The notes below the pieces were generated by a model. That model was given only the letters and a program-made list of their open reading frames with translations. It searched no databases and was not told the origin of the DNA. 64,000 nucleotides of DNA, from the NCBI RefSeq assembly GCF_030815145.1, contig NZ_JAUSWJ010000001.1, forward strand, positions 2,728,001-2,792,000, written 5' to 3'. The translations under genes and the position numbers were made by a program. This document shows positions 1 to 64,000 of this stretch, one piece after another. Positions within the stretch are counted from its first letter, which is position 1; each line of letters starts with the position of its first letter. This DNA is from Kaistia geumhonensis. Its GTDB lineage: Bacteria; Pseudomonadota; Alphaproteobacteria; Rhizobiales; Kaistiaceae.

Positions 1-1
1 C

Positions 2-1387
2 AGCGTGCTGACCTTCTCGGTCACCGGGCTGGCGCTCGTCATCGGCGGCGCCGCGGCCTGGCTCACCGAGCGCTCCGACCTGCCCGGCCGAGGCCTCTGG
101 CGCGTGCTGTTCTGCCTGCCGCTCGCCATGCCGGCCTTCGTCGCCTCCTTCGCATGGAAATCGATCGGCCCCTCCTTCCAGGGGCTCGGCGGCGCCATCC
201 TGATCCTCTCGATGGAGAGCTTCCCGCTCGTCTTCCTGCCGCTTGCCGCCGCGCTGAGGAGCATGGACCCGGGGCCGGAGGAGGTATCGCGCTCGCTCGG
301 CCACGGGCCCGGCGCCACCTTCCGCAAGATCGTCCTGCCGCGCGCCCTGCCGGCGGCCGGCGGCGGGGCGCTGCTCGTCGCGGCGCATATGCTCTCGGAA
401 TTCGGCGCGCTGTCGCTGCTGCGCGTGCAGACGCTGACGACGGCGATCTTCCAGCAATACGAACTGCAGTTCGACAATGCGAGCGCGGCCGTGCTCTCGG
501 CCATGCTGATGCTCTTCTGCCTGCCGGTCGCCTTCGGCGAGATCCATCTGCGCGGCGCCGAACGGCGCGACAAGGTCGGCCGCAGCGCCGTGCGCCGCCG
601 GCGCGAGCAGCCGCTCGGGCCGTGGCTGTGGCCGGCGCTCGGCTTTTCGGCCATCGTCTGCGTGCTGGCGCTCGGCATTCCCTTCGGCCGCCTCGGCTAC
701 TGGCTGATCCGCGGCGTCTCGGCCGGGCGCGGCATCGAGGCGATCGGCCCGGCGCTCTGGGGCTCGCTCAGCCTCGCGCTGCCGGGCACCATCGTCACCA
801 CCATCGTGGCCCTGCCCCTGGTGCTGCTGGCGCTGCGCGGCGGCGGGCGCATCGCGCGGATCGCCGAGCGGCTGCCCTATGTCGTGCACGGCCTGCCGGG
901 CCTCGTGGTGGCGCTCGCGCTCGTCTATGCCTCGATCCGCCTGCTGCCCGCCGTCTACCAGACGCGCGCGGTGCTGTTCGCGGCCTATGCCATCCTGTTC
1001 ATGCCGCTGGCCCAATCGGCGCTGCGCGCCTCGGCCGAGCTGGTTTCGCCCGAGATGGAGGATGTCGCGCGCACGCTCGGGCGCGGCGCCCTTCGGGCTT
1101 TCGTCTCGGTGACGCTGCCGGCTCTGGCGCCGGGCCTCGGCGCCGCGCTCGCGCTGGTGGCGCTCGAGCTGATGCGCGAGCTCACCGCGACGCTCATTCT
1201 GGCGCCGACCGGCGTCGCGACGCTCGCCACCGAGGTCTGGTCGCTGACCAGCGACGGCGCCTATGCGGCGGCGGCGCCCTTCGCGGCGGCGCTGGTGCTG
1301 ATTTCGGGCCTTCCCGTCTATGTCTTCACGCTGCGCACGCTCGACCCCGGCGGGCGGGGCCGCAAGAGAAGGCCGCGAACTGGCTAA
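2..1387 (+). CDS. Iron(III)/thiamine-type ABC transporter permease, 5' part outside the window
   Basis: Inner-membrane permease of a binding-protein-dependent ABC importer, most like the FbpB/ThiP double permeases that move ferric iron, thiamine or similar small ligands. About 460 residues are visible. The reading frame is open from base 2, so the true start lies upstream. Two EAA-type loops that contact the ATPase are visible, one near visible residues 93-119 (EEVSRSLGHGPGATFRKIVLP) and a second near 350-380 (EDVARTLGRGALRAF), each within a cluster of hydrophobic helices. This shows the fused two-module architecture. The ATPase and binding protein are not in the window on the downstream side. 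Substrate is inferred only from family resemblance. Confidence 0.85.
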   Translation, partial: SVLTFSVTGLALVIGGAAAWLTERSDLPGRGLWRVLFCLPLAMPAFVASFAWKSIGPSFQGLGGAILILSMESFPLVFLPLAAALRSMDPGPEEVSRSLGHGPGATFRKIVLPRALPAAGGGALLVAAHMLSEFGALSLLRVQTLTTAIFQQYELQFDNASAAVLSAMLMLFCLPVAFGEIHLRGAERRDKVGRSAVRRRREQPLGPWLWPALGFSAIVCVLALGIPFGRLGYWLIRGVSAGRGIEAIGPALWGSLSLALPGTIVTTIVALPLVLLALRGGGRIARIAERLPYVVHGLPGLVVALALVYASIRLLPAVYQTRAVLFAAYAILFMPLAQSALRASAELVSPEMEDVARTLGRGALRAFVSVTLPALAPGLGAALALVALELMRELTATLILAPTGVATLATEVWSLTSDGAYAAAAPFAAALVLISGLPVYVFTLRTLDPGGRGRKRRPRTG

Positions 1388-1598
1388 GTCTCGCCTCAAT
1401 TATCGAGCACGACTTGTGAGGCAAGGCCGCGCATACGGCCCTGCATGCCTTTGGGAGGCGTGCCGCTTCCAAAAAGAAGCGCGCATTTTAAGTGATTTTT
1501 AGCCATGATCGACCGTGTGCGTCCGATCATCGGCGTGTCGCGGAGTTGCCGGCGGAGGATCCGGAAGGGCGGGCTCGACACCAGGTCTGAGGGGTAGC

Positions 1599-3125
1599 AT
1601 GACACCACCTGCGAAATCAGCGGCGCTGCGATCCGCTTCGAACGGCGATCTCGAACCTTCCGACGGCGTGGAACAGGCGCGGGCCCGCATCCTTCCGCCC
1701 CGGCCCGTGGCCCGGCCGCCCGCAAGGGGCGAGGCGCGAACGGACGACCGTCTCATCTCCTTCCCGAGCTTCGAGGCGAGCCGCGCGCCGCGCAAGCCGG
1801 TCCCCGCACCGGCCGCGCCCGAAGCCGCTCCGGATCTCGGGGCCGAGCTCGAAGCGGCGCTCATGAACGACCTCGAGTCGATGGTGGCGCTGTTCGACCA
1901 GGCGGCCCGGGACGGCAACGCGTCCGATTCCAGGGCGGCCGCGCCGTCCGATCCGGACCAGGAGGCGCTGGAGCGCCTGCTGGTCAGCATCCGCCAGGGC
2001 GACGGTGCTCCGCGCGAGGCCGCCCTGCCGAGCGATGCGGCGCCGATCGTCGCGATACCCGTAGCCGAGCCGGTCGCCGAAGTCCCGCCGCCCCAGCCGC
2101 AGCAGCAGCCGCGCCGGCCGGCCTCGCCGCGACCGGAGGGTCGCGAGCGCCGCCTCGCACCGCCATCGCCGCGCCAGCGCAAGGCCTGGCAGGAGACCGC
2201 GGACGCCGCGGCGACGGCCGCCGCCGGCCAGGCTTCGAGGGATGCGGCCAAGGCCACGGCCCGCCCGGCGGCGCAGCGCCCGCCGCGCGCGGAACCGCTG
2301 CCAGCCCTGACATTGCCGACGGAGCGGCGGTCCTATCTGAAGCCCGCCATCGCCGCCTCGGCGGTCATCCTCCTCGCCGCGATCGGCGCCGGAATGACCA
2401 TCCGCGCGCTGACCGCCTCGAACGAGACGACGCCGACCGCGACCGCCGCGACAGCGACCGCCACGACAGCCGTCGCTGCGGCACCGGCCGCACCCGAAGC
2501 GAGCACCCCCGCGCCGGCAGCCGTACCCGCGCCGGCTGCGACGGAACCCGCCACGACGGCGGAGCCATCGTCGTCGCCCGTTCGTCTGGCCGCCGACAGT
2601 TCGGCGGCGGCATCCGCGACGGTTTCCCCTGCCGCTCCGCTCGCGGAGCCGGCTCCGATGATGGAGACTGCGCCCGCGCCGGTCGCGATGGCGGAACCGG
2701 TCGCTTCGCCCGAGCCCGCAGCGTCGGCGCCGATCCCGATGACCGCTCCGGCGCCGGAGCCGGCCGCCGAGCCGCAGATCGCCGCCGCGCAGCCGCTGCC
2801 GAGTGATTTCCAGCCCGCGACCGCCGCGCCGGATGCGGGCACCGCCGAGGCGACGGTCGCGCCGGCGTCCGAAGCGCCCGCCGCAACGGAGCCGAAGGTC
2901 ATCGCCTCGATTCCCGCGGGCGCCAGCAGCGGGGGCCTGCAGCCGGGCGCCGCGACGATCGCGAGCGGTGTGAACCTGCGCAGCAACCCGGACAACGGCG
3001 CGCCGGTCATCGGCGTGCTCAAGACCGGGACCAGCGTCGAGATCGTCGGCTGCAAGGGGTGGTGCGAGGTCGTCGCCGGCGACAAGCGCGGCTTCGTCTA
3101 CCAGAAGTTCCTGAGCCAGTCGTAG
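1599..3125 (+). CDS. Membrane-anchored protein with C-terminal bacterial SH3 domain
   Basis: 508-residue protein. The start chosen is the ATG at 1599 after a GAGGGG purine tract; the frame is open upstream but without a good ribosome site. The first 240 residues are Pro/Ala/Arg-rich and probably disordered and cytoplasmic. One transmembrane helix follows at about residues 250-272 (AIAASAVILLAAIGAGM). Then comes a 170-residue Ala/Pro/Thr/Glu low-complexity stalk, and the last 60 residues form an SH3b domain (SGVNLRSNPDNGAPVIGVL and GWCEVV). This layout suggests a single-pass protein with an extracytoplasmic SH3b domain that could bind peptidoglycan or another envelope ligand. No enzymatic motif is seen and the exact role is unknown. 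Confidence 0.8.
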   Translation: MTPPAKSAALRSASNGDLEPSDGVEQARARILPPRPVARPPARGEARTDDRLISFPSFEASRAPRKPVPAPAAPEAAPDLGAELEAALMNDLESMVALFDQAARDGNASDSRAAAPSDPDQEALERLLVSIRQGDGAPREAALPSDAAPIVAIPVAEPVAEVPPPQPQQQPRRPASPRPEGRERRLAPPSPRQRKAWQETADAAATAAAGQASRDAAKATARPAAQRPPRAEPLPALTLPTERRSYLKPAIAASAVILLAAIGAGMTIRALTASNETTPTATAATATATTAVAAAPAAPEASTPAPAAVPAPAATEPATTAEPSSSPVRLAADSSAAASATVSPAAPLAEPAPMMETAPAPVAMAEPVASPEPAASAPIPMTAPAPEPAAEPQIAAAQPLPSDFQPATAAPDAGTAEATVAPASEAPAATEPKVIASIPAGASSGGLQPGAATIASGVNLRSNPDNGAPVIGVLKTGTSVEIVGCKGWCEVVAGDKRGFVYQKFLSQS

Positions 3126-3140
3126 GGCGGCACGGCCGCC

Positions 3141-3944
3141 TCAGCCCTCGAGGCTGATGGCGGCGCCGGCCGTTCCGCTGGCGAGGAAGGTCTGCAACTG
3201 GCCGACGATCTGCCGGGCGTGCCGTCCGGCGATCTGCTCGGCCGCCTCGGCATCGCGCGCCGCGATGGCCGCGATCATCTCGTCATGCTCGGCGACATAG
3301 GGGTCGGGCAGGTGGTCGTCGAAGGACGAGTAGTAGACGCGCAGGATGCGGCGACCCTCGTCGAGCAGGCGCGTGAAGAGATCGGTGTAGTATCGGTTCC
3401 GACCCGCCTCCGCGATCGCGACATGGAAGTCGCGATTGGTCGCGATCATCCCCGCGGCATCGGCGGCGCGCACGGCTTCGGAAAACCGCGCCTGTCCCTC
3501 GTGCAGCCTTTCGAGATCGGCCTCGGTACGCTTCAGCGCGGCAAGGCGCGTGGTGACGCGATACATGAGCGTCAGCGCATCGAAATAGACCGGCAGATTG
3601 GCGAAATCGATCGGCGCGACGATGGTGTTGCGGTTGGGCAGCGTGGTCGCGAGACCCTCGGCGACGAGGCGCACCAGCGCCTCGCGGACCGGCGTGCGCG
3701 ACATCTGGAAGCGCTCCGAGAGCCGCGTCTCGTCGAGGCCGGCGCCCGGCTGCAGGCGCAGTTCCAGGATATCGCTCTTGAGCGCGTCATAGATGAGCTG
3801 CACGCCGAAGCCGCGCCCGCCTTCGGGCTTCACCGTCTCGCCCGCCAGAGTTCCGGCCATGCCGCGTCCGCCCACCATCCGATCGACCGGCTCCGCGCTT
3901 ACACCGGCCCCCGCGACGGCGCAAGGCGGCGTCCGGACGGTCAT
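3141..3944 (-). CDS. GntR-family (FadR/FCD subfamily) transcriptional regulator
   Basis: 267-residue DNA-binding regulator. A winged-helix domain occupies about residues 46-112, with the GntR recognition signature ETRLSERFQMSRTPVREAL followed by VRLVAEGL. An all-helical FCD ligand domain follows at about 118-250, with the metal-ligand-like histidine pattern FHVAIAEAGRN and AEHDEMIAAI. The start at 3944 is the last ATG before the divergent gene; later Met codons at residues 23 and 29 are possible because the first 45 residues are poorly conserved. It is transcribed away from a RidA gene with 69 bases between them, so it probably controls that gene and perhaps the oxygenase cluster that follows. 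Ligand unknown. Confidence 0.9.
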   Translation of the reverse strand: MTVRTPPCAVAGAGVSAEPVDRMVGGRGMAGTLAGETVKPEGGRGFGVQLIYDALKSDILELRLQPGAGLDETRLSERFQMSRTPVREALVRLVAEGLATTLPNRNTIVAPIDFANLPVYFDALTLMYRVTTRLAALKRTEADLERLHEGQARFSEAVRAADAAGMIATNRDFHVAIAEAGRNRYYTDLFTRLLDEGRRILRVYYSSFDDHLPDPYVAEHDEMIAAIAARDAEAAEQIAGRHARQIVGQLQTFLASGTAGAAISLEG

Positions 3945-3980
3945 GGCTTCCGACTTTCTTAAGATCCGCTCGATTCCATG

Positions 3981-3992
3981 GGGGGATCCCCC
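3981..3992. promoter_or_regulatory. Perfect 12-bp palindrome between gntR and ridA, candidate operator
   Basis: GGGGGATCCCCC lies in the 69-base gap between the divergent GntR regulator and the RidA gene and is flanked on both sides by CGATTC. A two-fold symmetric site in this position is what a dimeric GntR repressor would bind, but the sequence is not a known FadR-type consensus. The assignment is inferred from position and symmetry only. Confidence 0.3.
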
Positions 3993-4013
3993 GATTCGCC
4001 CGCCGGAGCCCCC

Positions 4014-4475
4014 ATGCTGATCGAACGCCGCCTCGAAGACCTCGGCATCACGCTGCCCAAGGTGCCGACCCCGGTCGGAACCTATCTTCCGGCCGTGCAG
4101 ATGGGCGATCTCCTGTTCCTCTGCGGCCAGGGCCCGCTGCTGCCCAACGGCGAGAACGCCAGGGGCAAGCTCGGCGGCGGCGTCACGGTCGAGGAAGGCT
4201 ACCAGCTCGCCCGGCTGACGGGGCTCTACCTGATCTCGGCCATGAAGGACGCGCTCGGCGATCTCGACCGCGTCGCGCGGATCGGCAAGGTGCTCGGCAT
4301 GGTCAACTGCGTGCCGGAGTTCGAGGACACGCCCGGCGTCATCAACGGCTGCTCCGACCTCTTCGTCGAAGTCTTCGGCGAAAAGGGCCGCCATGCCCGC
4401 TCCTCGGTCGGCATGTCGACGCTGCCCGGCAATATGAGCGTCGAGATCGAGGCGATCGTGCAGGTCGTGGCGTAG
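4014..4475 (+). CDS. RidA (YjgF/YER057c/UK114) family imine/enamine deaminase-like protein
   Basis: 153 residues, a normal family length. RidA proteins are trimers that hydrolyse reactive imines and enamines made by amine- and amino-acid-processing enzymes. The C-terminal signature is present (HARSSVGMSTLPGNMSVEIE), including the arginine at residue 129 that binds the substrate carboxylate in RidA and the glutamate at about 144. This version begins with the longer MLIERRLEDLGI lead typical of the degradative-cluster subgroup. ATG 4014 gives this canonical N-terminus; upstream in-frame codons run into the regulator promoter. It is divergent from a GntR regulator and convergent with a Rieske-less oxygenase gene, so a role in clearing an imine product of that pathway is plausible but inferred. 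Confidence 0.9.
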   Translation: MLIERRLEDLGITLPKVPTPVGTYLPAVQMGDLLFLCGQGPLLPNGENARGKLGGGVTVEEGYQLARLTGLYLISAMKDALGDLDRVARIGKVLGMVNCVPEFEDTPGVINGCSDLFVEVFGEKGRHARSSVGMSTLPGNMSVEIEAIVQVVA

Positions 4476-4505
4476 AGCCGGCTGGGAAGCGCCCCTTTCC
4501 TGGCC

Positions 4506-4599
4506 CTCCCCGCCCCGCGGGAGAGGGAATCCGGCCGAGCCATCCCGACGTCTCGCCGCGCTGTGACGCCGGCGGCCCTCTCTCCCGCGTGGCGGGGAG
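4506..4599. repeat. Imperfect long inverted repeat (REP/MITE-like intergenic element)
   Basis: Arms at about 4506-4527 (CTCCCCGCCCCGCGGGAGAG...) and 4576-4599 (CCCTCTCTCCCGCGTGGCGG...) are reverse complements apart from a 2-base insertion and one mismatch, with about 48 bases between them. It sits between two convergent genes, where it could form a long hairpin and act as a bidirectional terminator. Its form matches the dispersed intergenic palindromes common in alphaproteobacteria; other copies are not visible in this window. Confidence 0.6.
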
Positions 4600-4648
4600 A
4601 ACTGGAGGGGAGCTCTTGCTCGCGCGCGGTCGGCTCGCGCCTTTCCGC

Positions 4649-5518
4649 TCAGGCGGCGCGTTCGGCCGTGCCGAAAGTGACGCCCTTTTCCTTGAGCCAG
4701 CGGCGATAGGCGACCGAGGACATGTCGGCGCGCGTCGGGATCTCGGCGCGGGGCTCCAGCGGCAGGAGGCGCGGGCGCTGGTTTTCGAGGATGATCCGGT
4801 CCTGCAGGAAGATGAGCTGCTGGAAATGGATCATGCTGGTCAGCGTGCTCTCGTCGTCGACGATGAACATTACCGGATGCGCGCGGCAGCGATCATGGTC
4901 CAGCGGCTGCACGAAGAGGCAGATGACGTCCCAGCGATTGGCCGCGGCCGGGCAGGTCTTGTAGAGCAGCGTCTGGAACGGCGCGGCGACGCGGTACATG
5001 TATTGCGTCATGATGCCGCCCGAGGCCGACAGCGCCGCCTGCGGCTGGAAGAACTCGCAATTGGTCGCCCAGACCTCGTCGACGTCGCGGCGGATCTCGG
5101 TCGTGTAGTGGCGCACCTCGGTATGCGGCTCGGCGCCGAGGATATCGGTGTGCACGAAGGGGAAATGCGCCATGTCGAGGAAGTTCTCGACGATGCGCAG
5201 GCCCGACGCCCTGACCTGAACGGCGCCGCAGACGACATGGCGGCGATCCGGCTCGTCGGCTTCCGGGATCTCGAACAGGCCGCGCGGCGGCTCGCCCAGC
5301 GTCGTCCAGAGATAGCCCCAGCGCTCATGCGTCGGCAGCGGCGCGCCGAGGCTGCCGTCCCCGAGACGCTCGCGCACGATCACCGTCTCCGTCGCGTCGC
5401 GCGCGACGACGAGATCGCGGCCGAGCAGCCGGTTCGGCCGCGGCGCGGCCGGAATGTCCTGCAGCGCGTCGATCACATACCAGTGGTCGAGCGAGGCTTT
5501 CTCGGCCGGTCGCGCCAT
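4649..5518 (-). CDS. Rieske-less non-heme iron oxygenase (NdmC-like catalytic component)
   Basis: 289 residues. The protein resembles the alpha subunit of VanA/phthalate-type Rieske oxygenases, but the segment that should hold the C-x-H...C-x2-H cluster is absent: the chain passes from LLGRDLVVARDA (residues 31-42) directly to WGYLWTTLGEPP (67-78). The catalytic half is intact, with EN-x2-D115-x2-H118-x4-H123 (NFLDMAHFPFVH) and D240 (QDRIILENQ) as the two-His-one-carboxylate iron site plus bridging aspartate. It therefore needs a Rieske cluster from a partner. The caffeine N7-demethylase NdmC is the characterised precedent. It is transcribed divergently from a cluster holding a stand-alone Rieske protein and a GST-like protein. 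Likely oxidative demethylation or hydroxylation; substrate unknown. Confidence 0.85.
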   Translation of the reverse strand: MARPAEKASLDHWYVIDALQDIPAAPRPNRLLGRDLVVARDATETVIVRERLGDGSLGAPLPTHERWGYLWTTLGEPPRGLFEIPEADEPDRRHVVCGAVQVRASGLRIVENFLDMAHFPFVHTDILGAEPHTEVRHYTTEIRRDVDEVWATNCEFFQPQAALSASGGIMTQYMYRVAAPFQTLLYKTCPAAANRWDVICLFVQPLDHDRCRAHPVMFIVDDESTLTSMIHFQQLIFLQDRIILENQRPRLLPLEPRAEIPTRADMSSVAYRRWLKEKGVTFGTAERAA

Positions 5519-5540
5519 GCTTCGTCCTCGTGTTGATGTC

Positions 5541-5571
5541 GCATTGCCCAGGCGCTAGACATGCCGCAATG
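5541..5571. promoter_or_regulatory. Short inverted repeat in the divergent oxygenase/Rieske promoter region
   Basis: GCATTGC at 5541-5547 and GCAATG at 5566-5571 form a 6-base inverted repeat in the 100-base gap between the divergent oxygenase gene and the acylphosphatase-like/Rieske/GST operon. A shared operator here would let one regulator control both arms. Weak evidence: the arms are short and no known consensus matches. Confidence 0.2.
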
Positions 5572-5618
5572 TTGGGCGGAAGCGCAAGGGCGTCGGCCGT
5601 GCGCGCGACGGAACGGGC

Positions 5619-5855
5619 ATGAGAGAGCGGATCGAGCTGGTGTTTCTCGGCGTCTTCGAGCCGGCGAGCTTCGCGGAGTTCATGCGCCATCGCGCGCGGC
5701 GCCTCTCCGTCAGCGCAGAAACGCGCCGGCTCGGGGCGGATCGCGTCGAGGTGACGGTGGAGGGCGAAGGCGCGCTGGTCGACATGTTCGAGGTCGCCTG
5801 CAGCCTCGGGCCGCTCGACTGCCTCGTCACCGATGTTTCCCGCCGCGCCGCATGA
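5619..5855 (+). CDS. Acylphosphatase-fold protein lacking the catalytic Arg and Asn
   Basis: 78 residues. The order strand (ERIELVFLG), helix (FAEFMRHRARRLS), two strands (VSAETRRLG, DRVEVTVEGE), helix (ALVDMFEVACSLG), strand (CLVTDVSRRA) matches the acylphosphatase alpha/beta sandwich, and RARRLSVS...VEVTVEGE aligns well with that family. In active enzymes the loop GRVQGVGFR carries the phosphate-binding arginine and K-N-L-x-D-G carries the catalytic asparagine; here they read GVFEPASFA and RRLGAD, so both are lost. It is most likely a binding or structural protein rather than an enzyme. It is the first gene of an operon, 25 bases before the Rieske gene, which suggests a connection to the split oxygenase. 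The function is not known. Confidence 0.65.
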   Translation: MRERIELVFLGVFEPASFAEFMRHRARRLSVSAETRRLGADRVEVTVEGEGALVDMFEVACSLGPLDCLVTDVSRRAA

Positions 5856-5880
5856 GAAGGCCCGAAGCCGAGGAGATGCC

Positions 5881-6558
5881 ATGACCGATTCCGCCGCGCC
5901 GCTTCCCGGCTGGCATGCCGTCGCGCTCGCCGCCGATATCGAGCCGGGCACCTCGGCCGGCACGCGGCTTCACGACCAGGAGCTGGTCGTCTGGCGCGAC
6001 AGCGCGGGCGAGAGCCATGTCTGGGAGGATCGCTGCCCCCATCGCGGCATGCGCCTTTCCTTCGGCTTCGTGCGCGGCAACCATATCGCCTGCCTCTATC
6101 ACGGCTGGGCCTATGACACGGCCGGCCAGTGCCGTGCGATTCCCGCCCATCCCGACCTCGCCGTGCCGGAGACGATCCGCGTGCCGACCTATGCCTCGGC
6201 CGAGGCCTCGGGGCTGATCTTCGTCTGGTCCGAGATGGGGGCGAGCGGGATGGCACCGCCGGCGGCCCGCCCCCTCCATCCGCTGCGCAGCCTCTTCGTC
6301 GAGGCGTCGCCGGAGCGGGTCGCGGCGCTCCTCGCCGGCCGCTTCGCGCCGGGACCGGACGGCAGCTTCGCCGGCCGCCTCGCCGGTACCGACGTGGTCC
6401 TCTTCCTGCAGCCCTTCACATCGGAGCGGACGGGCCTCCATGTGACGATCGACGGCGCCGGGGACCGGTCGCTGGTCTCGCGCGGCGCCGAGGCGCTCCG
6501 GCATGCGATCGAGGCGGCGGCGCCGTCGCGCTTCGCCTCGCTGGAGTTCGCCGCATGA
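5881..6558 (+). CDS. Stand-alone Rieske [2Fe-2S] protein, electron-transfer partner of a split oxygenase
   Basis: 225 residues. The start is the ATG at 5881 behind GAGGAG. A complete Rieske motif is present: C52-P-H54-R-G and C71-L-Y-H74-G-W, preceded by the usual lead (ELVVWRDSAGESHVWEDR). Residues 1-118 form the Rieske domain as in oxygenase alpha subunits. The remaining 105 residues contain no NxxDxxHxxxxH iron site and no FMN, NAD or plant-type ferredoxin motif, so the protein is neither a complete oxygenase nor a reductase. It overlaps the downstream GST-like gene by 4 bases. By analogy with the extra N-terminal Rieske domain of NdmD it should feed electrons to the divergent Rieske-less oxygenase; the reductase must be encoded elsewhere. 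Confidence 0.85.
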   Translation: MTDSAAPLPGWHAVALAADIEPGTSAGTRLHDQELVVWRDSAGESHVWEDRCPHRGMRLSFGFVRGNHIACLYHGWAYDTAGQCRAIPAHPDLAVPETIRVPTYASAEASGLIFVWSEMGASGMAPPAARPLHPLRSLFVEASPERVAALLAGRFAPGPDGSFAGRLAGTDVVLFLQPFTSERTGLHVTIDGAGDRSLVSRGAEALRHAIEAAAPSRFASLEFAA

Positions 6559-7190
6559 GCCCGCGCCTCGTCTTGCACGACTACGAGCTCGACGCCGACT
6601 GCTACAAGGTGCGGCTGCTGCTCGCCCTGCTCGGCGCGCCCTATGAGCGGGTCGCCGTCGACGTCCATCCCGGCCACGAGGAGCGCTCGGCGGCCTATCT
6701 CGCGCTCAACCCGCGCGGCAGCCTGCCGATCCTCGAACAGGACGGGCTCGTCCTCGCCGAGGCGGAGGCGATCCTTGTCCATTGCGCGGGGTTTCTTCCG
6801 GGCGGTTCCGATCTGGTGCCCGAGGATGCCGCCGAGCATGCTCGCATGCTGTCCTGGCTCTTCTTTGCCCGCGGCCCGCTGGCGGCGGCGGGGCTGGCGC
6901 GGCTGCATGCGATGCTCGAGCTTCCCGGCGACGGTCCGGCGCTGGAACGGCAGGCGCTCGCCGCCTTCCGCGTCATGGAAGATCACATGACGGCCCGGCG
7001 CATCGCCGGCTCGGAGTGGTTCGTCGGCGCGGCGCCGAGCCTCGCCGATCTGGCCCTCTTCCCGGCGATCGCGCTCTCCCGCGATTTCGGCGTCGATCAC
7101 GACGCCTATCCGGCGCTGCGGCGCTGGATGCGGCGGGTCAGGGCGCTCCCCGGCTTCGTCACCATGCCCGGCATTCCCGACTATCACTGA
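6555..7190 (+). CDS. Glutathione S-transferase family protein (NdmE-like scaffold candidate)
   Basis: 211 residues with the cytosolic GST architecture: thioredoxin-like N-terminal domain at about 1-80 containing the cis-proline segment GSLPILEQDG, and an all-helical domain at about 90-205 with SLADLALFPAI and ALRRWMRRVRALPGF. The glutathione-contact Glu-Ser of the family reads Glu-Ala here (LAEAEAI), and the usual catalytic Ser/Tyr region reads ADCYKVRL, so catalysis is doubtful. Its ATG overlaps the Rieske stop (ATGA), indicating translational coupling and probably stoichiometric production. NdmE, a GST-like protein needed to hold NdmC and NdmD together, is the relevant precedent; the scaffold role is an inference from that. 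Confidence 0.8.
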   Translation: MSPRLVLHDYELDADCYKVRLLLALLGAPYERVAVDVHPGHEERSAAYLALNPRGSLPILEQDGLVLAEAEAILVHCAGFLPGGSDLVPEDAAEHARMLSWLFFARGPLAAAGLARLHAMLELPGDGPALERQALAAFRVMEDHMTARRIAGSEWFVGAAPSLADLALFPAIALSRDFGVDHDAYPALRRWMRRVRALPGFVTMPGIPDYH

Positions 7191-7258
7191 CCGACGCCTT
7201 GTCAGACGAGCCGCCGGGCCGATAACCTCCGCCTCCCCAAGATGAGTGGAGGATGACC

Positions 7259-8242
7259 ATGCGATCGCGGACATTCGGCCGAACCGGCCGCCAGGTGAGC
7301 GAAATCGGCTTCGGCGCCTGGGCGATCGGCGCGAGCTGGGGCCATGTCAGCGAGGACGACGCCATCGCCGCGCTGGAGACGGCGCTCGATGCCGGCGTCA
7401 CCTTCATCGATACCGCCGACGTCTATGGCGACGGCCGCTCGGAGAAGCTGATCGCGCGCGTCCTCAAGGCACGCGGCGGCCAGCGGCCCTTTGTCGCCAC
7501 CAAGGCGGGGCGCCGGCTCAATCCGCATGTCGCCAGCGCCTATACCGGCGAGGCCCTGCAAGGCTTCGTCGACCGCAGCCGCGACTATCTCGAGATGCAG
7601 ACGCTCGATCTCGTGCAGCTGCACTGCCCGCCGACCGACGTCTATTACCATCCGGAAGTGTTCGCCGCGCTGGACGCGATGAAGGCGGCCGGCAAGATCG
7701 CCGACTACGGCGTCAGCGTCGAGCGCGTCGAGGAAGCGCTGAAGGCGATGGAATATCCCGGGGTCGTCTCGATCCAGATCATCTTCAACATCTTCCGCCA
7801 GCGGCCGATCGAGCGGCTGTTCCAGCGCGCGATCGAGACCGAGACGGCGATCATCGCCCGCGTGCCGCTCGCGAGCGGGCTGCTCACCGGCAAGATGTCG
7901 GCCGCGACCACCTTCGATGCCTCCGACCATCGCCAGTTCAACCGCCACGGCGAGGCCTTCGATGTCGGCGAGACGTTCTCGGGCGTTCCCTACGACGTCG
8001 GGCTCGCGGCCGTCGAGAAGATCCGCCCGCTGGTCGGCGACACGACCATGGCGAAGTTCGCGCTGAAATGGATCCTGATGTTCGAGGCGGTGACCGTCGC
8101 CATTCCGGGCGCCAAGAACGCCGAGCAGGCGCTGGCCAATGCCGACGCGGCGACACTGCCGCCACTCCCGGACGAGACCATGGCCGCGCTCAAGGCCATC
8201 TATGACGAGGATATCCGGCCGTATGTCCACCAGCGCTGGTGA
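7259..8242 (+). CDS. Aldo/keto reductase
   Basis: About 327 residues forming the NADPH-dependent TIM-barrel reductase fold. The catalytic tetrad is visible: Asp and Tyr in FIDTADVYGDGRSE, Lys in VATKAG and His in LVQLHCPP. The C-terminal cofactor region reads VAIPGAKNAEQALAN. An in-frame ATG at 7253 directly abuts the GGAGG at 7248-7252, leaving no spacing, so the ATG at 7259 (six bases away) is preferred. The gene begins 68 bases after the GST-like gene on the same strand and may belong to the same operon. A role in reducing a carbonyl product is possible, but no substrate can be named. Confidence 0.85.
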   Translation: MRSRTFGRTGRQVSEIGFGAWAIGASWGHVSEDDAIAALETALDAGVTFIDTADVYGDGRSEKLIARVLKARGGQRPFVATKAGRRLNPHVASAYTGEALQGFVDRSRDYLEMQTLDLVQLHCPPTDVYYHPEVFAALDAMKAAGKIADYGVSVERVEEALKAMEYPGVVSIQIIFNIFRQRPIERLFQRAIETETAIIARVPLASGLLTGKMSAATTFDASDHRQFNRHGEAFDVGETFSGVPYDVGLAAVEKIRPLVGDTTMAKFALKWILMFEAVTVAIPGAKNAEQALANADAATLPPLPDETMAALKAIYDEDIRPYVHQRW

Positions 8243-8257
8243 CCACCGGCCGGAGCG

Positions 8258-9265
8258 TCACTTCTCGAAAGGGTAGATGACCTTCCAGTCGTTCTTCATG
8301 TCCACCACCAGCCAGCCGCGCTTCGCCGCCTCGTCGAGCGCCTTGTCGAGGCGGCCGACCGGCGAATCGCGGTCATAGGCCCATTCGCGCACCGCGTCGG
8401 TGTGGTGGACGATGAGCGCGAAGCGCGGACCGGTGTCGAGCGTCGTCCATTGCAGCATCTCGAGATCACCGTCTGAATTGCCGGCGGCGAAGACGGGACG
8501 GCGGCCGATGAAGCGCTCGATGCCGACCGGCTTGCCGGGGCCGTCGTCGATGAAGTCGACCTCGGGCAGCTTCATGATCGACGGGCGGTCGCCGACCAGC
8601 TGCCATTTCGTCCGGCCGGAGGAGCCGACGATCTGCTCGGGCGGGGTGCCATAGGCGGCCGGCGCCCAGGGACGCATGAAATCGATGCCGCCGCCCGAGA
8701 CGATGAAGGTCTTGAAGCCGTTCGCGCGGAGATAGGCGAGCAGTTCCAGCATCGGCTGATAGACGAGCTCGTTGTACGGCCTGTCGAAGCGGGGATGCCG
8801 CGCCGTCGCGAGCCAGGCCCGCACGATGCCTTCGAAATCGGCGACCGACATGCCGGCATGGGTCATCGCCACGATCTCGAGCAGCCCCTTCTCGCCGACG
8901 GCCGCGAGCTTCGCCCGGTCGCCGGAGAGCACCGCCTTGACGGTCTCGTTGCCGGCGATCGCGGGATCGACCGCCGCCAATACCTTGAGCCGGTCGACGG
9001 CAAACGCGATCTGGAAATAGACCGGCTGCTCGGACCAGAGCGTGCCGTCATTGTCGAAGGTGGCGATCCGCTCCCCGGCCGGCACGAAATCCGGCGAGCC
9101 CGCCGTCGTGACCTTGCCGACGAAGGCGAGAATGGAGGCCTTCGCCGCGCCGTCGTTCCAGGAGGGCAGCGGATCGTCGGCGGCGAGCGCGGCGGCCGCG
9201 CCTGCGATTGCGAGCGCCAGGGCGGCGAAAGCCCCGACGCGGAGCCGATGCCAGAATGACTGCAT
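8258..9265 (-). CDS. Periplasmic HAD-superfamily phosphatase
   Basis: 335 residues with a Sec signal peptide (hydrophobic residues 10-27, likely cleavage after ALA at about 29). HAD motif I is FDNDGTLW, with nucleophile D71 and acid/base D73. Motif II is at FIVSGGG, and the acidic motif IV is in FAAGNSDGD. The SerB-like arrangement suggests a small-molecule phosphomonoesterase. It is convergent with the aldo/keto reductase, with 15 bases between the stops, so it does not share a transcript with the oxygenase cluster. Substrate unknown. Confidence 0.85.
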   Translation of the reverse strand: MQSFWHRLRVGAFAALALAIAGAAAALAADDPLPSWNDGAAKASILAFVGKVTTAGSPDFVPAGERIATFDNDGTLWSEQPVYFQIAFAVDRLKVLAAVDPAIAGNETVKAVLSGDRAKLAAVGEKGLLEIVAMTHAGMSVADFEGIVRAWLATARHPRFDRPYNELVYQPMLELLAYLRANGFKTFIVSGGGIDFMRPWAPAAYGTPPEQIVGSSGRTKWQLVGDRPSIMKLPEVDFIDDGPGKPVGIERFIGRRPVFAAGNSDGDLEMLQWTTLDTGPRFALIVHHTDAVREWAYDRDSPVGRLDKALDEAAKRGWLVVDMKNDWKVIYPFEK

Positions 9266-9336
9266 GATGGCCTCCCCCGTTGCTCGCGCGAGGCTAGCGC
9301 GGGTGCGAGATGCGGTCCACCTGTCGCAGAAACGAC

Positions 9337-9360
9337 GAAGGCCCGCCGGAGCGGGCCTTC
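9337..9360 (-). terminator. Rho-independent-like terminator after the nfu gene
   Basis: A perfect 10-base stem GAAGGCCCGC / GCGGGCCTTC with a CGGA loop lies 25 bases beyond the stop of the Nfu gene on the minus strand, followed on that strand by GTCGTTTC. The T-run is short. Confidence 0.65.
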
Positions 9361-9385
9361 GAATGCAACGATGAGAAGGCGTCGG

Positions 9386-9955
9386 TCAGTTGATCGACTG
9401 GACTTCCTGAACCTCGGGGACGAAGTGGCGCAGCAGGTTCTGGATGCCGTGCTTCAGCGTCGCCGTCGAGGACGGACAGCCGGCACAGGAGCCGCGCATG
9501 TTCAGATAGACGATGCCGTCGCGGAAGCCCTTGAAGGTGATGTCGCCGCCATCCTGCGCCACCGCCGGCCGCACGCGCGTCTCGATCAGTTCCTTGATCG
9601 TCTCGACGAGGTCGGCATCCTGCTCGGCGAAGAATTCGCCGTCGTCGTCATGCGCGCCATGCAGCGGACCGGCCTGCGCCATCACCGGCACACCGGCGGT
9701 GAAATGCTCCATGATCGCGCCGAGAAGGGCGGGCTTCAGGTGCTGCCACTCGCCGTTCGACTTGGTGACGCTGATGAAATCGTGGCCGAGAAAGACGCCG
9801 GACACGCCGCCGACGGAGAAGAGACGCTCGGCGAGGGGCGAGCGGCCGGCCTCGGCGATGTCGCGGAATTCGGCCGTTCCCTCGGGAAGGACCGGGCGGC
9901 CGGGCAGGAACTTGAGGGTCGACGGATTGGGCGTCGCTTCGGTCTGGATGAACAT
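9386..9955 (-). CDS. Nfu/NifU-type iron-sulfur cluster scaffold protein
   Basis: 189 residues. An Nfu N-terminal domain (about 1-90, starting MFIQTEATPNPSTLKFLPG) is followed by a NifU C-terminal domain (about 115-189) with the cluster-binding CAGC motif, C157 and C160, inside LNMRGSCAGCPSSTATLKHG. Such proteins carry [4Fe-4S] or [2Fe-2S] clusters to apo-enzymes. The start at 9955 gives the conserved N-terminus; the upstream in-frame extension is not conserved-looking. It stands alone with its own terminator. Alphaproteobacterial homologues are general maturation factors rather than nitrogen-fixation proteins. Confidence 0.93.
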   Translation of the reverse strand: MFIQTEATPNPSTLKFLPGRPVLPEGTAEFRDIAEAGRSPLAERLFSVGGVSGVFLGHDFISVTKSNGEWQHLKPALLGAIMEHFTAGVPVMAQAGPLHGAHDDDGEFFAEQDADLVETIKELIETRVRPAVAQDGGDITFKGFRDGIVYLNMRGSCAGCPSSTATLKHGIQNLLRHFVPEVQEVQSIN

Positions 9956-10109
9956 GGGGGAGCCTCGCCGCTGTCTTTGGAATTCTTCTAAGAGAGTTGT
10001 GGGCGATCGACCCCGTGCCTTCAAGGGGGATTCGCGCCGTCGGGACCAGAAATCGTACTTCTGAAGTCATGATTCAAGCGGCTGTAGCGCCGCAGCCGCG
10101 GCCACCGGG

Positions 10110-10127
10110 CTGTCATCGAAACGCAAT
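10110..10127 (+). promoter_or_regulatory. Possible Pho box half-site upstream of the PhoX-like gene
   Basis: A perfect CTGTCAT heptamer (10110-10116) is followed after four bases by ACGCAAT, a poor second heptamer (3 of 7 matches). The PhoB consensus is two CTGTCAT repeats spaced by four bases. Its place 51 bases before a PhoX-family gene makes phosphate control plausible, but a single good heptamer can occur by chance. Confidence 0.3.
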
Positions 10128-10177
10128 CCCGCGAGCCTAACGGAGTCGGTGCTCACCACCACGGGGCCGATCCGATC

Positions 10178-11794
10178 ATGAAACTGATGCTCGTCACCAC
10201 CACGGCGCTCGTCGCGCTGTCACTGCCGGCGCTTGCCGAGCCGATGAAGCTCTCCTCCGCCGTCGTCAGGCCGGCCGAGGACGTTCTCTCGCCCGGCCTC
10301 GCCGAGGTTCCGGTCGCCGAAGGCGCCATGAAGCTCGAGAATCCCTCGAAGCAGATCGGCTATTACGGCTATGGCAATGACGGCCCGCTGGCCCCCAGGA
10401 AGGGCGCCGTGCAGGCCGAAGGCCACAATGTCGAGGCGACCAAGACCGAGCCCGACAAGAACACCTATCTGGTGCTCGAAGGCCAGAAGGGCGCCGCCAA
10501 GGGCGTCAGATACGGCACGCATTTCGTCTTCCAGGGCCATGAGAACGGCCCGAAGGACGCCGAGGGCATCACCTATGGCGCCCTGACCCGCATCAATCTC
10601 GACGCCGACAAGGCGCATCGGGTCACGCTGATGGCCTCGAAGGATGTCGACGGCAAGCCGCTGCCGCTCATCGACGGCTCGGCCTGGGACCCCTTCGCGA
10701 AGCTGCTGCTGCTGACCTCCGAAGAGGGCAAGGACGGCGGCGTCTGGATGGCGACCGTGGATTTCCCGTCCAGGGTGACCGACATCTCGGCCTTCACCGG
10801 CCGCGCCGCCTATGAGGGTGTCGAGATCGACAAGAACGGCGCCATCTGGCTCGTCGAGGACGAGGGCGGCAAGGGCGGCCCGAAGACCAAGAACGCCAAG
10901 CAGCCGAATTCCTTCGTCTACCGCTTCGTGCCGGCCGACAAGACCGACCTCACCAAGGGCGGCAAGCTGCAGGCGCTGCAGGTGCTCGACGCCTATGGCA
11001 AGCCGATCGTCTTCCACGACGGCCAGCAGGACGCCGACATCCTCGCCCTCGAGCAGAAGCTGCTGCACGCCTATGGCAACGAGCTGCCGACGCGCTGGGT
11101 CACGCTGAAGGAGACCGCCGCCGGCGCGACGGAGGCCTTCGACGCCAACGCGCTCGCCAAGGCGGCCGGCGCGACGCCGTTCAAGCGGCCCGAGAACGGC
11201 CAGTTCCGTCCCGGAACCGACTTCAAGGAATTCTACTTCACCGCCACCGGCGACACGAACGCCAAGACCGAGGCCGGCGCCGAATATGGCGGCTTCGGCG
11301 GCGTGTTCCGCGTCAGCCAGGATGCGCCGTCCGACGACAAGGGCTCGATCGGCATCGTCTTCCGCGGCGACGTCACCAAGACCGGGCTCGACAATCTCTC
11401 CTTCCTCACCGACACGCAGCTTTTGGTCGTCGAGGACGCGGGCGACAAGCTGCACGGCCAGCGCAATGCGCTCGACTCGGGCTATATCGTCGACGTGACC
11501 GCCGACTACGCCAAGGCCTCGACGCCCGATCCGGTCCGCTTCCTGACCCAGATCCGCGACGACATGGCGACCATCGACGCCGCGCTCGGCGCCAAGGCGT
11601 CGGAGAACGGGTTCCAGAACGACGGCGACAACGAGATCACCGGCATCCATGTCTCGAATGGCGATCCGAGCGTCGAGGGCCTGATCGGCACCGCCGTCCC
11701 GACCCCGTTCGAGAATGGCTGGCGCGTGTTCTACACCCGCCAGCACGGCCGCAACGTCACCTTCGAGATCGTGCAGGCCGCCGCCAGGAAGTAA
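10178..11794 (+). CDS. Secreted PhoX-family (DUF839) phosphatase-like protein
   Basis: 538 residues beginning with a Sec-type signal peptide (MKLMLVTTTALVALSLPALA, cleavage after about residue 20), unlike the Tat signal of classical PhoX. The rest is a DUF839/PhoX beta-propeller-like domain with blocks GTHFVFQGHE, GALTRINLD, YEGVEIDKNGAIWLVEDE, LDNLSFLTDTQLLVVEDAG and GIHVSNGDPS. PhoX enzymes are calcium/iron-dependent phosphomonoesterases in the periplasm or outside the cell. Activity on a given phosphoester is not established by sequence. It stands alone, between a long leader and a strong terminator. Confidence 0.85.
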   Translation: MKLMLVTTTALVALSLPALAEPMKLSSAVVRPAEDVLSPGLAEVPVAEGAMKLENPSKQIGYYGYGNDGPLAPRKGAVQAEGHNVEATKTEPDKNTYLVLEGQKGAAKGVRYGTHFVFQGHENGPKDAEGITYGALTRINLDADKAHRVTLMASKDVDGKPLPLIDGSAWDPFAKLLLLTSEEGKDGGVWMATVDFPSRVTDISAFTGRAAYEGVEIDKNGAIWLVEDEGGKGGPKTKNAKQPNSFVYRFVPADKTDLTKGGKLQALQVLDAYGKPIVFHDGQQDADILALEQKLLHAYGNELPTRWVTLKETAAGATEAFDANALAKAAGATPFKRPENGQFRPGTDFKEFYFTATGDTNAKTEAGAEYGGFGGVFRVSQDAPSDDKGSIGIVFRGDVTKTGLDNLSFLTDTQLLVVEDAGDKLHGQRNALDSGYIVDVTADYAKASTPDPVRFLTQIRDDMATIDAALGAKASENGFQNDGDNEITGIHVSNGDPSVEGLIGTAVPTPFENGWRVFYTRQHGRNVTFEIVQAAARK

Positions 11795-11820
11795 GCGGCT
11801 CACGTCGGCGACGGAACGAG

Positions 11821-11845
11821 AAGGGCGCCGCGCGGCGCCCTTTTT
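11821..11845. terminator. Strong terminator between convergent phoX-like and usp genes
   Basis: Inverted repeat AAGGGCGCCG-CG-CGGCGCCCTT followed by TTTC on the plus strand, 26 bases after the PhoX-like stop. The plus-strand T-run makes it a canonical rho-independent terminator for that gene. The A-rich left flank is too short to be sure about the opposite direction. Confidence 0.85.
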
Positions 11846-11860
11846 CATGTCCGGTCGACG

Positions 11861-12352
11861 TCAGGCGATGGCGGCGATGTCCTCGTCGGCGAGCGAGCCG
11901 GGGACGATGGTGACCGGCACCGGGAAATGGCCGGCGAGCCGCCCGGCCATGGCCGAGACCAGCGGGCCCGGGCCCTCCTTGTCGGTCGCGGCGGCGAGCA
12001 CGAGGATCGCGATGTCCTCGTCCTCGCCGATGAGGGCCAGGATCTCATCGGCGGGCTTGCCCTCTCGGATCACCAGCTCCGGCTCGACGGAGCCATGGCG
12101 GCGGGCGATGTCGGCAAAGCGCGCCAGCACCGCCTCGGCCTCGTCCATCGCCTCGGCGCGCATGATGTTCTCGACGCCGATCCAGTGCTGGAAGCCGGTC
12201 GGCTCGATCACGTAGAGCATGGTGAGCCCGCCCGAGGTGCGCTCGGCCCTGCGGGCGGCATAGACGACGGCGCGCGAGCATTCCGGCGTGTCGTCGATGA
12301 CCGCCAGGAACTTGCGCCGGTGACCGGCCTCTGTGGATCGCCGCTTCAGCAT
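11861..12352 (-). CDS. Universal stress protein (UspA family)
   Basis: 163 residues with the UspA alpha/beta fold: FLAVIDDTPECSRAVVYAARRA at the N-terminus, LTMLYVIEP as strand 2, and IAILVLAAA and VPVTIVPG at the C-terminus. The G-x2-G-x9-G-S/T nucleotide motif of ATP-binding members is not present in canonical form (AATDKEGPGPLVSAMAGRLA), so it probably belongs to the non-ATP-binding UspA class. It follows trpS by 42 bases on the same strand and is probably the last gene of that transcript. Confidence 0.88.
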   Translation of the reverse strand: MLKRRSTEAGHRRKFLAVIDDTPECSRAVVYAARRAERTSGGLTMLYVIEPTGFQHWIGVENIMRAEAMDEAEAVLARFADIARRHGSVEPELVIREGKPADEILALIGEDEDIAILVLAAATDKEGPGPLVSAMAGRLAGHFPVPVTIVPGSLADEDIAAIA

Positions 12353-12394
12353 GATGCGATGCTGCCACCCCGACGGGGCGGCAGCAAGCAGGCC

Positions 12395-13435
12395 TCAGTT
12401 GCGGCGGATGAAGCCGACCACGTCCTTGACGCCGTCGAGGATCGGCCGCGCGATCGCATCGGCGCGCGCGGCGCCGCTCGCCAGGATCTGGTCGATATGG
12501 CCGGGATCGGCCATCAGGCGCCGCATCTCGGCCCCGATCGGCCCCAGCTTCTGCACGGCGAGATCGGCGAGCGCCGGCTTGAAGGCCGAGAACTGCTGCC
12601 CGCCGAACTGATCCAGCACCTGCTGCTTGGAGAGGCCGGAGAGCGCCGCATAGATGCCGACGAGATTGTCGGCCTCCGGGCGGCCCTTGAGCCCCTCGGT
12701 CTCGCCGGGCAGCGCGTCGGCGTCGGTCTTGGCCTTGCGGATCTTCTGCGCGATCTGGTCGGCATCGTCGGTCAGGTTTATGCGCGAATAATCCGACGGA
12801 TCGGACTTCGACATCTTCTTGGTGCCGTCGCGAAGGCTCATGATCCGCGTCGCCGGGCCGGTGATCAGCGGCTCGGTGAGCGGAAAATAGGCGTCGCCAT
12901 AGCCATGCGCGGCGATCGAGGCGGCATAGTCGTTGTTGAACTTCTGCGCGATGTCGCGCGTCAGCTCGAGATGCTGCTTCTGATCCTCGCCGACCGGCAC
13001 ATGCGTCGCCTTGTAGGCGAGAATGTCGGCCGCCATCAGGCTCGGATAGGCGAGGAGGCCCAGCGAGGCGTTCTCCTTGTCCTTGCCGGCCTTGTCCTTG
13101 AACTGCGTCATGCGGTTCATCCAGCCGATGCGCGCGACGCAGTTGAAGATCCAGGCGAGCTCGGCATGGGCCGAGACCTGGCTCTGGTTGAAGACGATGT
13201 GCTTGACCGGGTCGATGCCCGCCGCGACGAAGGCCGCCGTGACCTCGCGGATCTGGCGGGAGAGCTCCGTCGGGTCCTGCCAGACGGTGATCGCATGCAT
13301 GTCCACGACGCAGTAGATGCAGTCATGGCTTTCCTGCAGGGCGACGAAATTGACGATCGCGCCGAGATAATTGCCGAGATGCAGATTGCCGGTCGGCTGG
13401 ACGCCGGAAAAGACGCGCGGCTGGAATTCGGTCAT
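12395..13435 (-). CDS. trpS: Tryptophanyl-tRNA synthetase
   Basis: 346 residues, the normal length for bacterial TrpRS. It charges tRNA-Trp. The class I signatures are present: HLGN (residues 19-22, in place of HIGH) in [19 protein letters not shown], and KMSKS in [11 protein letters not shown]. The conserved [13 protein letters not shown] and [16 protein letters not shown] segments bind tryptophan and ATP. It lies 89 bases downstream of murJ, an order common in Hyphomicrobiales. Confidence 0.97.
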
Positions 13436-13524
13436 TTCTCGCTCGATCCTGCTGATCTCGTGTCGCGGGGCGGCGCGTTATCGCGCGGCGGGGGCGGGCG
13501 TGCAAGCGCCGATTGGCTCCCCGC

Positions 13525-15087
13525 TCAGCCGCGCCGGCGGCGGAGAGCGCCGAGCACCGCCCGGACATCGACGACGCCGGTCGCCTGGCAGAAGAGGCCG
13601 AAGAGCACGACGCCCGCGGCGCAGATCGCCGCCATCGCGCCGGCCCTGACCAGCACCCGCGCATCGTCGAAGAAGGGATCGGCGAAGACGGCGGCGCCCC
13701 AGACGGCGGCGCCCATGGCGAGCGCGGCGACGAGAACGAGCGGAAGGTTGCGCCGCACCTTGGCGTCGAGCGGGAAATGGCCGCGCCGATGCAGCGCAGC
13801 GCCGAGCAGAAGCGCGTTGACCCAGCCCGAAAGGCTGGTCGCGATCGCGATGCCGAGTTCGGCATAGAAGGGAAAGAGCGCCAGCGAGACGGCGACATTG
13901 ACCACGACGCCGATGGCGGCGAACCACATCGGCGTGCGCGTGTCCTCGCGGGCGAAGAAGCCGGGCGAGAACACCTTGATGAGCACGAAGGCGGGCAGGC
14001 CGACGGCGAAGCCCATCAGCACCCGCGCCGTCGCCAGCGTGTCGTCGGCGCCGAACGCACCGCGCTGGTAGATGACCTGGACGATCGGCTCGGCCAGCAC
14101 GAACAGCGCGATCGCCGCCGGCAGCGTCAGCGCCATGGCGAATTCGAGGCCGCGGTTCTGGATGTGGTCGGCGAGATCGGACCGGCCGGCGCGCAATTGC
14201 CGCGCGAGATCGGGCAGCATGACGACGGCGATGGTGGCGCCGACGATGCCGAGCGGCAGCTGGTAGAGGCGGTCGGCATAACCGAGCACCGCGATCGCAC
14301 CCGGCGCGAAGGACGCGATCATGGTGCCGATGACGATGTTGATCTGCGTGACGCCGCCGGCGACCAGCGCCGGCAGGGCGAGCGCGCCGAGGCGGCGCAC
14401 GCCGCGCGTCAGCCGCGGCCGCTCGAGCCCGAGCAGCATGCCGTCGCGCGCCGCCGCCGCCATGACGACGGCGAGTTGCAGCACGCCGCCGACGAGGGTC
14501 GCGGCCGCGAGCAGGATGCCGGCCTGTTCCGAATTCTCGACATCCGCGACGAGGACATAGGCGAGGGCGCCGACGAAGACGATGTTGAGGAAGGCGGGCG
14601 CCATTGCGGCGGCGAAGAAGCGGCCGCGTGCGTTGAGGACGCCGCTGTAGAGCGCGGTCAGCGAGATGAGCAGGAGATAGGGAAAGGCGATCCGCGTCAG
14701 CAGCACCGCGAGGTCGAATTTCGGCGGGTCGGCGACGAAGCCGGGCGCCAGGACATGCATCAGCGGCCCCATGGCGACCATGGCAACCAGGACCACGACC
14801 GCGAGCAGCGCGAGCAGCGCGGAGAGCGCCTCGCGGCCGAAGCGGCGGGCGGCGTCCTCGCCGTCGCCCTCCAGCGTGCGGGCGAAGAGGGGCACGAAGG
14901 CCGAGGCGAAGGCACCCTCGGCGAACAGGCGGCGGAAGAGATTGGGCAGGCGGAAGGCGACGAGGAAGGCATCGGCCACCGGGCCGGTGCCGAGCGCCGC
15001 CGCCATCATCATGTCGCGGGCAAAGCCGAGCAGGCGGCTCGAGGTCGTCGAGCCGCCGACCGTGACGAGATTGCGCAGCAGCGACAT
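13525..15087 (-). CDS. murJ: Lipid II flippase MurJ (MviN)
   Basis: 520 residues with about 14 hydrophobic helices, as in MOP-superfamily flippases. It moves lipid II across the inner membrane for peptidoglycan synthesis. The N-terminus (SRLLGFARDMMMAAALGTG, then ADAFLVAFRLPNLFRRLFAEGA and AFVPLFAR) carries the family arginines in TM1-2 needed for transport. It starts 12 bases after glnD, so the two are co-transcribed with mutS upstream. Confidence 0.96.
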   Translation of the reverse strand: MSLLRNLVTVGGSTTSSRLLGFARDMMMAAALGTGPVADAFLVAFRLPNLFRRLFAEGAFASAFVPLFARTLEGDGEDAARRFGREALSALLALLAVVVLVAMVAMGPLMHVLAPGFVADPPKFDLAVLLTRIAFPYLLLISLTALYSGVLNARGRFFAAAMAPAFLNIVFVGALAYVLVADVENSEQAGILLAAATLVGGVLQLAVVMAAAARDGMLLGLERPRLTRGVRRLGALALPALVAGGVTQINIVIGTMIASFAPGAIAVLGYADRLYQLPLGIVGATIAVVMLPDLARQLRAGRSDLADHIQNRGLEFAMALTLPAAIALFVLAEPIVQVIYQRGAFGADDTLATARVLMGFAVGLPAFVLIKVFSPGFFAREDTRTPMWFAAIGVVVNVAVSLALFPFYAELGIAIATSLSGWVNALLLGAALHRRGHFPLDAKVRRNLPLVLVAALAMGAAVWGAAVFADPFFDDARVLVRAGAMAAICAAGVVLFGLFCQATGVVDVRAVLGALRRRRG

Positions 15088-15099
15088 TCCGCGCCGCGC

Positions 15100-17880
15100 C
15101 TAGGCTTTCTTGACCGGCGTCTTCTCGCCGGCCGGCGGTCCGTCGAAAACCTGGGCAAGGCGGCGGCGGATGGCCGCCTCGCGGCTGGCATTGGTCACCT
15201 TCCGGCCCGTGAGGTCCGTCACGTAGAACACGTCGACCGCGCGCTCGCCGAAGGTGGCGACATGGGCCGAGGCGATGTTGAGCGACAGATCGGAGATGAG
15301 CCGCGTCAGTTCGTAGAGAAGGCCCGGCCGGTCGATGCCGGAGGCCTCGATGACGGTGAACTGGTTGGACCAGGAATTGTCGACCAGAATGCGGGTCTCG
15401 ACCGTGAAGGCCTTGATGATGCGCGGCTTGGCCTTGGCCTTGCGCGCGATCGCCTCCGGCAGGGCGACGGTTCCCGACAGCGCGTCCTCGATGAGCCGGC
15501 TTACCTTCAGCGCGCGCTGCGTCTCCTCCTCGTCGGTGTCGAACTCGCGGGCGATGGAGATCGTGTCGATGGCGCGGCCGTCGGTGGTGGTGAAGATCTG
15601 CGCGTCGACGATGTTGCCGCCACCCGCCGTGCAGGCGCCCGCGACCATCGAGAGGAGGCGCGGATGATCGGGCGCCAGCACGGTGATCTCCGTCACCGCC
15701 TCGAAGGAGCGCACCGTGACCGCGGTCGCGAGCGAGCGGCCTTCCGCGTCGGCGGCGCGGATCAGCCCCGCATGCGCGACCTTGCGCGGCAGGTCGACGC
15801 GCAGCCAGTAGGCGGGGTAGTGGCGCTCGAGATAGGCGTCGCGCTCGGCCGCCGGCCAGTCGCCCAGCGCATTCGAGAGTTCGGCCCGGGCCGCCGCCAC
15901 CCGCTGCTCGCGCGAGATCTGGCTGTGACCGCCGGTGAGCAGCGGCTCCGTCTCGTAATAGAGCGTGCGCAGCAGCTGCCCCTTCCAGCCGTTCCACACG
16001 CCGGGCCCGACGGCGGAAATGTCGGCGATGGTCAGGATGAGGAGAAGCTTCAGCCGCTCCAGGCTCTGCACCACGGCGGCGAAGTCCTGGATCGTCTTGC
16101 GGTCGCCGAGATCGCGCGACTGGGCAACCATGCTCATCAGGAGATGGTGCTCGACCAGCCAGGCGACGGTCTCGGTCTGGGCCGGGGTCAGGCCGAGCCG
16201 CGGGCCGAGCTTTCGCGCCACGCGGGCGCCGGCGATCGAGTGATCCTCGGGCCTGCCTTTGGCGATGTCGTGCAGCAGCATCGCGACATAGAGCACGACG
16301 CGGTCCTGCAGCGTCTGGATCAGTGCATTGGCCAGGGGATGGTCCTGGCTGCGCTCGCCGCGCTCGATGCCGGCGAGGACGCCAATCGAGCGGATGAGAT
16401 GCTCGTCGACCGTATAGTGATGATACATGTTGAACTGCATCATCGCGACGATCTTGCCGAAATCCGGCACGAAGCGGCCGAGCACGCCGGCCTCGTTCAT
16501 CCGTCGCAGCACGATCTCAGGCTGGTTGCGCGAGGCCAGCAGGTCGAGGAACAGGCGGTTCGCGACCGGATTTTCGCGCAGGTCCGCATCGATCAGCTTC
16601 AGGGAGCGCGTCACCGCCCGCATCGCGTCGGGATGGAAGGCGAGGTCGTGCTTGTCGGCGAGATGGAACAGGCGGATCAGGTTGACCGGATCGCGCTCGA
16701 ACACGTCCCCCTCGGAAAGGTTGATGCGGTCGTGCTCGACGACGAAATCGCTGGTGCCGGCGATCTTGCGGCGGCGGCGGCGGGTGGCGAGACCGAAGAA
16801 GCGGTTGAGCAGCGGCGTCTGCTTGGCGTGCTCCTCCTCCAGCGCCGAGCAGAAGATCAGCGTCAGGTCGCCGACATCCTTCGCGTGCAGGAAGTAGTGC
16901 TTCATGAAGCGCTCGACATCCTTCATGCCGGGATGGGCGGTGTAGCCGAGCCGCACAGCCATCTCGCGCTGGACGTCGAAGGAGAGCCGCTCCTCGGCGC
17001 GGCCGGTGAGGAAATGCAGGTGGCAGCGCACCGACCAGAGGAAGTTCTCGGCCTTGCGCAGCAGCGTCAGCTCGGTGCGCGAGAACACGCCGGCCTCGAC
17101 CAGCGCATCGCCCGAGCGGACGCGGTAGAAGTATTTCGCGATCCAGAACAGCGTGTGCAGGTCGCGCAGCCCGCCCTTGCCTTCCTTGACATTGGGCTCG
17201 ACCAGATAGCGCGAGGCGCCCTGCCGGCGATGACGCTCGTCGCGCTCGGCCAGCTTGGCGGCGATGAACTGCGGCCCGGTGCCGGCCACCACCTCGGTAT
17301 CGAAGCGATGGGCGAGATCCTTGAAGAGCTTCTCGTCGCCCCAGATGAAGCGGGCCTCGAGGATCGCGGTGCGGATCGTCATGTCGCCGCCCGAGAGGCG
17401 GATGCATTCGTCGACATTGCGCGTCGCGTGGCCGACCTTGAGGCCGAGATCCCACAGCATGTAGAGCACGAATTCGACGACGCTCTCGCCCCAGGGCGTC
17501 TGCTTGTAGGGCAGCACGAACAGGAGATCGATGTCGGAGCCCGGCGCCAGCATGCCGCGGCCATAGCCGCCGACCGCCACCACCGCCATGCGCTCCGCCG
17601 CGGACGGATTGTCGACCGGATAGGCCGTGTGCACCGCGACGTCGTAGACGGCACGGATGATCTCGTCCATCAGGTCGGAGAGGCTGCGGGCGCAGGCGAT
17701 GCCGTTCTGACCGGCCCTGAGCCGCTGCTCGGCCAGGGCGCGGCCGTCGCGCAGCACTTCCTTGAGGCGCCCGAGAACGCGGTTGCGGCGGCGCTGCGGG
17801 TCGGTTTCGTCGGCCGCGAGCCCGATCAGTTCGGCCGAAAGCGCGCGGCCGTCGATCAGGGCGGGTTCGGAACGGGACAT
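15100..17880 (-). CDS. glnD: Bifunctional uridylyltransferase/uridylyl-removing enzyme GlnD
   Basis: 926 residues. GlnD modifies and demodifies PII proteins in response to glutamine. Visible domains in order: nucleotidyltransferase with [18 protein letters not shown] (near residues 108-125), a GlnD-specific linker region, an HD phosphohydrolase with [18 protein letters not shown], and two C-terminal ACT domains (around [19 protein letters not shown] and [18 protein letters not shown]) that sense glutamine. The start at 17880 gives [14 protein letters not shown]; the frame is open further upstream only as an antisense-like extension into mutS. 83 bases separate it from mutS. Confidence 0.96.
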
Positions 17881-17963
17881 CAAGGCGGTGCGGCTCCCGG
17901 CGGGGTCAGGACGGGCGAAGCTACCCTCATCAAGCAGCGCCGACAATGCGCGCGCGGCGCGCG

Positions 17964-20672
17964 TCAGGACGGCGCCGCCCGCATGCCCTTCAGCCTGTAC
18001 AGCGCCTCGAGAGCCTCGCGCGGCGTCAGCTCGTCGGGATTGAGCGCATCGAGCGCCGGTCCAAGCGGGTCCACCGCCGACGGCGCCGGCGCGGGAGGCG
18101 GGGCGCGGAGGGCGGCGAAGAGCGGCAGGTCGTCGATCAGCGTCGCGGCCGGCGACTTGCGGTCGCCCTCCTCGAGGCGCTCCAGAACGGCGCGGGCGCG
18201 GGCGACGACCGAGGGCGGCAGTCCGGCCAGCTTCGCCACCTGGATGCCGTAGGAGCGGTCGGCGGCGCCGGGCACGATCTCGTGCAGGAAGACGACATCG
18301 CCCTGCCATTCGCGCACGCGGACGGTCGCGTTGTCGAGCCGGTCGAGCCGCTGCGCCAGCGCCGTCAGCTCGTGATAATGCGTCGCGAAGAGCGCCCGCG
18401 AGCGGTTCGCCTCGTGCAGATGCTCGATCGCCGCCCAGGCGATCGAAAGGCCGTCGAAGGTGGCCGTGCCGCGGCCGATCTCGTCGAGGATCACCAGCGA
18501 GCGCGCCGTGGCCTGGTTGAGGATCGCCGCCGTCTCGACCATCTCGACCATGAAGGTCGACCGGCCTCTGGCGAGATCGTCGGCGGCACCGACGCGGGAG
18601 AAGAGGCGGTCGACGACGCCGATATGGGCGCGGCGGGCCGGGACGAAGCTGCCGGTCTGCGCGAGCAGCGCGATGAGCGCGTTCTGGCGCAGGAAGGTCG
18701 ACTTGCCGGCCATGTTGGGGCCGGTGACGAGCCAGATGCGGCCCGCCTCCGCCTCGGCGCCGCCGAGGGTGCAATCGTTCGGGACGAAGCTCTCGCCGTT
18801 TCGCCGCAGCGCTTCCTCGACCACCGGATGGCGGCCGCCCTCGATCTCGAAGGCGAGCGAGCGGTCGACGACCGGCCGCGTCCAGTCGGACGCCTCGGCG
18901 AGCTCGGCGAGCGAGGCCGCCACGTCGAGGCGGGCGAGACCTTCGGCGACGGCCCGGATGGGCGCCTCGGCGGCCAGCACCTCGGACGCCAGCGCCTCGA
19001 AGATGCCCAGCTCGCGCTGAAGCGCCCGGTCGCCGGCCGAGGCGATCTTCGCCTCCAGCTCGGCGAGCTCCGTCGTCACGAAGCGCATGGCGCCGGCCAT
19101 GGTCTGACGGTGGATGTAGCGGCCGGCGAACTCGGCCGAGATCAGCCGCTCGCCATGGACCTGCGGCACCTCGATGAAATAGCCGAGCACGTTGTTGTGC
19201 TTGACCTTCAGGGCGCGGATGTCCGTCTCGGCGGCGTAGCTGCCCTGCAGCGCGGCGATCACCTGGCGGCTTTCGTCGCGGAGCGCGCGGAGCTGGTCGA
19301 GATCGCCGTCATGACCGGCGCGGACGAAGCCGCCGTCGCGCTTCAGGAGCGGCAATTCGTCGGCGAGCGCGGCGCCGATCCGCGTCGCGAGACCGACAGG
19401 CGCCGAGGAAATCAGCTCGATGACAGCGGCAAGCTCGTCCGGCAGCGTGCCCAGCCCGGCGAGATCCTCGGCGAGGCCGGCGGCGACGTCGAGCCCGGCG
19501 CCGATCGCGGCGAGATCGCGCGGGCCGCCGCGATCGAGCGCCAGACGCGACAGGGCGCGCAGAAGGTCCGGGGCGCGGGCGAGGCGGGCGCGGCAGTCGG
19601 CGCGTTCCGCGGGCATGGCGACGAAGCGCTCGACGGCGTCGAGGCGGCGGCCGATCTCGACCGGATCGGTGACCGGCCCCGCGAGACGGGCGGCGAGCAG
19701 GCGGCTGCCGGCACCGGTCACGCAGCGGTCGATGGCGCCGAGCAGGCTGCCGCGACGCTCGCCCGACATGGTGCGCATGATCTCGAGATTGGCCCTCGTC
19801 GCGGCATCGACGGAGAGAAGCGTCCCTTCGCTCTCGCGTTGCGGCCGTGCGAGGGGCGCCCGCGCGCCGACCTGCGTCTTCTCGACATAGGCGAGCGCCG
19901 CTGCCGCAGCCGACAATTCGACGCGCGAGAAGGCGCCGAGGCCGTCCAGCGTCTCGACGCCGAAATAGGCGGCGAGTTTCGTGGCCGCGGTCGCGCCGTC
20001 GAAGAAGGCCGCGGGGAGGGGGCCCGGCTCCACGGGAAGCGCACGCAGCAGCGGGCCGAGCGCCTCGTCGGAGAGCAGCGTATCGGCGACGAGGAGTTCG
20101 CGCGGATCGATCCGGGCCACATCGGCGGCGAGGCGCTGGCGGTCGGTCGCGGCGACGCGGAAATCGCCGGTCGAGATGTCGACCCAGGCGAGCGCCAGCC
20201 CGTCGGCCCCGCCCGGCCCGACGCCGCGGCCGCGGGCGAGCGTCGCGAGATAGTTGCCCTCGCCCGCCTTCAGCAGCGTCTCCTCGGTGATCGTGCCGGG
20301 CGTGACGATGCGCACGACGTCGCGCTTCACGACCGAGCGGCCGCCACGCTTCTTCGCCTCGGCCGGGTCCTCGGTCTGCTCGCAGACGGCGACACGGTGG
20401 CCCAGCGCGATCAGCTTCTGGAGATAGTCGCCGGCGGCATGGATCGGAACGCCGCACATCGGAATGTCGGCGCCGAGATGCTTGCCGCGCTTCGTCAGCG
20501 TGATGCCGAGCGCGCGGGCGGCGATCTCCGCGTCGCCGAAGAACAGCTCGTAGAAGTCGCCCATCCGGTAGAACAGCAGCGCCGCGGGATGCGCCGCCTT
20601 CAGCTCCAGATACTGCTCCATCATGGGCGTGGCGCGCGCGCCCGCCGCTTCGCTCTCTGTCGTGTCCAGCAT
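17964..20672 (-). CDS. mutS: DNA mismatch repair protein MutS
   Basis: 902 residues. It recognises base mismatches and small loops. The mismatch-binding FYELF motif is near residue 41 ([18 protein letters not shown]), followed by connector, lever and clamp domains. The ATPase has Walker [11 protein letters not shown], Walker [17 protein letters not shown] and the ABC signature region, then [10 protein letters not shown]. The C-terminus ends after a short helix-turn-helix. First gene of the mutS-glnD-murJ-trpS-usp string, divergent from maeB. Confidence 0.97.
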
Positions 20673-20825
20673 GGACCGACCTTAGCAACATCGGCGGGCG
20701 GTTTCATCCCGCCCGGGCGGTTGTCCTCCCTTCCAATCATCCGATGAAATGCTATCGTCGCGGTCCGCCACACCTGAAGCGGCCGCAGAGCCGCTCCTTC
20801 CGGAAACGCCTGAGCCGAGCATCCG

Positions 20826-23105
20826 ATGACCGAAATCAAGAAACCCGCCCGCAGCGGCCCCGCCGTCACGGACAAGGAGGCCCTCGACTTCCACGCGCGG
20901 GGGCGGCCCGGCAAGCTGGAGATCACGCCGACCAAGCCGATGGCGACGCAGCGCGACCTGTCGCTGGCCTATTCGCCCGGCGTCGCCGTGCCGGTGAAGG
21001 CCATCGCGGCCGATCCGAGCCTCGCCTTCGAATACACGACCCGCGGCAATCTCGTCGCCGTCATCTCGAACGGCACCGCCATCCTCGGCCTCGGCAATCT
21101 CGGCCCGCTGGCCTCGAAGCCGGTGATGGAGGGCAAGGCCGTCCTCTTCAAGCGCTTCGCCGACGTCGATTCGATCGATCTCGAGATCGACACCGAGGAC
21201 GTCGACGCCTTCGTCAATTCCGTCCGCTATCTCGGCCCGTCCTTCGGCGGCATCAATCTCGAGGACATCAAGGCGCCGGACTGCTTCGTGATCGAGAGCC
21301 GTCTGCGCGAGCTGATGGACATCCCGGTCTTCCACGACGACCAGCACGGCACGGCGATCATCGCCACCGCCGGCATGATCAACGCGCTGCATCTCACGGG
21401 ACGCGACATCAAGACGACGAGGCTCGTCTGCAACGGCGCCGGCGCGGCCGGCATCGCCTGCATCGAGCTCGTCAAGGCGATGGGCATGCCGTCCGAGAAC
21501 GTCCTCCTCTGCGACACCAAGGGCGTGGTCTATCAGGGCCGCACCGAGGGCATGAACCAGTGGAAGACCGCGCACGCGACCGCCACCGAGGCGCGCACGC
21601 TGGAAGACGCGATGAAGGGCGCCGACATCTTCTTCGGCGTCTCGGCCAAGGGTGCGCTGACGCCCGACATGGTGCGCTCGATGGCGCCGCGTCCGATCAT
21701 CTTCGCGATGGCCAATCCCGACCCGGAAATCACGCCGGAGGAAGTCGCCGAGATCCGCGACGACGCGATCATGGCGACGGGGCGCTCCGACTATCCGAAC
21801 CAGGTCAACAACGTCCTCGGCTTCCCCTACATCTTCCGCGGCGCGCTCGACGTCCGCGCGCGGACGATCAACGAGGAGATGAAGATCGCCGCCGCCAAGG
21901 CGCTCGCCGAGCTGGCGCGCGAGGACGTGCCCGACGAGGTGGCCGCTGCCTATCAGGGCGTCCGGCCGCGCTTCGGCGCCAACTACATCATTCCCGTGCC
22001 CTTCGATCCGCGGCTCCTCTCGGAGATCCCGGCGGCGGTCGCCCAGGCGGCGATGGATACCGGCGTCGCCCGCCGTCCCATCGAGGACATGGCGGCCTAC
22101 AAGATCCAGCTCTCGGCCCGCCGCGACCCGATCGTCGGCACGCTCGCCCGCATCTACGAGCGCGTCCGCCGCAATCCGAAGCGCGTCGTGTTCGCCGAGG
22201 GCGAGGAGGAGCAGGTGATCCGCGCCGCGGCGAGCTTCGTCGCGCAGAAGCTCGGCACCGCCATCGTCATCGGCCGCGAGGACATCGTCCTCGCCACGGC
22301 CCGCGATGCCGGCATCGACATCAACGGCATCGAGATCCACAACGCGCGCCTGTCGCGCCGCAACGCCGACTATATCGACTTCCTCTATGCCCGCCTGCAG
22401 CGGAAGGGCTACCTCTTCCGCGACTGCCAGCGCCTCATCAACACCGACCGCAACTATTTCGGCGCCACCATGGTGTCGCTCGGCGACGCCGACGCGATGG
22501 TGACCGGCGTGACGCGCAACTATTCGACGGTGCTCGCCGACGTGCGGCGCGTGATCGACACCCGGCCGGGCCACCGCGTCATCGGCGTCTCGATCGTGCT
22601 GGTCCGCGGACGGACCGTCGTCGTCGCCGACACGGCCGTGCACGACATGCCGACCGGCGAGGAACTGGCCGACATCGCCGAGGAGGCCGCGAGCTTCGCG
22701 AAGCGCCTCGGCTACGACCCGCGCGTCGCGATGCTCGCCTATTCGACCTTCGGCCAGCCCGAGGGCGAGCGCTCCCGCCATGTCCGCGAGGCGGTGCAGA
22801 TCCTCGAACGCCGCCGCGTCGATTTCGAGTTCGACGGCGAGATGGCGGCCGATGTCGCGCTGAACCCGCAGGCGATGGCGGCCTATCCGTTCTGCCGCCT
22901 CTCCGGCCCCGCCTCCGTCCTGGTGATGCCGGCGTTCCACTCCGCCTCGATCTCGACCAAGATGATGCAGGAACTCGGCGGCGCCACGGTGATCGGCCCG
23001 CTCCTGGTCGGCCTCGACAAGCCGGTGCAGATCCTCTCGCTCGGGGCGCGCGACAGCGACATCGTCAACATGGCGGCGCTCGCCGCCTTCAATGTCGGCG
23101 GGTGA
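20826..23105 (+). CDS. maeB: NADP-dependent malic enzyme with C-terminal phosphotransacetylase-like domain
   Basis: 759 residues, the long MaeB form. Residues 1-430 are malic enzyme ([39 protein letters not shown], and the Rossmann loop [13 protein letters not shown]), which oxidatively decarboxylates malate to pyruvate. Residues 435-759 resemble phosphate acetyltransferase ([41 protein letters not shown]) and in characterised MaeB proteins act in acetyl-CoA allosteric control rather than catalysis. It starts 153 bases from mutS on the opposite strand. Confidence 0.95.
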
Positions 23106-23182
23106 CGGCGGCGCGGCATCGGTTTGCAATCCGTCCGGTTTATGTTAGCCTCCGCTTACCGATCGGACGGGAGGAAACCGAC

Positions 23183-23569
23183 ATGGCCGGACACGGGACG
23201 TTCTGCTGGAACGAACTGATGACGCGCGACGCGGCGCGGGCGAAGGATTTCTATGCGAAGACGCTCGGCTGGAGCTTCAACTCCATGCCGATGGGGGAGA
23301 TGGGCGACTATCACCTCGCGATGATGGGCGACACCATGGTCGCCGGCATCATGGAGATGGGCGGGCCGGACTTCGAGGGCGTGCCGGAGCACTGGTTCTC
23401 CTATGTCGAGGTCGACGAGGTCGATCCGCGCGTCGCCCTCCTGGAGAAGGAAGGCGGCTCGCTGGTGCGCCCGGCCTTCGACGTTCCGGGCGTCGGGCGC
23501 ATCGCGATCGTGCAGATTCCGGGCGGCGCCGTGCAGGGCTGGATGAAGCCCGAGCAGCCTTCCGCCTGA
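23183..23569 (+). CDS. VOC (glyoxalase/bleomycin resistance) family protein
   Basis: 128 residues with two beta-alpha-beta-beta-beta modules of the vicinal oxygen chelate fold. HGTFCWNELMTRDAARAKDFY opens module 1 and HWFSYVEVDEVDPRVALLEKEG opens module 2. This subgroup often carries metal-independent or unknown activities. The ATG at 23183 follows GGAGG at 8 bases. It lies 77 bases after maeB and 11 bases before a GNAT gene on the same strand. No substrate is evident. Confidence 0.85.
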   Translation: MAGHGTFCWNELMTRDAARAKDFYAKTLGWSFNSMPMGEMGDYHLAMMGDTMVAGIMEMGGPDFEGVPEHWFSYVEVDEVDPRVALLEKEGGSLVRPAFDVPGVGRIAIVQIPGGAVQGWMKPEQPSA

Positions 23570-23580
23570 CGATCACCGGC

Positions 23581-24084
23581 ATGGAGATCCGCGACGAACG
23601 GCACGGTGACGAGGACGCCATCCACGCCCTCACCGCCGAGGCCTTCCAGCCGATGCCCTATTCCGGCGGCACCGAGCCGGCCATCATCCGCGCGCTGCGC
23701 GCCTCCGGCGCTCTGACCCTTTCGCTCGTCGCGGTCGAGGATGGGGCGATCGTCGGCCATGTCGCCTTCTCGCCCGTCTCGATCGACGGCGTTCAGGACG
23801 GCTGGTTCGGCCTCGGGCCGATTTCGGTGCGGGCAGACCGGCGGCGGCAGGGGATCGGCCGCGCGCTGATCGCCGAAGGCCTCAGGCGGCTGGCGGAAGA
23901 CGGCGCGCGGGGCTGCGTCCTGATCGGCGATCCGGCCGTCTATCGCGGCTCCGGCTTCGCGAGCGGCAGGTTCCGCTATGCCGGCCTCGACCCGCGGCTC
24001 GTGCAGCATGTCGTGCTGAGGGGCGAGGCGCCGTCGGGCGAAATCACCTTCGCGCCGGCCTTCGACGTCGCGGCGGAGGATTGA
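23581..24084 (+). CDS. GNAT N-acetyltransferase
   Basis: 167 residues with the GNAT core: IRDERHGDEDAIHALTAEAF start, acetyl-CoA pyrophosphate loop VRADRRRQGIGRALI (Q/RxxGxG/A) and the C-terminal LIGDPAVYRGSGF segment. The order resembles the YhbS-type acetyltransferases (predicted small-molecule acetylation). It probably shares a transcript with the VOC gene just upstream. Substrate unknown. Confidence 0.88.
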   Translation: MEIRDERHGDEDAIHALTAEAFQPMPYSGGTEPAIIRALRASGALTLSLVAVEDGAIVGHVAFSPVSIDGVQDGWFGLGPISVRADRRRQGIGRALIAEGLRRLAEDGARGCVLIGDPAVYRGSGFASGRFRYAGLDPRLVQHVVLRGEAPSGEITFAPAFDVAAED

Positions 24085-24100
24085 GCGCGCGCTTCCGCGC

Positions 24101-24721
24101 CTAGAGCTGGTGCGACAGGATGCGGCGGACGCCGGCCGCGTCCATCTGCGCCGTGGCGGCGGCGAGCGAATTGTTGGTGTCGATCGCCCGGCAGCCATCC
24201 TCGATCACGACCGTGTCGAAGCCGTGCGTCCGCGCGTCGAGCGCCGTCCAGCTGACGCAGAAATCGGTCGCGAGGCCGACGACATAGGCGGTCTCGATGC
24301 CGCGCTCGAAGAGGTAGCCGGTGAGGCCCGTCGGGGTCTTGCGGTCGGCCTCGAAGAAGGACGAATAGCTGTCCGTATGCGCGTGGTAGCCCTTGCGGAT
24401 CACCAATTGGGCATGCGGGATGTCGAGCCCTTCGGCCAGCGCCGCGCCGAACGTCCCCTGGATGCAGTGGTCCGGCCACAAGACCTGCGGCCCGTAGCGC
24501 AGGTCGATCACCTCGAACGGATTGCGCCCCGGATGCGACGAGGCAAAGGAGATGTGCCCCGCCGGATGCCAGTCCTGGGTGATGATGACGTTGCGGAACT
24601 TCCGCGCGATCTCGTTGACGAGCGGGATGATCGCATGGCCGTCGGCCACCGCCAGCGCACCGCCGGGCAGGAAGTCGTTCTGGATGTCGGTGACGATCAG
24701 GACGCTGGACGAATCCGTCAC
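24101..24721 (-). CDS. pncA: Nicotinamidase
   Basis: 206 residues. It hydrolyses nicotinamide to nicotinate in NAD salvage. The catalytic triad D12 (VTDIQNDFLPGG), K110 (VIRKG) and C155 (ATDFCV) is complete, and the metal site D50-x-H52-x3-H56 (TQDWHPAGH) is intact. The flanking AlkB-family gene lies just upstream on the same strand, and the downstream GNAT gene is convergent. Confidence 0.95.
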   Translation of the reverse strand: MTDSSSVLIVTDIQNDFLPGGALAVADGHAIIPLVNEIARKFRNVIITQDWHPAGHISFASSHPGRNPFEVIDLRYGPQVLWPDHCIQGTFGAALAEGLDIPHAQLVIRKGYHAHTDSYSSFFEADRKTPTGLTGYLFERGIETAYVVGLATDFCVSWTALDARTHGFDTVVIEDGCRAIDTNNSLAAATAQMDAAGVRRILSHQL

Positions 24722-24774
24722 GGGGGGCCTCGCCGTTCAAGGTCGCCGATCAAAGCCCCGCTTTCGCGAAGGCG

Positions 24775-25419
24775 TCAACCCGGCCGGGTGACGCGACGCA
24801 GCGTCAGGTTGATGCGGCCGCCGCGCTCGAGCAGCGTCGAGGTGCCCGGATAGACGCGGTCGACGCCGTGATAGGCGAGCCGCGACGGCCCGCCGAACAG
24901 GAGCACGTCGCCCGAAGCGAGGCGAACCGACCGCGTCGGGCCACCGCGCTCCGTCCCGCCGATGCGGAAGCGGCAGTCGTTGCCGAGCGAGACCGAGAGC
25001 ACCGGCGCCGCCCGCTCCTCCTCGTCCTCGTCGCGATGGAGGCCCATGCGCGCCTCGCCGTCGTAGTAGTTGACGAGGCAGGCCTCGGGCGGGTGCGGAT
25101 ATCCGGCGAGGTCCCTCCAGAGGTCCAGCAGCATGTCCGGGATCGGCGGCCAGGGCCGTCCGGTCACCGGATGCGTCGCCTGATAGCGATAGCCGCCGCG
25201 GTCCGACACCCAGCCGAGCGCACCGCAATTGGTCATCCGCACCGAGAAAGGCTTGCCGGTGCGCGGCATTTCGGGCCGATAGAGCGGCGCCTCGACGACG
25301 ACCGCACGGATTGCATCGAGAAGCCGCTCCTGCGCCGGGCGGTCCAGCAGCCCGTCATGCAGCGCGACGCCCCCGGGCAAGGCCGCCGCCACCGCTCCAT
25401 TGGTCAAGGGACTTCCCAT
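24775..25419 (-). CDS. alkB: AlkB-type Fe(II)/2-oxoglutarate dioxygenase
   Basis: 214 residues. AlkB removes alkyl lesions from bases by oxidative dealkylation. Iron ligands H128-x-D130 (LHRDEDE) and H184 (AYHGVDR) and the 2-oxoglutarate arginines in [10 protein letters not shown] are present, as is the nucleotide-lid region with [12 protein letters not shown] and YRYQATHP. The start at 25419 is the ATG followed by [10 protein letters not shown]; the open frame further upstream belongs to the dnaK leader. It lies divergent from dnaK. No ada gene is visible nearby. Confidence 0.93.
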
Positions 25420-25472
25420 CGCGTCTCTCCCCTCGCTGGCCGAAAGCGGCACAATCCGCCGCGTAGTGCCGC

Positions 25473-25501
25473 CTTGCGGCTCTTTGGGCATCTTCTTATA
25501 T
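25473..25501 (+). promoter_or_regulatory. Candidate promoter of dnaK
   Basis: CTTGCG (-35-like) and TTATAT (-10-like) are separated by 17 bases, about 140 bases before the dnaK ATG. The CTTG core fits both the housekeeping and the heat-shock (RpoH) alphaproteobacterial consensus. No CIRCE element is visible in the leader, which suggests RpoH rather than HrcA control of dnaK. This is a motif match only. Confidence 0.4.
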
Positions 25502-25642
25502 ACGCGGTCGAACCCGGGACCGGCGCTGGCAAAGGCGGCGGTTCCGAACCCGATATGTCGCTGGGGGCCGTTCGGAATTCCGGCCCAGTTCCGCGGATGC
25601 CTCCTCGAGGGTCCGCACGGCCCGCCGAAAAGGAGAGAACAT

Positions 25643-27550
<1,908 letters not shown>

Positions 27551-27578
27551 TACAGAGCGTCCGTGATAGAATTGGGGG

Positions 27579-27604
27579 CCCGGCGCGGAAACGCGCCGGG
27601 TCTT
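27579..27604 (+). terminator. Hairpin between dnaK and dnaJ
   Basis: CCCGGCGCG / CGCGCCGGG with a GAAA tetraloop, followed by TCTTCC. Nine-base GC stem with a very stable loop; the T-run is weak. It may terminate or attenuate so that dnaK is made in excess over dnaJ, or stabilise the dnaK message end. Confidence 0.7.
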
Positions 27605-27670
27605 CCATGATCCGGACCCGGATTATCGCTTTTCCCTTTCCGTTTCCGGCACAGGTCTAGACATCGTCCG

Positions 27671-28801
27671 ATGGCCAAGGTCGACTATTACGAAGTGCTG
27701 GGCGTCGCCCGGGACGCCGACGACAAGACGCTGAAGGCGGCCTTCCGCAAGCTCGCGATGCAGTATCATCCGGACCGCAATCCGGGCGATCACGGCGCCG
27801 AGGCGAAGTTCAAGGAAATCAACGAGGCCTACGAGAAGCTGCGCGATCCGCAGAAGCGGGCCGCCTATGACCGCTTCGGCCATGCCGCCTTCGACGGACC
27901 CGGCGGCGGGCCGGGCGGATTCTCCGGCGATTTCGGCTCGTCGATGTCGGACATCTTCGACGACATCTTCGGCGAGTTCATGGGCGGGCGGCGCGGCCAG
28001 CGGCCGAGCGGCGGCCGCGAGCGGGGAGCCGATCTCCGCTACAACATGGAGATCACGCTCGAGGAGGCCTATTCCGGCAAGACCGCCGAGATCCGCGTCC
28101 CGACCAAGATCGCCTGCGAGACCTGCTCGGGCACCGGCGCGCGGCCGGGCTCCCATCCCAAGGTCTGCACCACCTGCGACGGCCATGGCCGCGTCCGCGC
28201 CGCGCAGGGCTTCTTCTCGATCGAGCGCACCTGCCCGACCTGCGGCGGCCGTGGCGAGATCATCTCCGACCCGTGCGAGAAGTGCGGCGGCACCGGCCGC
28301 CAGACGCAGGAGCGTACGCTCCAGGTCAACATCCCGGCCGGCATCGAGGACGGCACCCGCATCCGCCTCTCCGGCGAAGGCGAGGCTGGCCTCAAGGGCG
28401 GACCGGCGGGCGATCTCTATCTCTTCCTGTCGGTGAAGCCGCATGCGCTGTTCCAGCGCGAGGGCGCAGACATCTTCTGCCGCGTGCCGATCTCGATCAC
28501 GACGGCGGCGCTCGGCGGCCAGTTCGACGTGCCGACGGTCGAGGGCGGCAAGACGCGCGTGAAGGTTCCCGAAGGCACCCAGACCGGCAAGCAGTTCCGC
28601 CTCAAGGGCAAGGGCATGCCGGTGCTGCGCTCGGCGCAGATGGGCGACATGTATATCCAGGTCGTCGTCGAGACGCCGAGCAACCTGTCGCGCCGCCAGC
28701 GCGAACTGCTGGAAGAGTTCGAGCAGGCCTCGTCGGAAGAGAACAATCCCGAGTCCGCCGGCTTCTTCGCCCGCATCCGGGACTTCTTCGGCGGCTCGTG
28801 A
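27671..28801 (+). CDS. dnaJ: Chaperone protein DnaJ
   Basis: 376 residues. The J-domain (1-70) has the HPD motif ([12 protein letters not shown]), followed by a Gly/Phe-rich linker. Four zinc-binding CxxCxGxG repeats are present: [24 protein letters not shown] and CEKCGGTG. The C-terminal substrate-binding domains follow. It stimulates the DnaK ATPase. Ends 68 bases before pmtA. Confidence 0.98.
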
Positions 28802-28869
28802 GGCGGATGCCTGTCACAGGATTGCCTTGAATTCGGCCGCATGATGGCGCGGCGCAAAGAGAGGGCCGC

Positions 28870-29466
28870 ATGTCGTCGATCGAGAAGCGCAAGCTGAAAT
28901 CCGCCGTCGCCGACGAGGTCCGCTTCCTCTGCAACTGGATGGGCCGCCCGCTCACCACCGGCGCCGTCAGCCCGTCCGGCAGAGCGCTGACGAAGCTGAT
29001 GGCGAGCTTCGTCGATCCCGCCGATCCGCGGCCGGTGGTCGAGCTCGGGCCCGGTACCGGCGTCGTCACCAAGGCGTTGCTCGATCGTGGCGTCGCGCCG
29101 GAGCGGCTGGTCTCGATCGAGTACAATCCGGATTTCTGCGCGCTGCTGCGCAAGCGCTTCGCCGGCGTCCATATCATCGAGGGCGACGCCTATGCGCTGG
29201 GCGAAACACTGAAGGGCACGGTCGACGGCGAGATCTCGGCCGTCGTTTCCTCGCTGCCTCTCTTCACGCGACCGGCAGAGATGCGCCGGGCGCTTATCCT
29301 CGAGGCGCTCGACCGCATGCCGCCCGGACGGCCGCTGATCCAGTTCTCCTATGCGCTGGTGCCGCCGGTGCCGGCCGAGCCGGGACGCTTCACCGTCGAA
29401 CACACGCACTGGGTGGTGATGAACCTTCCGCCGGCCCGCGTCTGGCTCTATCGCCGGCCGGCCTGA
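28870..29466 (+). CDS. pmtA: Phospholipid N-methyltransferase, Sinorhizobium type
   Basis: 198 residues. It methylates phosphatidylethanolamine stepwise to phosphatidylcholine using S-adenosylmethionine. Motif I of the SAM fold is VVELGPGTGVV at about residues 56-66, SIEYNPDFC is the acidic motif II, and the KsgA-like VSSLPLF motif IV is that of the Sinorhizobium-type enzymes. The dnaJ-pmtA-pyrF neighbourhood is the one known from rhizobia. The stop is immediately followed by the ATG of the next gene. Confidence 0.9.
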   Translation: MSSIEKRKLKSAVADEVRFLCNWMGRPLTTGAVSPSGRALTKLMASFVDPADPRPVVELGPGTGVVTKALLDRGVAPERLVSIEYNPDFCALLRKRFAGVHIIEGDAYALGETLKGTVDGEISAVVSSLPLFTRPAEMRRALILEALDRMPPGRPLIQFSYALVPPVPAEPGRFTVEHTHWVVMNLPPARVWLYRRPA

Positions 29467-30063
29467 ATGGCGCTCCTCCTCTACGTCTCGCATCCGGAAG
29501 TGGCGATCGATCCCGCCATCCCGGTCCCCGACTGGGGCCTTTCGGCCAGGGGCCGGGAGCGGGCCTCGGCCTTTGCGTCGCATCCCCTCCTCGCTTCCGC
29601 CGGCCGCATCGTCGCGAGCCGCGAGAACAAGGCGATCGAGACCGCCGAAATCCTCGCCGCGCCGCATGGCCTCGCCATCGAAATCCGCGACGACCTGCAC
29701 GAGAACGACCGCTCGGCCACGGGCTTCCTGCCGCCGGACGCGTTCGAGGCGACCGCCAACCGCTTTTTCGCCGAGCCCGAGACGAGCATCCGCGGCTGGG
29801 AGCGGGCGATCGACGCGCAGCGCCGCATCGTCGGCGCGGTCACGGCCATCCTGGCCGAGCAGCCCGGGGTCGAGACCACCGTGATGGTGGGGCATGGCGG
29901 CGTCGGGACGCTGCTGCTCTGCCATGCGGGCGGGTTCGCCATCGACCGCCGCCACGACCAGGCGGGCGGCGGCGGCAATGTCCTCGTCATCGCCACCGAT
30001 CCGCTGCGGCTCATGGCGCCCTGGACTCGGATGGAAGAGCTCGGAACGGCACTTCCCGCCTGA
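29467..30063 (+). CDS. Histidine phosphatase-like protein with altered RHG motif
   Basis: 198 residues in the phosphoglycerate mutase-like superfamily, but the signature RHG that opens the family reads SHP here (LLYVSHPEV). The second catalytic region VMVGHGGVG and the SREN-x4-ETAEIL segment with its arginine are present, so the histidine is retained but the arginine that binds phosphate is replaced. Whether it is active is uncertain; a modified or non-catalytic protein is possible. It abuts the pmtA stop with no gap, so the two are translationally linked. Target unknown. Confidence 0.8.
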   Translation: MALLLYVSHPEVAIDPAIPVPDWGLSARGRERASAFASHPLLASAGRIVASRENKAIETAEILAAPHGLAIEIRDDLHENDRSATGFLPPDAFEATANRFFAEPETSIRGWERAIDAQRRIVGAVTAILAEQPGVETTVMVGHGGVGTLLLCHAGGFAIDRRHDQAGGGGNVLVIATDPLRLMAPWTRMEELGTALPA

Positions 30064-30168
30064 CCCGGACGACCCAGCGGCAGGACGATCGCGGCCGGCC
30101 CTCCAGGGCGCTCGGCGCTTCCCTCCGGCCCGGAAAGGTTCTAGAGCTGCGCCATCACGGGAATCACG

Positions 30169-30738
30169 ATGGCGCCGCCGCGCATTCTCCTTCTTGCAGG
30201 GTCGACCGCGCCTGCCTCGCCGGCAAGCAGGCTCGCCGCGGCTTTCGCGCGCGAGATCGTGTTTCTCGACGCCGAGGCGACCCTCCTGTCGCTGGCCGAT
30301 TATTCGATGCCGCTTCGCGATGCCGACGGCACGGCTTCCGTGCCCGACGCGGCGGCGAAGCTCGGCGGCATGCTGCGCGCGCACAGCGCCGTCTTCATCG
30401 CGACACCCTCGCTTTTCGGCGGCATGCCGGCGCTGCTCTGCAACGCGCTCGAATGGCTCGCCGCCGTTCACGGCCGGCCGAAGAACGGGGCGCCGCTTTT
30501 CGCGCTCGCCGCCGCGTCCGACGACGAGACGGGCGCGTTGTCGGCGCTCGGTGATCTCGAGCGCTTCGTCGCGCGCGGTTTTTCCGCCACGCTGGTCGGC
30601 GGCGGGCTCGCCATCGGCCGCGCCGGCCTCGCCTTCGACGCCAAGGGCCGCCTCGACGATCCGCAACTCTCCGCCCGCCTGCAGGCGCTGGCGCGCGAAA
30701 CCGTCTTCGCCGCGCGGCGCCTCGTCCCCGACAGCTGA
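30169..30738 (+). CDS. NAD(P)H-dependent FMN reductase family protein
   Basis: 189 residues with a flavodoxin-like fold: ILLLAGSTAPASPASRLAAAF opens the FMN phosphate loop, ATPSLFGGMPALLCNALEWL is the second conserved segment (normally TPEYNGSIPGxLKNALD), and GRPKNGAPLFALAAASDD follows. Likely reduces FMN or quinones with NAD(P)H. It precedes pyrF by 27 bases. Physiological role unknown. Confidence 0.82.
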   Translation: MAPPRILLLAGSTAPASPASRLAAAFAREIVFLDAEATLLSLADYSMPLRDADGTASVPDAAAKLGGMLRAHSAVFIATPSLFGGMPALLCNALEWLAAVHGRPKNGAPLFALAAASDDETGALSALGDLERFVARGFSATLVGGGLAIGRAGLAFDAKGRLDDPQLSARLQALARETVFAARRLVPDS

Positions 30739-30765
30739 ACCGTCCTTCGAAGCGAGACTAGCCCG

Positions 30766-31473
30766 ATGCCCATCCTCGACATGCGCGACAAACTGATCGT
30801 CGGCCTCGACCTTCCCACCGTCGCCGAGGCGGAAGCGATGGTCGCCAGGCTCGGCGACGACGTCGTGTTCTACAAGGTCGGCCTCCAGCTCACCTTCGCC
30901 GGCGGCCTCGATTTCGCCCGCCGGCTCGTCGACCAGGGCAAGAAGGTGTTCCTCGACGTCAAGCTGCTCGACATCGACAACACGGTCCAGCACGCCGTCG
31001 AGAACATCGCGCGGCTCGGCATGACCTTCTGCACCATCCACGCCTATCCGAAGGCGATGCGCGCCGCCGTCGCCGGCAAGGGCGAGGCCGGGCTCCGCCT
31101 CCTCGCCGTCACCGTGCTCACATCGATGGACGAGGCCGATCTCGCCGCCGCAGGCTTCGCCGGCAGCGTCGGCGAACTCGTCGCGCGCCGCGCCGCCGAT
31201 GCGCGCGCCGCCGGGATGGACGGCATCGTCTGCTCGCCGGAAGAGGCGCGTGCGATGCGCGCGATCGTCGGCGCCGGCATGTCGATCGTGACGCCGGGCA
31301 TCCGCCCGCGCGGCGCGCCGACCGGCGACCAGAAGCGCGTCGCGACCCCGGCCGAGGCGATCGCCGCCGGTGCCGACCATCTCGTCGTCGGCCGCCCGAT
31401 CATCGCCGCGGCCGATCCGCGCGGCGTCGCCCGCTCGATCCTCTCCGAAATCGAACTCGCGATCTCGAAATAG
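30766..31473 (+). CDS. pyrF: Orotidine 5'-phosphate decarboxylase
   Basis: 235 residues. It catalyses the last step of UMP synthesis. The catalytic Asp-Lys-Asp array is in [13 protein letters not shown], with the phosphate loop [20 protein letters not shown] near the C-terminus. The length and order match bacterial group I enzymes. dapB follows 91 bases downstream on the same strand. Confidence 0.96.
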
Positions 31474-31564
31474 CGCATGCCTGGACAGCGCCGTCTCATA
31501 ACCGGCGTTTCCATGGCCGCGCCGCCCCTGCTATAGGGACGCGGACAAGCTGGGACCTCGCAAC

Positions 31565-32374
31565 ATGACCGATATGGGCCTCGTCGTCGTGGGCGCGGGC
31601 GGACGGATGGGCCGCACGCTGATCCGCATCATCCACGAGACGGACGGCGTGACGCTCGTCGGCGCCGTCGAGCGCGAAGGCGCCGAGACGCTCGGCACCG
31701 ATGCGGGGATCCTTGCCGGCCTCCCCCCGGCCGGCGTTGCCGTCACCGACGATCCGCTGCCGGTCTTCGCGCGGGCCGACGGCGTGCTCGATTTCACCAG
31801 CCCGGCCGCGACGCTCGCCTTCGCGGAGATCGCGGCCCAGGCGCGCATCGTCCATGTCGTCGGCACCACCGGCCTCTCCGCCGACGACGAGGCCGCCATC
31901 GACGCCGCGGCGCGCCATGCCATCATCGTCAAGTCCGGCAATATGAGCCTCGGCGTCAACCTGCTCGCCGTGCTCGTGCGGCAGGCGGCGCGCGCGCTCG
32001 ACCCGTCCTTCGACATCGAGATTCTCGAGATGCATCACCGCCACAAGGTGGATGCGCCGTCGGGCACGGCGCTGCTGCTCGGCAAGGCCGCCGCCGACGG
32101 GCGCGAGGTTTCGCTCGCCGAGGCCTCGGTGCGCGTGCGCGACGGCCATACCGGCCCGCGGCCCGAAGGGGCGATCGGCTTCGCGACGCTGCGCGGCGGC
32201 TCGGTCGCCGGCGACCATTCGGTGCTCTTCGCCGGCGAAGGCGAGACGATCACGCTCTCGCACCACGCCGCCGACCGCGCCATCTTCGCGCGCGGCGCCG
32301 TCAAGGCCGCGCTCTGGGCCAGGGGCCGCAAGCCCGGCCGCTATTCCATGGCCGACGTGCTCGGCCTCTCCTGA
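31565..32374 (+). CDS. dapB: 4-hydroxy-tetrahydrodipicolinate reductase
   Basis: 269 residues. It acts in the diaminopimelate/lysine pathway. Nucleotide-binding loop [13 protein letters not shown] is at the N-terminus, [11 protein letters not shown] in the middle, and the signature [19 protein letters not shown] holds the catalytic His and Lys. 23 bases separate it from gpmA, so they are probably co-transcribed. Confidence 0.97.
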
Positions 32375-32397
32375 CCTCCCCTCCCAAGGAACAGCCC

Positions 32398-33018
32398 ATG
32401 GACCGCATCCTCGTGCTCGTGCGCCACGGCCAGAGCGACTGGAACCTCAAGAACCTCTTCACCGGCTGGCGCGATCCCGACCTGACGCCGAAGGGCGTTG
32501 AGGAAGCGCGCGCCGCCGGCAAGCGGCTGAAGGCGCTCGACCTGCAATTCGGCATCGCCTTCACCTCGGTGCTCACCCGCGCGCAGCACACGCTGAAGCT
32601 GATCCTCGAGGAGATCGGCCAGCCCGAGCTGCCGACCGTGCGCGACCTCGCGCTCAACGAGCGCGACTATGGCGACCTCTCGGGCCTCAACAAGGACGAC
32701 GCGCGCGCCAAATGGGGCGAAGAGCAGGTGCATGTCTGGCGCCGCTCCTACGACATCGCCCCGCCCGGTGGCGAGTCGCTCAAGGACACCGGCGCCCGCG
32801 TCTGGCCCTATTACCTCTTCAACATCCTGCCGCCGGTCATGCGCGGCGAGAAGGTGCTGGTCGCGGCGCATGGCAATTCGCTGCGCGCGCTCATCATGGC
32901 GCTCGAAGGCCTGACGCCCGAGGAGATCCTCAAGCAGGAACTCGATACCGGCGTTCCCATCCTCTACCGCCTCAATGCCGACACCACCGTGGCCGAGAAG
33001 AAGGTCCTGAAGGGCTGA
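32398..33018 (+). CDS. gpmA: 2,3-bisphosphoglycerate-dependent phosphoglycerate mutase
   Basis: 206 residues. It interconverts 3- and 2-phosphoglycerate in glycolysis. The catalytic RHG (R9-H10-G11 in [18 protein letters not shown]) and the second histidine in [16 protein letters not shown] are intact. The typical [11 protein letters not shown]-like segment reads [17 protein letters not shown]. Last gene of the dnaK-gpmA series, followed by a hairpin. Confidence 0.96.
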
Positions 33019-33040
33019 AATCAGCCTGTTCGACCTGAAC

Positions 33041-33062
33041 GGCCGGCGCCAGCGCGCCGGCC
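33041..33062 (+). terminator. Hairpin after gpmA
   Basis: GGCCGGCGC / GCGCCGGCC with a CAGC loop, 22 bases after the gpmA stop. No T-run follows, so it is either a rho-dependent or an mRNA-stabilising 3' structure. Confidence 0.55.
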
Positions 33063-33204
33063 TCCCCGTGTGATGGCGAAAGAGCCCACGCGGCGGTTGC
33101 GTTCGCCCTCTCTTCCGTGATGTTCTTGTGCAGAGCGAGATAGCCTGACGCACCGCAGCGACGCCGGGACGTCGGCAAGAATCCACCGAAGCACGGGGTC
33201 AGCG

Positions 33205-36200
33205 ATGAGCCGGAACAGAGGTCGGGCGCGGCAGGCTGCGCGGCACGATCACGGGTGCCAGTCGCGGAGCGCCCCGTCCATGGGCCGCTCGATGGGCCGC
33301 TCGGCGCTCGTCATGGCATTCTGCAGCTGGTCGTTCGGCGCTCTCGCCGATCCGAGCGTGACCGCATCGGGCGACGTCGATCCATCTCCCGACAGTCCGG
33401 ACTGGGTCTATGACGGCATCATCTATGTCGGAAAGACCGGCGTGGGCGCAGTCACGGTAGAGGATGGCGGCACGGTCCTCGATGTCGTCACGTCGATCGG
33501 CTACGCAGCCGGATCATCAGGGACCGCGACGATCTCGGGAGCCGGCTCCAACTGGACGACCAATGGCGAACTCTATGTCGGCGAATCCGGCTCCGGCTCG
33601 TTGACGATCGAGAATGGCGGTTATGCTAGCGGCGGCTCCTACAGCTATCTCGCGGCCAATGCCGGCTCATCGGGCACGGTGACGGTCTCAGGAGCCGGTT
33701 CGCGGTGGCAGAACGAGAATCTTCTCATCGGCTATGCGGGCAATGGCACAGTAACGGTCGAGGACGGCGCGGAGGTGACGGCGAATGTCGCCATACTCGG
33801 CTATTATGACGGCTCCTACGGGACCGCAACCGTCACGGGACCAGAGTCGAGCTGGACGATCAAGGGGCCCCTGAGGGTCGGCTACGATGGCTCTGCCGAC
33901 CTCACGGTGGCGGATGGTGGAACCCTTGCCAGCGGGAACGCGACCATCGGCAACTTCAGGCCCTCGCACAGCTCGGTGACGGTCACCGGTCCGGGGTCGA
34001 GCTGGACGATCAATGGCGACCTGGAAGTGGCCGCCGCAGGCACCGCCACACTCACCATCGCCGATGGCGCCGCAGTCAGCGGCAGCAATGCCGTTCTCGG
34101 CAACAGCAGCCGATCGGCTTCGGGCACTGCGATCGTCACCGGCATGGGCTCCAGCTGGACCAACAGCGGCGACCTGACCATCGGCCGGTCCGGCAATGGA
34201 TTTCTGATCGTCGCCGATGGCGGCAAGGTCTCCGACAACGACGCGCTGCTCGGCGTCTTCAACGGTACTTCGGGCACCGCGACCGTCAGTGGCGAGGGCT
34301 CCACCTGGACAAACAGCGGTAATCTGACCGTCGGCGTGGCCGGCACGGGCATGCTGACCATCGAGGGCGGCGGCGCAGTCAGCGACGCCAACGCGACGCT
34401 CGGCGACGACGTCGACCCTATTGGTCGGCCCTCGACCGGTACGGCGCTCGTCACGGGCGCGGGCTCGACCTGGACAAATACCGGCACTCTCACGATCGGC
34501 AACCGTGGCAATGGCACCCTCACCGTCGAAGACGGCGGCAGCGTCACCAGCGCCAACGCCCTGCTCGGCGTCGCCGCGGGCAGATCGGGCACCGCCACCG
34601 TCAACGGCGAGGGGTCCGTCTGGACGAACAGCGGGAAGCTGACCGTCGGCGTCGCCGGCACGGGCACGCTGACCATCGCGGACGGCGGCACGGTCAGCGA
34701 CGCCAATGCGACGCTCGGCGACGCGGCCGGCTCGAGCGGAACCGCGCTCGTCACCGGCGAAGGCTCGAACTGGACGCATTTCGAGGATGTCGTCGTCGGC
34801 AATCGCGGCACCGGATCTCTGACGATCGCCGATGGCGGCAAGGTCGAAGACGACGACGGCACTCTCGGCCTGTTCGCAGGCTCCACGGGCACCGCAAGCG
34901 TTTCGGGGGCCGGCGCGCGCTGGGTCAACCGCGCCGATCTGACCGTCGGCGATTCCGGCTCCGGCTCACTGACGATCGCGGCCGGCGGCGCGGTCAGCGA
35001 CGACTACGGCTATATCGGCCGCGACGCCGATGGATCGGGCACCGTCACGGTCACCGATTCCGGCTCCAGCTGGAGCAGCGACTACCTGCTCGTCGGCTAC
35101 AAGGGCGGCGGCGCGCTCTCGGTCGAAAACGGCGGCACCGTAACGGCGGGAACGGCCTTCGTCGGATATACGAATACCGCCTCCGGAACGGTCAGCGTCT
35201 CGGGCCCCGCCTCGAGCCTCGAGGTTGCGGGCGGCCTTACCATCGGCGGTGCGGGTCTCGGATCGCTGACGATCGCCGATGGCGGTTCCGTCGCCAGCGC
35301 GTTCGCAACGCTGGGAAGCTATGATGCGTCGGGCTCCGCCGTCGTCTCGGGCGCCGGCTCCAGCTGGACCAATTCCGGCGCGCTCACCATTGGCGGCGAG
35401 GGCATCGGCGCCCTCACGCTCTCGGCCGGCGGCTCGCTCGAGAGCGGAACCGCCTCGCTTGCATCTCTGGCCGGCTCGACGGGAACGGCGCTCGTCGCCG
35501 GAGCCGGCTCCAGCTGGACCAACGCTGGCACGCTGACCATCGGCGCTGGCGGCGCCGGCACGCTGACGATCGCCAGCGGAGGACTGGTCCAGGCTGCCGA
35601 CGCCACTCTTGGATCGCTCGCCGGCTCGACGGGAACGGCGCTCGTCACCGGGGCCGGCTCCGGCTGGACAAATACCGGCGCGCTGACCATCGGCGCCGGC
35701 GGCGCCGGCGCGCTGACCATCGCGGATGGCGCGACGGTGAGCGCCGGAACCCTCCTGCTCGCGGCCGAAGCCGGATCGAGCGGCACGCTCGCGATTGGTG
35801 CCGCCGCCGATGCGGCTGCAACCTCCGCCGGCGCGCTCGTCGCGGATTCGGTCGCCTTCGGCTCCGGCGCCGGCGGCATCGTCTTCAACCACACCGACGC
35901 CGCCTATGTGTTCGCCCCATCGCTCTCGGGCACCGGCACCATTGACGCCTATGCGGGCACGACCGTCCTTGCCGGGGCCAATGGCGGCTATACCGGCACG
36001 GCGACGCTGCATGGCGGCACGCTTTCGGCTGCCGCCGCCGAGAATATCGGTGGCGCCAGCCTCGTCTTCGACGGCGGCACGCTGCAGACGACCGGCAGCT
36101 TCACGCTCGCCAACCCCCTTAGCTTCAACGCCGGCGGCGGCACGCTTGAAACCGCGGCGGACACCAGCCTCTCGGTCGCGAGCGCGCTGGTCGGAACCGG

Positions 36201-37875
36201 CCCGCTGAACAAGACGGGTACCGGGCTGCTCGAACTGACCGGCGCCTCGCCGTCCTTCTTCGGGCCGACCACGATCAGCGCGGGCGAACTGCAGGTCGAC
36301 GGCTCGCTGGCCGGCTCGGTCGTGACGGCGCTCGGCGGGACGACGCTGTCGGGCACCGGCACGGTCGGCGGTGTCGTCGCGCAGCCGGGCTCGACCATCG
36401 CTCCCGGCAACAGCCCCGGGACGCTGACGGTGGCCGGCGACTTTGTCCAGGCCTCCGGATCGACCTATGCGGTCGAACTCGTGGGCGGCAGTTCCGAATC
36501 CGACCTGATCCAGGTCGGCGGCCAGGCGACGATCGAGAGCGGCGCGCTGCTCGACGTCTCCATTTATGGCAGCGGCAGCTATTCCGCCGACACGCGCTAC
36601 ACGATCCTGACAGCGGCAGGCGGCCTCACCGGCACCTATGACGTGACCGGCGAGAGTTCGGCCTTCTATGCGCTCGACGTCACCTATGGCGCGACGGCCA
36701 TCGAGCTGGATGTGCTGCTCTGGCGTCCGTTCGTCGACGCGGCCGTGACCGAGAACCAGTTTGCGACGGCCGCCGCCCTGCAGAGCCTTTCGGTCCTCAA
36801 CCCGATGCGGCAGGCGGTGGGCGCGCTTGAGACCGATGCGCTGGCGCAGGCCGCCTTCGACAGCCTTTCCGGCGAGATCTATCCCTCGATCGAGGGCGCG
36901 ATGGCGGAGGACAGCCGCTTCATCCGCAACGCCGCGATCGACCGGATCCGCGCGGCCTTCGACGAACGGCCGGCCCCGGCCGGCAGCACCGCCTGCGGAG
37001 CCGACGCGACCACCGTGCGCGTCGGACCCAACTGCGTCGGCGTCGCGTTCTGGGCCCAGGGCTACGGCGTCTGGGGCAATACCGACGGCAACGGCAACAC
37101 TGCGAGCCTCTCGCATGACACGGGCGGCTTCCTGGTCGGCGCCGATACGCCGGTGCTCGACAGCTGGCGGCTCGGCATCCTCGGCGGCTACAGCCGCTCC
37201 ACCTATGGCGTGGCGGAGCGCGACTCCTCGGCGAGTTCCGACAATTACAGCATCGGCCTTTACGGCGGCACCGCATGGGACCGGCTCGGCCTTCGTCTCG
37301 GCGGCGCCTATACCTGGAGCGACGTCTCGGCGAACCGCGACGTCCTCTTCCCCGGCTTCGCCGACAGCCTTGGAAGCTCCTATGGCGCCGGCACAGCGCA
37401 GGTCTTCGCCGATCTCGGCTATCAGATCGGCCTCGGCCAGACGGCGCTCGGCAAGGTCTCGATGGAGCCCTTCGCCAACCTTGCCTATGTCGATGTCCAG
37501 ACCGACGGCTTCACGGAGGAGGGCGGGCTCGCCGCGCTCGACGCACAGAGCGGCAGCACCGGCGTCACCTTCTCGACGCTCGGCCTGCGCGGATCGAGCG
37601 TCTTCGTGCTGCGCGGGATGGACCTGACGGCGTCGGCGGCGCTCGGCTGGCGCCACGCCTTCGGCGATACCGATCCGACGGCGACGGTCAATTTCGCAGG
37701 CTCCGACCTGTTCACCGTCGCCGGTGTCCCGATCGCCGAGGATGCGGCGCTGGTGGAAGCTGGCCTCTCGGCCAGCCTCGCGCAGAATGTCGACCTGAAC
37801 CTCTCCTATACGGGTCAGTTCGGCAGCGGCACCGAAAGCCAGGGCCTGACAGGCAAGTTCAGCATCGGCTTCTGA
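33205..37875 (+). CDS. Large autotransporter (type Va) with tandem beta-helix repeats
   Basis: 1556 residues. A signal peptide lies near residues 30-48 (SALVMAFCSWSFGALA); ATGs at 33280 and 33292 would give a shorter, more usual signal. Residues about 106-859 are some fifteen 50-residue repeats of the form GTALVTGAGSTWTNTGTLTI plus GNxGxGTLTV-x-DGG, predicted as a right-handed beta-helix passenger. PATR-type repeats follow (KTGTGLLELTG, TTISAGELQVDG, about 1003-1040). Residues 1280-1556 form a C-terminal beta-barrel ending in phenylalanine (GKFSIGF). It should be secreted to the cell surface; passenger function, for example adhesion, is inferred from the class. It is a monocistronic island between gpmA and queG. 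Confidence 0.93.
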   Translation: MSRNRGRARQAARHDHGCQSRSAPSMGRSMGRSALVMAFCSWSFGALADPSVTASGDVDPSPDSPDWVYDGIIYVGKTGVGAVTVEDGGTVLDVVTSIGYAAGSSGTATISGAGSNWTTNGELYVGESGSGSLTIENGGYASGGSYSYLAANAGSSGTVTVSGAGSRWQNENLLIGYAGNGTVTVEDGAEVTANVAILGYYDGSYGTATVTGPESSWTIKGPLRVGYDGSADLTVADGGTLASGNATIGNFRPSHSSVTVTGPGSSWTINGDLEVAAAGTATLTIADGAAVSGSNAVLGNSSRSASGTAIVTGMGSSWTNSGDLTIGRSGNGFLIVADGGKVSDNDALLGVFNGTSGTATVSGEGSTWTNSGNLTVGVAGTGMLTIEGGGAVSDANATLGDDVDPIGRPSTGTALVTGAGSTWTNTGTLTIGNRGNGTLTVEDGGSVTSANALLGVAAGRSGTATVNGEGSVWTNSGKLTVGVAGTGTLTIADGGTVSDANATLGDAAGSSGTALVTGEGSNWTHFEDVVVGNRGTGSLTIADGGKVEDDDGTLGLFAGSTGTASVSGAGARWVNRADLTVGDSGSGSLTIAAGGAVSDDYGYIGRDADGSGTVTVTDSGSSWSSDYLLVGYKGGGALSVENGGTVTAGTAFVGYTNTASGTVSVSGPASSLEVAGGLTIGGAGLGSLTIADGGSVASAFATLGSYDASGSAVVSGAGSSWTNSGALTIGGEGIGALTLSAGGSLESGTASLASLAGSTGTALVAGAGSSWTNAGTLTIGAGGAGTLTIASGGLVQAADATLGSLAGSTGTALVTGAGSGWTNTGALTIGAGGAGALTIADGATVSAGTLLLAAEAGSSGTLAIGAAADAAATSAGALVADSVAFGSGAGGIVFNHTDAAYVFAPSLSGTGTIDAYAGTTVLAGANGGYTGTATLHGGTLSAAAAENIGGASLVFDGGTLQTTGSFTLANPLSFNAGGGTLETAADTSLSVASALVGTGPLNKTGTGLLELTGASPSFFGPTTISAGELQVDGSLAGSVVTALGGTTLSGTGTVGGVVAQPGSTIAPGNSPGTLTVAGDFVQASGSTYAVELVGGSSESDLIQVGGQATIESGALLDVSIYGSGSYSADTRYTILTAAGGLTGTYDVTGESSAFYALDVTYGATAIELDVLLWRPFVDAAVTENQFATAAALQSLSVLNPMRQAVGALETDALAQAAFDSLSGEIYPSIEGAMAEDSRFIRNAAIDRIRAAFDERPAPAGSTACGADATTVRVGPNCVGVAFWAQGYGVWGNTDGNGNTASLSHDTGGFLVGADTPVLDSWRLGILGGYSRSTYGVAERDSSASSDNYSIGLYGGTAWDRLGLRLGGAYTWSDVSANRDVLFPGFADSLGSSYGAGTAQVFADLGYQIGLGQTALGKVSMEPFANLAYVDVQTDGFTEEGGLAALDAQSGSTGVTFSTLGLRGSSVFVLRGMDLTASAALGWRHAFGDTDPTATVNFAGSDLFTVAGVPIAEDAALVEAGLSASLAQNVDLNLSYTGQFGSGTESQGLTGKFSIGF
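33520..35781 (+). repeat. Tandem array of about fifteen degenerate 150-bp units inside the autotransporter gene
   Basis: Each unit encodes 50 residues beginning GTAxVTGxGSxW. The most similar neighbours are the last ones: 27 bases at about 35470 recur exactly 150 bases later at about 35620, and the following stretch (GCGCTGACCATCGG...) is also shared. This marks recent duplication or gene conversion and a site prone to unequal recombination. Earlier units are more diverged, and unit 6 has a short insertion. Confidence 0.9.
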
Positions 37876-37930
37876 AGGCGGCGGGCGGAGCCGATATCGC
37901 CACTTTGGGTGCTCGTCAGGCGGTGCCTGT

Positions 37931-39088
37931 TCAGGCGGGATCGTTCGTTGCCTTCGCGGGGAGCCATTCGCCCCGGACCTCGTCGTCCGCCTCGCGGCCG
38001 GCCCGGAGCCCTGCTTCCCGCGCCGCGATGTCCGGCGAGAGCCGCCAGAGCGCCCAGACGGCGGCGCCGCGGACGACCGGAGCCGCGTCGTCGAGGCGCG
38101 CCACGACCAGCGGCGCGAGGGCAACATCGCCCGAATTGCCCATCGCGATCAGGACGTTGCGCAGGAAGCGGTCGCGGCCGATGCGCTTCACCGGCGAGCC
38201 GGCGAACAGAACGCGGAAGGCGGCATCGTCCAGCGTGGCGAGATCGGCGAGCCGGGGCGCGGCGAGATCCGGCCGCGCCTTCAGCTTCATCTCGGCGCCG
38301 GCCTGGGCGAACTTGTTCCACGGGCAGGCGGCGAGGCAATCGTCGCAGCCATAGATGCGATTGCCCATCGCGGCGCGGAACTCGGCCGGGATCGGCCCCG
38401 AATGCTCGATGGTGAGATAGGAAATGCAGCGCCGGGCATCGATCTGGTAGGGCGCCGGGAAGGCGCCGGTCGGGCAGGCGTCGAGGCAGGCGCGGCAGGA
38501 GCCGCAATGGTCGCGCTCGGCCGCGTCAGCCGGCAGCGGCAGCGCCGTCAGGATCGCGCCGAGGAAAAGCCAGGAGCCGAAGGCGCGGGAGACGAGATTG
38601 GTGTGCTTGCCCTGCCAGCCGATGCCGGCGGCTGCGGCGAGCGGCTTTTCCATCAGCGGCGCTGTGTCGACGAACACCTTGACCTCGGCGCCGCTGCGCG
38701 CCGCGAGGCGGCCGGCCAGAAGCTTCAGCTTGCCCTTGATGACGTCGTGATAGTCGCGGTTCTGCGCATAGACGGAGATCGCGCCGCGATCGGGCCGCTC
38801 CAGGACGGCGCGGGGGTCGCTGTCGGGGCCGTAATTGAGGCCGAGCATGACGACGGCGCGGACATCGGGCCAGAGCGTGCGCGGATCGGCGCGCCGCGCC
38901 TCGGTCTCGGCCATCCAGGCCATGGAGCCGTGACGGCCGGCTTCGAGGAAGGCCCGCAGCCGCGCGGCGGCCTCGGGGATGGCATCCGGCGCCGCGATGC
39001 GCACGGCATCAAAGCCCTCGCTCCGCGCATCGGCGACGAGACGGGTCTTCTCGGCCGAAAGAGCGGCATCAATGCCGGCTTCGTTCAG
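37931..39088 (-). CDS. queG: Epoxyqueuosine reductase
   Basis: About 385 residues. QueG makes the last step of queuosine tRNA modification. It has a cobalamin-binding domain with [12 protein letters not shown] and the catalytic aspartate in [17 protein letters not shown], then two [4Fe-4S] clusters ([16 protein letters not shown] and [13 protein letters not shown]) and a HEAT-like tail. The start is uncertain: there is no ATG, GTG or TTG between the interior of the upstream gst gene and the conserved region. The likeliest start is a CTG at 39088 overlapping the gst stop; a GTG about 36 codons further up, inside gst, is the alternative. Confidence 0.93.
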
Positions 39089-39777
39089 AAGTCGAGATCC
39101 GCGTAGTGGGTCGAGGCCGGGACGCCCCGGAGCGTGTCGGCGAGCAGCGAGCGGAAGGACGGGCGGGACTTCACCCGCGCGTACCACGCCTTCGCCGTCT
39201 CGTCGGCTTCCCATGGCACCTCGCCGAGATAATCGATGCAGGAAATCTCCGCCGCGGCGGCGAAGTCGGCCAGCGACAGCTCGCGGCCGGCCAGCCAGTT
39301 CCTGCGTCCCGCCAGATAGCCGATATATTGCAGATGATAGCGGATATTGGCGCGCGCTGCGCGGATCGCCGCCGGATCGGGCGAGTTGTTGCCTTCACCC
39401 GCCGCCATGCGCCGCTTGTAGACCTTCTCGGTGACGAGATAGTTGGTCACCTCGCCATGGAGCTTCTGCGAGAACCACTCGACGAGGCGGCGCACCTCGG
39501 CGCGGTCGGCGGCATGCTCGGGCATCAGGCGGACTTCGCCCATCCGCGCGCCCTTGGTCTCGACCAGATATTCGGCCACCACCGGCCCGCCGCTCACCAC
39601 CGTGTCGTTGTCGTCGATGAAGATCGGCAGCGTGCCTGCCGGGTTCATCTGCAACAGCGCCGGAACGCGAAGCCAGGGCTTCTCCTCGATGAATTCGACG
39701 GTCTCGTCATACTCCGCCAGCACGAGGCGGACATAGCGGGACGCGGCGGAAAACGGGTGGTGGTGAAGCTGGGACAT
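39085..39777 (-). CDS. Glutathione S-transferase family protein
   Basis: 230 residues. Thioredoxin-like domain ([17 protein letters not shown] at the start, [22 protein letters not shown] around the cis-proline) and helical domain with the GST signature [18 protein letters not shown]. Its active-site-like serine is at the start of helix 1. The stop at 39085 overlaps the probable queG start, and this pair is a common order in rhizobia. Function unknown, probably detoxification or a folding-type role. It is divergent from uppP. Confidence 0.85.
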
Positions 39778-39932
39778 CGACACGCGGGGTGGTGTGACGG
39801 GCAAAGGCAGCGATTTTGCGGCAGTTCGTCCAATTGCCGCCGATCTTTCGCGGCCCGCATATAGGCTGCCATCGTCACCGCGATCAAGCCGATTCGCGCT
39901 GCGTCCCCCTCATCCCGAATCAAGGGTGATCC

Positions 39933-40739
39933 ATGGATCCCAAAAGCATGCTGGATGCGCTCATTCTCGGCCTGATCGAGGGCCTGACCGAGTTCATCCC
40001 GGTATCCTCCACCGGCCATCTGCTGCTCGCGGGCCATTTTCTCGGCTTCGACAGCCCGGGCCGGGCGTTCGAGGTGCTCATCCAGCTCGGTGCCATCCTC
40101 GCGATCCTCACCGTCTATGCCGCGCGCATCCTGAAGATCCTGAAGGACCTGCCGCACGACCCGCGCACCCGCCGCTTCGTGATCGGCGTGCTCGTCGCCT
40201 TCCTGCCGGCCGTCGTGGTCGGCGTCATCGCCCATGATTTCATCAAGCGGGTGCTGTTCGAGAGCCCGATGCTGATCTCGATCACGCTCATTCTCGGCGG
40301 CTTCGTGCTTCTCGTCGTCGACCGGCTCGACCTGCGCCCGCGCTATCACGACGCGATGGACTTCCCGCTGCCGATGTATCTCGCCATCGGCATCGTGCAG
40401 TGCCTCGCGATGATCCCCGGCGTCTCGCGCTCGGGCGCCACCGTCGTCGCCGCCATGGCCTTCGGCAGCGACAAGCGCTCGGCGGCCGAGTTCTCGTTCT
40501 TCCTCGCGATGCCGACCATGGTCGGCGCCTTCGCCTATGATCTCTACAAGAACCACGGCGCGCTCACCGACGCGGCGCTGATCAATATCGGCATCGGCTT
40601 CGTCGCGGCCTTCGTCGCGGGCGTCTTCGTGGTCCGCCACCTGCTCGACTTCGTGAGCCAGCGCGGCTTCGCGCCTTTTGCCTATTGGCGCATCGTCGTC
40701 GGCGCCATCGCGCTCGCCGCCGTGCTGACCTTCGGCTGA
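39933..40739 (+). CDS. uppP: Undecaprenyl-diphosphatase (BacA type)
   Basis: 268 residues and about eight membrane helices. It recycles the undecaprenyl carrier for cell-wall synthesis and gives bacitracin tolerance. The catalytic glutamate-rich motif [17 protein letters not shown] is at about residues 14-30, and PGVSRSGAT is the second phosphate-binding motif. Convergent with the NDUFA9-like gene and closed by a strong hairpin. Confidence 0.96.
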
Positions 40740-40753
40740 GCCCCGAAACGAAA

Positions 40754-40775
40754 ACGGGGCCCGCGAGGGCCCCGT
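40754..40775. terminator. Bidirectional terminator between uppP and the NDUFA9-like gene
   Basis: ACGGGGCCC / GGGCCCCGT with a GCGA loop, 15 bases after the uppP stop and 26 before the end of the convergent gene. The A-rich GAAACGAAA on its left side is a T-run for the minus strand transcript. Confidence 0.75.
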
Positions 40776-40800
40776 CCAGACCGGTCGACCGGCGCCGCGA

Positions 40801-41772
40801 TCAGGCGGTGCGCTTGTGGTCGAACTGGCCGTGCGGCTTGAAGCGCACGAGATAGGACGGCAGCACCGCCTCGAGGCTGGTCGGCTGGATGCCGAGCCCC
40901 TGCAGCGTGCGGCCTTCGGCGACCGCCTTCTCCGAGACGACATTGTCGGTCTCGAGCAGCTTCAGCTGGTCGCGCGTCATCATCGGATTGGGCAGCCACT
41001 CCATGAGGGAGGCCTGAGCGCGGGCGATGCCCCAGGGCAGCGACACCAGCGGCCGGCTGCGGCCGATCTCCGACAGGATCAGCTCCAGGCATTCGCGGAA
41101 GGTCTTCACCTCCGGGCCGCCGAGCTCGTAGATCCTGCCGCCCTCGACCGTCCCGTCGACCGCGCGGGCGATCACCTCGGCGACGTCGCCGACGAAGACC
41201 GGCTGGAACTTCGTCGTGCCGCCGCCGATGAGCGGCAGCGCCGGCAGGTAGCGCGTCAGGTCGGCGAAGCGGTTGAAGAACTTGTCCTCGGGGCCGAACA
41301 CGATCGAGGGGCGCAGAACGACCGCGCCGGGCACCGTCTCCAGCGCCGCTGCCTCGCCCTCGGCCTTGCTCTTCGCATAGAGCGACTGCGAATCCGGATG
41401 GGCGCCGAGCGCCGACATCTGGACGAGATTGGCGATGCCGGCGGCGCGGGTCGCCTCGGCCACGGCGCGGGCGCCGAAGGCCTGCACGGCGTTGAAGCTC
41501 TGCCGGCCGCTCTCGGAAAGGATGCCGACGAGATTGACGACGGCGTCGGCGCCCTCGACCGCTCGGTCGACCGACCAGCGATAGCGGAGATTGGCCTGCA
41601 CCGGCATGATCTGGCCGACGGCGCCGAGCGGCTGCACATGGCCGGCGAGATCGGGCCGCCGCACCGCGACGCGGATCCGCCAGCCACGCTTCGCCAGCGC
41701 ACGGACCGCATGGCGTCCGATGAAACCGGACCCGCCGAAGATCGTGACCAGCTTGCCCGTCTGCGCCGTCAT
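40801..41772 (-). CDS. Complex I NDUFA9 subunit family NAD(P)-binding protein
   Basis: 323 residues with an atypical short-chain dehydrogenase (extended) Rossmann fold: VTIFGGSGFIGRHAVRALAKRG binds the dinucleotide, and the YxxxK pair is in SLYAKSKAEGE. The alphaproteobacterial homologue of mitochondrial NDUFA9 is an accessory protein associated with NADH dehydrogenase assembly or stability. The start at 41772 gives MTAQTGKLV; the open frame further upstream has no conserved content. Confidence 0.9.
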   Translation of the reverse strand: MTAQTGKLVTIFGGSGFIGRHAVRALAKRGWRIRVAVRRPDLAGHVQPLGAVGQIMPVQANLRYRWSVDRAVEGADAVVNLVGILSESGRQSFNAVQAFGARAVAEATRAAGIANLVQMSALGAHPDSQSLYAKSKAEGEAAALETVPGAVVLRPSIVFGPEDKFFNRFADLTRYLPALPLIGGGTTKFQPVFVGDVAEVIARAVDGTVEGGRIYELGGPEVKTFRECLELILSEIGRSRPLVSLPWGIARAQASLMEWLPNPMMTRDQLKLLETDNVVSEKAVAEGRTLQGLGIQPTSLEAVLPSYLVRFKPHGQFDHKRTA

Positions 41773-41875
41773 GCTCCGCTCCTGCCGCCCTGTCCTGCCG
41801 ACTGTCTCGAACCCTTCCAATAGTCTGTGGCAGCGGCAGTGTCGAGGCGCCATCGGGTCGCGCCGCGCGGCCGTT

Positions 41876-42982
41876 TCAGCGGATCAGCCGGCCCACCAGC
41901 TTGGCGGTGTAGTCGACCATCGGCACGATGCGGGCATAGTTGAGCCGCGTCGGCCCGATGACGCCGAGCACGCCGACGACGCGGCTCTCGGAATCGCGAT
42001 AGGGCGAGACGACGAGCGAGGAGCCGGACAGCGAGAACAGCTTGTTCTCCGAGCCGATGAAGATGCGCACGCCCTCGCCTTCCTCGGCGCTGCCGAGAAG
42101 GCCGATCAGCTCGCGCTGCGTCTCGATATCGTCGAAGAGCAGGCGGATGCGCTCGAGATCCTCGGCGGCGCGGACATCGTCGAGCAGATTGGCCTGCCCG
42201 CGCACGATGAGCGTTTCCGGCCGGTTGCCGCCGACCGACGCCCAGCTCGCGAGCCCCTGGTCGACGAGCCGGGCCGTCAGCTGGTCGAGCTCGGCGCGCA
42301 TGCTCTCCTGGCGCAGCTGCAGCTCGCTGCGGGCCTCCGAGAGGCTGCGGCCGCGCAGATGGGCATTGATGTAGTTGGCCGCCTCAACCAGCGTCGAGGG
42401 CGTGGTGCCCGGCTCGATGTCGATCAGCCGGTTCTCGACCGAGCCGTCCTCGCCGACCAGCACGACGAGCGCGCGGTTCGGCTCGAGGCGCAGGAACTCG
42501 ACCTGCTTCAGCCGCTGGTCCGACTTGGAGGCGAGCACGACACCGGCGCCGCGCGAGAGGCCCGACAGCATGCGGCTCGCATCGGCGAGGAGATCGTCGA
42601 CCGGCCGCTGGCCGCCGGCGGCGACGCGGGTCTCGATGTCGCGCCGCTCCTCGGTGGTGAGATCGCCGACCTCCAGCATCGCATCGACGAAGAGCCTGAG
42701 GCCGCTTTCGGTCGGAAGGCGGCCGGCCGAGGTGTGCGGCGAATAGATGAGGCCGAGATATTCGAGATCGGCCATCACGTTGCGGATCGAGGCCGGCGAC
42801 AGCGCCATCGGCAGGATGCGCGCGAGGTTGCGCGAGCCGAGCGGCTCGCCCGTCTCGAGATAGGTGTCGACGATGCGGCGGAAGATCTCGCGCGAGCGGC
42901 GGTCGAGCCGCGCCAGAGTCGACGCGCTGCCGCCTTCGGCCGGCCCGCGCTCTCCCTGAGTTTCCGATCGATCCCTTGCCAT
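41876..42982 (-). CDS. hrcA: Heat-inducible transcription repressor HrcA
   Basis: 368 residues. HrcA represses groESL-type operons through CIRCE elements. An N-terminal winged helix ([20 protein letters not shown] then [20 protein letters not shown]) is followed by the GAF-like and insert domains ending in [16 protein letters not shown]-type sequence ([19 protein letters not shown]). It lies divergent from rph with 124 bases between. No CIRCE element is visible in this window, and grpE, often adjacent, is about 12 kb away here. Confidence 0.95.
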
Positions 42983-43106
42983 GTCTCGTCTGTCGAATGT
43001 GCTGACAGGGATTAAGTGTCGATTTTCCGCGCCGCTTCAAGCGGGGCTTTGCGTCGGCTCGCCTCGGCGGCTACAAGCACTGGTCCAGCCACAGCAAGGA
43101 AAGCCC

Positions 43107-43823
43107 ATGCGACCCTCCAAGCGCGCCGCCGATGCCATGCGACCGGTCTCGTTCGAACGCGGCGTCGCCAAGCATGCCGAAGGATCCTGCCTGGTGCGCT
43201 TCGGCGACACGCATGTGCTCTGCACGGCGAGCCTCGAGGAGAAGCCGCCGTCCTGGCTGCGCGGCTCCGGCAAGGGCTGGGTGACCGCCGAATACGGCAT
43301 GCTGCCGCGCTCGACCGGCGACCGGATGCGCCGCGAGGCGACGACCGGCAAGCAGGGCGGCCGCACGCTCGAGATCCAGCGCCTGATCGGCCGTTCGCTG
43401 CGGGCCGTGGTCGATCTCGTCCATCTCGGCGAGAAGCAGATCACCATCGACTGCGACGTGCTGCAGGCCGACGGCGGCACGCGCACGGCCTCCGTCACCG
43501 GCGGCTTCATCGCGCTGTGGGAATGCATCCAGTGGATGAAGACGCGCGACATGGTCGGCCCCAAGGTCATCCGCGACCACGTCGCGGCCGTCTCGGTCGG
43601 CATTTATCGCGGCAAGGCGGTGCTCGATCTCGACTATGACGAGGATTCGGAGGCCGAGACCGACGCCAATTTCGTCATGACCGGCTCCGGCGGCATCGTC
43701 GAGATCCAGGGCACGGCCGAGGGCAAGCCGTTCGACGAGGCGGAACTGACCGCGATGCTCGCCCTCGCCAAGACCGGCATCGGCGAACTCGTCGACCTTC
43801 AGAAGAAGGCGATGGGCGTATGA
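43107..43823 (+). CDS. rph: Ribonuclease PH
   Basis: 238 residues. Phosphorolytic 3' exoribonuclease that trims tRNA ends. The signature [20 protein letters not shown] and [18 protein letters not shown] are conserved, with [17 protein letters not shown] containing the catalytic acidic residues. The start at 43107 gives the canonical N-terminus; an upstream extension in frame reaches into the hrcA promoter. Its stop overlaps the rdgB start (ATGA). Confidence 0.97.
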
Positions 43824-44464
43824 GCGGGCCGCGTCTTTCGCCCGGCGACACGCTGGTGGTCGCCACCCACAACAAGGGCAAGCTGCGCGAATTCGCCGAT
43901 CTCCTGAAGCCGTTCGGCCTCAAGACGGTGTCGGCGGGCGAACTCGGCCTGCCCGAGCCGCCGGAAACCGGCACCACCTTCGAGGAAAACGCGACCATCA
44001 AGGCCGTCGCGGCGGCCACCGCCTCGGGCTATCCTGCGCTTTCGGACGATTCGGGCCTCTGCGTCGACGCCCTCGACGGGGAGCCCGGGGTCTACTCGGC
44101 CGACTGGGCCGGCTCCGACAAGGATTTCTCGCGCGCCATGCGCAATGTCGAGGAAAAGCTGCAGCTGGCGAAGGCCGTGTCGCCCGAGGCGCGCACCGGC
44201 CGCTTCGTTGCCGTGCTCTGCCTCGCCTTTCCCGGCGGAGAGCGTCGCTATTATCGCGGCGAGGTCGAGGGAACGCTGGTCTGGCCGCCGCGCGGCACCA
44301 TCGGCTTCGGCTACGATCCGATGTTCCTGCCCGAGGGCCACGAGCGGACCTTCGGCGAGATGAGCGCAGACGAGAAGCATGGCTGGTCGGCCGGGCGCAC
44401 CGATGCGCTCTCGCACCGCGCCCGCGCCTTCGCCCTGTTCGCCGCCGCCGAGCTGCAGGATTGA
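43820..44464 (+). CDS. rdgB: Non-canonical purine NTP pyrophosphatase (RdgB/HAM1)
   Basis: 214 residues. It removes ITP, dITP and XTP from nucleotide pools. The N-terminal SHNxGK-type motif reads [17 protein letters not shown], and the acidic motif [21 protein letters not shown] is intact. The ATG overlaps the rph stop by 4 bases, so these two are translationally coupled. Confidence 0.96.
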
Positions 44465-45663
44465 TCCGCTTGGTCACGCCCGCCGACGCCGCAAGCGACC
44501 ATACCCCGGACGAGCCGATCGATCCGGGCTTCGGCGTCTATGTGCACTGGCCGTTCTGCGCCTCGAAATGCCCCTATTGCGACTTCAACTCGCATGTGCG
44601 GCGCGAGGGCGTCGACCAGGTGCGCTTCGCGGCGGCGCTCGTCGCCGAGCTGAAACAGACGGCGGCGCGCATCGGCCCGAGGCGTGTCGATTCGATCTTT
44701 CTCGGCGGCGGCACGCCGTCGCTGATGGATCCCGCGACCGTCGGCACCGTGCTCGACGCCGTCGCGTCGGTCTGGACGCTCGCGCCCGATGCCGAGATCA
44801 CGATGGAGGCCAATCCGTCGAGCGTCGAGGCCGAGCGTTTCCGCGGCTATCGCGCGGCAGGCGTCAATCGCGTCTCGCTCGGCGTCCAGGCGCTCAACGA
44901 TGCGGATCTCAGGGCGCTCGGCCGGCTGCACAGCGCCGACGAGGCGCTCGCCGCCGTGGAGATCGCCCGCGCCACCTTCCCGCGCCTTTCCTTCGATCTC
45001 ATCTATGCCCGGCCGGGCCAGACGCCGGCGCTCTGGGAAGCCGAGCTCCGCGCCGCGCTCGCCCGCGCCTCCGATCATCTCTCGCTCTACCAGCTCACGA
45101 TCGAGCCGGGCACGATGTTCGAGAAGCTCTACGAGGCCGGAAAGCTGCAGATTCCCGACGAGGATGTCGCGGCCGAGCTCTTCGCGGTGACGCAGGCGGT
45201 CTGTGACGAGGCGGGCCGCCCGGCCTACGAGATTTCCAATCACGCCGCGCCGGGCGCGGAGTGCCGGCACAATCTCGTCTATTGGCGCTATGGCGAATAT
45301 GCCGGCATCGGCCCCGGCGCGCATGGCCGCCTCATCGTCGACGGCCGCCGCCATGCGACGGCGACGGCGCGCGAGCCGGAAAAATGGCTCTCCCGCGTCG
45401 AATCCTGGGGCGACGGCGTCGATACCGACGACGTTCTGACGCCCGAGGAATCGGCCGACGAAATGCTGCTGATGGGGCTGCGCCTCGTCGAGGGCATCGA
45501 TCTTCGCCGCTACCGCGCCATCGCCGGAAGGCCGCTCGATCCGAGCCGCCTTGCCGATCTCATCGCGCATGGCATGGTGGAGCGTCTCGGACCGCACCGC
45601 GTCCGTGCGACGCGCGAAGGCGCCTTCGTTCTCGACGCGGTGGTCGCGGACCTCGCGGCCTGA
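44461..45663 (+). CDS. hemW: Radical SAM heme chaperone HemW
   Basis: 400 residues. The radical-SAM CxxxCxxC is in [16 protein letters not shown], one cysteine motif more like HemW than oxygen-independent coproporphyrinogen oxidase, and the GGGTPSLM motif follows. HemW delivers heme to target proteins. A TTG start at 44461 overlaps the rdgB TGA by 4 bases (TTGA), the reading that keeps this three-gene operon coupled. It is convergent with the LppC-like gene. Confidence 0.92.
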
Positions 45664-45666
45664 CAC

Positions 45667-46860
45667 CTATTGCGGCGGCGGCGGGAAGCGCTTCGGCGCC
45701 GGATCGATGATCTCGGCCCTGCCGCCCCTGATCTCGTAGATCGCGAGGCTCCGCTGGCTGAGGCCGTTCGGCAGCAGGCGGAACGCGCCGTCGACGCCCG
45801 AGAAGCCGTTGGCATTGGTCAGCGTCTCGAAGGCGAAGCGGCGGGTTCCGAAGCGGGACGTGAGCCCGGCGGCGAGCCGGGTCGCATCGAAGGCGAGCGC
45901 GGCCGGGCGTGGCGGCGCGGTGCCATAGGCGGCGGCGTAGCGCGCGGCGAAACCGGCGAAGCCGCTCTTGTCGGGGGCCGGGAACCAGCCGCCCTGGAGC
46001 CCGGGCGCCGACAGGATGCGCGCATCGTCCCACAGGCCGGAACCGAGAAGCTGGATGCGGCCGGAGAGCCCGGCGCCTGCGAGCGCCGCGCCCAGCCGGA
46101 GCGGGGCCTCGTCGGCGGCCGGCGCCGCCACGGCGTCGATGCTCCCCGCCTGCGCAAGCTGCGTGAGCCCGGCGACCCGCGCGGCGATCGCGCCGCCATC
46201 GGCGGGATAGCGGGCGACCGTGACGAGGCCTGAGCCGCCGCCCGCCGACACCGTCCGCTGCAAGGACGCGCCGAACACCGCGCCATAGCCGCTTTCCGGG
46301 AGCAGCGCTGCAAGCGAGCGGCGTCCCCGCGCCTCGGCGAAGCTCGCGATGCGCTCGGCATCGCCCTCCGGCAGGAAGCCGAGCACATAGACGCCGCGCG
46401 CCGCCACCGTGGCATCGCTGGAGAGCGCCAGCACCGGCACGCCGGCCGGCCGCGTCACCTCGGCGACACCGCGCACGGCCGGCGCGAGCAGCGGCCCGAT
46501 GATGAGTTCGGCACCGGCATCGAGCGCTGCGACCGCCGCCGCTCGGGCGCCTTCGCGCGTGCCCTTGTCGTCCTCGACGATGATGGTGATGTCGGCGCCG
46601 GGCGTCTCTTGCACCGCCATCTCGGCGGCGTTGCGCAGGCTCGCGGCAACGATGCCGGCATTGCCGGGCGCCGAGCGCGGCAGGAGAAGCGCCACCTTGA
46701 CCGATCCGTTCCCGATGCGCTCGCCCATCGCCGGCTGCGCCGGCGTGGGCGCGGCGGGACCGGACCGCTCGACCGTCGGCGCGCATGCGGCCAGCATGCC
46801 GAGCGCCAGCGCCGCGACGCCCAGTCTCCCGATCACCCCTGCGAAGCAGCCCGATCGCAT
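45667..46860 (-). CDS. Penicillin-binding protein activator lipoprotein (LppC/LpoA-like)
   Basis: 397 residues with a lipobox (LGMLAAC, the cysteine near residue 26), so it is anchored to a membrane, probably the inner leaflet of the outer membrane. The body has a periplasmic type I binding-protein fold (VKVALLLPRSAPGNAGI, DDKGTREGARAAA, ELIIGPLLAPAVRGVAEV). In enterobacteria the equivalent LpoA stimulates PBP1a; that role here is inferred from the fold. It is divergent from rsmI. Confidence 0.88.
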   Translation of the reverse strand: MRSGCFAGVIGRLGVAALALGMLAACAPTVERSGPAAPTPAQPAMGERIGNGSVKVALLLPRSAPGNAGIVAASLRNAAEMAVQETPGADITIIVEDDKGTREGARAAAVAALDAGAELIIGPLLAPAVRGVAEVTRPAGVPVLALSSDATVAARGVYVLGFLPEGDAERIASFAEARGRRSLAALLPESGYGAVFGASLQRTVSAGGGSGLVTVARYPADGGAIAARVAGLTQLAQAGSIDAVAAPAADEAPLRLGAALAGAGLSGRIQLLGSGLWDDARILSAPGLQGGWFPAPDKSGFAGFAARYAAAYGTAPPRPAALAFDATRLAAGLTSRFGTRRFAFETLTNANGFSGVDGAFRLLPNGLSQRSLAIYEIRGGRAEIIDPAPKRFPPPPQ

Positions 46861-46979
46861 GCGCCTTCTCCCGGCCCCGTCCTGCCGCTATTGATAGCGG
46901 ATCGCGGCCCCGCCGCGCGAGGCAGGGAGCCCATACCGCCCATGGATGATTTCGCAACGCCGTTTCCGAACCGTCACCG

Positions 46980-47897
46980 ATGAGCGGCAGCGACACTCCG
47001 AAGCGGCGATATGCGATCGAGGGCCACGGTTTCGAAGCGCCGCCGCTCGAAACGGGGCTCTACATCGTCTCGACCCCGATCGGCAATCTCCGCGACGTGA
47101 CGCTGCGCGCGCTGCAGGTGCTCGCGGGCGCCGATCTCGTCGCCTGCGAGGATACGCGGGTGACCCGCGTCCTGCTCAATCACTATGGCATCGCCACCTC
47201 GCTCCTCGCCTATCACGAGCACAATGCCGAGGAGCAGCGGCCGCGCCTCCTGGCGGTGCTCGGCGAGGGAAAGAGCGTCGCGCTCGTCTCGGACGCCGGC
47301 ACGCCGCTGGTCTCCGATCCCGGATTCCGCCTCGTCGGCGCGGTCGCGGAGGCGGGCCACAAGGTCGTGCCGATCCCCGGCGCCTCGGCGATCCTCTCCG
47401 GCCTCGTCACCGCCGGCCTGCCGACCGACGCCTTCCTCTTCGCCGGCTTCCTGCCGACGAAGACGGTGGCGCGGAAGAAGCGCATCGCCGCGCTCGCCGG
47501 CGTCCCGGCAACGCTCGTCTTCTACGAATCCCCGCACCGCACGGCCGATGCGCTGGCCGATCTTTCCGAGACGCTCGGGGCGGAGCGGCCGGCGGTGCTG
47601 GCGCGCGAACTCACCAAGATGTTCGAGACGGTGCGGCGCGGCACGCTCGGCTCGCTGGCGGCCGAGCTCGCCACCGAGCCCACGCCCAAGGGCGAGATCG
47701 TGCTTCTGGTCGGACCGCCGGAGGAATCCGCGCCCGACGCCTCCGATCTCGACGCGCTGCTCGAGAGCCTCCTCGCCGAACTCCCGGTCAAGGAGGCGGC
47801 GCAGCGCGCGGCGGCGGCGACCGGCCTGCCGCGCCGCGACCTCTACCAGCGGGCGCTGGCGCTGAAGGCGGGGGACGAGCATGGCGGCGCCGACTGA
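46980..47897 (+). CDS. rsmI: 16S rRNA (cytidine-1402-2'-O)-methyltransferase
   Basis: 305 residues. SAM-dependent methyltransferase of the tetrapyrrole-methylase fold: LYIVSTPIGNLRDVTLRALQ, CEDTRVTRVLLNHY, LVSDAGTPLVSDPGFRLV and the C-terminal KGEIVLLV. It protects the ribosomal decoding centre. The coding sequence overlaps yraN by 17 bases. Confidence 0.96.
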   Translation: MSGSDTPKRRYAIEGHGFEAPPLETGLYIVSTPIGNLRDVTLRALQVLAGADLVACEDTRVTRVLLNHYGIATSLLAYHEHNAEEQRPRLLAVLGEGKSVALVSDAGTPLVSDPGFRLVGAVAEAGHKVVPIPGASAILSGLVTAGLPTDAFLFAGFLPTKTVARKKRIAALAGVPATLVFYESPHRTADALADLSETLGAERPAVLARELTKMFETVRRGTLGSLAAELATEPTPKGEIVLLVGPPEESAPDASDLDALLESLLAELPVKEAAQRAAAATGLPRRDLYQRALALKAGDEHGGAD

Positions 47898-48255
47898 CAG
47901 CCGCCGCGCCGCCGAGCAGCGCGGCCGCCTCGCCGAGACGCTCGCCGCGCTCTGGCTCGGCCTCAAGGGCTACCGCGTGGTGGCGCGCCGCTACCGGAGC
48001 CCGGTCGGGGAGATCGACCTCGTCATGCGGCGCGGAAGCGTTCTCGCCTTCGTCGAGGTCAAGAGCCGCGCCGACGCGGCGAGCGCCGCCTATGCGGTGA
48101 CGCCGCAGGCGCGCCGCCGCATCGTCCGGGCCGCCGAATCCTATCTCGCCCGTCATCCCGAGGTGCTGGCGCTGACGCTGCGCTTCGATCTCGTCCTGAT
48201 GGTTCCCGGCCGTCTTCCGCGCCATCTGCCGGACGCCTTCGCCATCGACCGGTGA
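47881..48255 (+). CDS. YraN/UPF0102 family protein
   Basis: 124 residues. It has the predicted endonuclease-like core GEIDLVMRRGSVLAFVEVKSR (a GEIDLV...EVK Holliday-junction-resolvase-type motif) with the usual upstream RGRLAETLAALWL. The order rsmI-yraN-gshB is widely conserved in proteobacteria. Exact cellular role unclear; it is sometimes linked to replication or repair. Confidence 0.9.
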   Translation: MAAPTDSRRAAEQRGRLAETLAALWLGLKGYRVVARRYRSPVGEIDLVMRRGSVLAFVEVKSRADAASAAYAVTPQARRRIVRAAESYLARHPEVLALTLRFDLVLMVPGRLPRHLPDAFAIDR

Positions 48256-48342
48256 GGGCGATTGCAATGACGCCGATTGCCATGACGCCCCCTGCCGCGC
48301 GATAAGCAAGGCCCATCCAGCCCCGCATGATCCGAGATCGCC

Positions 48343-49284
48343 ATGTCGCTTTCCGTCGCCGTCCAGATGGATCATATCGCCCGCATCAGCATCCGCGGCG
48401 ACTCGACCTTCGCCCTGATGCTTGAGGCGCAGCGCCGCGGCCACCGCCTCTTCCATTACACGCCCGACCGCCTGTCGCTGAACAACGGCCGCGTCGAGGC
48501 GCGGCTCGAGACTGTCACGGTGCGCGACACGCCCGGCGACCATTTCACGCTCGGCGAGACCGAGCGGGCGGATCTCTCCACCTTCGACGTGGTGCTGCTG
48601 CGCCAGGATCCGCCCTTCGACATGGGCTACATCACGACCACGCATCTCCTCGAGCGGATCCATCCGAAGACGCTCGTCGTCAACGACCCGGCCGAGGTGC
48701 GCAACGCGCCGGAGAAGATCTTCGTCACCGAATATCCGGACCTGATGCCGCCGACGTTGCTCTCGCGGGATGCAGAGGAGATCCGCGATTTCCGCAACGC
48801 GCATGGCGACATCATCGTGAAGCCGCTCTACGGCAATGGCGGCGCCGGCGTCTTTCGTATCTCGGAAGGCGACCAGAACCTCGCCTCGCTGCTCGAGATC
48901 TTCTCCACCGCCTTCCCGGCGCAGCCCTATGTCGTGCAGCGCTATCTGCCGGCGGTCAGGGCCGGCGACAAGCGGATCATCCTCGTCGACGGCGTCGCGG
49001 CGGGCGCCATCAACCGCGTGCCGGCCGACGGCGAGGCGCGCTCCAACATGCATGTCGGAGGCCGTCCGGAGCCGATCGAACTGACGCGTCGCGACCGCGA
49101 GATCTGCGAGGCGATCGGCCCGGAACTGAAGCGGCGCGGCTTCATCTTCGTCGGCATCGACGTGATCGGCGACTATCTCACCGAGATCAACGTCACCTCG
49201 CCCACCGGCATCCGCGAGGTGAAGCGCTTCGGCGGCGCCGACATCGCGGCGCTGGTCTGGGACGCCATCGAAGCGAAGCGGTGA
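48343..49284 (+). CDS. gshB: Glutathione synthetase
   Basis: 313 residues. It adds glycine to gamma-glutamylcysteine. ATP-grasp fold: [19 protein letters not shown] at the N-terminus, [16 protein letters not shown] as the ATP loop, and [18 protein letters not shown] at the end with conserved metal ligands. The stop overlaps the GTG start of the next gene by 4 bases. Confidence 0.96.
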
Positions 49285-50096
49285 GCGTGGAGCGGCCAGA
49301 AACCGACGACACCCGGCTCGGCGCGCTCGTCGAGGCCAATCTCCACGCCTTCCTGCTCGCGCTCGGCCGAGCCGGCGGCGGCGAGGAGCGGCTCGGCCCG
49401 GACCTTTCCTGGACCATCGGCGGCTCGCCGATCGACTATCACAACGCCGCCTTCGGAGCCCGGCTCACCGCGGAGGAGGCCGACGGCGCCATCGCGCGAT
49501 CGCTTTCCATCATGCGCCGTCGCGGCGTTCCGGGGAGCTGGCATCTCGGCCCGTCGAGCCGGCCGCCCGATCTCGGCGCGCGCCTGGAAGCGGCGGGCTT
49601 TTCGGCCGGTTTCGCTGAACATGGCATGGCCGCCGATCTTCCGGCGCTGTCGCCAACCGAACCGCCGCCCGGCGTTTCCGTCGAGGAGGTCCGCGACGAG
49701 GCCGGGATCGCCCGATGGATCGACACCCTCGCCCGCGGCTTCGGCGAGGGAGCGCGCGAGGCCGAGTGGGTCGGCGCCTGCTGGCGACGGCTCGGCTATG
49801 GGCCGGGCAGCGACTGGCGCCATTTCATCGCACGGCTCGACGGCCGCCCGGCCGCGACGGCGACGCTCTTCCTCGCCGCCGGCGTGGCCGGCCTCTATTT
49901 CGTCTTCACGGCCGAGGAGGCTCGGCGCCGCGGGCTCGGCGCCGCCGTGACAAACGCAGCGCTGGGCGAGGCCGCGAGGCTCGGCATCGCGACCGCCGTG
50001 CTCGGCGCGTCCGAGGCGGGCGCAGCCCTCTATCGCCGGCTCGGCTTCCGCGACTGCTGCCGGCTGCCGATCTACGAATGGCAGCCCGACGCATGA
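49281..50096 (+). CDS. GNAT N-acetyltransferase
   Basis: 271 residues. The C-terminal half is a clear GNAT domain ([19 protein letters not shown], acetyl-CoA loop [12 protein letters not shown], then [15 protein letters not shown]). The N-terminal 130 residues ([20 protein letters not shown]) do not match a domain I can name and may be a second, divergent GNAT fold. GTG start at 49281 overlaps the gshB stop, implying co-translation with glutathione synthesis. Substrate unknown. Confidence 0.85.
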
Positions 50097-50194
50097 GCCT
50101 GGCGCCGCAACCCAGGCGCGATTTTTGTTCACTTCCTGTTCTTGCGCGCAGCCTCGCCTTCCCCTAGTCTTCCGACAGGCGGAAGGGGGTTCCG

Positions 50195-51727
50195 ATGGTC
50201 TCGCATGTCACGACGGTATCGTTCCAGGGCGTCGAGGCCGTACCGGTCGACGTCCAGGTCCAGATCGTGCCCGGGCTTCCTGCCTTCATCGTGGTCGGCC
50301 TGCCGGACAAGACCGTCGCCGAAAGCCGCGAGCGCGTCCGCTCGGCGCTGCACGCCTCGGGGCTCGCTTTGCCGCCGAAGCGGGTCATCGTCAACCTCGC
50401 CCCGGCCGACCTTCCGAAGGAGGGCAGCCACTATGACCTCCCCATCGCCATGGCGCTGATGGCGGCGATCGGCGCGCTGCCGGGCGACCGGCTGGCCTCC
50501 TATGTCGCGCTCGGCGAACTGGCGCTCGACGGAACGATCGCGCCCGTCGCGGGCGTGCTGCCGGCGGCGATCGGCGCCAATGCGCTGGGGCGCGGCCTGA
50601 TCTGCCCCTCTGCGACCGGGCCGGAAGCGGCTTGGGCGAGCCGCGATCTCGACATCCTGGCGCCGCTCAGCCTCATCGCGCTCGCCAATCATTTCAAGGG
50701 CACGCAGGTGCTGACGCGGCCGGAGCCGGCGCTGATGCGCGACGCGCCGCAACTCGCCGATCTCGCCGATATCCGCGGCCAGGAGCTCGCCAAGCGCGCG
50801 CTGGAGATCGCGGCGGCCGGTGGCCACAACATCCTGCTCGTCGGCCCGCCCGGCGCCGGCAAGTCGATGCTGGCGAGCCGGCTGCCCTCGATTCTTCCGC
50901 CGCTGACGCCGCGCGAACTGCTCGAAGTATCGATGATCACCTCGCTCGGCGGCGAACTCTCTGGCGGCAGGCTGACCGACCGGCGGCCCTTCCGCGCGCC
51001 GCATCATTCCGCCTCCATGGCGGCGCTGGTCGGCGGCGGCCTCCGGGTGAAGCCCGGCGAGGTGTCGCTCGCCCATCACGGCGTCCTCTTCCTCGACGAG
51101 CTGCCCGAATTCCAGCCGCAAGTGCTCGATTCGCTGCGCCAGCCGCTGGAGTCGGGCGAGGCGGTGATCGCCCGCGCCAATCATCGCGTCAGCTATCCCG
51201 CCCGCTTCCAGCTCGTGGCCGCGATGAATCCCTGCCGCTGCGGCATGGCCGGCGAACCCGGGCATAGCTGCGCGCGCGGGCCGCGATGCGTTTCGGATTA
51301 CCAGGCGCGCCTGTCCGGCCCCTTCCTCGACCGCATCGATCTGCGGATCGAGGTTCCGTCGGTGACAGCGGCCGATCTGATCGCCCCCGGCCGCGGCGAG
51401 GCGAGCGCCGCCGTCGCGGCGCGGGTCGGCGCCGCGCGCGCGCTGCAGGCGGCGCGCTTCGAGGCGCTCGGCCAGGCCGAGATCGGCACCAATGCCCGCT
51501 GCCCTGTCTCGATCATGGAAGGCCTCGCGGCATCCGACACCGCCGGGCGGGCGCTGCTGGCCGAGGCGGCCTCGGCGATGAAGCTCTCTGCTCGCGGCTA
51601 TCACCGCGTGCTCAAGGTGGCGCGGACGATCGCCGATCTCGACGGCGCCGACACCGTCGGCCGCACCCATCTCGCCGAGGCGCTCAGCTATCGCGCCATC
51701 GGCGACCGCCTCGCCGCCGCGGCATGA
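50195..51727 (+). CDS. comM: Mg-chelatase-like AAA+ ATPase (ComM/YifB)
   Basis: 510 residues. An N-terminal Lon-substrate-like domain (VTTVSFQGVEAVPVDVQVQ, PGLPAFIVVGLPDKTVAESRERV) precedes the AAA+ core with Walker A VGPPGAGKSM, Walker B LFLDELPEF and the C-rich insertion NPCRCGMAGEPGHSCARGPR. In competent bacteria ComM is a branch-migration helicase for integrating incoming DNA. Preceded by 98 bases and a leaderless-looking gap; no competence genes are visible nearby. Confidence 0.9.
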   Translation: MVSHVTTVSFQGVEAVPVDVQVQIVPGLPAFIVVGLPDKTVAESRERVRSALHASGLALPPKRVIVNLAPADLPKEGSHYDLPIAMALMAAIGALPGDRLASYVALGELALDGTIAPVAGVLPAAIGANALGRGLICPSATGPEAAWASRDLDILAPLSLIALANHFKGTQVLTRPEPALMRDAPQLADLADIRGQELAKRALEIAAAGGHNILLVGPPGAGKSMLASRLPSILPPLTPRELLEVSMITSLGGELSGGRLTDRRPFRAPHHSASMAALVGGGLRVKPGEVSLAHHGVLFLDELPEFQPQVLDSLRQPLESGEAVIARANHRVSYPARFQLVAAMNPCRCGMAGEPGHSCARGPRCVSDYQARLSGPFLDRIDLRIEVPSVTAADLIAPGRGEASAAVAARVGAARALQAARFEALGQAEIGTNARCPVSIMEGLAASDTAGRALLAEAASAMKLSARGYHRVLKVARTIADLDGADTVGRTHLAEALSYRAIGDRLAAAA

Positions 51728-51800
51728 GCCGCCATCGCCGAAGCCGCCAGCACTGCGGCAAGGGTTTCGCAATCAAGCCTCGCTAGGGTGGCGTCGCCGC

Positions 51801-53678
51801 ATGCCGCGGCCGAGCCTGACAGGAATGCCACCCGAAACCCGCGAGACGCGCCGCGATCCGATCGCGCCGCCCCGCATCGCCGCCGCGATGCTGGCGCTCG
51901 GCGCCGGTCTGCCGGCCATGGCCGCGCTCGTCTCGGGCCTCGCCGACCCGCCGAGCGGCAAGCTCGATTTCGCCCTCGCCGGCCTCTTTCTCGCCATCGG
52001 CAGCAGCCTCGGCCTCGCGCTGCGGCTTCGCCACGAACGGGCGAAGGCCGCTGCCCTCGTGGCGAGGATCGAGGCCTTGCAGGACCATTCCTGGGAGCTG
52101 AGCGACATCGAGAGCCGCAGGACGGCGGATGCGGTGGTGCCGATCGCGACCGTCAGCCACGAGATGCGCGCGCCACTGCACGGCATGCTGGCGCTGACCG
52201 ATCTGCTCGCGGCGACGCCGCTCACCGAGGAACAATCGGCTTATCTCGCTGCGCTCAACCAGTCGGCCGGGGCGCTGGCGCGACTTGTCGACGACCTCCT
52301 CGACGCCTCGCGCATCGCGACGGGCCAGTTCTCGCTGTCGCCGGGGCCGCTCGACGTGGAGACGCTCGCCGAAAGCGTCGCGGAACTGTTGGCGCCGATC
52401 GCGCATGAGCGCGGCGTCGGCATCGGAACGCGGGTCGCTGCCGGGCTGCCGCCCGTCGTCACCGACTCCGGCCGGCTTCGCCAGGTGCTCATCAATCTCG
52501 TCGCCAATGCGATCGAGGCCACCGAGCAGGGCTCGGTGCTCCTGGCCGTCGATCCGGTCGACGACGGCCGCGAGGGCGGCCTCGCCCTCTCCTTCGCGGT
52601 GCATGACAGCGGCCGCGGCATCGCCGAGGCCGATCGCGAGCGCATCTTCTCGAGCTTCGAGCGCGCCGGTGCCGGAGGGTCGGGCCTCGGCCTGGGGCTC
52701 GCCATCTCGCAACAGATCGTCGGTCGCATGGGCGGCGCGATCGCCGCGGAGCCGCGGGTCGGCGGCGGCACGGTCTTCCATTTCACGCTGCCTCTGTCAC
52801 CGATCGGTCCCGCGCCGCGCGCCGCGCGCCCGCTCGAGGGCGTCGCCGTGCTCGTCGCCGCTCCGGCCGGGCTCGAGGCCGAGGCGCTGGTCGCGGCGCT
52901 CGAGGAGGCCGGCGCCGAGGCGCGGCTCGCCGGCAGCCTCGCGGAAGCGGCGGGCCTTCTCGGCGCCGCCGCGGCAGCCGGCCAGCCCTATCGCGTGGTC
53001 CTCGCCGACGGCCGCATCGCGAGCGATGCCCGCGCCGCGCTGCGCCGGCTGAGGGAGGCCAGCGGGCGCGCGATCGCCGTCGCCATCCTCGTCGATTCGC
53101 GCGAGCGCCGCGCCGCCGAGACGCTGAAGGCGGACGGCTTCGATGCCTATCTGATCCGTCCGGTGCGGCGCCGCTCGCTCGTCGCGGTGATCGGAGCGGC
53201 GATCCGCCGGCCGGACCGCTTCGTCGCCGATCCGGCTTCCTCCGAGGAGCGGCTGCCGCCGCCGCGGCGCGGCACCCGCCCGGCGACGGTTCTGGTCGTC
53301 GAGGACGATCCCGTCTCGGCTCTTCTCGCCCGCGCCGTTCTGGAGCGGCTGGGGCACGAGGTCGACGAGGCGCGCAGCCAGGCCGCCGCGCGGCAGCGGA
53401 TGGAGACGCCGCCCGACGCGGCGCTGATCGATCTGAGGCTCGCCGACGGCGACGCCCTCGCCCTCATCCGCGATCTGGCGGCCCTTCCGGGTGCGCGGCG
53501 GCCGGCGCTGATCGCGACGTCGGGCAGCGTCGACCCGGCCGCGCGCCAGGCGGCTCTGGCGGCCGGCGCGGACCTCTTCCTCGAAAAGCCGGTCTCGGCC
53601 GAGCGGCTCTGCCGCGCCTTCGAGGAGGCGCTGAACCGGCGAAGCAAGACGGCGGACGGCCGTCACCAAACTGCATGA
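51801..53678 (+). CDS. Hybrid sensor histidine kinase with one degenerate and one intact receiver
   Basis: 625 residues. Two membrane helices (about 27-47 and 56-76) are followed by a HisKA domain with H120 in VSHEMRAPLHG and a catalytic domain with N box LINLVANAIEAT, G1 VHDSGRGI, F box FSSFERA and G2 GLGLGLAIS. Receiver 1 (about 345-455) lacks the acidic pair and the Lys (LIRPVRR), so it is a pseudo-receiver. Receiver 2 (about 500-615) has acidic VVEDDP, phospho-acceptor ALIDLRLAD, SG of ATSG and lysine FLEKPV, so it should be active. A second in-frame ATG at 51825 directly after AGGA is also possible. Signal unknown. Confidence 0.88.
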   Translation: MPRPSLTGMPPETRETRRDPIAPPRIAAAMLALGAGLPAMAALVSGLADPPSGKLDFALAGLFLAIGSSLGLALRLRHERAKAAALVARIEALQDHSWELSDIESRRTADAVVPIATVSHEMRAPLHGMLALTDLLAATPLTEEQSAYLAALNQSAGALARLVDDLLDASRIATGQFSLSPGPLDVETLAESVAELLAPIAHERGVGIGTRVAAGLPPVVTDSGRLRQVLINLVANAIEATEQGSVLLAVDPVDDGREGGLALSFAVHDSGRGIAEADRERIFSSFERAGAGGSGLGLGLAISQQIVGRMGGAIAAEPRVGGGTVFHFTLPLSPIGPAPRAARPLEGVAVLVAAPAGLEAEALVAALEEAGAEARLAGSLAEAAGLLGAAAAAGQPYRVVLADGRIASDARAALRRLREASGRAIAVAILVDSRERRAAETLKADGFDAYLIRPVRRRSLVAVIGAAIRRPDRFVADPASSEERLPPPRRGTRPATVLVVEDDPVSALLARAVLERLGHEVDEARSQAAARQRMETPPDAALIDLRLADGDALALIRDLAALPGARRPALIATSGSVDPAARQAALAAGADLFLEKPVSAERLCRAFEEALNRRSKTADGRHQTA

Positions 53679-53749
53679 ATGCCGTGATCTGATGCACCGA
53701 TACCCGCCTCGATTCGAGACGGCGGCCTGGGAGCGTCGAGGATCATGCT

Positions 53750-54700
53750 ATGCTGAAGCGCGCGGACGAAGGGCCACGGAAGCGGATCGGGCCGTTCCCG
53801 GAGCCGTTGGCCGCGCTGCCGGATCTTTCCTGGCGCATGCTGCATGGTTTGAGACAGTCGATGCCGAGGGTTCTGTTGCCGGCTCCGCATTCCGTCGCGC
53901 CGCCCCTCGGGCGCATGGGCGCTCTCGAAGTGCGCCTCGCGACGACGCAGCGGGAAGTGAAGAAGGCGCAGCGGCTCCGCTACAAGGTCTTCTACGAGGA
54001 GATGTCGGCCATCGCCGACATCCAGGCGCAGGTGTCGCGCCGCGACCGCGACGCCTTCGACGCCATCTGCGACCATCTCCTGGTGCTCGACCACGACACG
54101 ATCACAAGGTCGGGCGAGCCGGCCATCGTGGGCACCTATCGGCTGCTCCGCCAGGACGTCGCCGAGCGCTATTCCGGCTTCTACACGGCGAACGAGTTCG
54201 ATCTCGCGCCGCTGCTGGAACGCCACCGGGGCCTCAGATTCCTGGAACTCGGACGGTCCTGCGTGCTCGCGCCCTATCGCAGCAAGCGGACGGTCGAACT
54301 GCTGTGGCACGGAATCTGGAGCTATGTGCTCAGCCACCGCATCGACGTCATGATCGGCTGCGCCTCGCTGGAGGGGACCGATCCCGAGCGCCTCGCTTTG
54401 CCGCTCGCCTTCCTGCATCACAATGCCCGCGCGCCCGAGGAATGGCGGGTCGGCGCGCTGCCCGCCCGCCGCGTAGCGATGGACCGCCTGCCGGCCGAGG
54501 CCATCAATTCGAAGGCGGCGCTGCAGGCGATGCCACCGCTCATGAAGGGCTATCTCAGGATCGGCGCCTTTGTCGGCGACGGCGCGGTCGTCGACCGCCA
54601 GTTCGGCACGACGGACGTGATGATCGTGCTGCCCGTTTCGGCCATCAATGCCCGCTACGTCAATCACTACGGCGCCGAAGCGACACGCTACGCCGCCTGA
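53750..54700 (+). CDS. olsB: OlsB-type ornithine-acyl-ACP N-acyltransferase (GNAT-like)
   Basis: 316 residues. The OlsB/hemolysin family of lyso-ornithine-lipid synthases: LEVRLATTQREVKKAQRLRY, VFYEEMSAIADIQ, DAICDHLLVLD, RFLELGRSCVLAPYR, and MIGCASLEGTDPE. These enzymes acylate ornithine to start ornithine lipid synthesis in rhizobia. The second enzyme, OlsA, is not in the window. It ends 3 bases from the convergent TRIC-like gene. Confidence 0.85.
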   Translation: MLKRADEGPRKRIGPFPEPLAALPDLSWRMLHGLRQSMPRVLLPAPHSVAPPLGRMGALEVRLATTQREVKKAQRLRYKVFYEEMSAIADIQAQVSRRDRDAFDAICDHLLVLDHDTITRSGEPAIVGTYRLLRQDVAERYSGFYTANEFDLAPLLERHRGLRFLELGRSCVLAPYRSKRTVELLWHGIWSYVLSHRIDVMIGCASLEGTDPERLALPLAFLHHNARAPEEWRVGALPARRVAMDRLPAEAINSKAALQAMPPLMKGYLRIGAFVGDGAVVDRQFGTTDVMIVLPVSAINARYVNHYGAEATRYAA

Positions 54701-54703
54701 CGC

Positions 54704-55348
54704 TCAATCCGGCGGGATGTGGCGGCCGGGCCGGGAGCGGTAGCTCGGCATGGTCCAGCCGAAGGTGAGCGCGCCTGCGCGCACCAGGAAGGCGGCAGAG
54801 GATCCGAGGACGGCCGCGGGCCAGTAGGGCATGCCAAGGCGGCTGGCGACGACGAAGAGCGTCGCTCCGGCGAGCGTCGCGGTGACGTAGATCTCGCGGC
54901 GCATCACCACCGAGGGCTCGCCGGCGACGATGTCGCGGATGATGCCGCCGAAGGTCGCCGACATCACGCCGAGGATGATCGCCGCGAAGGGGCTCGCACC
55001 CGCATCGAGGCCGCGCGAGGCGCCCATCACGCAATAGCCGGAAATGCCGATCGCATCGGCCCAGAGCAGCCAGCGGTAGCGATGCTCGATATGGGGCGCG
55101 ACGAAGAACACCGCGAGCGCGGTGATCGTGCACAGGATCACCGGCTGCGGCGTCGCGATCCAGAAGACCGGCGTATGGCCGAGCACGACGTCGCGCAGCG
55201 TGCCGCCGCCGACCCCGGTGATCGCCGCCAGGAACACGAAGCCGACGACGTCGAGCTCCTTGCGCGAGGCGGCGAGGGCGCCGGAGGCCGCGAAGACGAC
55301 GACCCCCGCATAGTCGAGGGCCTGGAGCAACCACGGGTCCAGGCCCAT
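54704..55348 (-). CDS. TRIC/UPF0126 (YicG) family membrane channel-like protein
   Basis: 214 residues with about seven hydrophobic segments and two repeats of the UPF0126 domain, each with a GG-x-x-RD motif (GVGGGTLRDVVLGHTPVFW and TFGGIIRDIVAGEPSVVM). Related proteins are trimeric cation channels of the TRIC type; substrate here is not predictable. It starts 6 bases after grpE on the same strand. Confidence 0.88.
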   Translation of the reverse strand: MGLDPWLLQALDYAGVVVFAASGALAASRKELDVVGFVFLAAITGVGGGTLRDVVLGHTPVFWIATPQPVILCTITALAVFFVAPHIEHRYRWLLWADAIGISGYCVMGASRGLDAGASPFAAIILGVMSATFGGIIRDIVAGEPSVVMRREIYVTATLAGATLFVVASRLGMPYWPAAVLGSSAAFLVRAGALTFGWTMPSYRSRPGRHIPPD

Positions 55349-55354
55349 CCGGCG

Positions 55355-55963
55355 TCAGCCGCTCTGGCCGGAAGCGGGCGGCGCGTCGGCGGCTTCCCGC
55401 GCGCGCGGAGCGCCCTTGGCGACGCCGACCATGGCCGGGCGCAGCACGCGCTCGCCGATCACATAGCCGGACTGCATCACCTGGACGACGGTGCCGGGCG
55501 GCTGGTCGTCGGTCGGAACCTCGAAGATCGCCTGGTGCAGGTTGGGATCGAATTTCTGGCCGAGCGGCTCCAGCTTCTTGACGCCGTGGCGCTCGAGCGT
55601 GTTGAGCAGGTCACGTTCCGTCATCTCGACGCCCTCGACGAAGGTCTTCACCCCTTCGTTCTTCCGCACGTCGTCCGGCACGGATTCGAGGGCCCGGGCG
55701 AGGTTGTCGCCGGCCGTGAGCATGTCGCGGGCAAATCCCGCGATCGCATATTGCCGCGTATCGGCGACCTGCCGCTCGGTGCGGCGGCGCAGATTCTCCA
55801 TCTCCGCCATGGTGCGCAGCACGCGGTCCTTCATCTCGGCGTTCTCGGCCTCGAGCGCGGCGAGGCGGGCGTCGGTCGCGCCGGCGACGTCGCCTTCGGC
55901 AGGATCGGCCGCCGGCGTCTCGGCCGGTTCCGCGTCCTGCATCGGCTTCGGATCGTTGGTCAT
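55355..55963 (-). CDS. grpE: Nucleotide exchange factor GrpE
   Basis: 202 residues. It catalyses ADP release from DnaK. Long coiled-coil region ([20 protein letters not shown] then [19 protein letters not shown]), then the GrpE core ([35 protein letters not shown]). The acidic, Pro/Ala-rich first 35 residues are variable. Start at 55963. It is not next to hrcA in this genome region. Confidence 0.96.
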
Positions 55964-56052
55964 CGCTGACTCTCGCTTTCGTGATTGGGTTGCGCCCGAT
56001 ATCAGCGCTCGGGCGGCGAAAATCAAGTCGCCGGGCGGCGCCGCCGCTTCCC

Positions 56053-56952
56053 TCAGAGCACGATCACGCCGTGATGCTGCGCCTCGGCTTCCGGCTCGAC
56101 ATGGATCAGCACCTCCGCGCCCTCGACCGCCTTCACCAGCGCCGCCTCGATGCGATCGCAGATGGCATGGGCGGCGGAGACCGACAGCGAGCCGGGCACG
56201 ACGAGATGGAACTCGATGAAGGTGGCGCGACCGGCGCTGCGGGTGCGCAGATCGTGCACCTCGAGCGCGCCTTCGGCCTCGGCGGAGATGATGGTGCGGA
56301 TCTCCGTCTCGACCGAGCGGGACACCGCCTCGTCCATCAGGCCGGACACCGAATCGCGGATCACCTTCCAGCCGGACCAGAGGATGTTGACGGCCACGAT
56401 CAGCGCCACCAGCGGATCGAGCACGGCCCAGCCGGTCACCACCACAAGCAGCAGGCCGATCACGACGCCGATCGAGCTCACCACGTCGCTGGTCAGGTGC
56501 CAGGCCTCGGCGACGAAGGCCGGCGAACGGCGACGGCGGCCGAAGCGGAACAGGAACAGCGCCCAGACGCCGTTGATCAGCGTCGCCACGATGTTGATGG
56601 CGAGGCCCTGCATCGTGTTCTCGGGCGCGAGCGCGAGATTGTAGGAGATCCATGCCTGGCGGGCGATCAGCAGCGCCGCGACGACGATCAGCACGCCCTC
56701 CAGCACCGCGGCGAAATACTCCGCCTTGTGATGGCCGAACTGGTGATCCTTGTCGGCCGGCTTGCGGCTGACCTGGATCGCCCAGAAGGCGGCGATGGAC
56801 GTGACGAGATTGACGATGCTCTCCAGCGCGTCGGAGAAGAGCGCCACGCTGCCGGTCGCCAGATAGGCGGCATATTTGATGCCCATCACCGCCAGCGCGA
56901 TGACGATCGAGCTGGCGGCGACGAGCGTCACCTTGTCCATCCTGGCCGGCAT
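56053..56952 (-). CDS. Cation diffusion facilitator (CDF) family transporter
   Basis: 299 residues with six membrane helices and a cytoplasmic domain ([21 protein letters not shown]) as in zinc/iron exporters. In the transport site of FieF the TM2 residues are D-x3-D; here the aligned positions are Glu and Asn ([10 protein letters not shown]), while TM5 keeps His-x3-Asp (HLTSDVVSS). That points to a CDF subgroup of its own, so the metal cannot be named. Isolated gene between grpE and coaA. Confidence 0.88.
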
Positions 56953-57065
56953 GGGCGTTCCCGCGATCCCGTGAAGTCAGCGGCGCCTTAACACCCGCGC
57001 TGCGGCGCGGCAACGGCTATCTTCGCAACTGCGAACGAGTGGCAATCCAAGCTTTCGCGCGACTT

Positions 57066-58022
57066 TCAGAGCCGTCGCAGCGCCACCTGCTCGACGAGAT
57101 GATCCGCCCCCTTGCGCAGGATCAGATCGGCGCGCGGCCGGGTCGGCAGGATGTTGTCGCGGAGATTGGCGAGGTTGATCCGCGCCCAGAGCCGCTCGGC
57201 GATCGAGAGCGCCTCCTCCTCGCCGATCTCGGCATAGCGCTTGAAATAGGAGGTCGGATCGCGGAAGGCGGTGTCGCGCAATCGCTTGAAGCGGGCGACA
57301 TACCAGCGGTGGATATCCGCCTCGTCGGCGTCGATATAGATCGAGAAGTCGAAGAAGTCGGAGACGAAAGGGACCGCCTTGCCGTCGCGGGGCAGGCGCG
57401 GCGCCTGCAGGACGTTGAGGCCCTCGACGATCAGGATGTCGGGCGCGTCGATGGCGACGCGCTCGCCGGGCACGATGTCGTAGACGAGATGCGAATAGAC
57501 CGGCGCCGTGACGACGGGCGCGCCGGCCTTGACCTCCGACAGGAACGAGAGCAGCGCCGGCAGGTCGTAGCTTTCCGGAAAGCCCTTGCGCTCCATCAGC
57601 CCTTCGCGTTGCAGCACGGCATTGGGGAAGAGGAAGCCGTCCGTCGTGATGAGCTCGACCTTCGGCGTGTTCGGCCAGCGCGAGAGCAGCGCGCGCAGCA
57701 CGCGGGCCGTCGTCGACTTGCCGACCGCGACCGAGCCGCCGATGCCGATGATGAACGGCGTCTTGCCGTCGGAGGTGCCGAGGAAGGTCCGGGTCGCGTT
57801 GTAGAGACCCTGCGTCGCCGCCACGTAGAGGTTGAGGAGACGCGACATCGGCAGATAGATGCTGATGACGTCGTCCATCGAGATGGGATCGTTGAGGCTG
57901 CGCAGCCGCTCGAGGTCCGACTGACCGAGCGTCAGCGGCGTGTCGGCCCTCAGCTGCGCCCATTCCTCACGCGTGAAATAGCGGTGCGGGGCTAGCTGCG
58001 GCCGCGCGGCGCTGTCCATCAT
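57066..58022 (-). CDS. coaA: Pantothenate kinase, type I
   Basis: 318 residues. First committed step of coenzyme A synthesis. Walker A in [18 protein letters not shown], then [13 protein letters not shown] and the family signature RKGFPESYD. It ends the his-linked string hisA-hisF-hisE-coaA; 27 bases separate it from hisE. Such linkage is standard in Hyphomicrobiales. Confidence 0.96.
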
Positions 58023-58049
58023 GCGGTGTCCCGACCCCCGTTGAGCCGC

Positions 58050-58376
58050 CTATTCCGGCGGCCGCGACGCCTTTTCCTCGAGCCCGGTGCGGCCCGTTCG
58101 GCCGGCGAGTTCCGCCATGACCGCATCGAGCGCGACGCCCCTGACCTCCAGAAGGACGGCGAAATGATAGAGCATGTCGGCAGCCTCGGACGTCAAGGCG
58201 GCGGCGTCGCCCTCGACGGCGGCGATCACCGTCTCGACCGCCTCCTCGCCGAATTTCTTGGCGACGCGGGCCGGGCCCTTGGCGATGAGCTTCGCCGTAT
58301 AGGAGCCGGGATCGCCCGAGCGGCCGCGCTCGCGCACGATGGCGACGAGATCGTCGAGGGTGAACGGCGCGTCCAT
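58050..58376 (-). CDS. hisE: Phosphoribosyl-ATP pyrophosphatase
   Basis: 108 residues. Second step of histidine synthesis. The MazG-like helical fold with the metal-binding [18 protein letters not shown] and [15 protein letters not shown] motifs is clear. It lies 11 bases after hisF on the same strand. Confidence 0.96.
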
Positions 58377-58387
58377 GGAAACCCTCC

Positions 58388-59176
58388 TCAGCCGTCGAGG
58401 CGCACGGGAATGCCGGCGGCGGCCATGTGGGCCTTGGCCTGCTGGATCGTGTAGGTGCCGAAATGGAAGATCGAGGCGGCGAGCACCGCGCTGGCATGGC
58501 CTTCGCGAACGCCGGCGACGAGATGATCGAGCGTGCCGACGCCACCGGACGCGACGACGGGGACGCTCACCGCATCGGCGATGGTGCGCGTCAGAGCAAG
58601 GTCGAAGCCGTCGCGGGTCCCGTCGCGGTCCATGGAGGTGAGCAGGATCTCGCCGGCGCCGAGCCTCGCCACGTCGCGCGCGAACTCGACCGCGTCGATG
58701 CCGGTCGGCTTGCGGCCGCCATGGGTGAAGATCTCCCAGCGATCCTCGTTGTCGCCGCCGACGCCGCGGCGCCGGGTCTGCTTGGCGTCCATCGCGACGA
58801 CGATCGCCTGCGCGCCGAACTTCTCCGCCGCCCGGGCGACGATCGAGCGGTCGGCGACCGCGGCGCTGTTGATCGCCACCTTGTCGGCGCCCGCCAGCAT
58901 CAGCGCCCGCACGTCCTCGACGGTGCGGACGCCGCCGCCGACCGTCACCGGCATGAAGCAGGCCTCGGCGGTGCGCGCCACGACATCGAGGATCGTGCCC
59001 CGGTTCTCATGCGTCGCGGTGATGTCGAGGAAGCAGAGCTCGTCCGCCCCGGCGGCGTCATAGGCCTTGGCCGCCTCGACCGGATCGCCGGCATCGATCA
59101 GGTCGATGAACTGCACGCCCTTCACGACGCGCCCGTCCTTGACGTCGAGGCAGGGGATCACGCGGGTCTTGAGCAT
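58388..59176 (-). CDS. hisF: Imidazole glycerol phosphate synthase, cyclase subunit
   Basis: 262 residues. TIM barrel that uses ammonia from HisH to make imidazole glycerol phosphate. [20 protein letters not shown] (general-base Asp) at the start, with the second Asp in [15 protein letters not shown]. Its ATG shares one base with the hisA stop (TGATG), so translation is coupled to hisA. Confidence 0.98.
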
Positions 59177-59919
59177 CAGTTCAATCCCTCGCGCGCCGCC
59201 CTGATCAGTCGCAGCGCCTCGTCCGGGTCGAGGCGGCCGTCATAGAGGGCGCGGCCGGAGATGGCGCCTTCGAGGATGCGGCAGTCGGGCTCGAGCAGGC
59301 GGCGGATATCGGCGATCGAAGCGAGGCCGCCCGAGGCGATGACCGGAATATCGACGGCGCGGGCGAGCGCCAGCGTCGAGCCGATATTGAGGCCCTCGAG
59401 CACGCCGTCGCGGTCGATGTCGGTGTAGATGATCGCGGCGACGCCGGCATCGGCGAAGCGCCGCGCCAGCTCGATCGTCGTCAGCTCGGAGGTCTCCGCC
59501 CAGCCCTCGACCGCGACCTTGCCGGCGCGCGCGTCGATACCGACGGCGATGCGGCCGGGATGGGCGCGGCAGGCCTCGCGCACGAGATCGGGATCGCGGA
59601 CGGCGATCGTGCCGAGGATCACGCGGCGGATGCCCTTCTCCAGCCAGGTCTCGATGCCGGCGCGGTCGCGAATGCCGCCGCCGAGCTGGACGGGCATCGA
59701 AACGGCGCCGAGGATCGCCTCGACCGCCGCACTGTTCACCGCCTTGCCGGCGAAGGCACCGTTGAGATCGACCACATGGAGATATTCGAAGCCCTGGCGC
59801 TCGAAATCGGCGGCCTGCGCGGCGGGATCGGTGTTGAACACCGTCGCCTCGTCCATGGCGCCGCGCTTCAGGCGCACGCAGGCGCCGTCCTTCAGGTCGA
59901 TGGCGGGAAAGAGGATCAT
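59176..59919 (-). CDS. hisA: Phosphoribosylformimino-5-aminoimidazole carboxamide ribotide isomerase
   Basis: 247 residues. TIM-barrel isomerase of the histidine pathway: [20 protein letters not shown] with the catalytic Asp at the start, and [14 protein letters not shown] with the second. ATG 59919 is chosen for the canonical N-terminus. An opposite-strand gene of foreign appearance separates it from hisH, so it needs its own promoter in the 146 bases upstream. Confidence 0.97.
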
Positions 59920-59943
59920 TCTTGTGGGTCCTGCGCGATTTGC

Positions 59944-59958
59944 GAACAGAGCAAGAAC
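59944..59958. promoter_or_regulatory. Candidate LexA (SOS) box GAAC-N7-GAAC
   Basis: The sequence GAACAGAGCAAGAAC is GAAC-N7-GAAC, which is GTTC-N7-GTTC on the minus strand, the known LexA-binding consensus in alphaproteobacteria. It lies between hisA and the divergent SinR/Cas2-like gene, 107 bases before the latter. Such a motif also occurs by chance about once per 65 kb, so this needs proof. Confidence 0.4.
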
Positions 59959-59972
59959 CCAGCTGACTCGAC

Positions 59973-60036
59973 ACTCTGTGCGAATCGTGCAGAGTCGGGT
60001 CTGCCCCCTAGGTGTTGCGGCCGGAAGGGCAGACCC
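59973..60036. repeat. Two inverted repeats upstream of the SinR-like gene
   Basis: First, ACTCTG (59973-59978) with CAGAGT (59990-59995), an 11-base spacing. Second, the 10-base perfect pair GGGTCTGCCC (59997-60006) and GGGCAGACCC (60027-60036), 20 bases apart. Both lie in the 146-base gap between hisA and the inserted gene. They could be operators, a terminator-like structure or a remnant of the insertion. Confidence 0.5.
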
Positions 60037-60065
60037 ACACTGCATATGGACCATGGAAAGGATCC

Positions 60066-60353
60066 ATGATGACAAGCTACCTGATCACCTACGACCTGCT
60101 CAAGCCCACTAAGGACTACTCCCGGTTGTATTCCGGCATTCGAGCGATTGATGCTGGAGCATGGCATGGCCTGGAGTCCGTCTGGATCGTCCAATCGCAA
60201 TTGTCGGCGGCTGCGATCCGCGACTATCTCGCTGGCTGTATCGATGCGAATGATCGCGTGCTTGTTACGGCTGTTGCGAAAGAATGGGCGGGCCTGCGAT
60301 TGCCCGACACTGCCAACCTTGCGCGTATTACCGAGACGCTCTTGAGGGCTTAG
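60066..60353 (+). CDS. Small SinR/Cas2-like (ferredoxin-like fold) protein, probably acquired
   Basis: 95 residues ([20 protein letters not shown], then HGLESVWIV, and [18 protein letters not shown]). The tyrosine-aspartate at the end of strand 1 and the LESVW segment resemble the small stand-alone family annotated SinR, whose fold is like that of Cas2 and VapD. It is not the Bacillus regulator SinR. No cas genes or CRISPR repeats are present. Base composition is visibly AT-richer than its neighbours, with codons such as GTT, ATT, ACT and TTG, and it lies in reverse orientation inside the his block. It starts at the ATG 60066 or 60069 behind GGAAAGGAT. Function unknown; a nuclease or toxin-antitoxin role is only a possibility. 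Confidence 0.65.
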
Positions 60354-60355
60354 CA

Positions 60356-61003
60356 TCAGGGCTTCCAGTTCAAGAAGTTGCCGAGAAGAGCCAGACCTAA
60401 GCGCTGGCTCTTCTCGGGATGGAACTGCGTGCCGGCGATGGTGCCGGTCGCGACGATGGCCGTGACGGGCCCGCCGTAGTCCGCCGTGGCGATCACGTCG
60501 GCTGGGTCGTCGGCATAGAACTGGTAGCCATGCAGGAAATAGGCATGCCAGCCCGCGTCGCCGGTCGGGATGCCGTCAAGAAGCGGATGCGGCGCGGCAT
60601 GGAGCGTGTTCCAGCCCATATGCGGCACCTTCAGCGCCGGGTCGGACGGCACGACGGGGCGAACCTCGCCCTTGATGCGGTCGAGGCCGGGCGAGACGCC
60701 GTATTCGACGCCGCGCGTCGCGAGCAGCTGCATGCCGACACAGATGCCGAGGAACGGGCGGCCACGCCGGTCGATGGTGTCGATCACGGCCTCGATCATG
60801 CCGTCGACGGCGTCGAGCTGGCTGCGGCAGTCGGCGAAGGCGCCGTCGCCGGGCAGCACGACGTGGTCGGCCGAGGCGACGATGTCGGGATCGGCCGTCA
60901 CGACGACCTTTTCGCCGCGGCCCGCGCGGGCGCTGGCGAGTTCGAGGGCCTTGCCGACCGAGTGCAGGTTGCCGGCGCCGTAGTCGATGATGGCGATGGT
61001 CAT
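60356..61003 (-). CDS. hisH: Imidazole glycerol phosphate synthase, glutamine amidotransferase subunit
   Basis: 215 residues. Glutaminase partner of HisF. Class I amidotransferase triad: Cys in [11 protein letters not shown], and His/Glu in [26 protein letters not shown] is the conserved start at 61003, which overlaps the stop of the DUF2628 gene by 4 bases. The SinR-like gene ends 2 bases beyond the hisH stop on the other strand. Confidence 0.97.
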
Positions 61004-61464
61004 CGCGCCGCCTCCGGATTGGGGAAGAGGCCGAGGACCGGGCCGGGCGCCGCCGGCGGGCGGACGATCGGCAGCGCCGCCTCGACCGCGTCGGCAGGAC
61101 GGTTCATGAAGAAGCGGATCTCGGCCTCGTCGCGGGTCTTTCCGGAGGCCGAACCGATCTCGACATAGCCGCGCCGCGCGAGGAAATGGCGGCGGAGGTC
61201 GTTGCCGAGGAAACCGAGGCCGAGGCGAAGGGCAGCCAGCGCCACGAACGCGGGCGTGCCGACGCTGTCCGACAGCGCGACGAGCGCCGACGACAGGACG
61301 ATATAGATCGCCGCCGCCAGGAAGAGCCGCCGCGACACCATCCAGAGGAACGGGAAGAACAGCGCCGGCCACGAGAAGCCGTCCTTCACGAAGAGGACGC
61401 GGAGCGCATCCGGCACGCCGGCCTTGCGCGCGGGCGGCGGGGCGAGAACGACATAGGATTTCAT
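61000..61464 (-). CDS. DUF2628 domain membrane protein
   Basis: 154 residues with two or three hydrophobic segments ([20 protein letters not shown] and [10 protein letters not shown] region) and the DUF2628 signature YVVLAPP near the N-terminus. It lies between hisB and hisH, overlapping hisH by 4 bases, as in many Hyphomicrobiales genomes. Role unknown; its constant place suggests linked expression rather than a histidine-pathway step. Confidence 0.85.
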
Positions 61465-61471
61465 GGCCGCC

Positions 61472-62065
61472 TCAATCGCCGAGCTTGCCCTTGGTGGACG
61501 GAACGCGGCCTTCCTGGCGCGGATCGATCGCGACGGCGGCGCGCAGCGTGCGGGCCAGCGCCTTGAAGCAGGTCTCGGCGATGTGGTGGTTGTTCTCGCC
61601 GTAGAGATTTTCGATGTGCAGCGTGATCGCGGCGTTCTGGGCGAAGGCCTGGAAGAACTCGCGGAACAGCTCGGTATCGAAATCGCCGACCTTCGGCCGC
61701 GAGAAGCCCACCTTCCAGACGAGATAGGGACGGCCGGACACGTCAACGGCGCAGCGCGTCAGCGCCTCGTCCATCGCCAGATGCGTGTCGGCATAGCGGG
61801 TGATGCCGCGCATGTCGCCGAGCGCCTTGCGGAAGGCGAGCCCGAGCGCGATGCCGGTATCCTCCACGGTGTGGTGCTGGTCGATATGGAGATCGCCGCG
61901 CGCCGTGAGCTCGATGTCGAAGAGGCCATGGCGGGCCAGCTGGTCGAGCATATGATCGAAGAAGCCGATGCCGGTCGCGATCGCGCCCCGCCCCGTGCCG
62001 TCGAGGTCGATGGCGACGACGATCTCGGTTTCCTTCGTCTTGCGCTCGATCCTGGCGCTGCGCAT
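61472..62065 (-). CDS. hisB: Imidazoleglycerol-phosphate dehydratase
   Basis: About 197 residues. It makes imidazole-acetol phosphate. Metal-binding motifs [15 protein letters not shown] and ENNHHIAE and the N-terminal [11 protein letters not shown] are conserved. The start at 62065 gives [10 protein letters not shown]; an ATG three codons earlier (62074) is possible. It is the first his gene of this string, divergent from hslV. Confidence 0.96.
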
Positions 62066-62086
62066 CGGCCCCATCCCGAAAAGCTA

Positions 62087-62100
62087 AGTCAGTCCTGACT
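62087..62100. promoter_or_regulatory. Palindrome in the hisB-hslV promoter region
   Basis: AGTCAGTCCTGACT is a perfect 6-base palindrome with a 2-base centre, 21 bases before the hisB ATG. Its symmetry and position suit an operator for hisB or hslV. No regulator is identified. Confidence 0.3.
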
Positions 62101-62157
62101 GTTCGGCGCGCTTTTAGCAGGCGCAGGGCATGAATGCCACCGCCTCCGCCGGCGGCT

Positions 62158-62185
62158 TTGCAAGCGCCAGATGGCCGCCTACATA
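62158..62185 (+). promoter_or_regulatory. Candidate hslV promoter
   Basis: TTGCAA and TACATA are spaced by 16 bases, about 69 bases before the hslV ATG. The -10 part and spacing fit an alphaproteobacterial housekeeping or RpoH promoter, as expected for a heat-shock protease. Motif match only. Confidence 0.35.
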
Positions 62186-62253
62186 AGTCGCCTACTCACC
62201 GGGATCGCCGCGGGGCCATCGTGGACCAAGGCGATCCGCCACGAAAGCGTTCC

Positions 62254-62820
62254 ATGTCCCATCCTCAAACCGAAAACCCCTACGGCCCCTGGCACGGCAC
62301 GACGATCATCACCGTGCGCAAGGGCGGCAAGGTCGTGATCGCCGGCGACGGCCAGGTGTCGCTCGGCCAGACGGTCATCAAGCACAATGCCCGCAAGGTG
62401 CGCCCGCTCGGCAAGGGCGGCGTCATCGCCGGCTTCGCCGGCTCGACCGCCGACGCCTTCACGCTGTTCGAGCGGCTCGAGGGCAAGCTCGAGCAATATC
62501 CCGGCCAGTTGACGCGGGCCTGCGTCGAGCTCGCCAAGGACTGGCGCACCGACCGCTATCTGCGCCGGCTGGAAGCCATGATGCTGGTCGCCGACCGCTC
62601 GACGAGCCTCGTGCTGACCGGCACGGGCGACGTGCTGGAGCCCGAAGGCGGCGTCATGGGCATCGGCTCCGGCGGCAACTACGCGCTCGCCGCGGCCCGC
62701 GCGCTCATGGACACCGACCAGAGCGCCGAACAGATCGCCCGCAAGGCGATGGCGATCGCCGCCGATATCTGCGTCTACACCAATACCAGCGTCACCCTCG
62801 AACAGCTCGATGCCGCCTGA
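62254..62820 (+). CDS. hslV: ATP-dependent protease peptidase subunit HslV
   Basis: 188 residues. Proteasome-type peptidase that forms a double hexamer with HslU. The catalytic threonine is in [21 protein letters not shown] and would be exposed by processing. [19 protein letters not shown] and [20 protein letters not shown] are conserved. It overlaps the following GNAT gene by 11 bases. ATG 62254 is preferred over the in-frame codon upstream. Confidence 0.97.
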
Positions 62821-63331
62821 CAGCGCATCGCGCTACCTGTTCCGTCCGCTGCGGGGCGACGATCTTCCCATGATCGCCGCCTGGCTGACGGAGGAGCATG
62901 TCGCGCTTTGGTGGGATCCGCCGGCGATCGCCGTTCCGAAGATCGCTGGCCATCTCGCCGACGGGGCGGTCCGCGCCTATCTCGTGTCCATCGACGGCCG
63001 GCCGGCCGCCTATCTGCAATCCTATGATCCGCATCTCGAAGCGGATCACCCCTATCGCGACCAGCCCCGGGGGACGCTCGGGATCGACCAGTTCATCGGC
63101 GAGGCGGATCTCGTCGGGAAGGGTCACGGGCCGGGGCTGATCGACCATTTCGCCCGCGCGCGCTTCGACGAAGGCGTGCCGCGCATCATCGCCGACCCGC
63201 ATCCGGACAATCACCGGTCGCTGCGGGCCTATGCCAAGGCCGGGTTCCGCCCGCTCGACCGCCGCACCACGATTTACGGCACCGCGCTCATCATGGGGCG
63301 GGACGCCGGAGAACCGACGAGACCAAGATGA
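62810..63331 (+). CDS. GNAT acetyltransferase (AAC(6')-like)
   Basis: 173 residues. Similar to the aminoglycoside 6'-N-acetyltransferase type: [46 protein letters not shown] as the acetyl-CoA loop, and [20 protein letters not shown] gene like this between hslV and hslU is frequent in Hyphomicrobiales, so an antibiotic role is doubtful. It overlaps hslV by 11 bases and hslU by 4. Confidence 0.9.
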
Positions 63332-64000
63332 CCAATTTCTCCCCGCGCGAGATCGTCTCCGAGCTCGACCGCTACATCATCGGCCAGCAGGAGGCGAAGC
63401 GCGCCGTCGCCATCGCGCTCCGCAACCGCTGGCGCCGCCAGCAGCTGACAGGCCCGATGCGCGAGGAGGTTCTGCCGAAGAACATCCTGATGATCGGCCC
63501 GACCGGCGTCGGCAAGACCGAGATCTCGCGCCGGCTGGCGAAGCTCGCCGGCGCGCCGTTCCTCAAGGTCGAGGCGACCAAGTTCACCGAGGTCGGCTAT
63601 GTCGGCCGCGATGTCGAGCAGATCGTGCGCGACCTCGTCGAGGTCGGCCTCTCGCTCACCCGCGAGAACCGCCGCAAGGATGTCGAGGCCAAGGCGCAGC
63701 TTTCGGCCGAGGAGCGGGTGGTGACCGCCCTCGTCGGCGAGTCGGCGAGCCCGGCCACCCGCGAGAGCTTCCGCAAGAAGCTGCGCGCGGGCGAACTCGA
63801 CGACAAGGAGATCGAGATCGAGGTCCGCGACCAGGGCGGCGCGCCGCAGTTCGAGGTGCCCGGCATGCCCGGCGCCTCGATCGGCGTGATGAATATCGGC
63901 GACATGCTGGGCAAGGCCTTCGGCGGCCGGACCAAGACGCGCCGCGTGACGGTGCGCGACTCGCACAAGATCCTGGTCGACGAGGAATCGGACAAGCTGC
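63328..64000 (+). CDS. hslU: ATP-dependent protease ATPase subunit HslU, 3' part outside the window
   Basis: First 224 residues. AAA+ unfoldase partner of Hsl[21 protein letters not shown] starts the domain, Walker A is [13 protein letters not shown], and the pore motif [11 protein letters not shown] follows. The end of the insertion domain and Walker B lie beyond the window. Its ATG overlaps the GNAT stop (ATGA). Confidence 0.97.

Follow-up and report, generated by a model that had tools for sequence, protein, structure and literature searches.

The window analysed here is a 64,000-nucleotide stretch of the Kaistia geumhonensis genome. In it, the gene of a Rieske-less oxygenase lies divergent from an operon encoding acylphosphatase-like, Rieske and GST-like proteins, and the ORFs of the region are arranged as follows.

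3141..3940, minus strand: GntR/FCD regulator, presumably the local one; domain part of ORF 3141-4394, with an uncertain start
4014..4475, plus strand: RidA/YjgF-family protein adjoining the oxygenase; kept only in the window-type arrangement, non-core
4649..5518, minus strand: Rieske-less oxygenase (P0001, 289 aa), NdmC-like catalytic subunit; catalytic helix-grip domain with H118, H123 and D240 plus bridging D115
5519..5618, no strand: divergent intergenic region of 100 bases; promoters in both directions presumed from gene order only
5619..5855, plus strand: acylphosphatase-fold protein of 78 aa, encoded at the head of the operon; acylphosphatase catalytic Arg/Asn positions variable in the family
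5881..6558, plus strand: stand-alone Rieske protein (P0002, 225 aa); Rieske domain with C52, H54, C71 and H74, and a putative shrunken catalytic-type C-terminus (about 117-225) without iron ligands
6555..7190, plus strand: GST-like, NdmE-like protein (P0003, 211 aa); its start overlaps the end of the Rieske gene (ATGA)
7253..8242, plus strand: aldo/keto reductase 3′ of the GST-like ORF; accompanies the module in the window's close relatives only, non-core

The oxygenase, Rieske and GST-like ORFs named in the initial annotation are all present. Its description of a divergent locus with these three genes holds and the arrangement is conserved, but it overlooked a fourth member, the acylphosphatase-fold protein of 5619-5855. 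That gene ends 25 bases before the Rieske start, the Rieske ORF has a further in-frame ATG at 5833, and the end of the Rieske ORF and the beginning of the GST-like one share 4 bases.

P0001 matches the Pfam model VanA_C (4.5e-22) and no Rieske model, and in the PDB it matches SxtDIOX/SxtT (1.9e-24). Its family alignment holds 148 distinct sequences plus the window, in 156 rows. Residues N112, D115, H118 and H123 of NFLDMAHFPFVH, together with D240, are identical in 156/156 rows; the 2-His-1-carboxylate site, the bridging Asp and the helix-grip domain are all present. The cluster motif C-x-H...C-x2-H occurs in 0/155 oxygenase rows, which bears out the earlier claim of an oxygenase that has every iron ligand and no Rieske motif. 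For residues 10-51, hhalign finds similarity to the opening half of a Rieske domain (93%, 2.8e-7), and the match ends just before the cluster loop. These comparisons indicate that P0001 is an oxygenase chain in which the N-terminal half of the Rieske domain has probably been retained and the cluster loops are gone. The Rieske-less oxygenases form one tree group apart from the full-length enzymes (SH-aLRT 96).

The divergent partner P0002 was correctly credited with a C-x-H...C-x2-H motif: it matches the Pfam Rieske model (6.3e-24), and the cluster ligands are kept in 44/44 Rieske proteins. Neither reductase domains nor an NdmD-style Rieske-reductase fusion is found in its 225 residues. It had been taken for a free carrier, a view that gives way to a different picture once its C-terminal part is considered. 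This part resembles the linker of NdmD-type proteins (profile comparison, 96.8%, 2.3e-10), and that linker in turn resembles the oxygenase catalytic domain (81%, 1.2e-5). Direct comparison of profiles for the C-terminal part and the catalytic domain is weak (19-28%, one strand only), and a profile of three full-length oxygenases gives no match (0.2%); the kinship is thus drawn through the NdmD-type linker and the fold. The AF2 model of P0002 has a pLDDT of 93.4, and its 24 best Foldseek matches are all full-length SxtT/GxtA chains with query TM-scores of 0.67-0.73, above the 0.52 attainable by a Rieske domain alone. An H-x4-H motif after residue 115 is absent from 44/44 Rieske proteins. Profiles and predicted fold together indicate that P0002 is likely a Rieske oxygenase chain whose catalytic domain has shrunk and whose iron ligands have been lost. 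Neither protein is an alpha chain with both cluster and iron site; there are two chains, each missing one site. The models and alignments point to reciprocal decay, in which the oxygenase would have lost its cluster loops and the Rieske chain its iron site.

P0003 matches Pfam GST_N and GST_C, and its overlap with the Rieske gene agrees with the coupling proposed for it. At position 16, which we take to be the site of the GST N-terminal catalytic Cys/Ser, 23 of 28 sequences have Cys, one has Ser and four have Gly or Ala.

The 5619-5855 product yields an AF2 model with pLDDT 97.0 that adopts the acylphosphatase fold, with TM-scores up to 0.90 against solved acylphosphatases. Its family profile is related to acylphosphatases (E 3e-4), like them in fold and in this weak profile match; unlike them, the protein itself scores 19.8 bits against PF00708, below the Pfam cut-off of 22.5, and its Arg/Asn positions vary.

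The three-gene reading was staked on the genes travelling together in related genomes, and they do. We surveyed 80 related loci on 75 contigs, covering 10 kb around each oxygenase. Both a Rieske and a GST-like gene are found no more than 10 kb from the oxygenase in 78/80 loci, and the acylphosphatase-like gene in 73/80, the same 73 having all four parts; a VanB/NdmD-type reductase lies within that distance in 0/80. No Rieske gene falls inside the stretch examined for 2/80 loci and 9/155 oxygenase rows. Of 61 relatives, 18 encode the oxygenase, and a matching Rieske protein is found in exactly those 18 (16 unfused, two fused); all 16 genomes with the unfused form also have the acylphosphatase-like gene. 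The three genomes of the same genus that lack the oxygenase lack both the Rieske and the acylphosphatase-like genes. Eight loci from the window's genus and family (L005-L012) seemed to be counter-examples, with the oxygenase alone within 1.5 kb; in stretches of 18-20 kb, the three partner genes appear at a distance of 5-8 kb in 8/8. The paralogues L039 and L041-L044 have no partner genes in their stretches; elsewhere in their genomes a single Rieske gene and a single acylphosphatase-like gene are found. Linkage persists across many gene orders, from spacings of 6-8 kb to compact operons, and five contigs, among them that of L061/L103, have a pair of different oxygenases on either side of a common Rieske/GST/acylphosphatase-like module. 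In many bacteria, soil-dwelling or plant-associated, a Rieske oxygenase appears to be assembled from separate proteins.

An order-wide survey of 48 genomes (31 with an unfused Rieske protein, 17 with a Rieske-reductase fusion) finds the GST-like gene in 31/31 unfused and 16/17 fused clusters. The acylphosphatase-like gene occurs in 29/31 unfused vs 0/17 fused clusters (Fisher p = 4e-11, kinship ignored). One change suffices on the oxygenase tree between the fused and unfused forms, so these counts do not represent many independent events. The occurrence of the acylphosphatase-like gene follows that of the unfused Rieske protein, not the mere lack of a reductase. The idea that its product substitutes for a reductase is weakened by L248 and L186, which have both.

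We think it probable that a single ancestral Rieske oxygenase function is carried here by two reciprocally decayed chains, with partner proteins, a ferredoxin supply and purine oxidation. P0001 would contribute the mononuclear iron site and bridging aspartate, having lost the cluster-binding loops, and P0002 the cluster, its catalytic domain having shrunk and its iron ligands having disappeared. In a mixed assembly of both, electrons could pass from cluster to iron in trans, since ordinary Rieske oxygenases deliver the electron to the iron of a neighbouring subunit; the two metal sites need not share one chain, because transfer already crosses subunits. According to PMC12445004, inter-subunit transfer spans 12 Å vs 45 Å within a subunit, and a bridging Asp is described. 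The GST-like and acylphosphatase-like proteins may be dedicated, non-enzymatic partners that aid assembly of the chains, and a single module may work with two or more catalytic chains. As for the chemistry, a methylated purine is most likely oxidised, by N-demethylation or in some other way. Whether these loci form a modular class is a question on which we are rather evenly divided, leaning slightly against: a common electron-transfer module, made up of the reciprocally decayed Rieske chain, the GST-like protein and a dedicated acylphosphatase-like subunit without catalytic activity, would receive electrons from housekeeping ferredoxin and serve interchangeable Rieske-less chains that differ in specificity for modified purines.

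The system probably serves the breakdown of modified purines. Purine transport and deaminase genes lie near most loci: BMP-type transporter parts occur in 63/80 (a raw count) and guanine-deaminase-like genes in 30/80, some directly 3′ of the oxygenase. The window locus has no adjoining purine gene; guanine deaminase and BMP proteins are encoded elsewhere in the genome. The assembly could be as proposed and the chemistry something other than purine N-demethylation, if the family has diversified in substrate and the neighbouring purine genes reflect some of its members only. None of the purine/nucleobase-type genes sought is found in 12/80 loci, including the closest relative, L056, which has a window-like arrangement; some clusters contain genes for xanthine-dehydrogenase-like proteins and aldehyde dehydrogenases, perhaps for other N-heterocycles, and the substrate is not settled by an identity of 47% to NdmC. 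Against this stand the frequency of BMP-type parts, the guanine deaminase genes right after some oxygenases and the one characterised relative, which acts on 7-methylxanthine according to PMC4408171. We regard such other chemistry as unlikely, if a serious prospect, and retain purine oxidation.

Electron supply bears on a second alternative, that the system is simply NdmCDE in pieces, with a dedicated VanB/NdmD-type reductase encoded elsewhere, working as in the caffeine system, and the acylphosphatase-like gene incidental. The parts are clearly homologous to NdmC, the Rieske part of NdmD and NdmE. Furthermore, in the unfused systems L206 and L248 a VanB-type reductase is encoded as a separate protein within or next to the cluster, and a clear match elsewhere in the genome (E <= 2.5e-60) is found in 4/16 unfused genomes; in L186 such a reductase adjoins a full-length oxygenase. 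However, the reductase part finds no match at E <= 1e-10 in 7/16 unfused genomes, including the complete genome of the window, in which no VanB-type reductase was found; its single PF00175 protein lacks a Fer2 domain and is encoded beside a molybdopterin-type oxidoreductase ORF. The distribution of the acylphosphatase-like gene, absent from every fused cluster, also speaks against a mere fragmentation, with the caveat that one change on the tree accounts for the split. We therefore rate this reading as improbable. The initial annotation placed the reductase elsewhere in the genome, and none indeed occurs in the surveyed loci, but a dedicated enzyme was not found in those seven genomes. The window's complete genome encodes three Rieske proteins: P0002, the sole one of Rieske-oxygenase type, one MocE-type ferredoxin accompanied by a ferredoxin reductase of its own (TIGR02377 above cut-off), and one of bc1. 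With no VanB-type reductase and only two other Rieske proteins there, electrons more likely come from a housekeeping [2Fe-2S] ferredoxin paired with a reductase than from a dedicated VanB/NdmD-type enzyme; candidates in this genome are a [2Fe-2S] ferredoxin with a TrxR-like reductase (L144) and the MocE-type ferredoxin with its reductase (L138). This supply need not hold in every unfused system, given the VanB-type reductases beside some of them and elsewhere in 4/16 genomes.

It is very unlikely that the acylphosphatase-like protein is a working acylphosphatase of central metabolism with no partner role. The fold and profile match would suit such an enzyme, but at the alignment positions that we take to be the catalytic Arg and Asn, only 5/39 and 2/39 sequences, respectively, have these residues (Ala and Arg in the window protein). 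Moreover, the profile finds single genes that adjoin the Rieske gene in 14/16 unfused relatives, and the gene is missing in relatives without the oxygenase. Least credible of all is that P0002 is an ordinary ferredoxin-like donor to unrelated oxygenases, with P0001 fed by another Rieske protein or none and the neighbourhood historical: the link between the chains is a genomic one and a MocE-type ferredoxin with its reductase is at hand, but the oxygenase and Rieske genes co-occur at genome level and stay linked across many gene orders, and P0002 resembles oxygenase chains, not MocE-type ferredoxins.

If two reciprocally decayed chains do share the function, nature would have split the two metal sites by reciprocal loss in two ways, with the cluster chain fused to a reductase (NdmD) or free, as here. 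The locus would offer a natural system for mixing, swapping and titrating cluster and catalytic site separately, with a bearing on partner recognition and engineering. Three predictions follow: an accessory subunit of a new type (the acylphosphatase-fold protein), a route without a dedicated reductase, and a function for many rhizobial and related genes now annotated as aromatic ring-hydroxylating dioxygenase, GST or hypothetical.

Open-licence PMC literature yielded no paper on the unfused form or its acylphosphatase-like partner. The oxygenase is 47% identical over 276 residues to the NdmC of L220 (P. putida ndm plasmid), which we presume to be NdmC from gene order. P0002 and the Rieske portion of NdmD share 38% identity across 133 residues, and the GST-like protein is 37% identical over 205 residues to NdmE, figures that uphold the proposed NdmC/NdmD/NdmE precedent. 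PMC4408171 describes NdmCDE as the 7-methylxanthine N7-demethylase of Pseudomonas putida CBB5. The suggestion that the present system does not match the known one is right in that its Rieske protein is not fused to a reductase, but part-by-part homology makes the locus a putative variant of the NdmCDE N7-demethylase, in which the Rieske domain is so fused. Both have a Rieske-less NdmC-type oxygenase, a Rieske domain in trans, an NdmE-type GST-like partner and, often, purine genes nearby. They differ in that the window Rieske protein is separate from any FMN/NADH/ferredoxin reductase, the loci encode no reductase, an acylphosphatase-like protein is conserved, and one module is common to two oxygenases on five contigs. 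Three-component Rieske dioxygenases (AndAb, HcaC) likewise involve a separate small Rieske protein, but P0002 scores 26 and 19.1 bits against these models (cut-offs 150 and 113), has an oxygenase-type C-terminal domain and partners an oxygenase without a cluster of its own. SxtT, SxtDIOX (GxtA) and NdmA/NdmB are the best solved relatives of both halves, by sequence or fold; their two metal sites share one chain, whereas here they are divided between two.

The core of the locus consists of four genes, as called from the open reading frames of the window; the acylphosphatase-like gene begins across a 100-base gap from the oxygenase gene and is followed by the Rieske gene, which overlaps the GST-like gene by 4 bases:

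4649-5518, minus strand, Rieske-less oxygenase (P0001)
5619-5855, plus strand, acylphosphatase-like protein (P0005)
5881-6558, plus strand, stand-alone Rieske protein (P0002)
6555-7190, plus strand, GST-like protein (P0003)

Domain searches of the window identify three further genes at the flanks, which encode a GntR/FCD regulator, a RidA-family protein and an aldo/keto reductase; beyond the window's close relatives they do not accompany the core. The RidA-family gene (3978-4475) lies between the regulator and the oxygenase, and its protein may act on a reactive imine product.

P0001 matches the VanA_C domain; in searches of solved structures it matches SxtDIOX and SxtT. As the initial annotation proposed, it retains the iron ligands of a catalytic oxygenase and has no Rieske motif: N112, D115, H118, H123 and D240 are invariant in 156 of 156 aligned family rows (148 distinct sequences and the window), and the cluster motif occurs in none of 155. 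Residues 10-51 resemble the N-terminal half of a Rieske domain (hhalign probability 93%, 2.8e-7; GST-profile controls, 0.2-1.6%), and the match stops one residue before the first cluster loop. On these alignments, P0001 is best described as a complete Rieske oxygenase that has lost its cluster-binding part by deletion.

The stand-alone Rieske protein carries a complete motif, with all four cluster ligands present in P0002 and in 44 of 44 aligned relatives. Its last 110 residues find no explanation in Pfam. In profile comparisons this C-terminal part matches the Rieske-reductase linker of NdmD-type proteins (96.8%, 2.3e-10, 98 columns). The linker in turn aligns with the catalytic domain of the oxygenase (81%, 1.2e-5, 96 columns). 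The direct match of the P0002 segment to the catalytic domain is weak (19-28%), and there is none to a profile of full-length oxygenases built from just three sequences. The AF2 model of P0002 (mean pLDDT 93.4, pTM 0.88) has full-length SxtT/GxtA chains as its 24 best Foldseek matches, with TM-scores normalised on the query of 0.67-0.73 over 258-284 columns; residues 1-116 alone have a ceiling of about 0.52. Taken with the absence of the H-x4-H iron motif from this part in 44 of 44 sequences, the linker and fold matches argue that P0002, too, is a Rieske oxygenase, one that has shrunk and lost its iron site. P0001 and P0002 would then represent the reciprocal decay of two chains.

The families proposed to work together do co-occur. 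The scan used one genome per species and gave 528 relatives. Among the 80 with the best scores, which lie on 75 contigs and were examined with flanks of up to 10 kb (less on shorter contigs), a Rieske gene lies near the oxygenase in 78/80 loci, a GST-like gene in 78/80, an acylphosphatase-like gene in 73/80 and all four in 73/80. The two loci lacking a Rieske gene (L094, L096) are second oxygenase copies. Arrangements vary: the genes may be divergent and adjacent, as in the window, divergent but separated by 5-8 kb of purine genes, or packed into compact operons of differing order. Eight loci initially taken to lack the module of acylphosphatase-like, Rieske and GST-like genes all proved to carry it across 5-8 kb of purine genes. 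A lone Rieske-less oxygenase is found on plasmid pRA01 of Roseicitreum antarcticum (L053); up to 9 kb away, the Rieske, GST-like and acylphosphatase-like genes are all missing.

Of 61 related genomes, 18 contain the oxygenase family, and exactly these 18 encode the matching Rieske protein, which is unfused in 16 and fused to a reductase in two. A further 12 genomes contain P0002 matches at 28-43% identity; these lie in frames of 346-674 aa, which would fit full-length oxygenases. The acylphosphatase-like gene is present in all 16 unfused genomes (on a different contig in G037) and in neither of the two fused genomes nor any of 42 others. In G024, fragments of this gene adjoin an oxygenase fragment (L021, contig C71, about 18994-19481), and the locus appears to be degenerating as a whole. 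Within the window's genus, 11 of 14 genomes have everything, and the three without the oxygenase also lack the Rieske and acylphosphatase-like genes.

One module may serve several oxygenases. On five contigs (L059/L100, L061/L103, L070/L097, L076/L107, L091/L104) two oxygenase genes flank a single module with identical coordinates, and five genomes (G001, G004, G007, G008, G015) have two oxygenases, yet each carries a single P0002-type Rieske gene and a single acylphosphatase-like gene. Several fused clusters likewise have two oxygenases and one Rieske-reductase, with the oxygenases in tandem in L048, L183, L192, L193, L196, L202 and L221. This suggests that the catalytic chains are interchangeable. 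Outward-pointing pairs around one module also occur in L208 and L241.

P0003 has a cysteine near its N-terminus, at the position of the catalytic residue in such GSTs. Its family has Cys there in 23, Ser in one and Gly or Ala in four of 28 sequences; given this variation, an enzymatic role for P0003 is doubtful. P0005 scores 19.8 bits against the Pfam acylphosphatase model, under the cut-off of 22.5, but its predicted structure (pLDDT 97.0) adopts the acylphosphatase fold, with TM-scores to solved acylphosphatases of up to 0.90. At the positions aligned with the acylphosphatase catalytic Arg and Asn, only 5/39 family members have Arg and 2/39 have Asn, and a pattern FEMACSLGPxDC is strongly conserved. 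P0005 is read as a putative dead-enzyme adaptor.

No reductase accompanies the oxygenase in any of the best 80 of 528 loci (flanks up to 10 kb), as judged by a profile built from two sequences that recovers the fusions in L017, L018, L048 and L049 as well as the reductases that adjoin full-length oxygenases in L020 and L022. The NdmD-type reductase part has no match at E <= 1e-10 in the window's genome, which is one complete contig; in the 16 unfused genomes it has none at this threshold in seven, this one among them, and a strong match in four. Besides P0002, the window's genome encodes just two Rieske proteins: a MocE-family ferredoxin, which passes the TIGR02377 cut-off at 183.9 bits, and the bc1 subunit (TIGR01416, 242 bits). 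Its single PF00175 protein has no detected Fer2 domain, and the gene adjoins a molybdopterin-type oxidoreductase frame, named by inspection. Candidate donors are a [2Fe-2S] ferredoxin adjoining a TrxR-like flavoprotein at 4428.6 kb, both of which fall short of their NCBIfam cut-offs, and the MocE-type ferredoxin paired with an HcaD/AndAa-like reductase. At about 2027 kb (L138), a desaturase-like gene, a MocE-family Rieske ferredoxin and an HcaD/AndAa-like ferredoxin reductase stand in a row.

By raw counts in the best 80 of 528 loci, BMP-type transporter parts occur in 63/80, guanine and adenine deaminase-like genes in 30/80 and 39/80, and a xanthine-dehydrogenase-like gene in 17/80; L034 has adenosine and guanine deaminases over NCBIfam cut-offs. 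None of these kinds lies beside the window's own locus; a guanine deaminase and 10 BMP proteins that exceed their cut-offs are encoded elsewhere in its genome. The only characterised relative is NdmC, which is described as acting on 7-methylxanthine (PMC4408171), and a methylated purine is therefore the best guess for the substrate. In Rieske oxygenases, as described in PMC12445004, the cluster lies about 12 Å from the iron of the next subunit, versus 45 Å within a chain, with a conserved Asp connecting the two. If the decayed chains assemble together, this inter-subunit path would be preserved, with electrons passing from ferredoxin to the Rieske chain, D115, the iron and finally O2 and substrate. 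P0003 might take the aligning role postulated for NdmE (PMC4408171); the NdmCDE structure is given as unsolved in PMC13237722.

An order-wide sample of 297 genomes has 50 matching the oxygenase profile at E <= 1e-40, two of which were set aside as full-length oxygenases. The Rieske protein is fused in 17 and free in 31, and the acylphosphatase-like gene is nearby in 29/31 free versus 0/17 fused cases. In a tree of 108 rows, the Rieske-less oxygenases group together (SH-aLRT 96), and most free-form oxygenases fall into one clade (83 rows, 89). Outside that clade lie L206, a single gene from L093 and the fused forms; a single change separates the fused and free labels. Intermediates include L206 and L248, with a separate VanB-type reductase, and L245 (8107-9297), whose NdmD-like chain joins Rieske, linker and plant-type ferredoxin domains with no flavin or NAD domain, an architecture that suggests a ferredoxin as direct donor to the Rieske chain. 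Of 397 genomes sampled across the phylum, 20 matched; among 12 stretches examined from this sample, L246 and L247 have a free Rieske protein, with neither acylphosphatase-like gene nor reductase within the stretch.

The gene arrangement first noted is confirmed. The idea of an oxygenase split over separate chains is supported, and it is extended by a fourth gene, P0005, and by the apparent reciprocal decay. The NdmC/NdmE precedent also holds: P0001 is 47% identical over 276 residues to NdmC of a Pseudomonas putida plasmid, and P0003 is 37% identical over 205 residues to that plasmid's GST-like protein. The plasmid's genes stand in the order of the caffeine ndm cluster, and the ndm names are given here on that order. 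The Rieske domain is fused to the reductase in NdmD, whereas P0002 is free and lies beside an acylphosphatase-like gene. The system is a variant of NdmCDE, not a separate kind.
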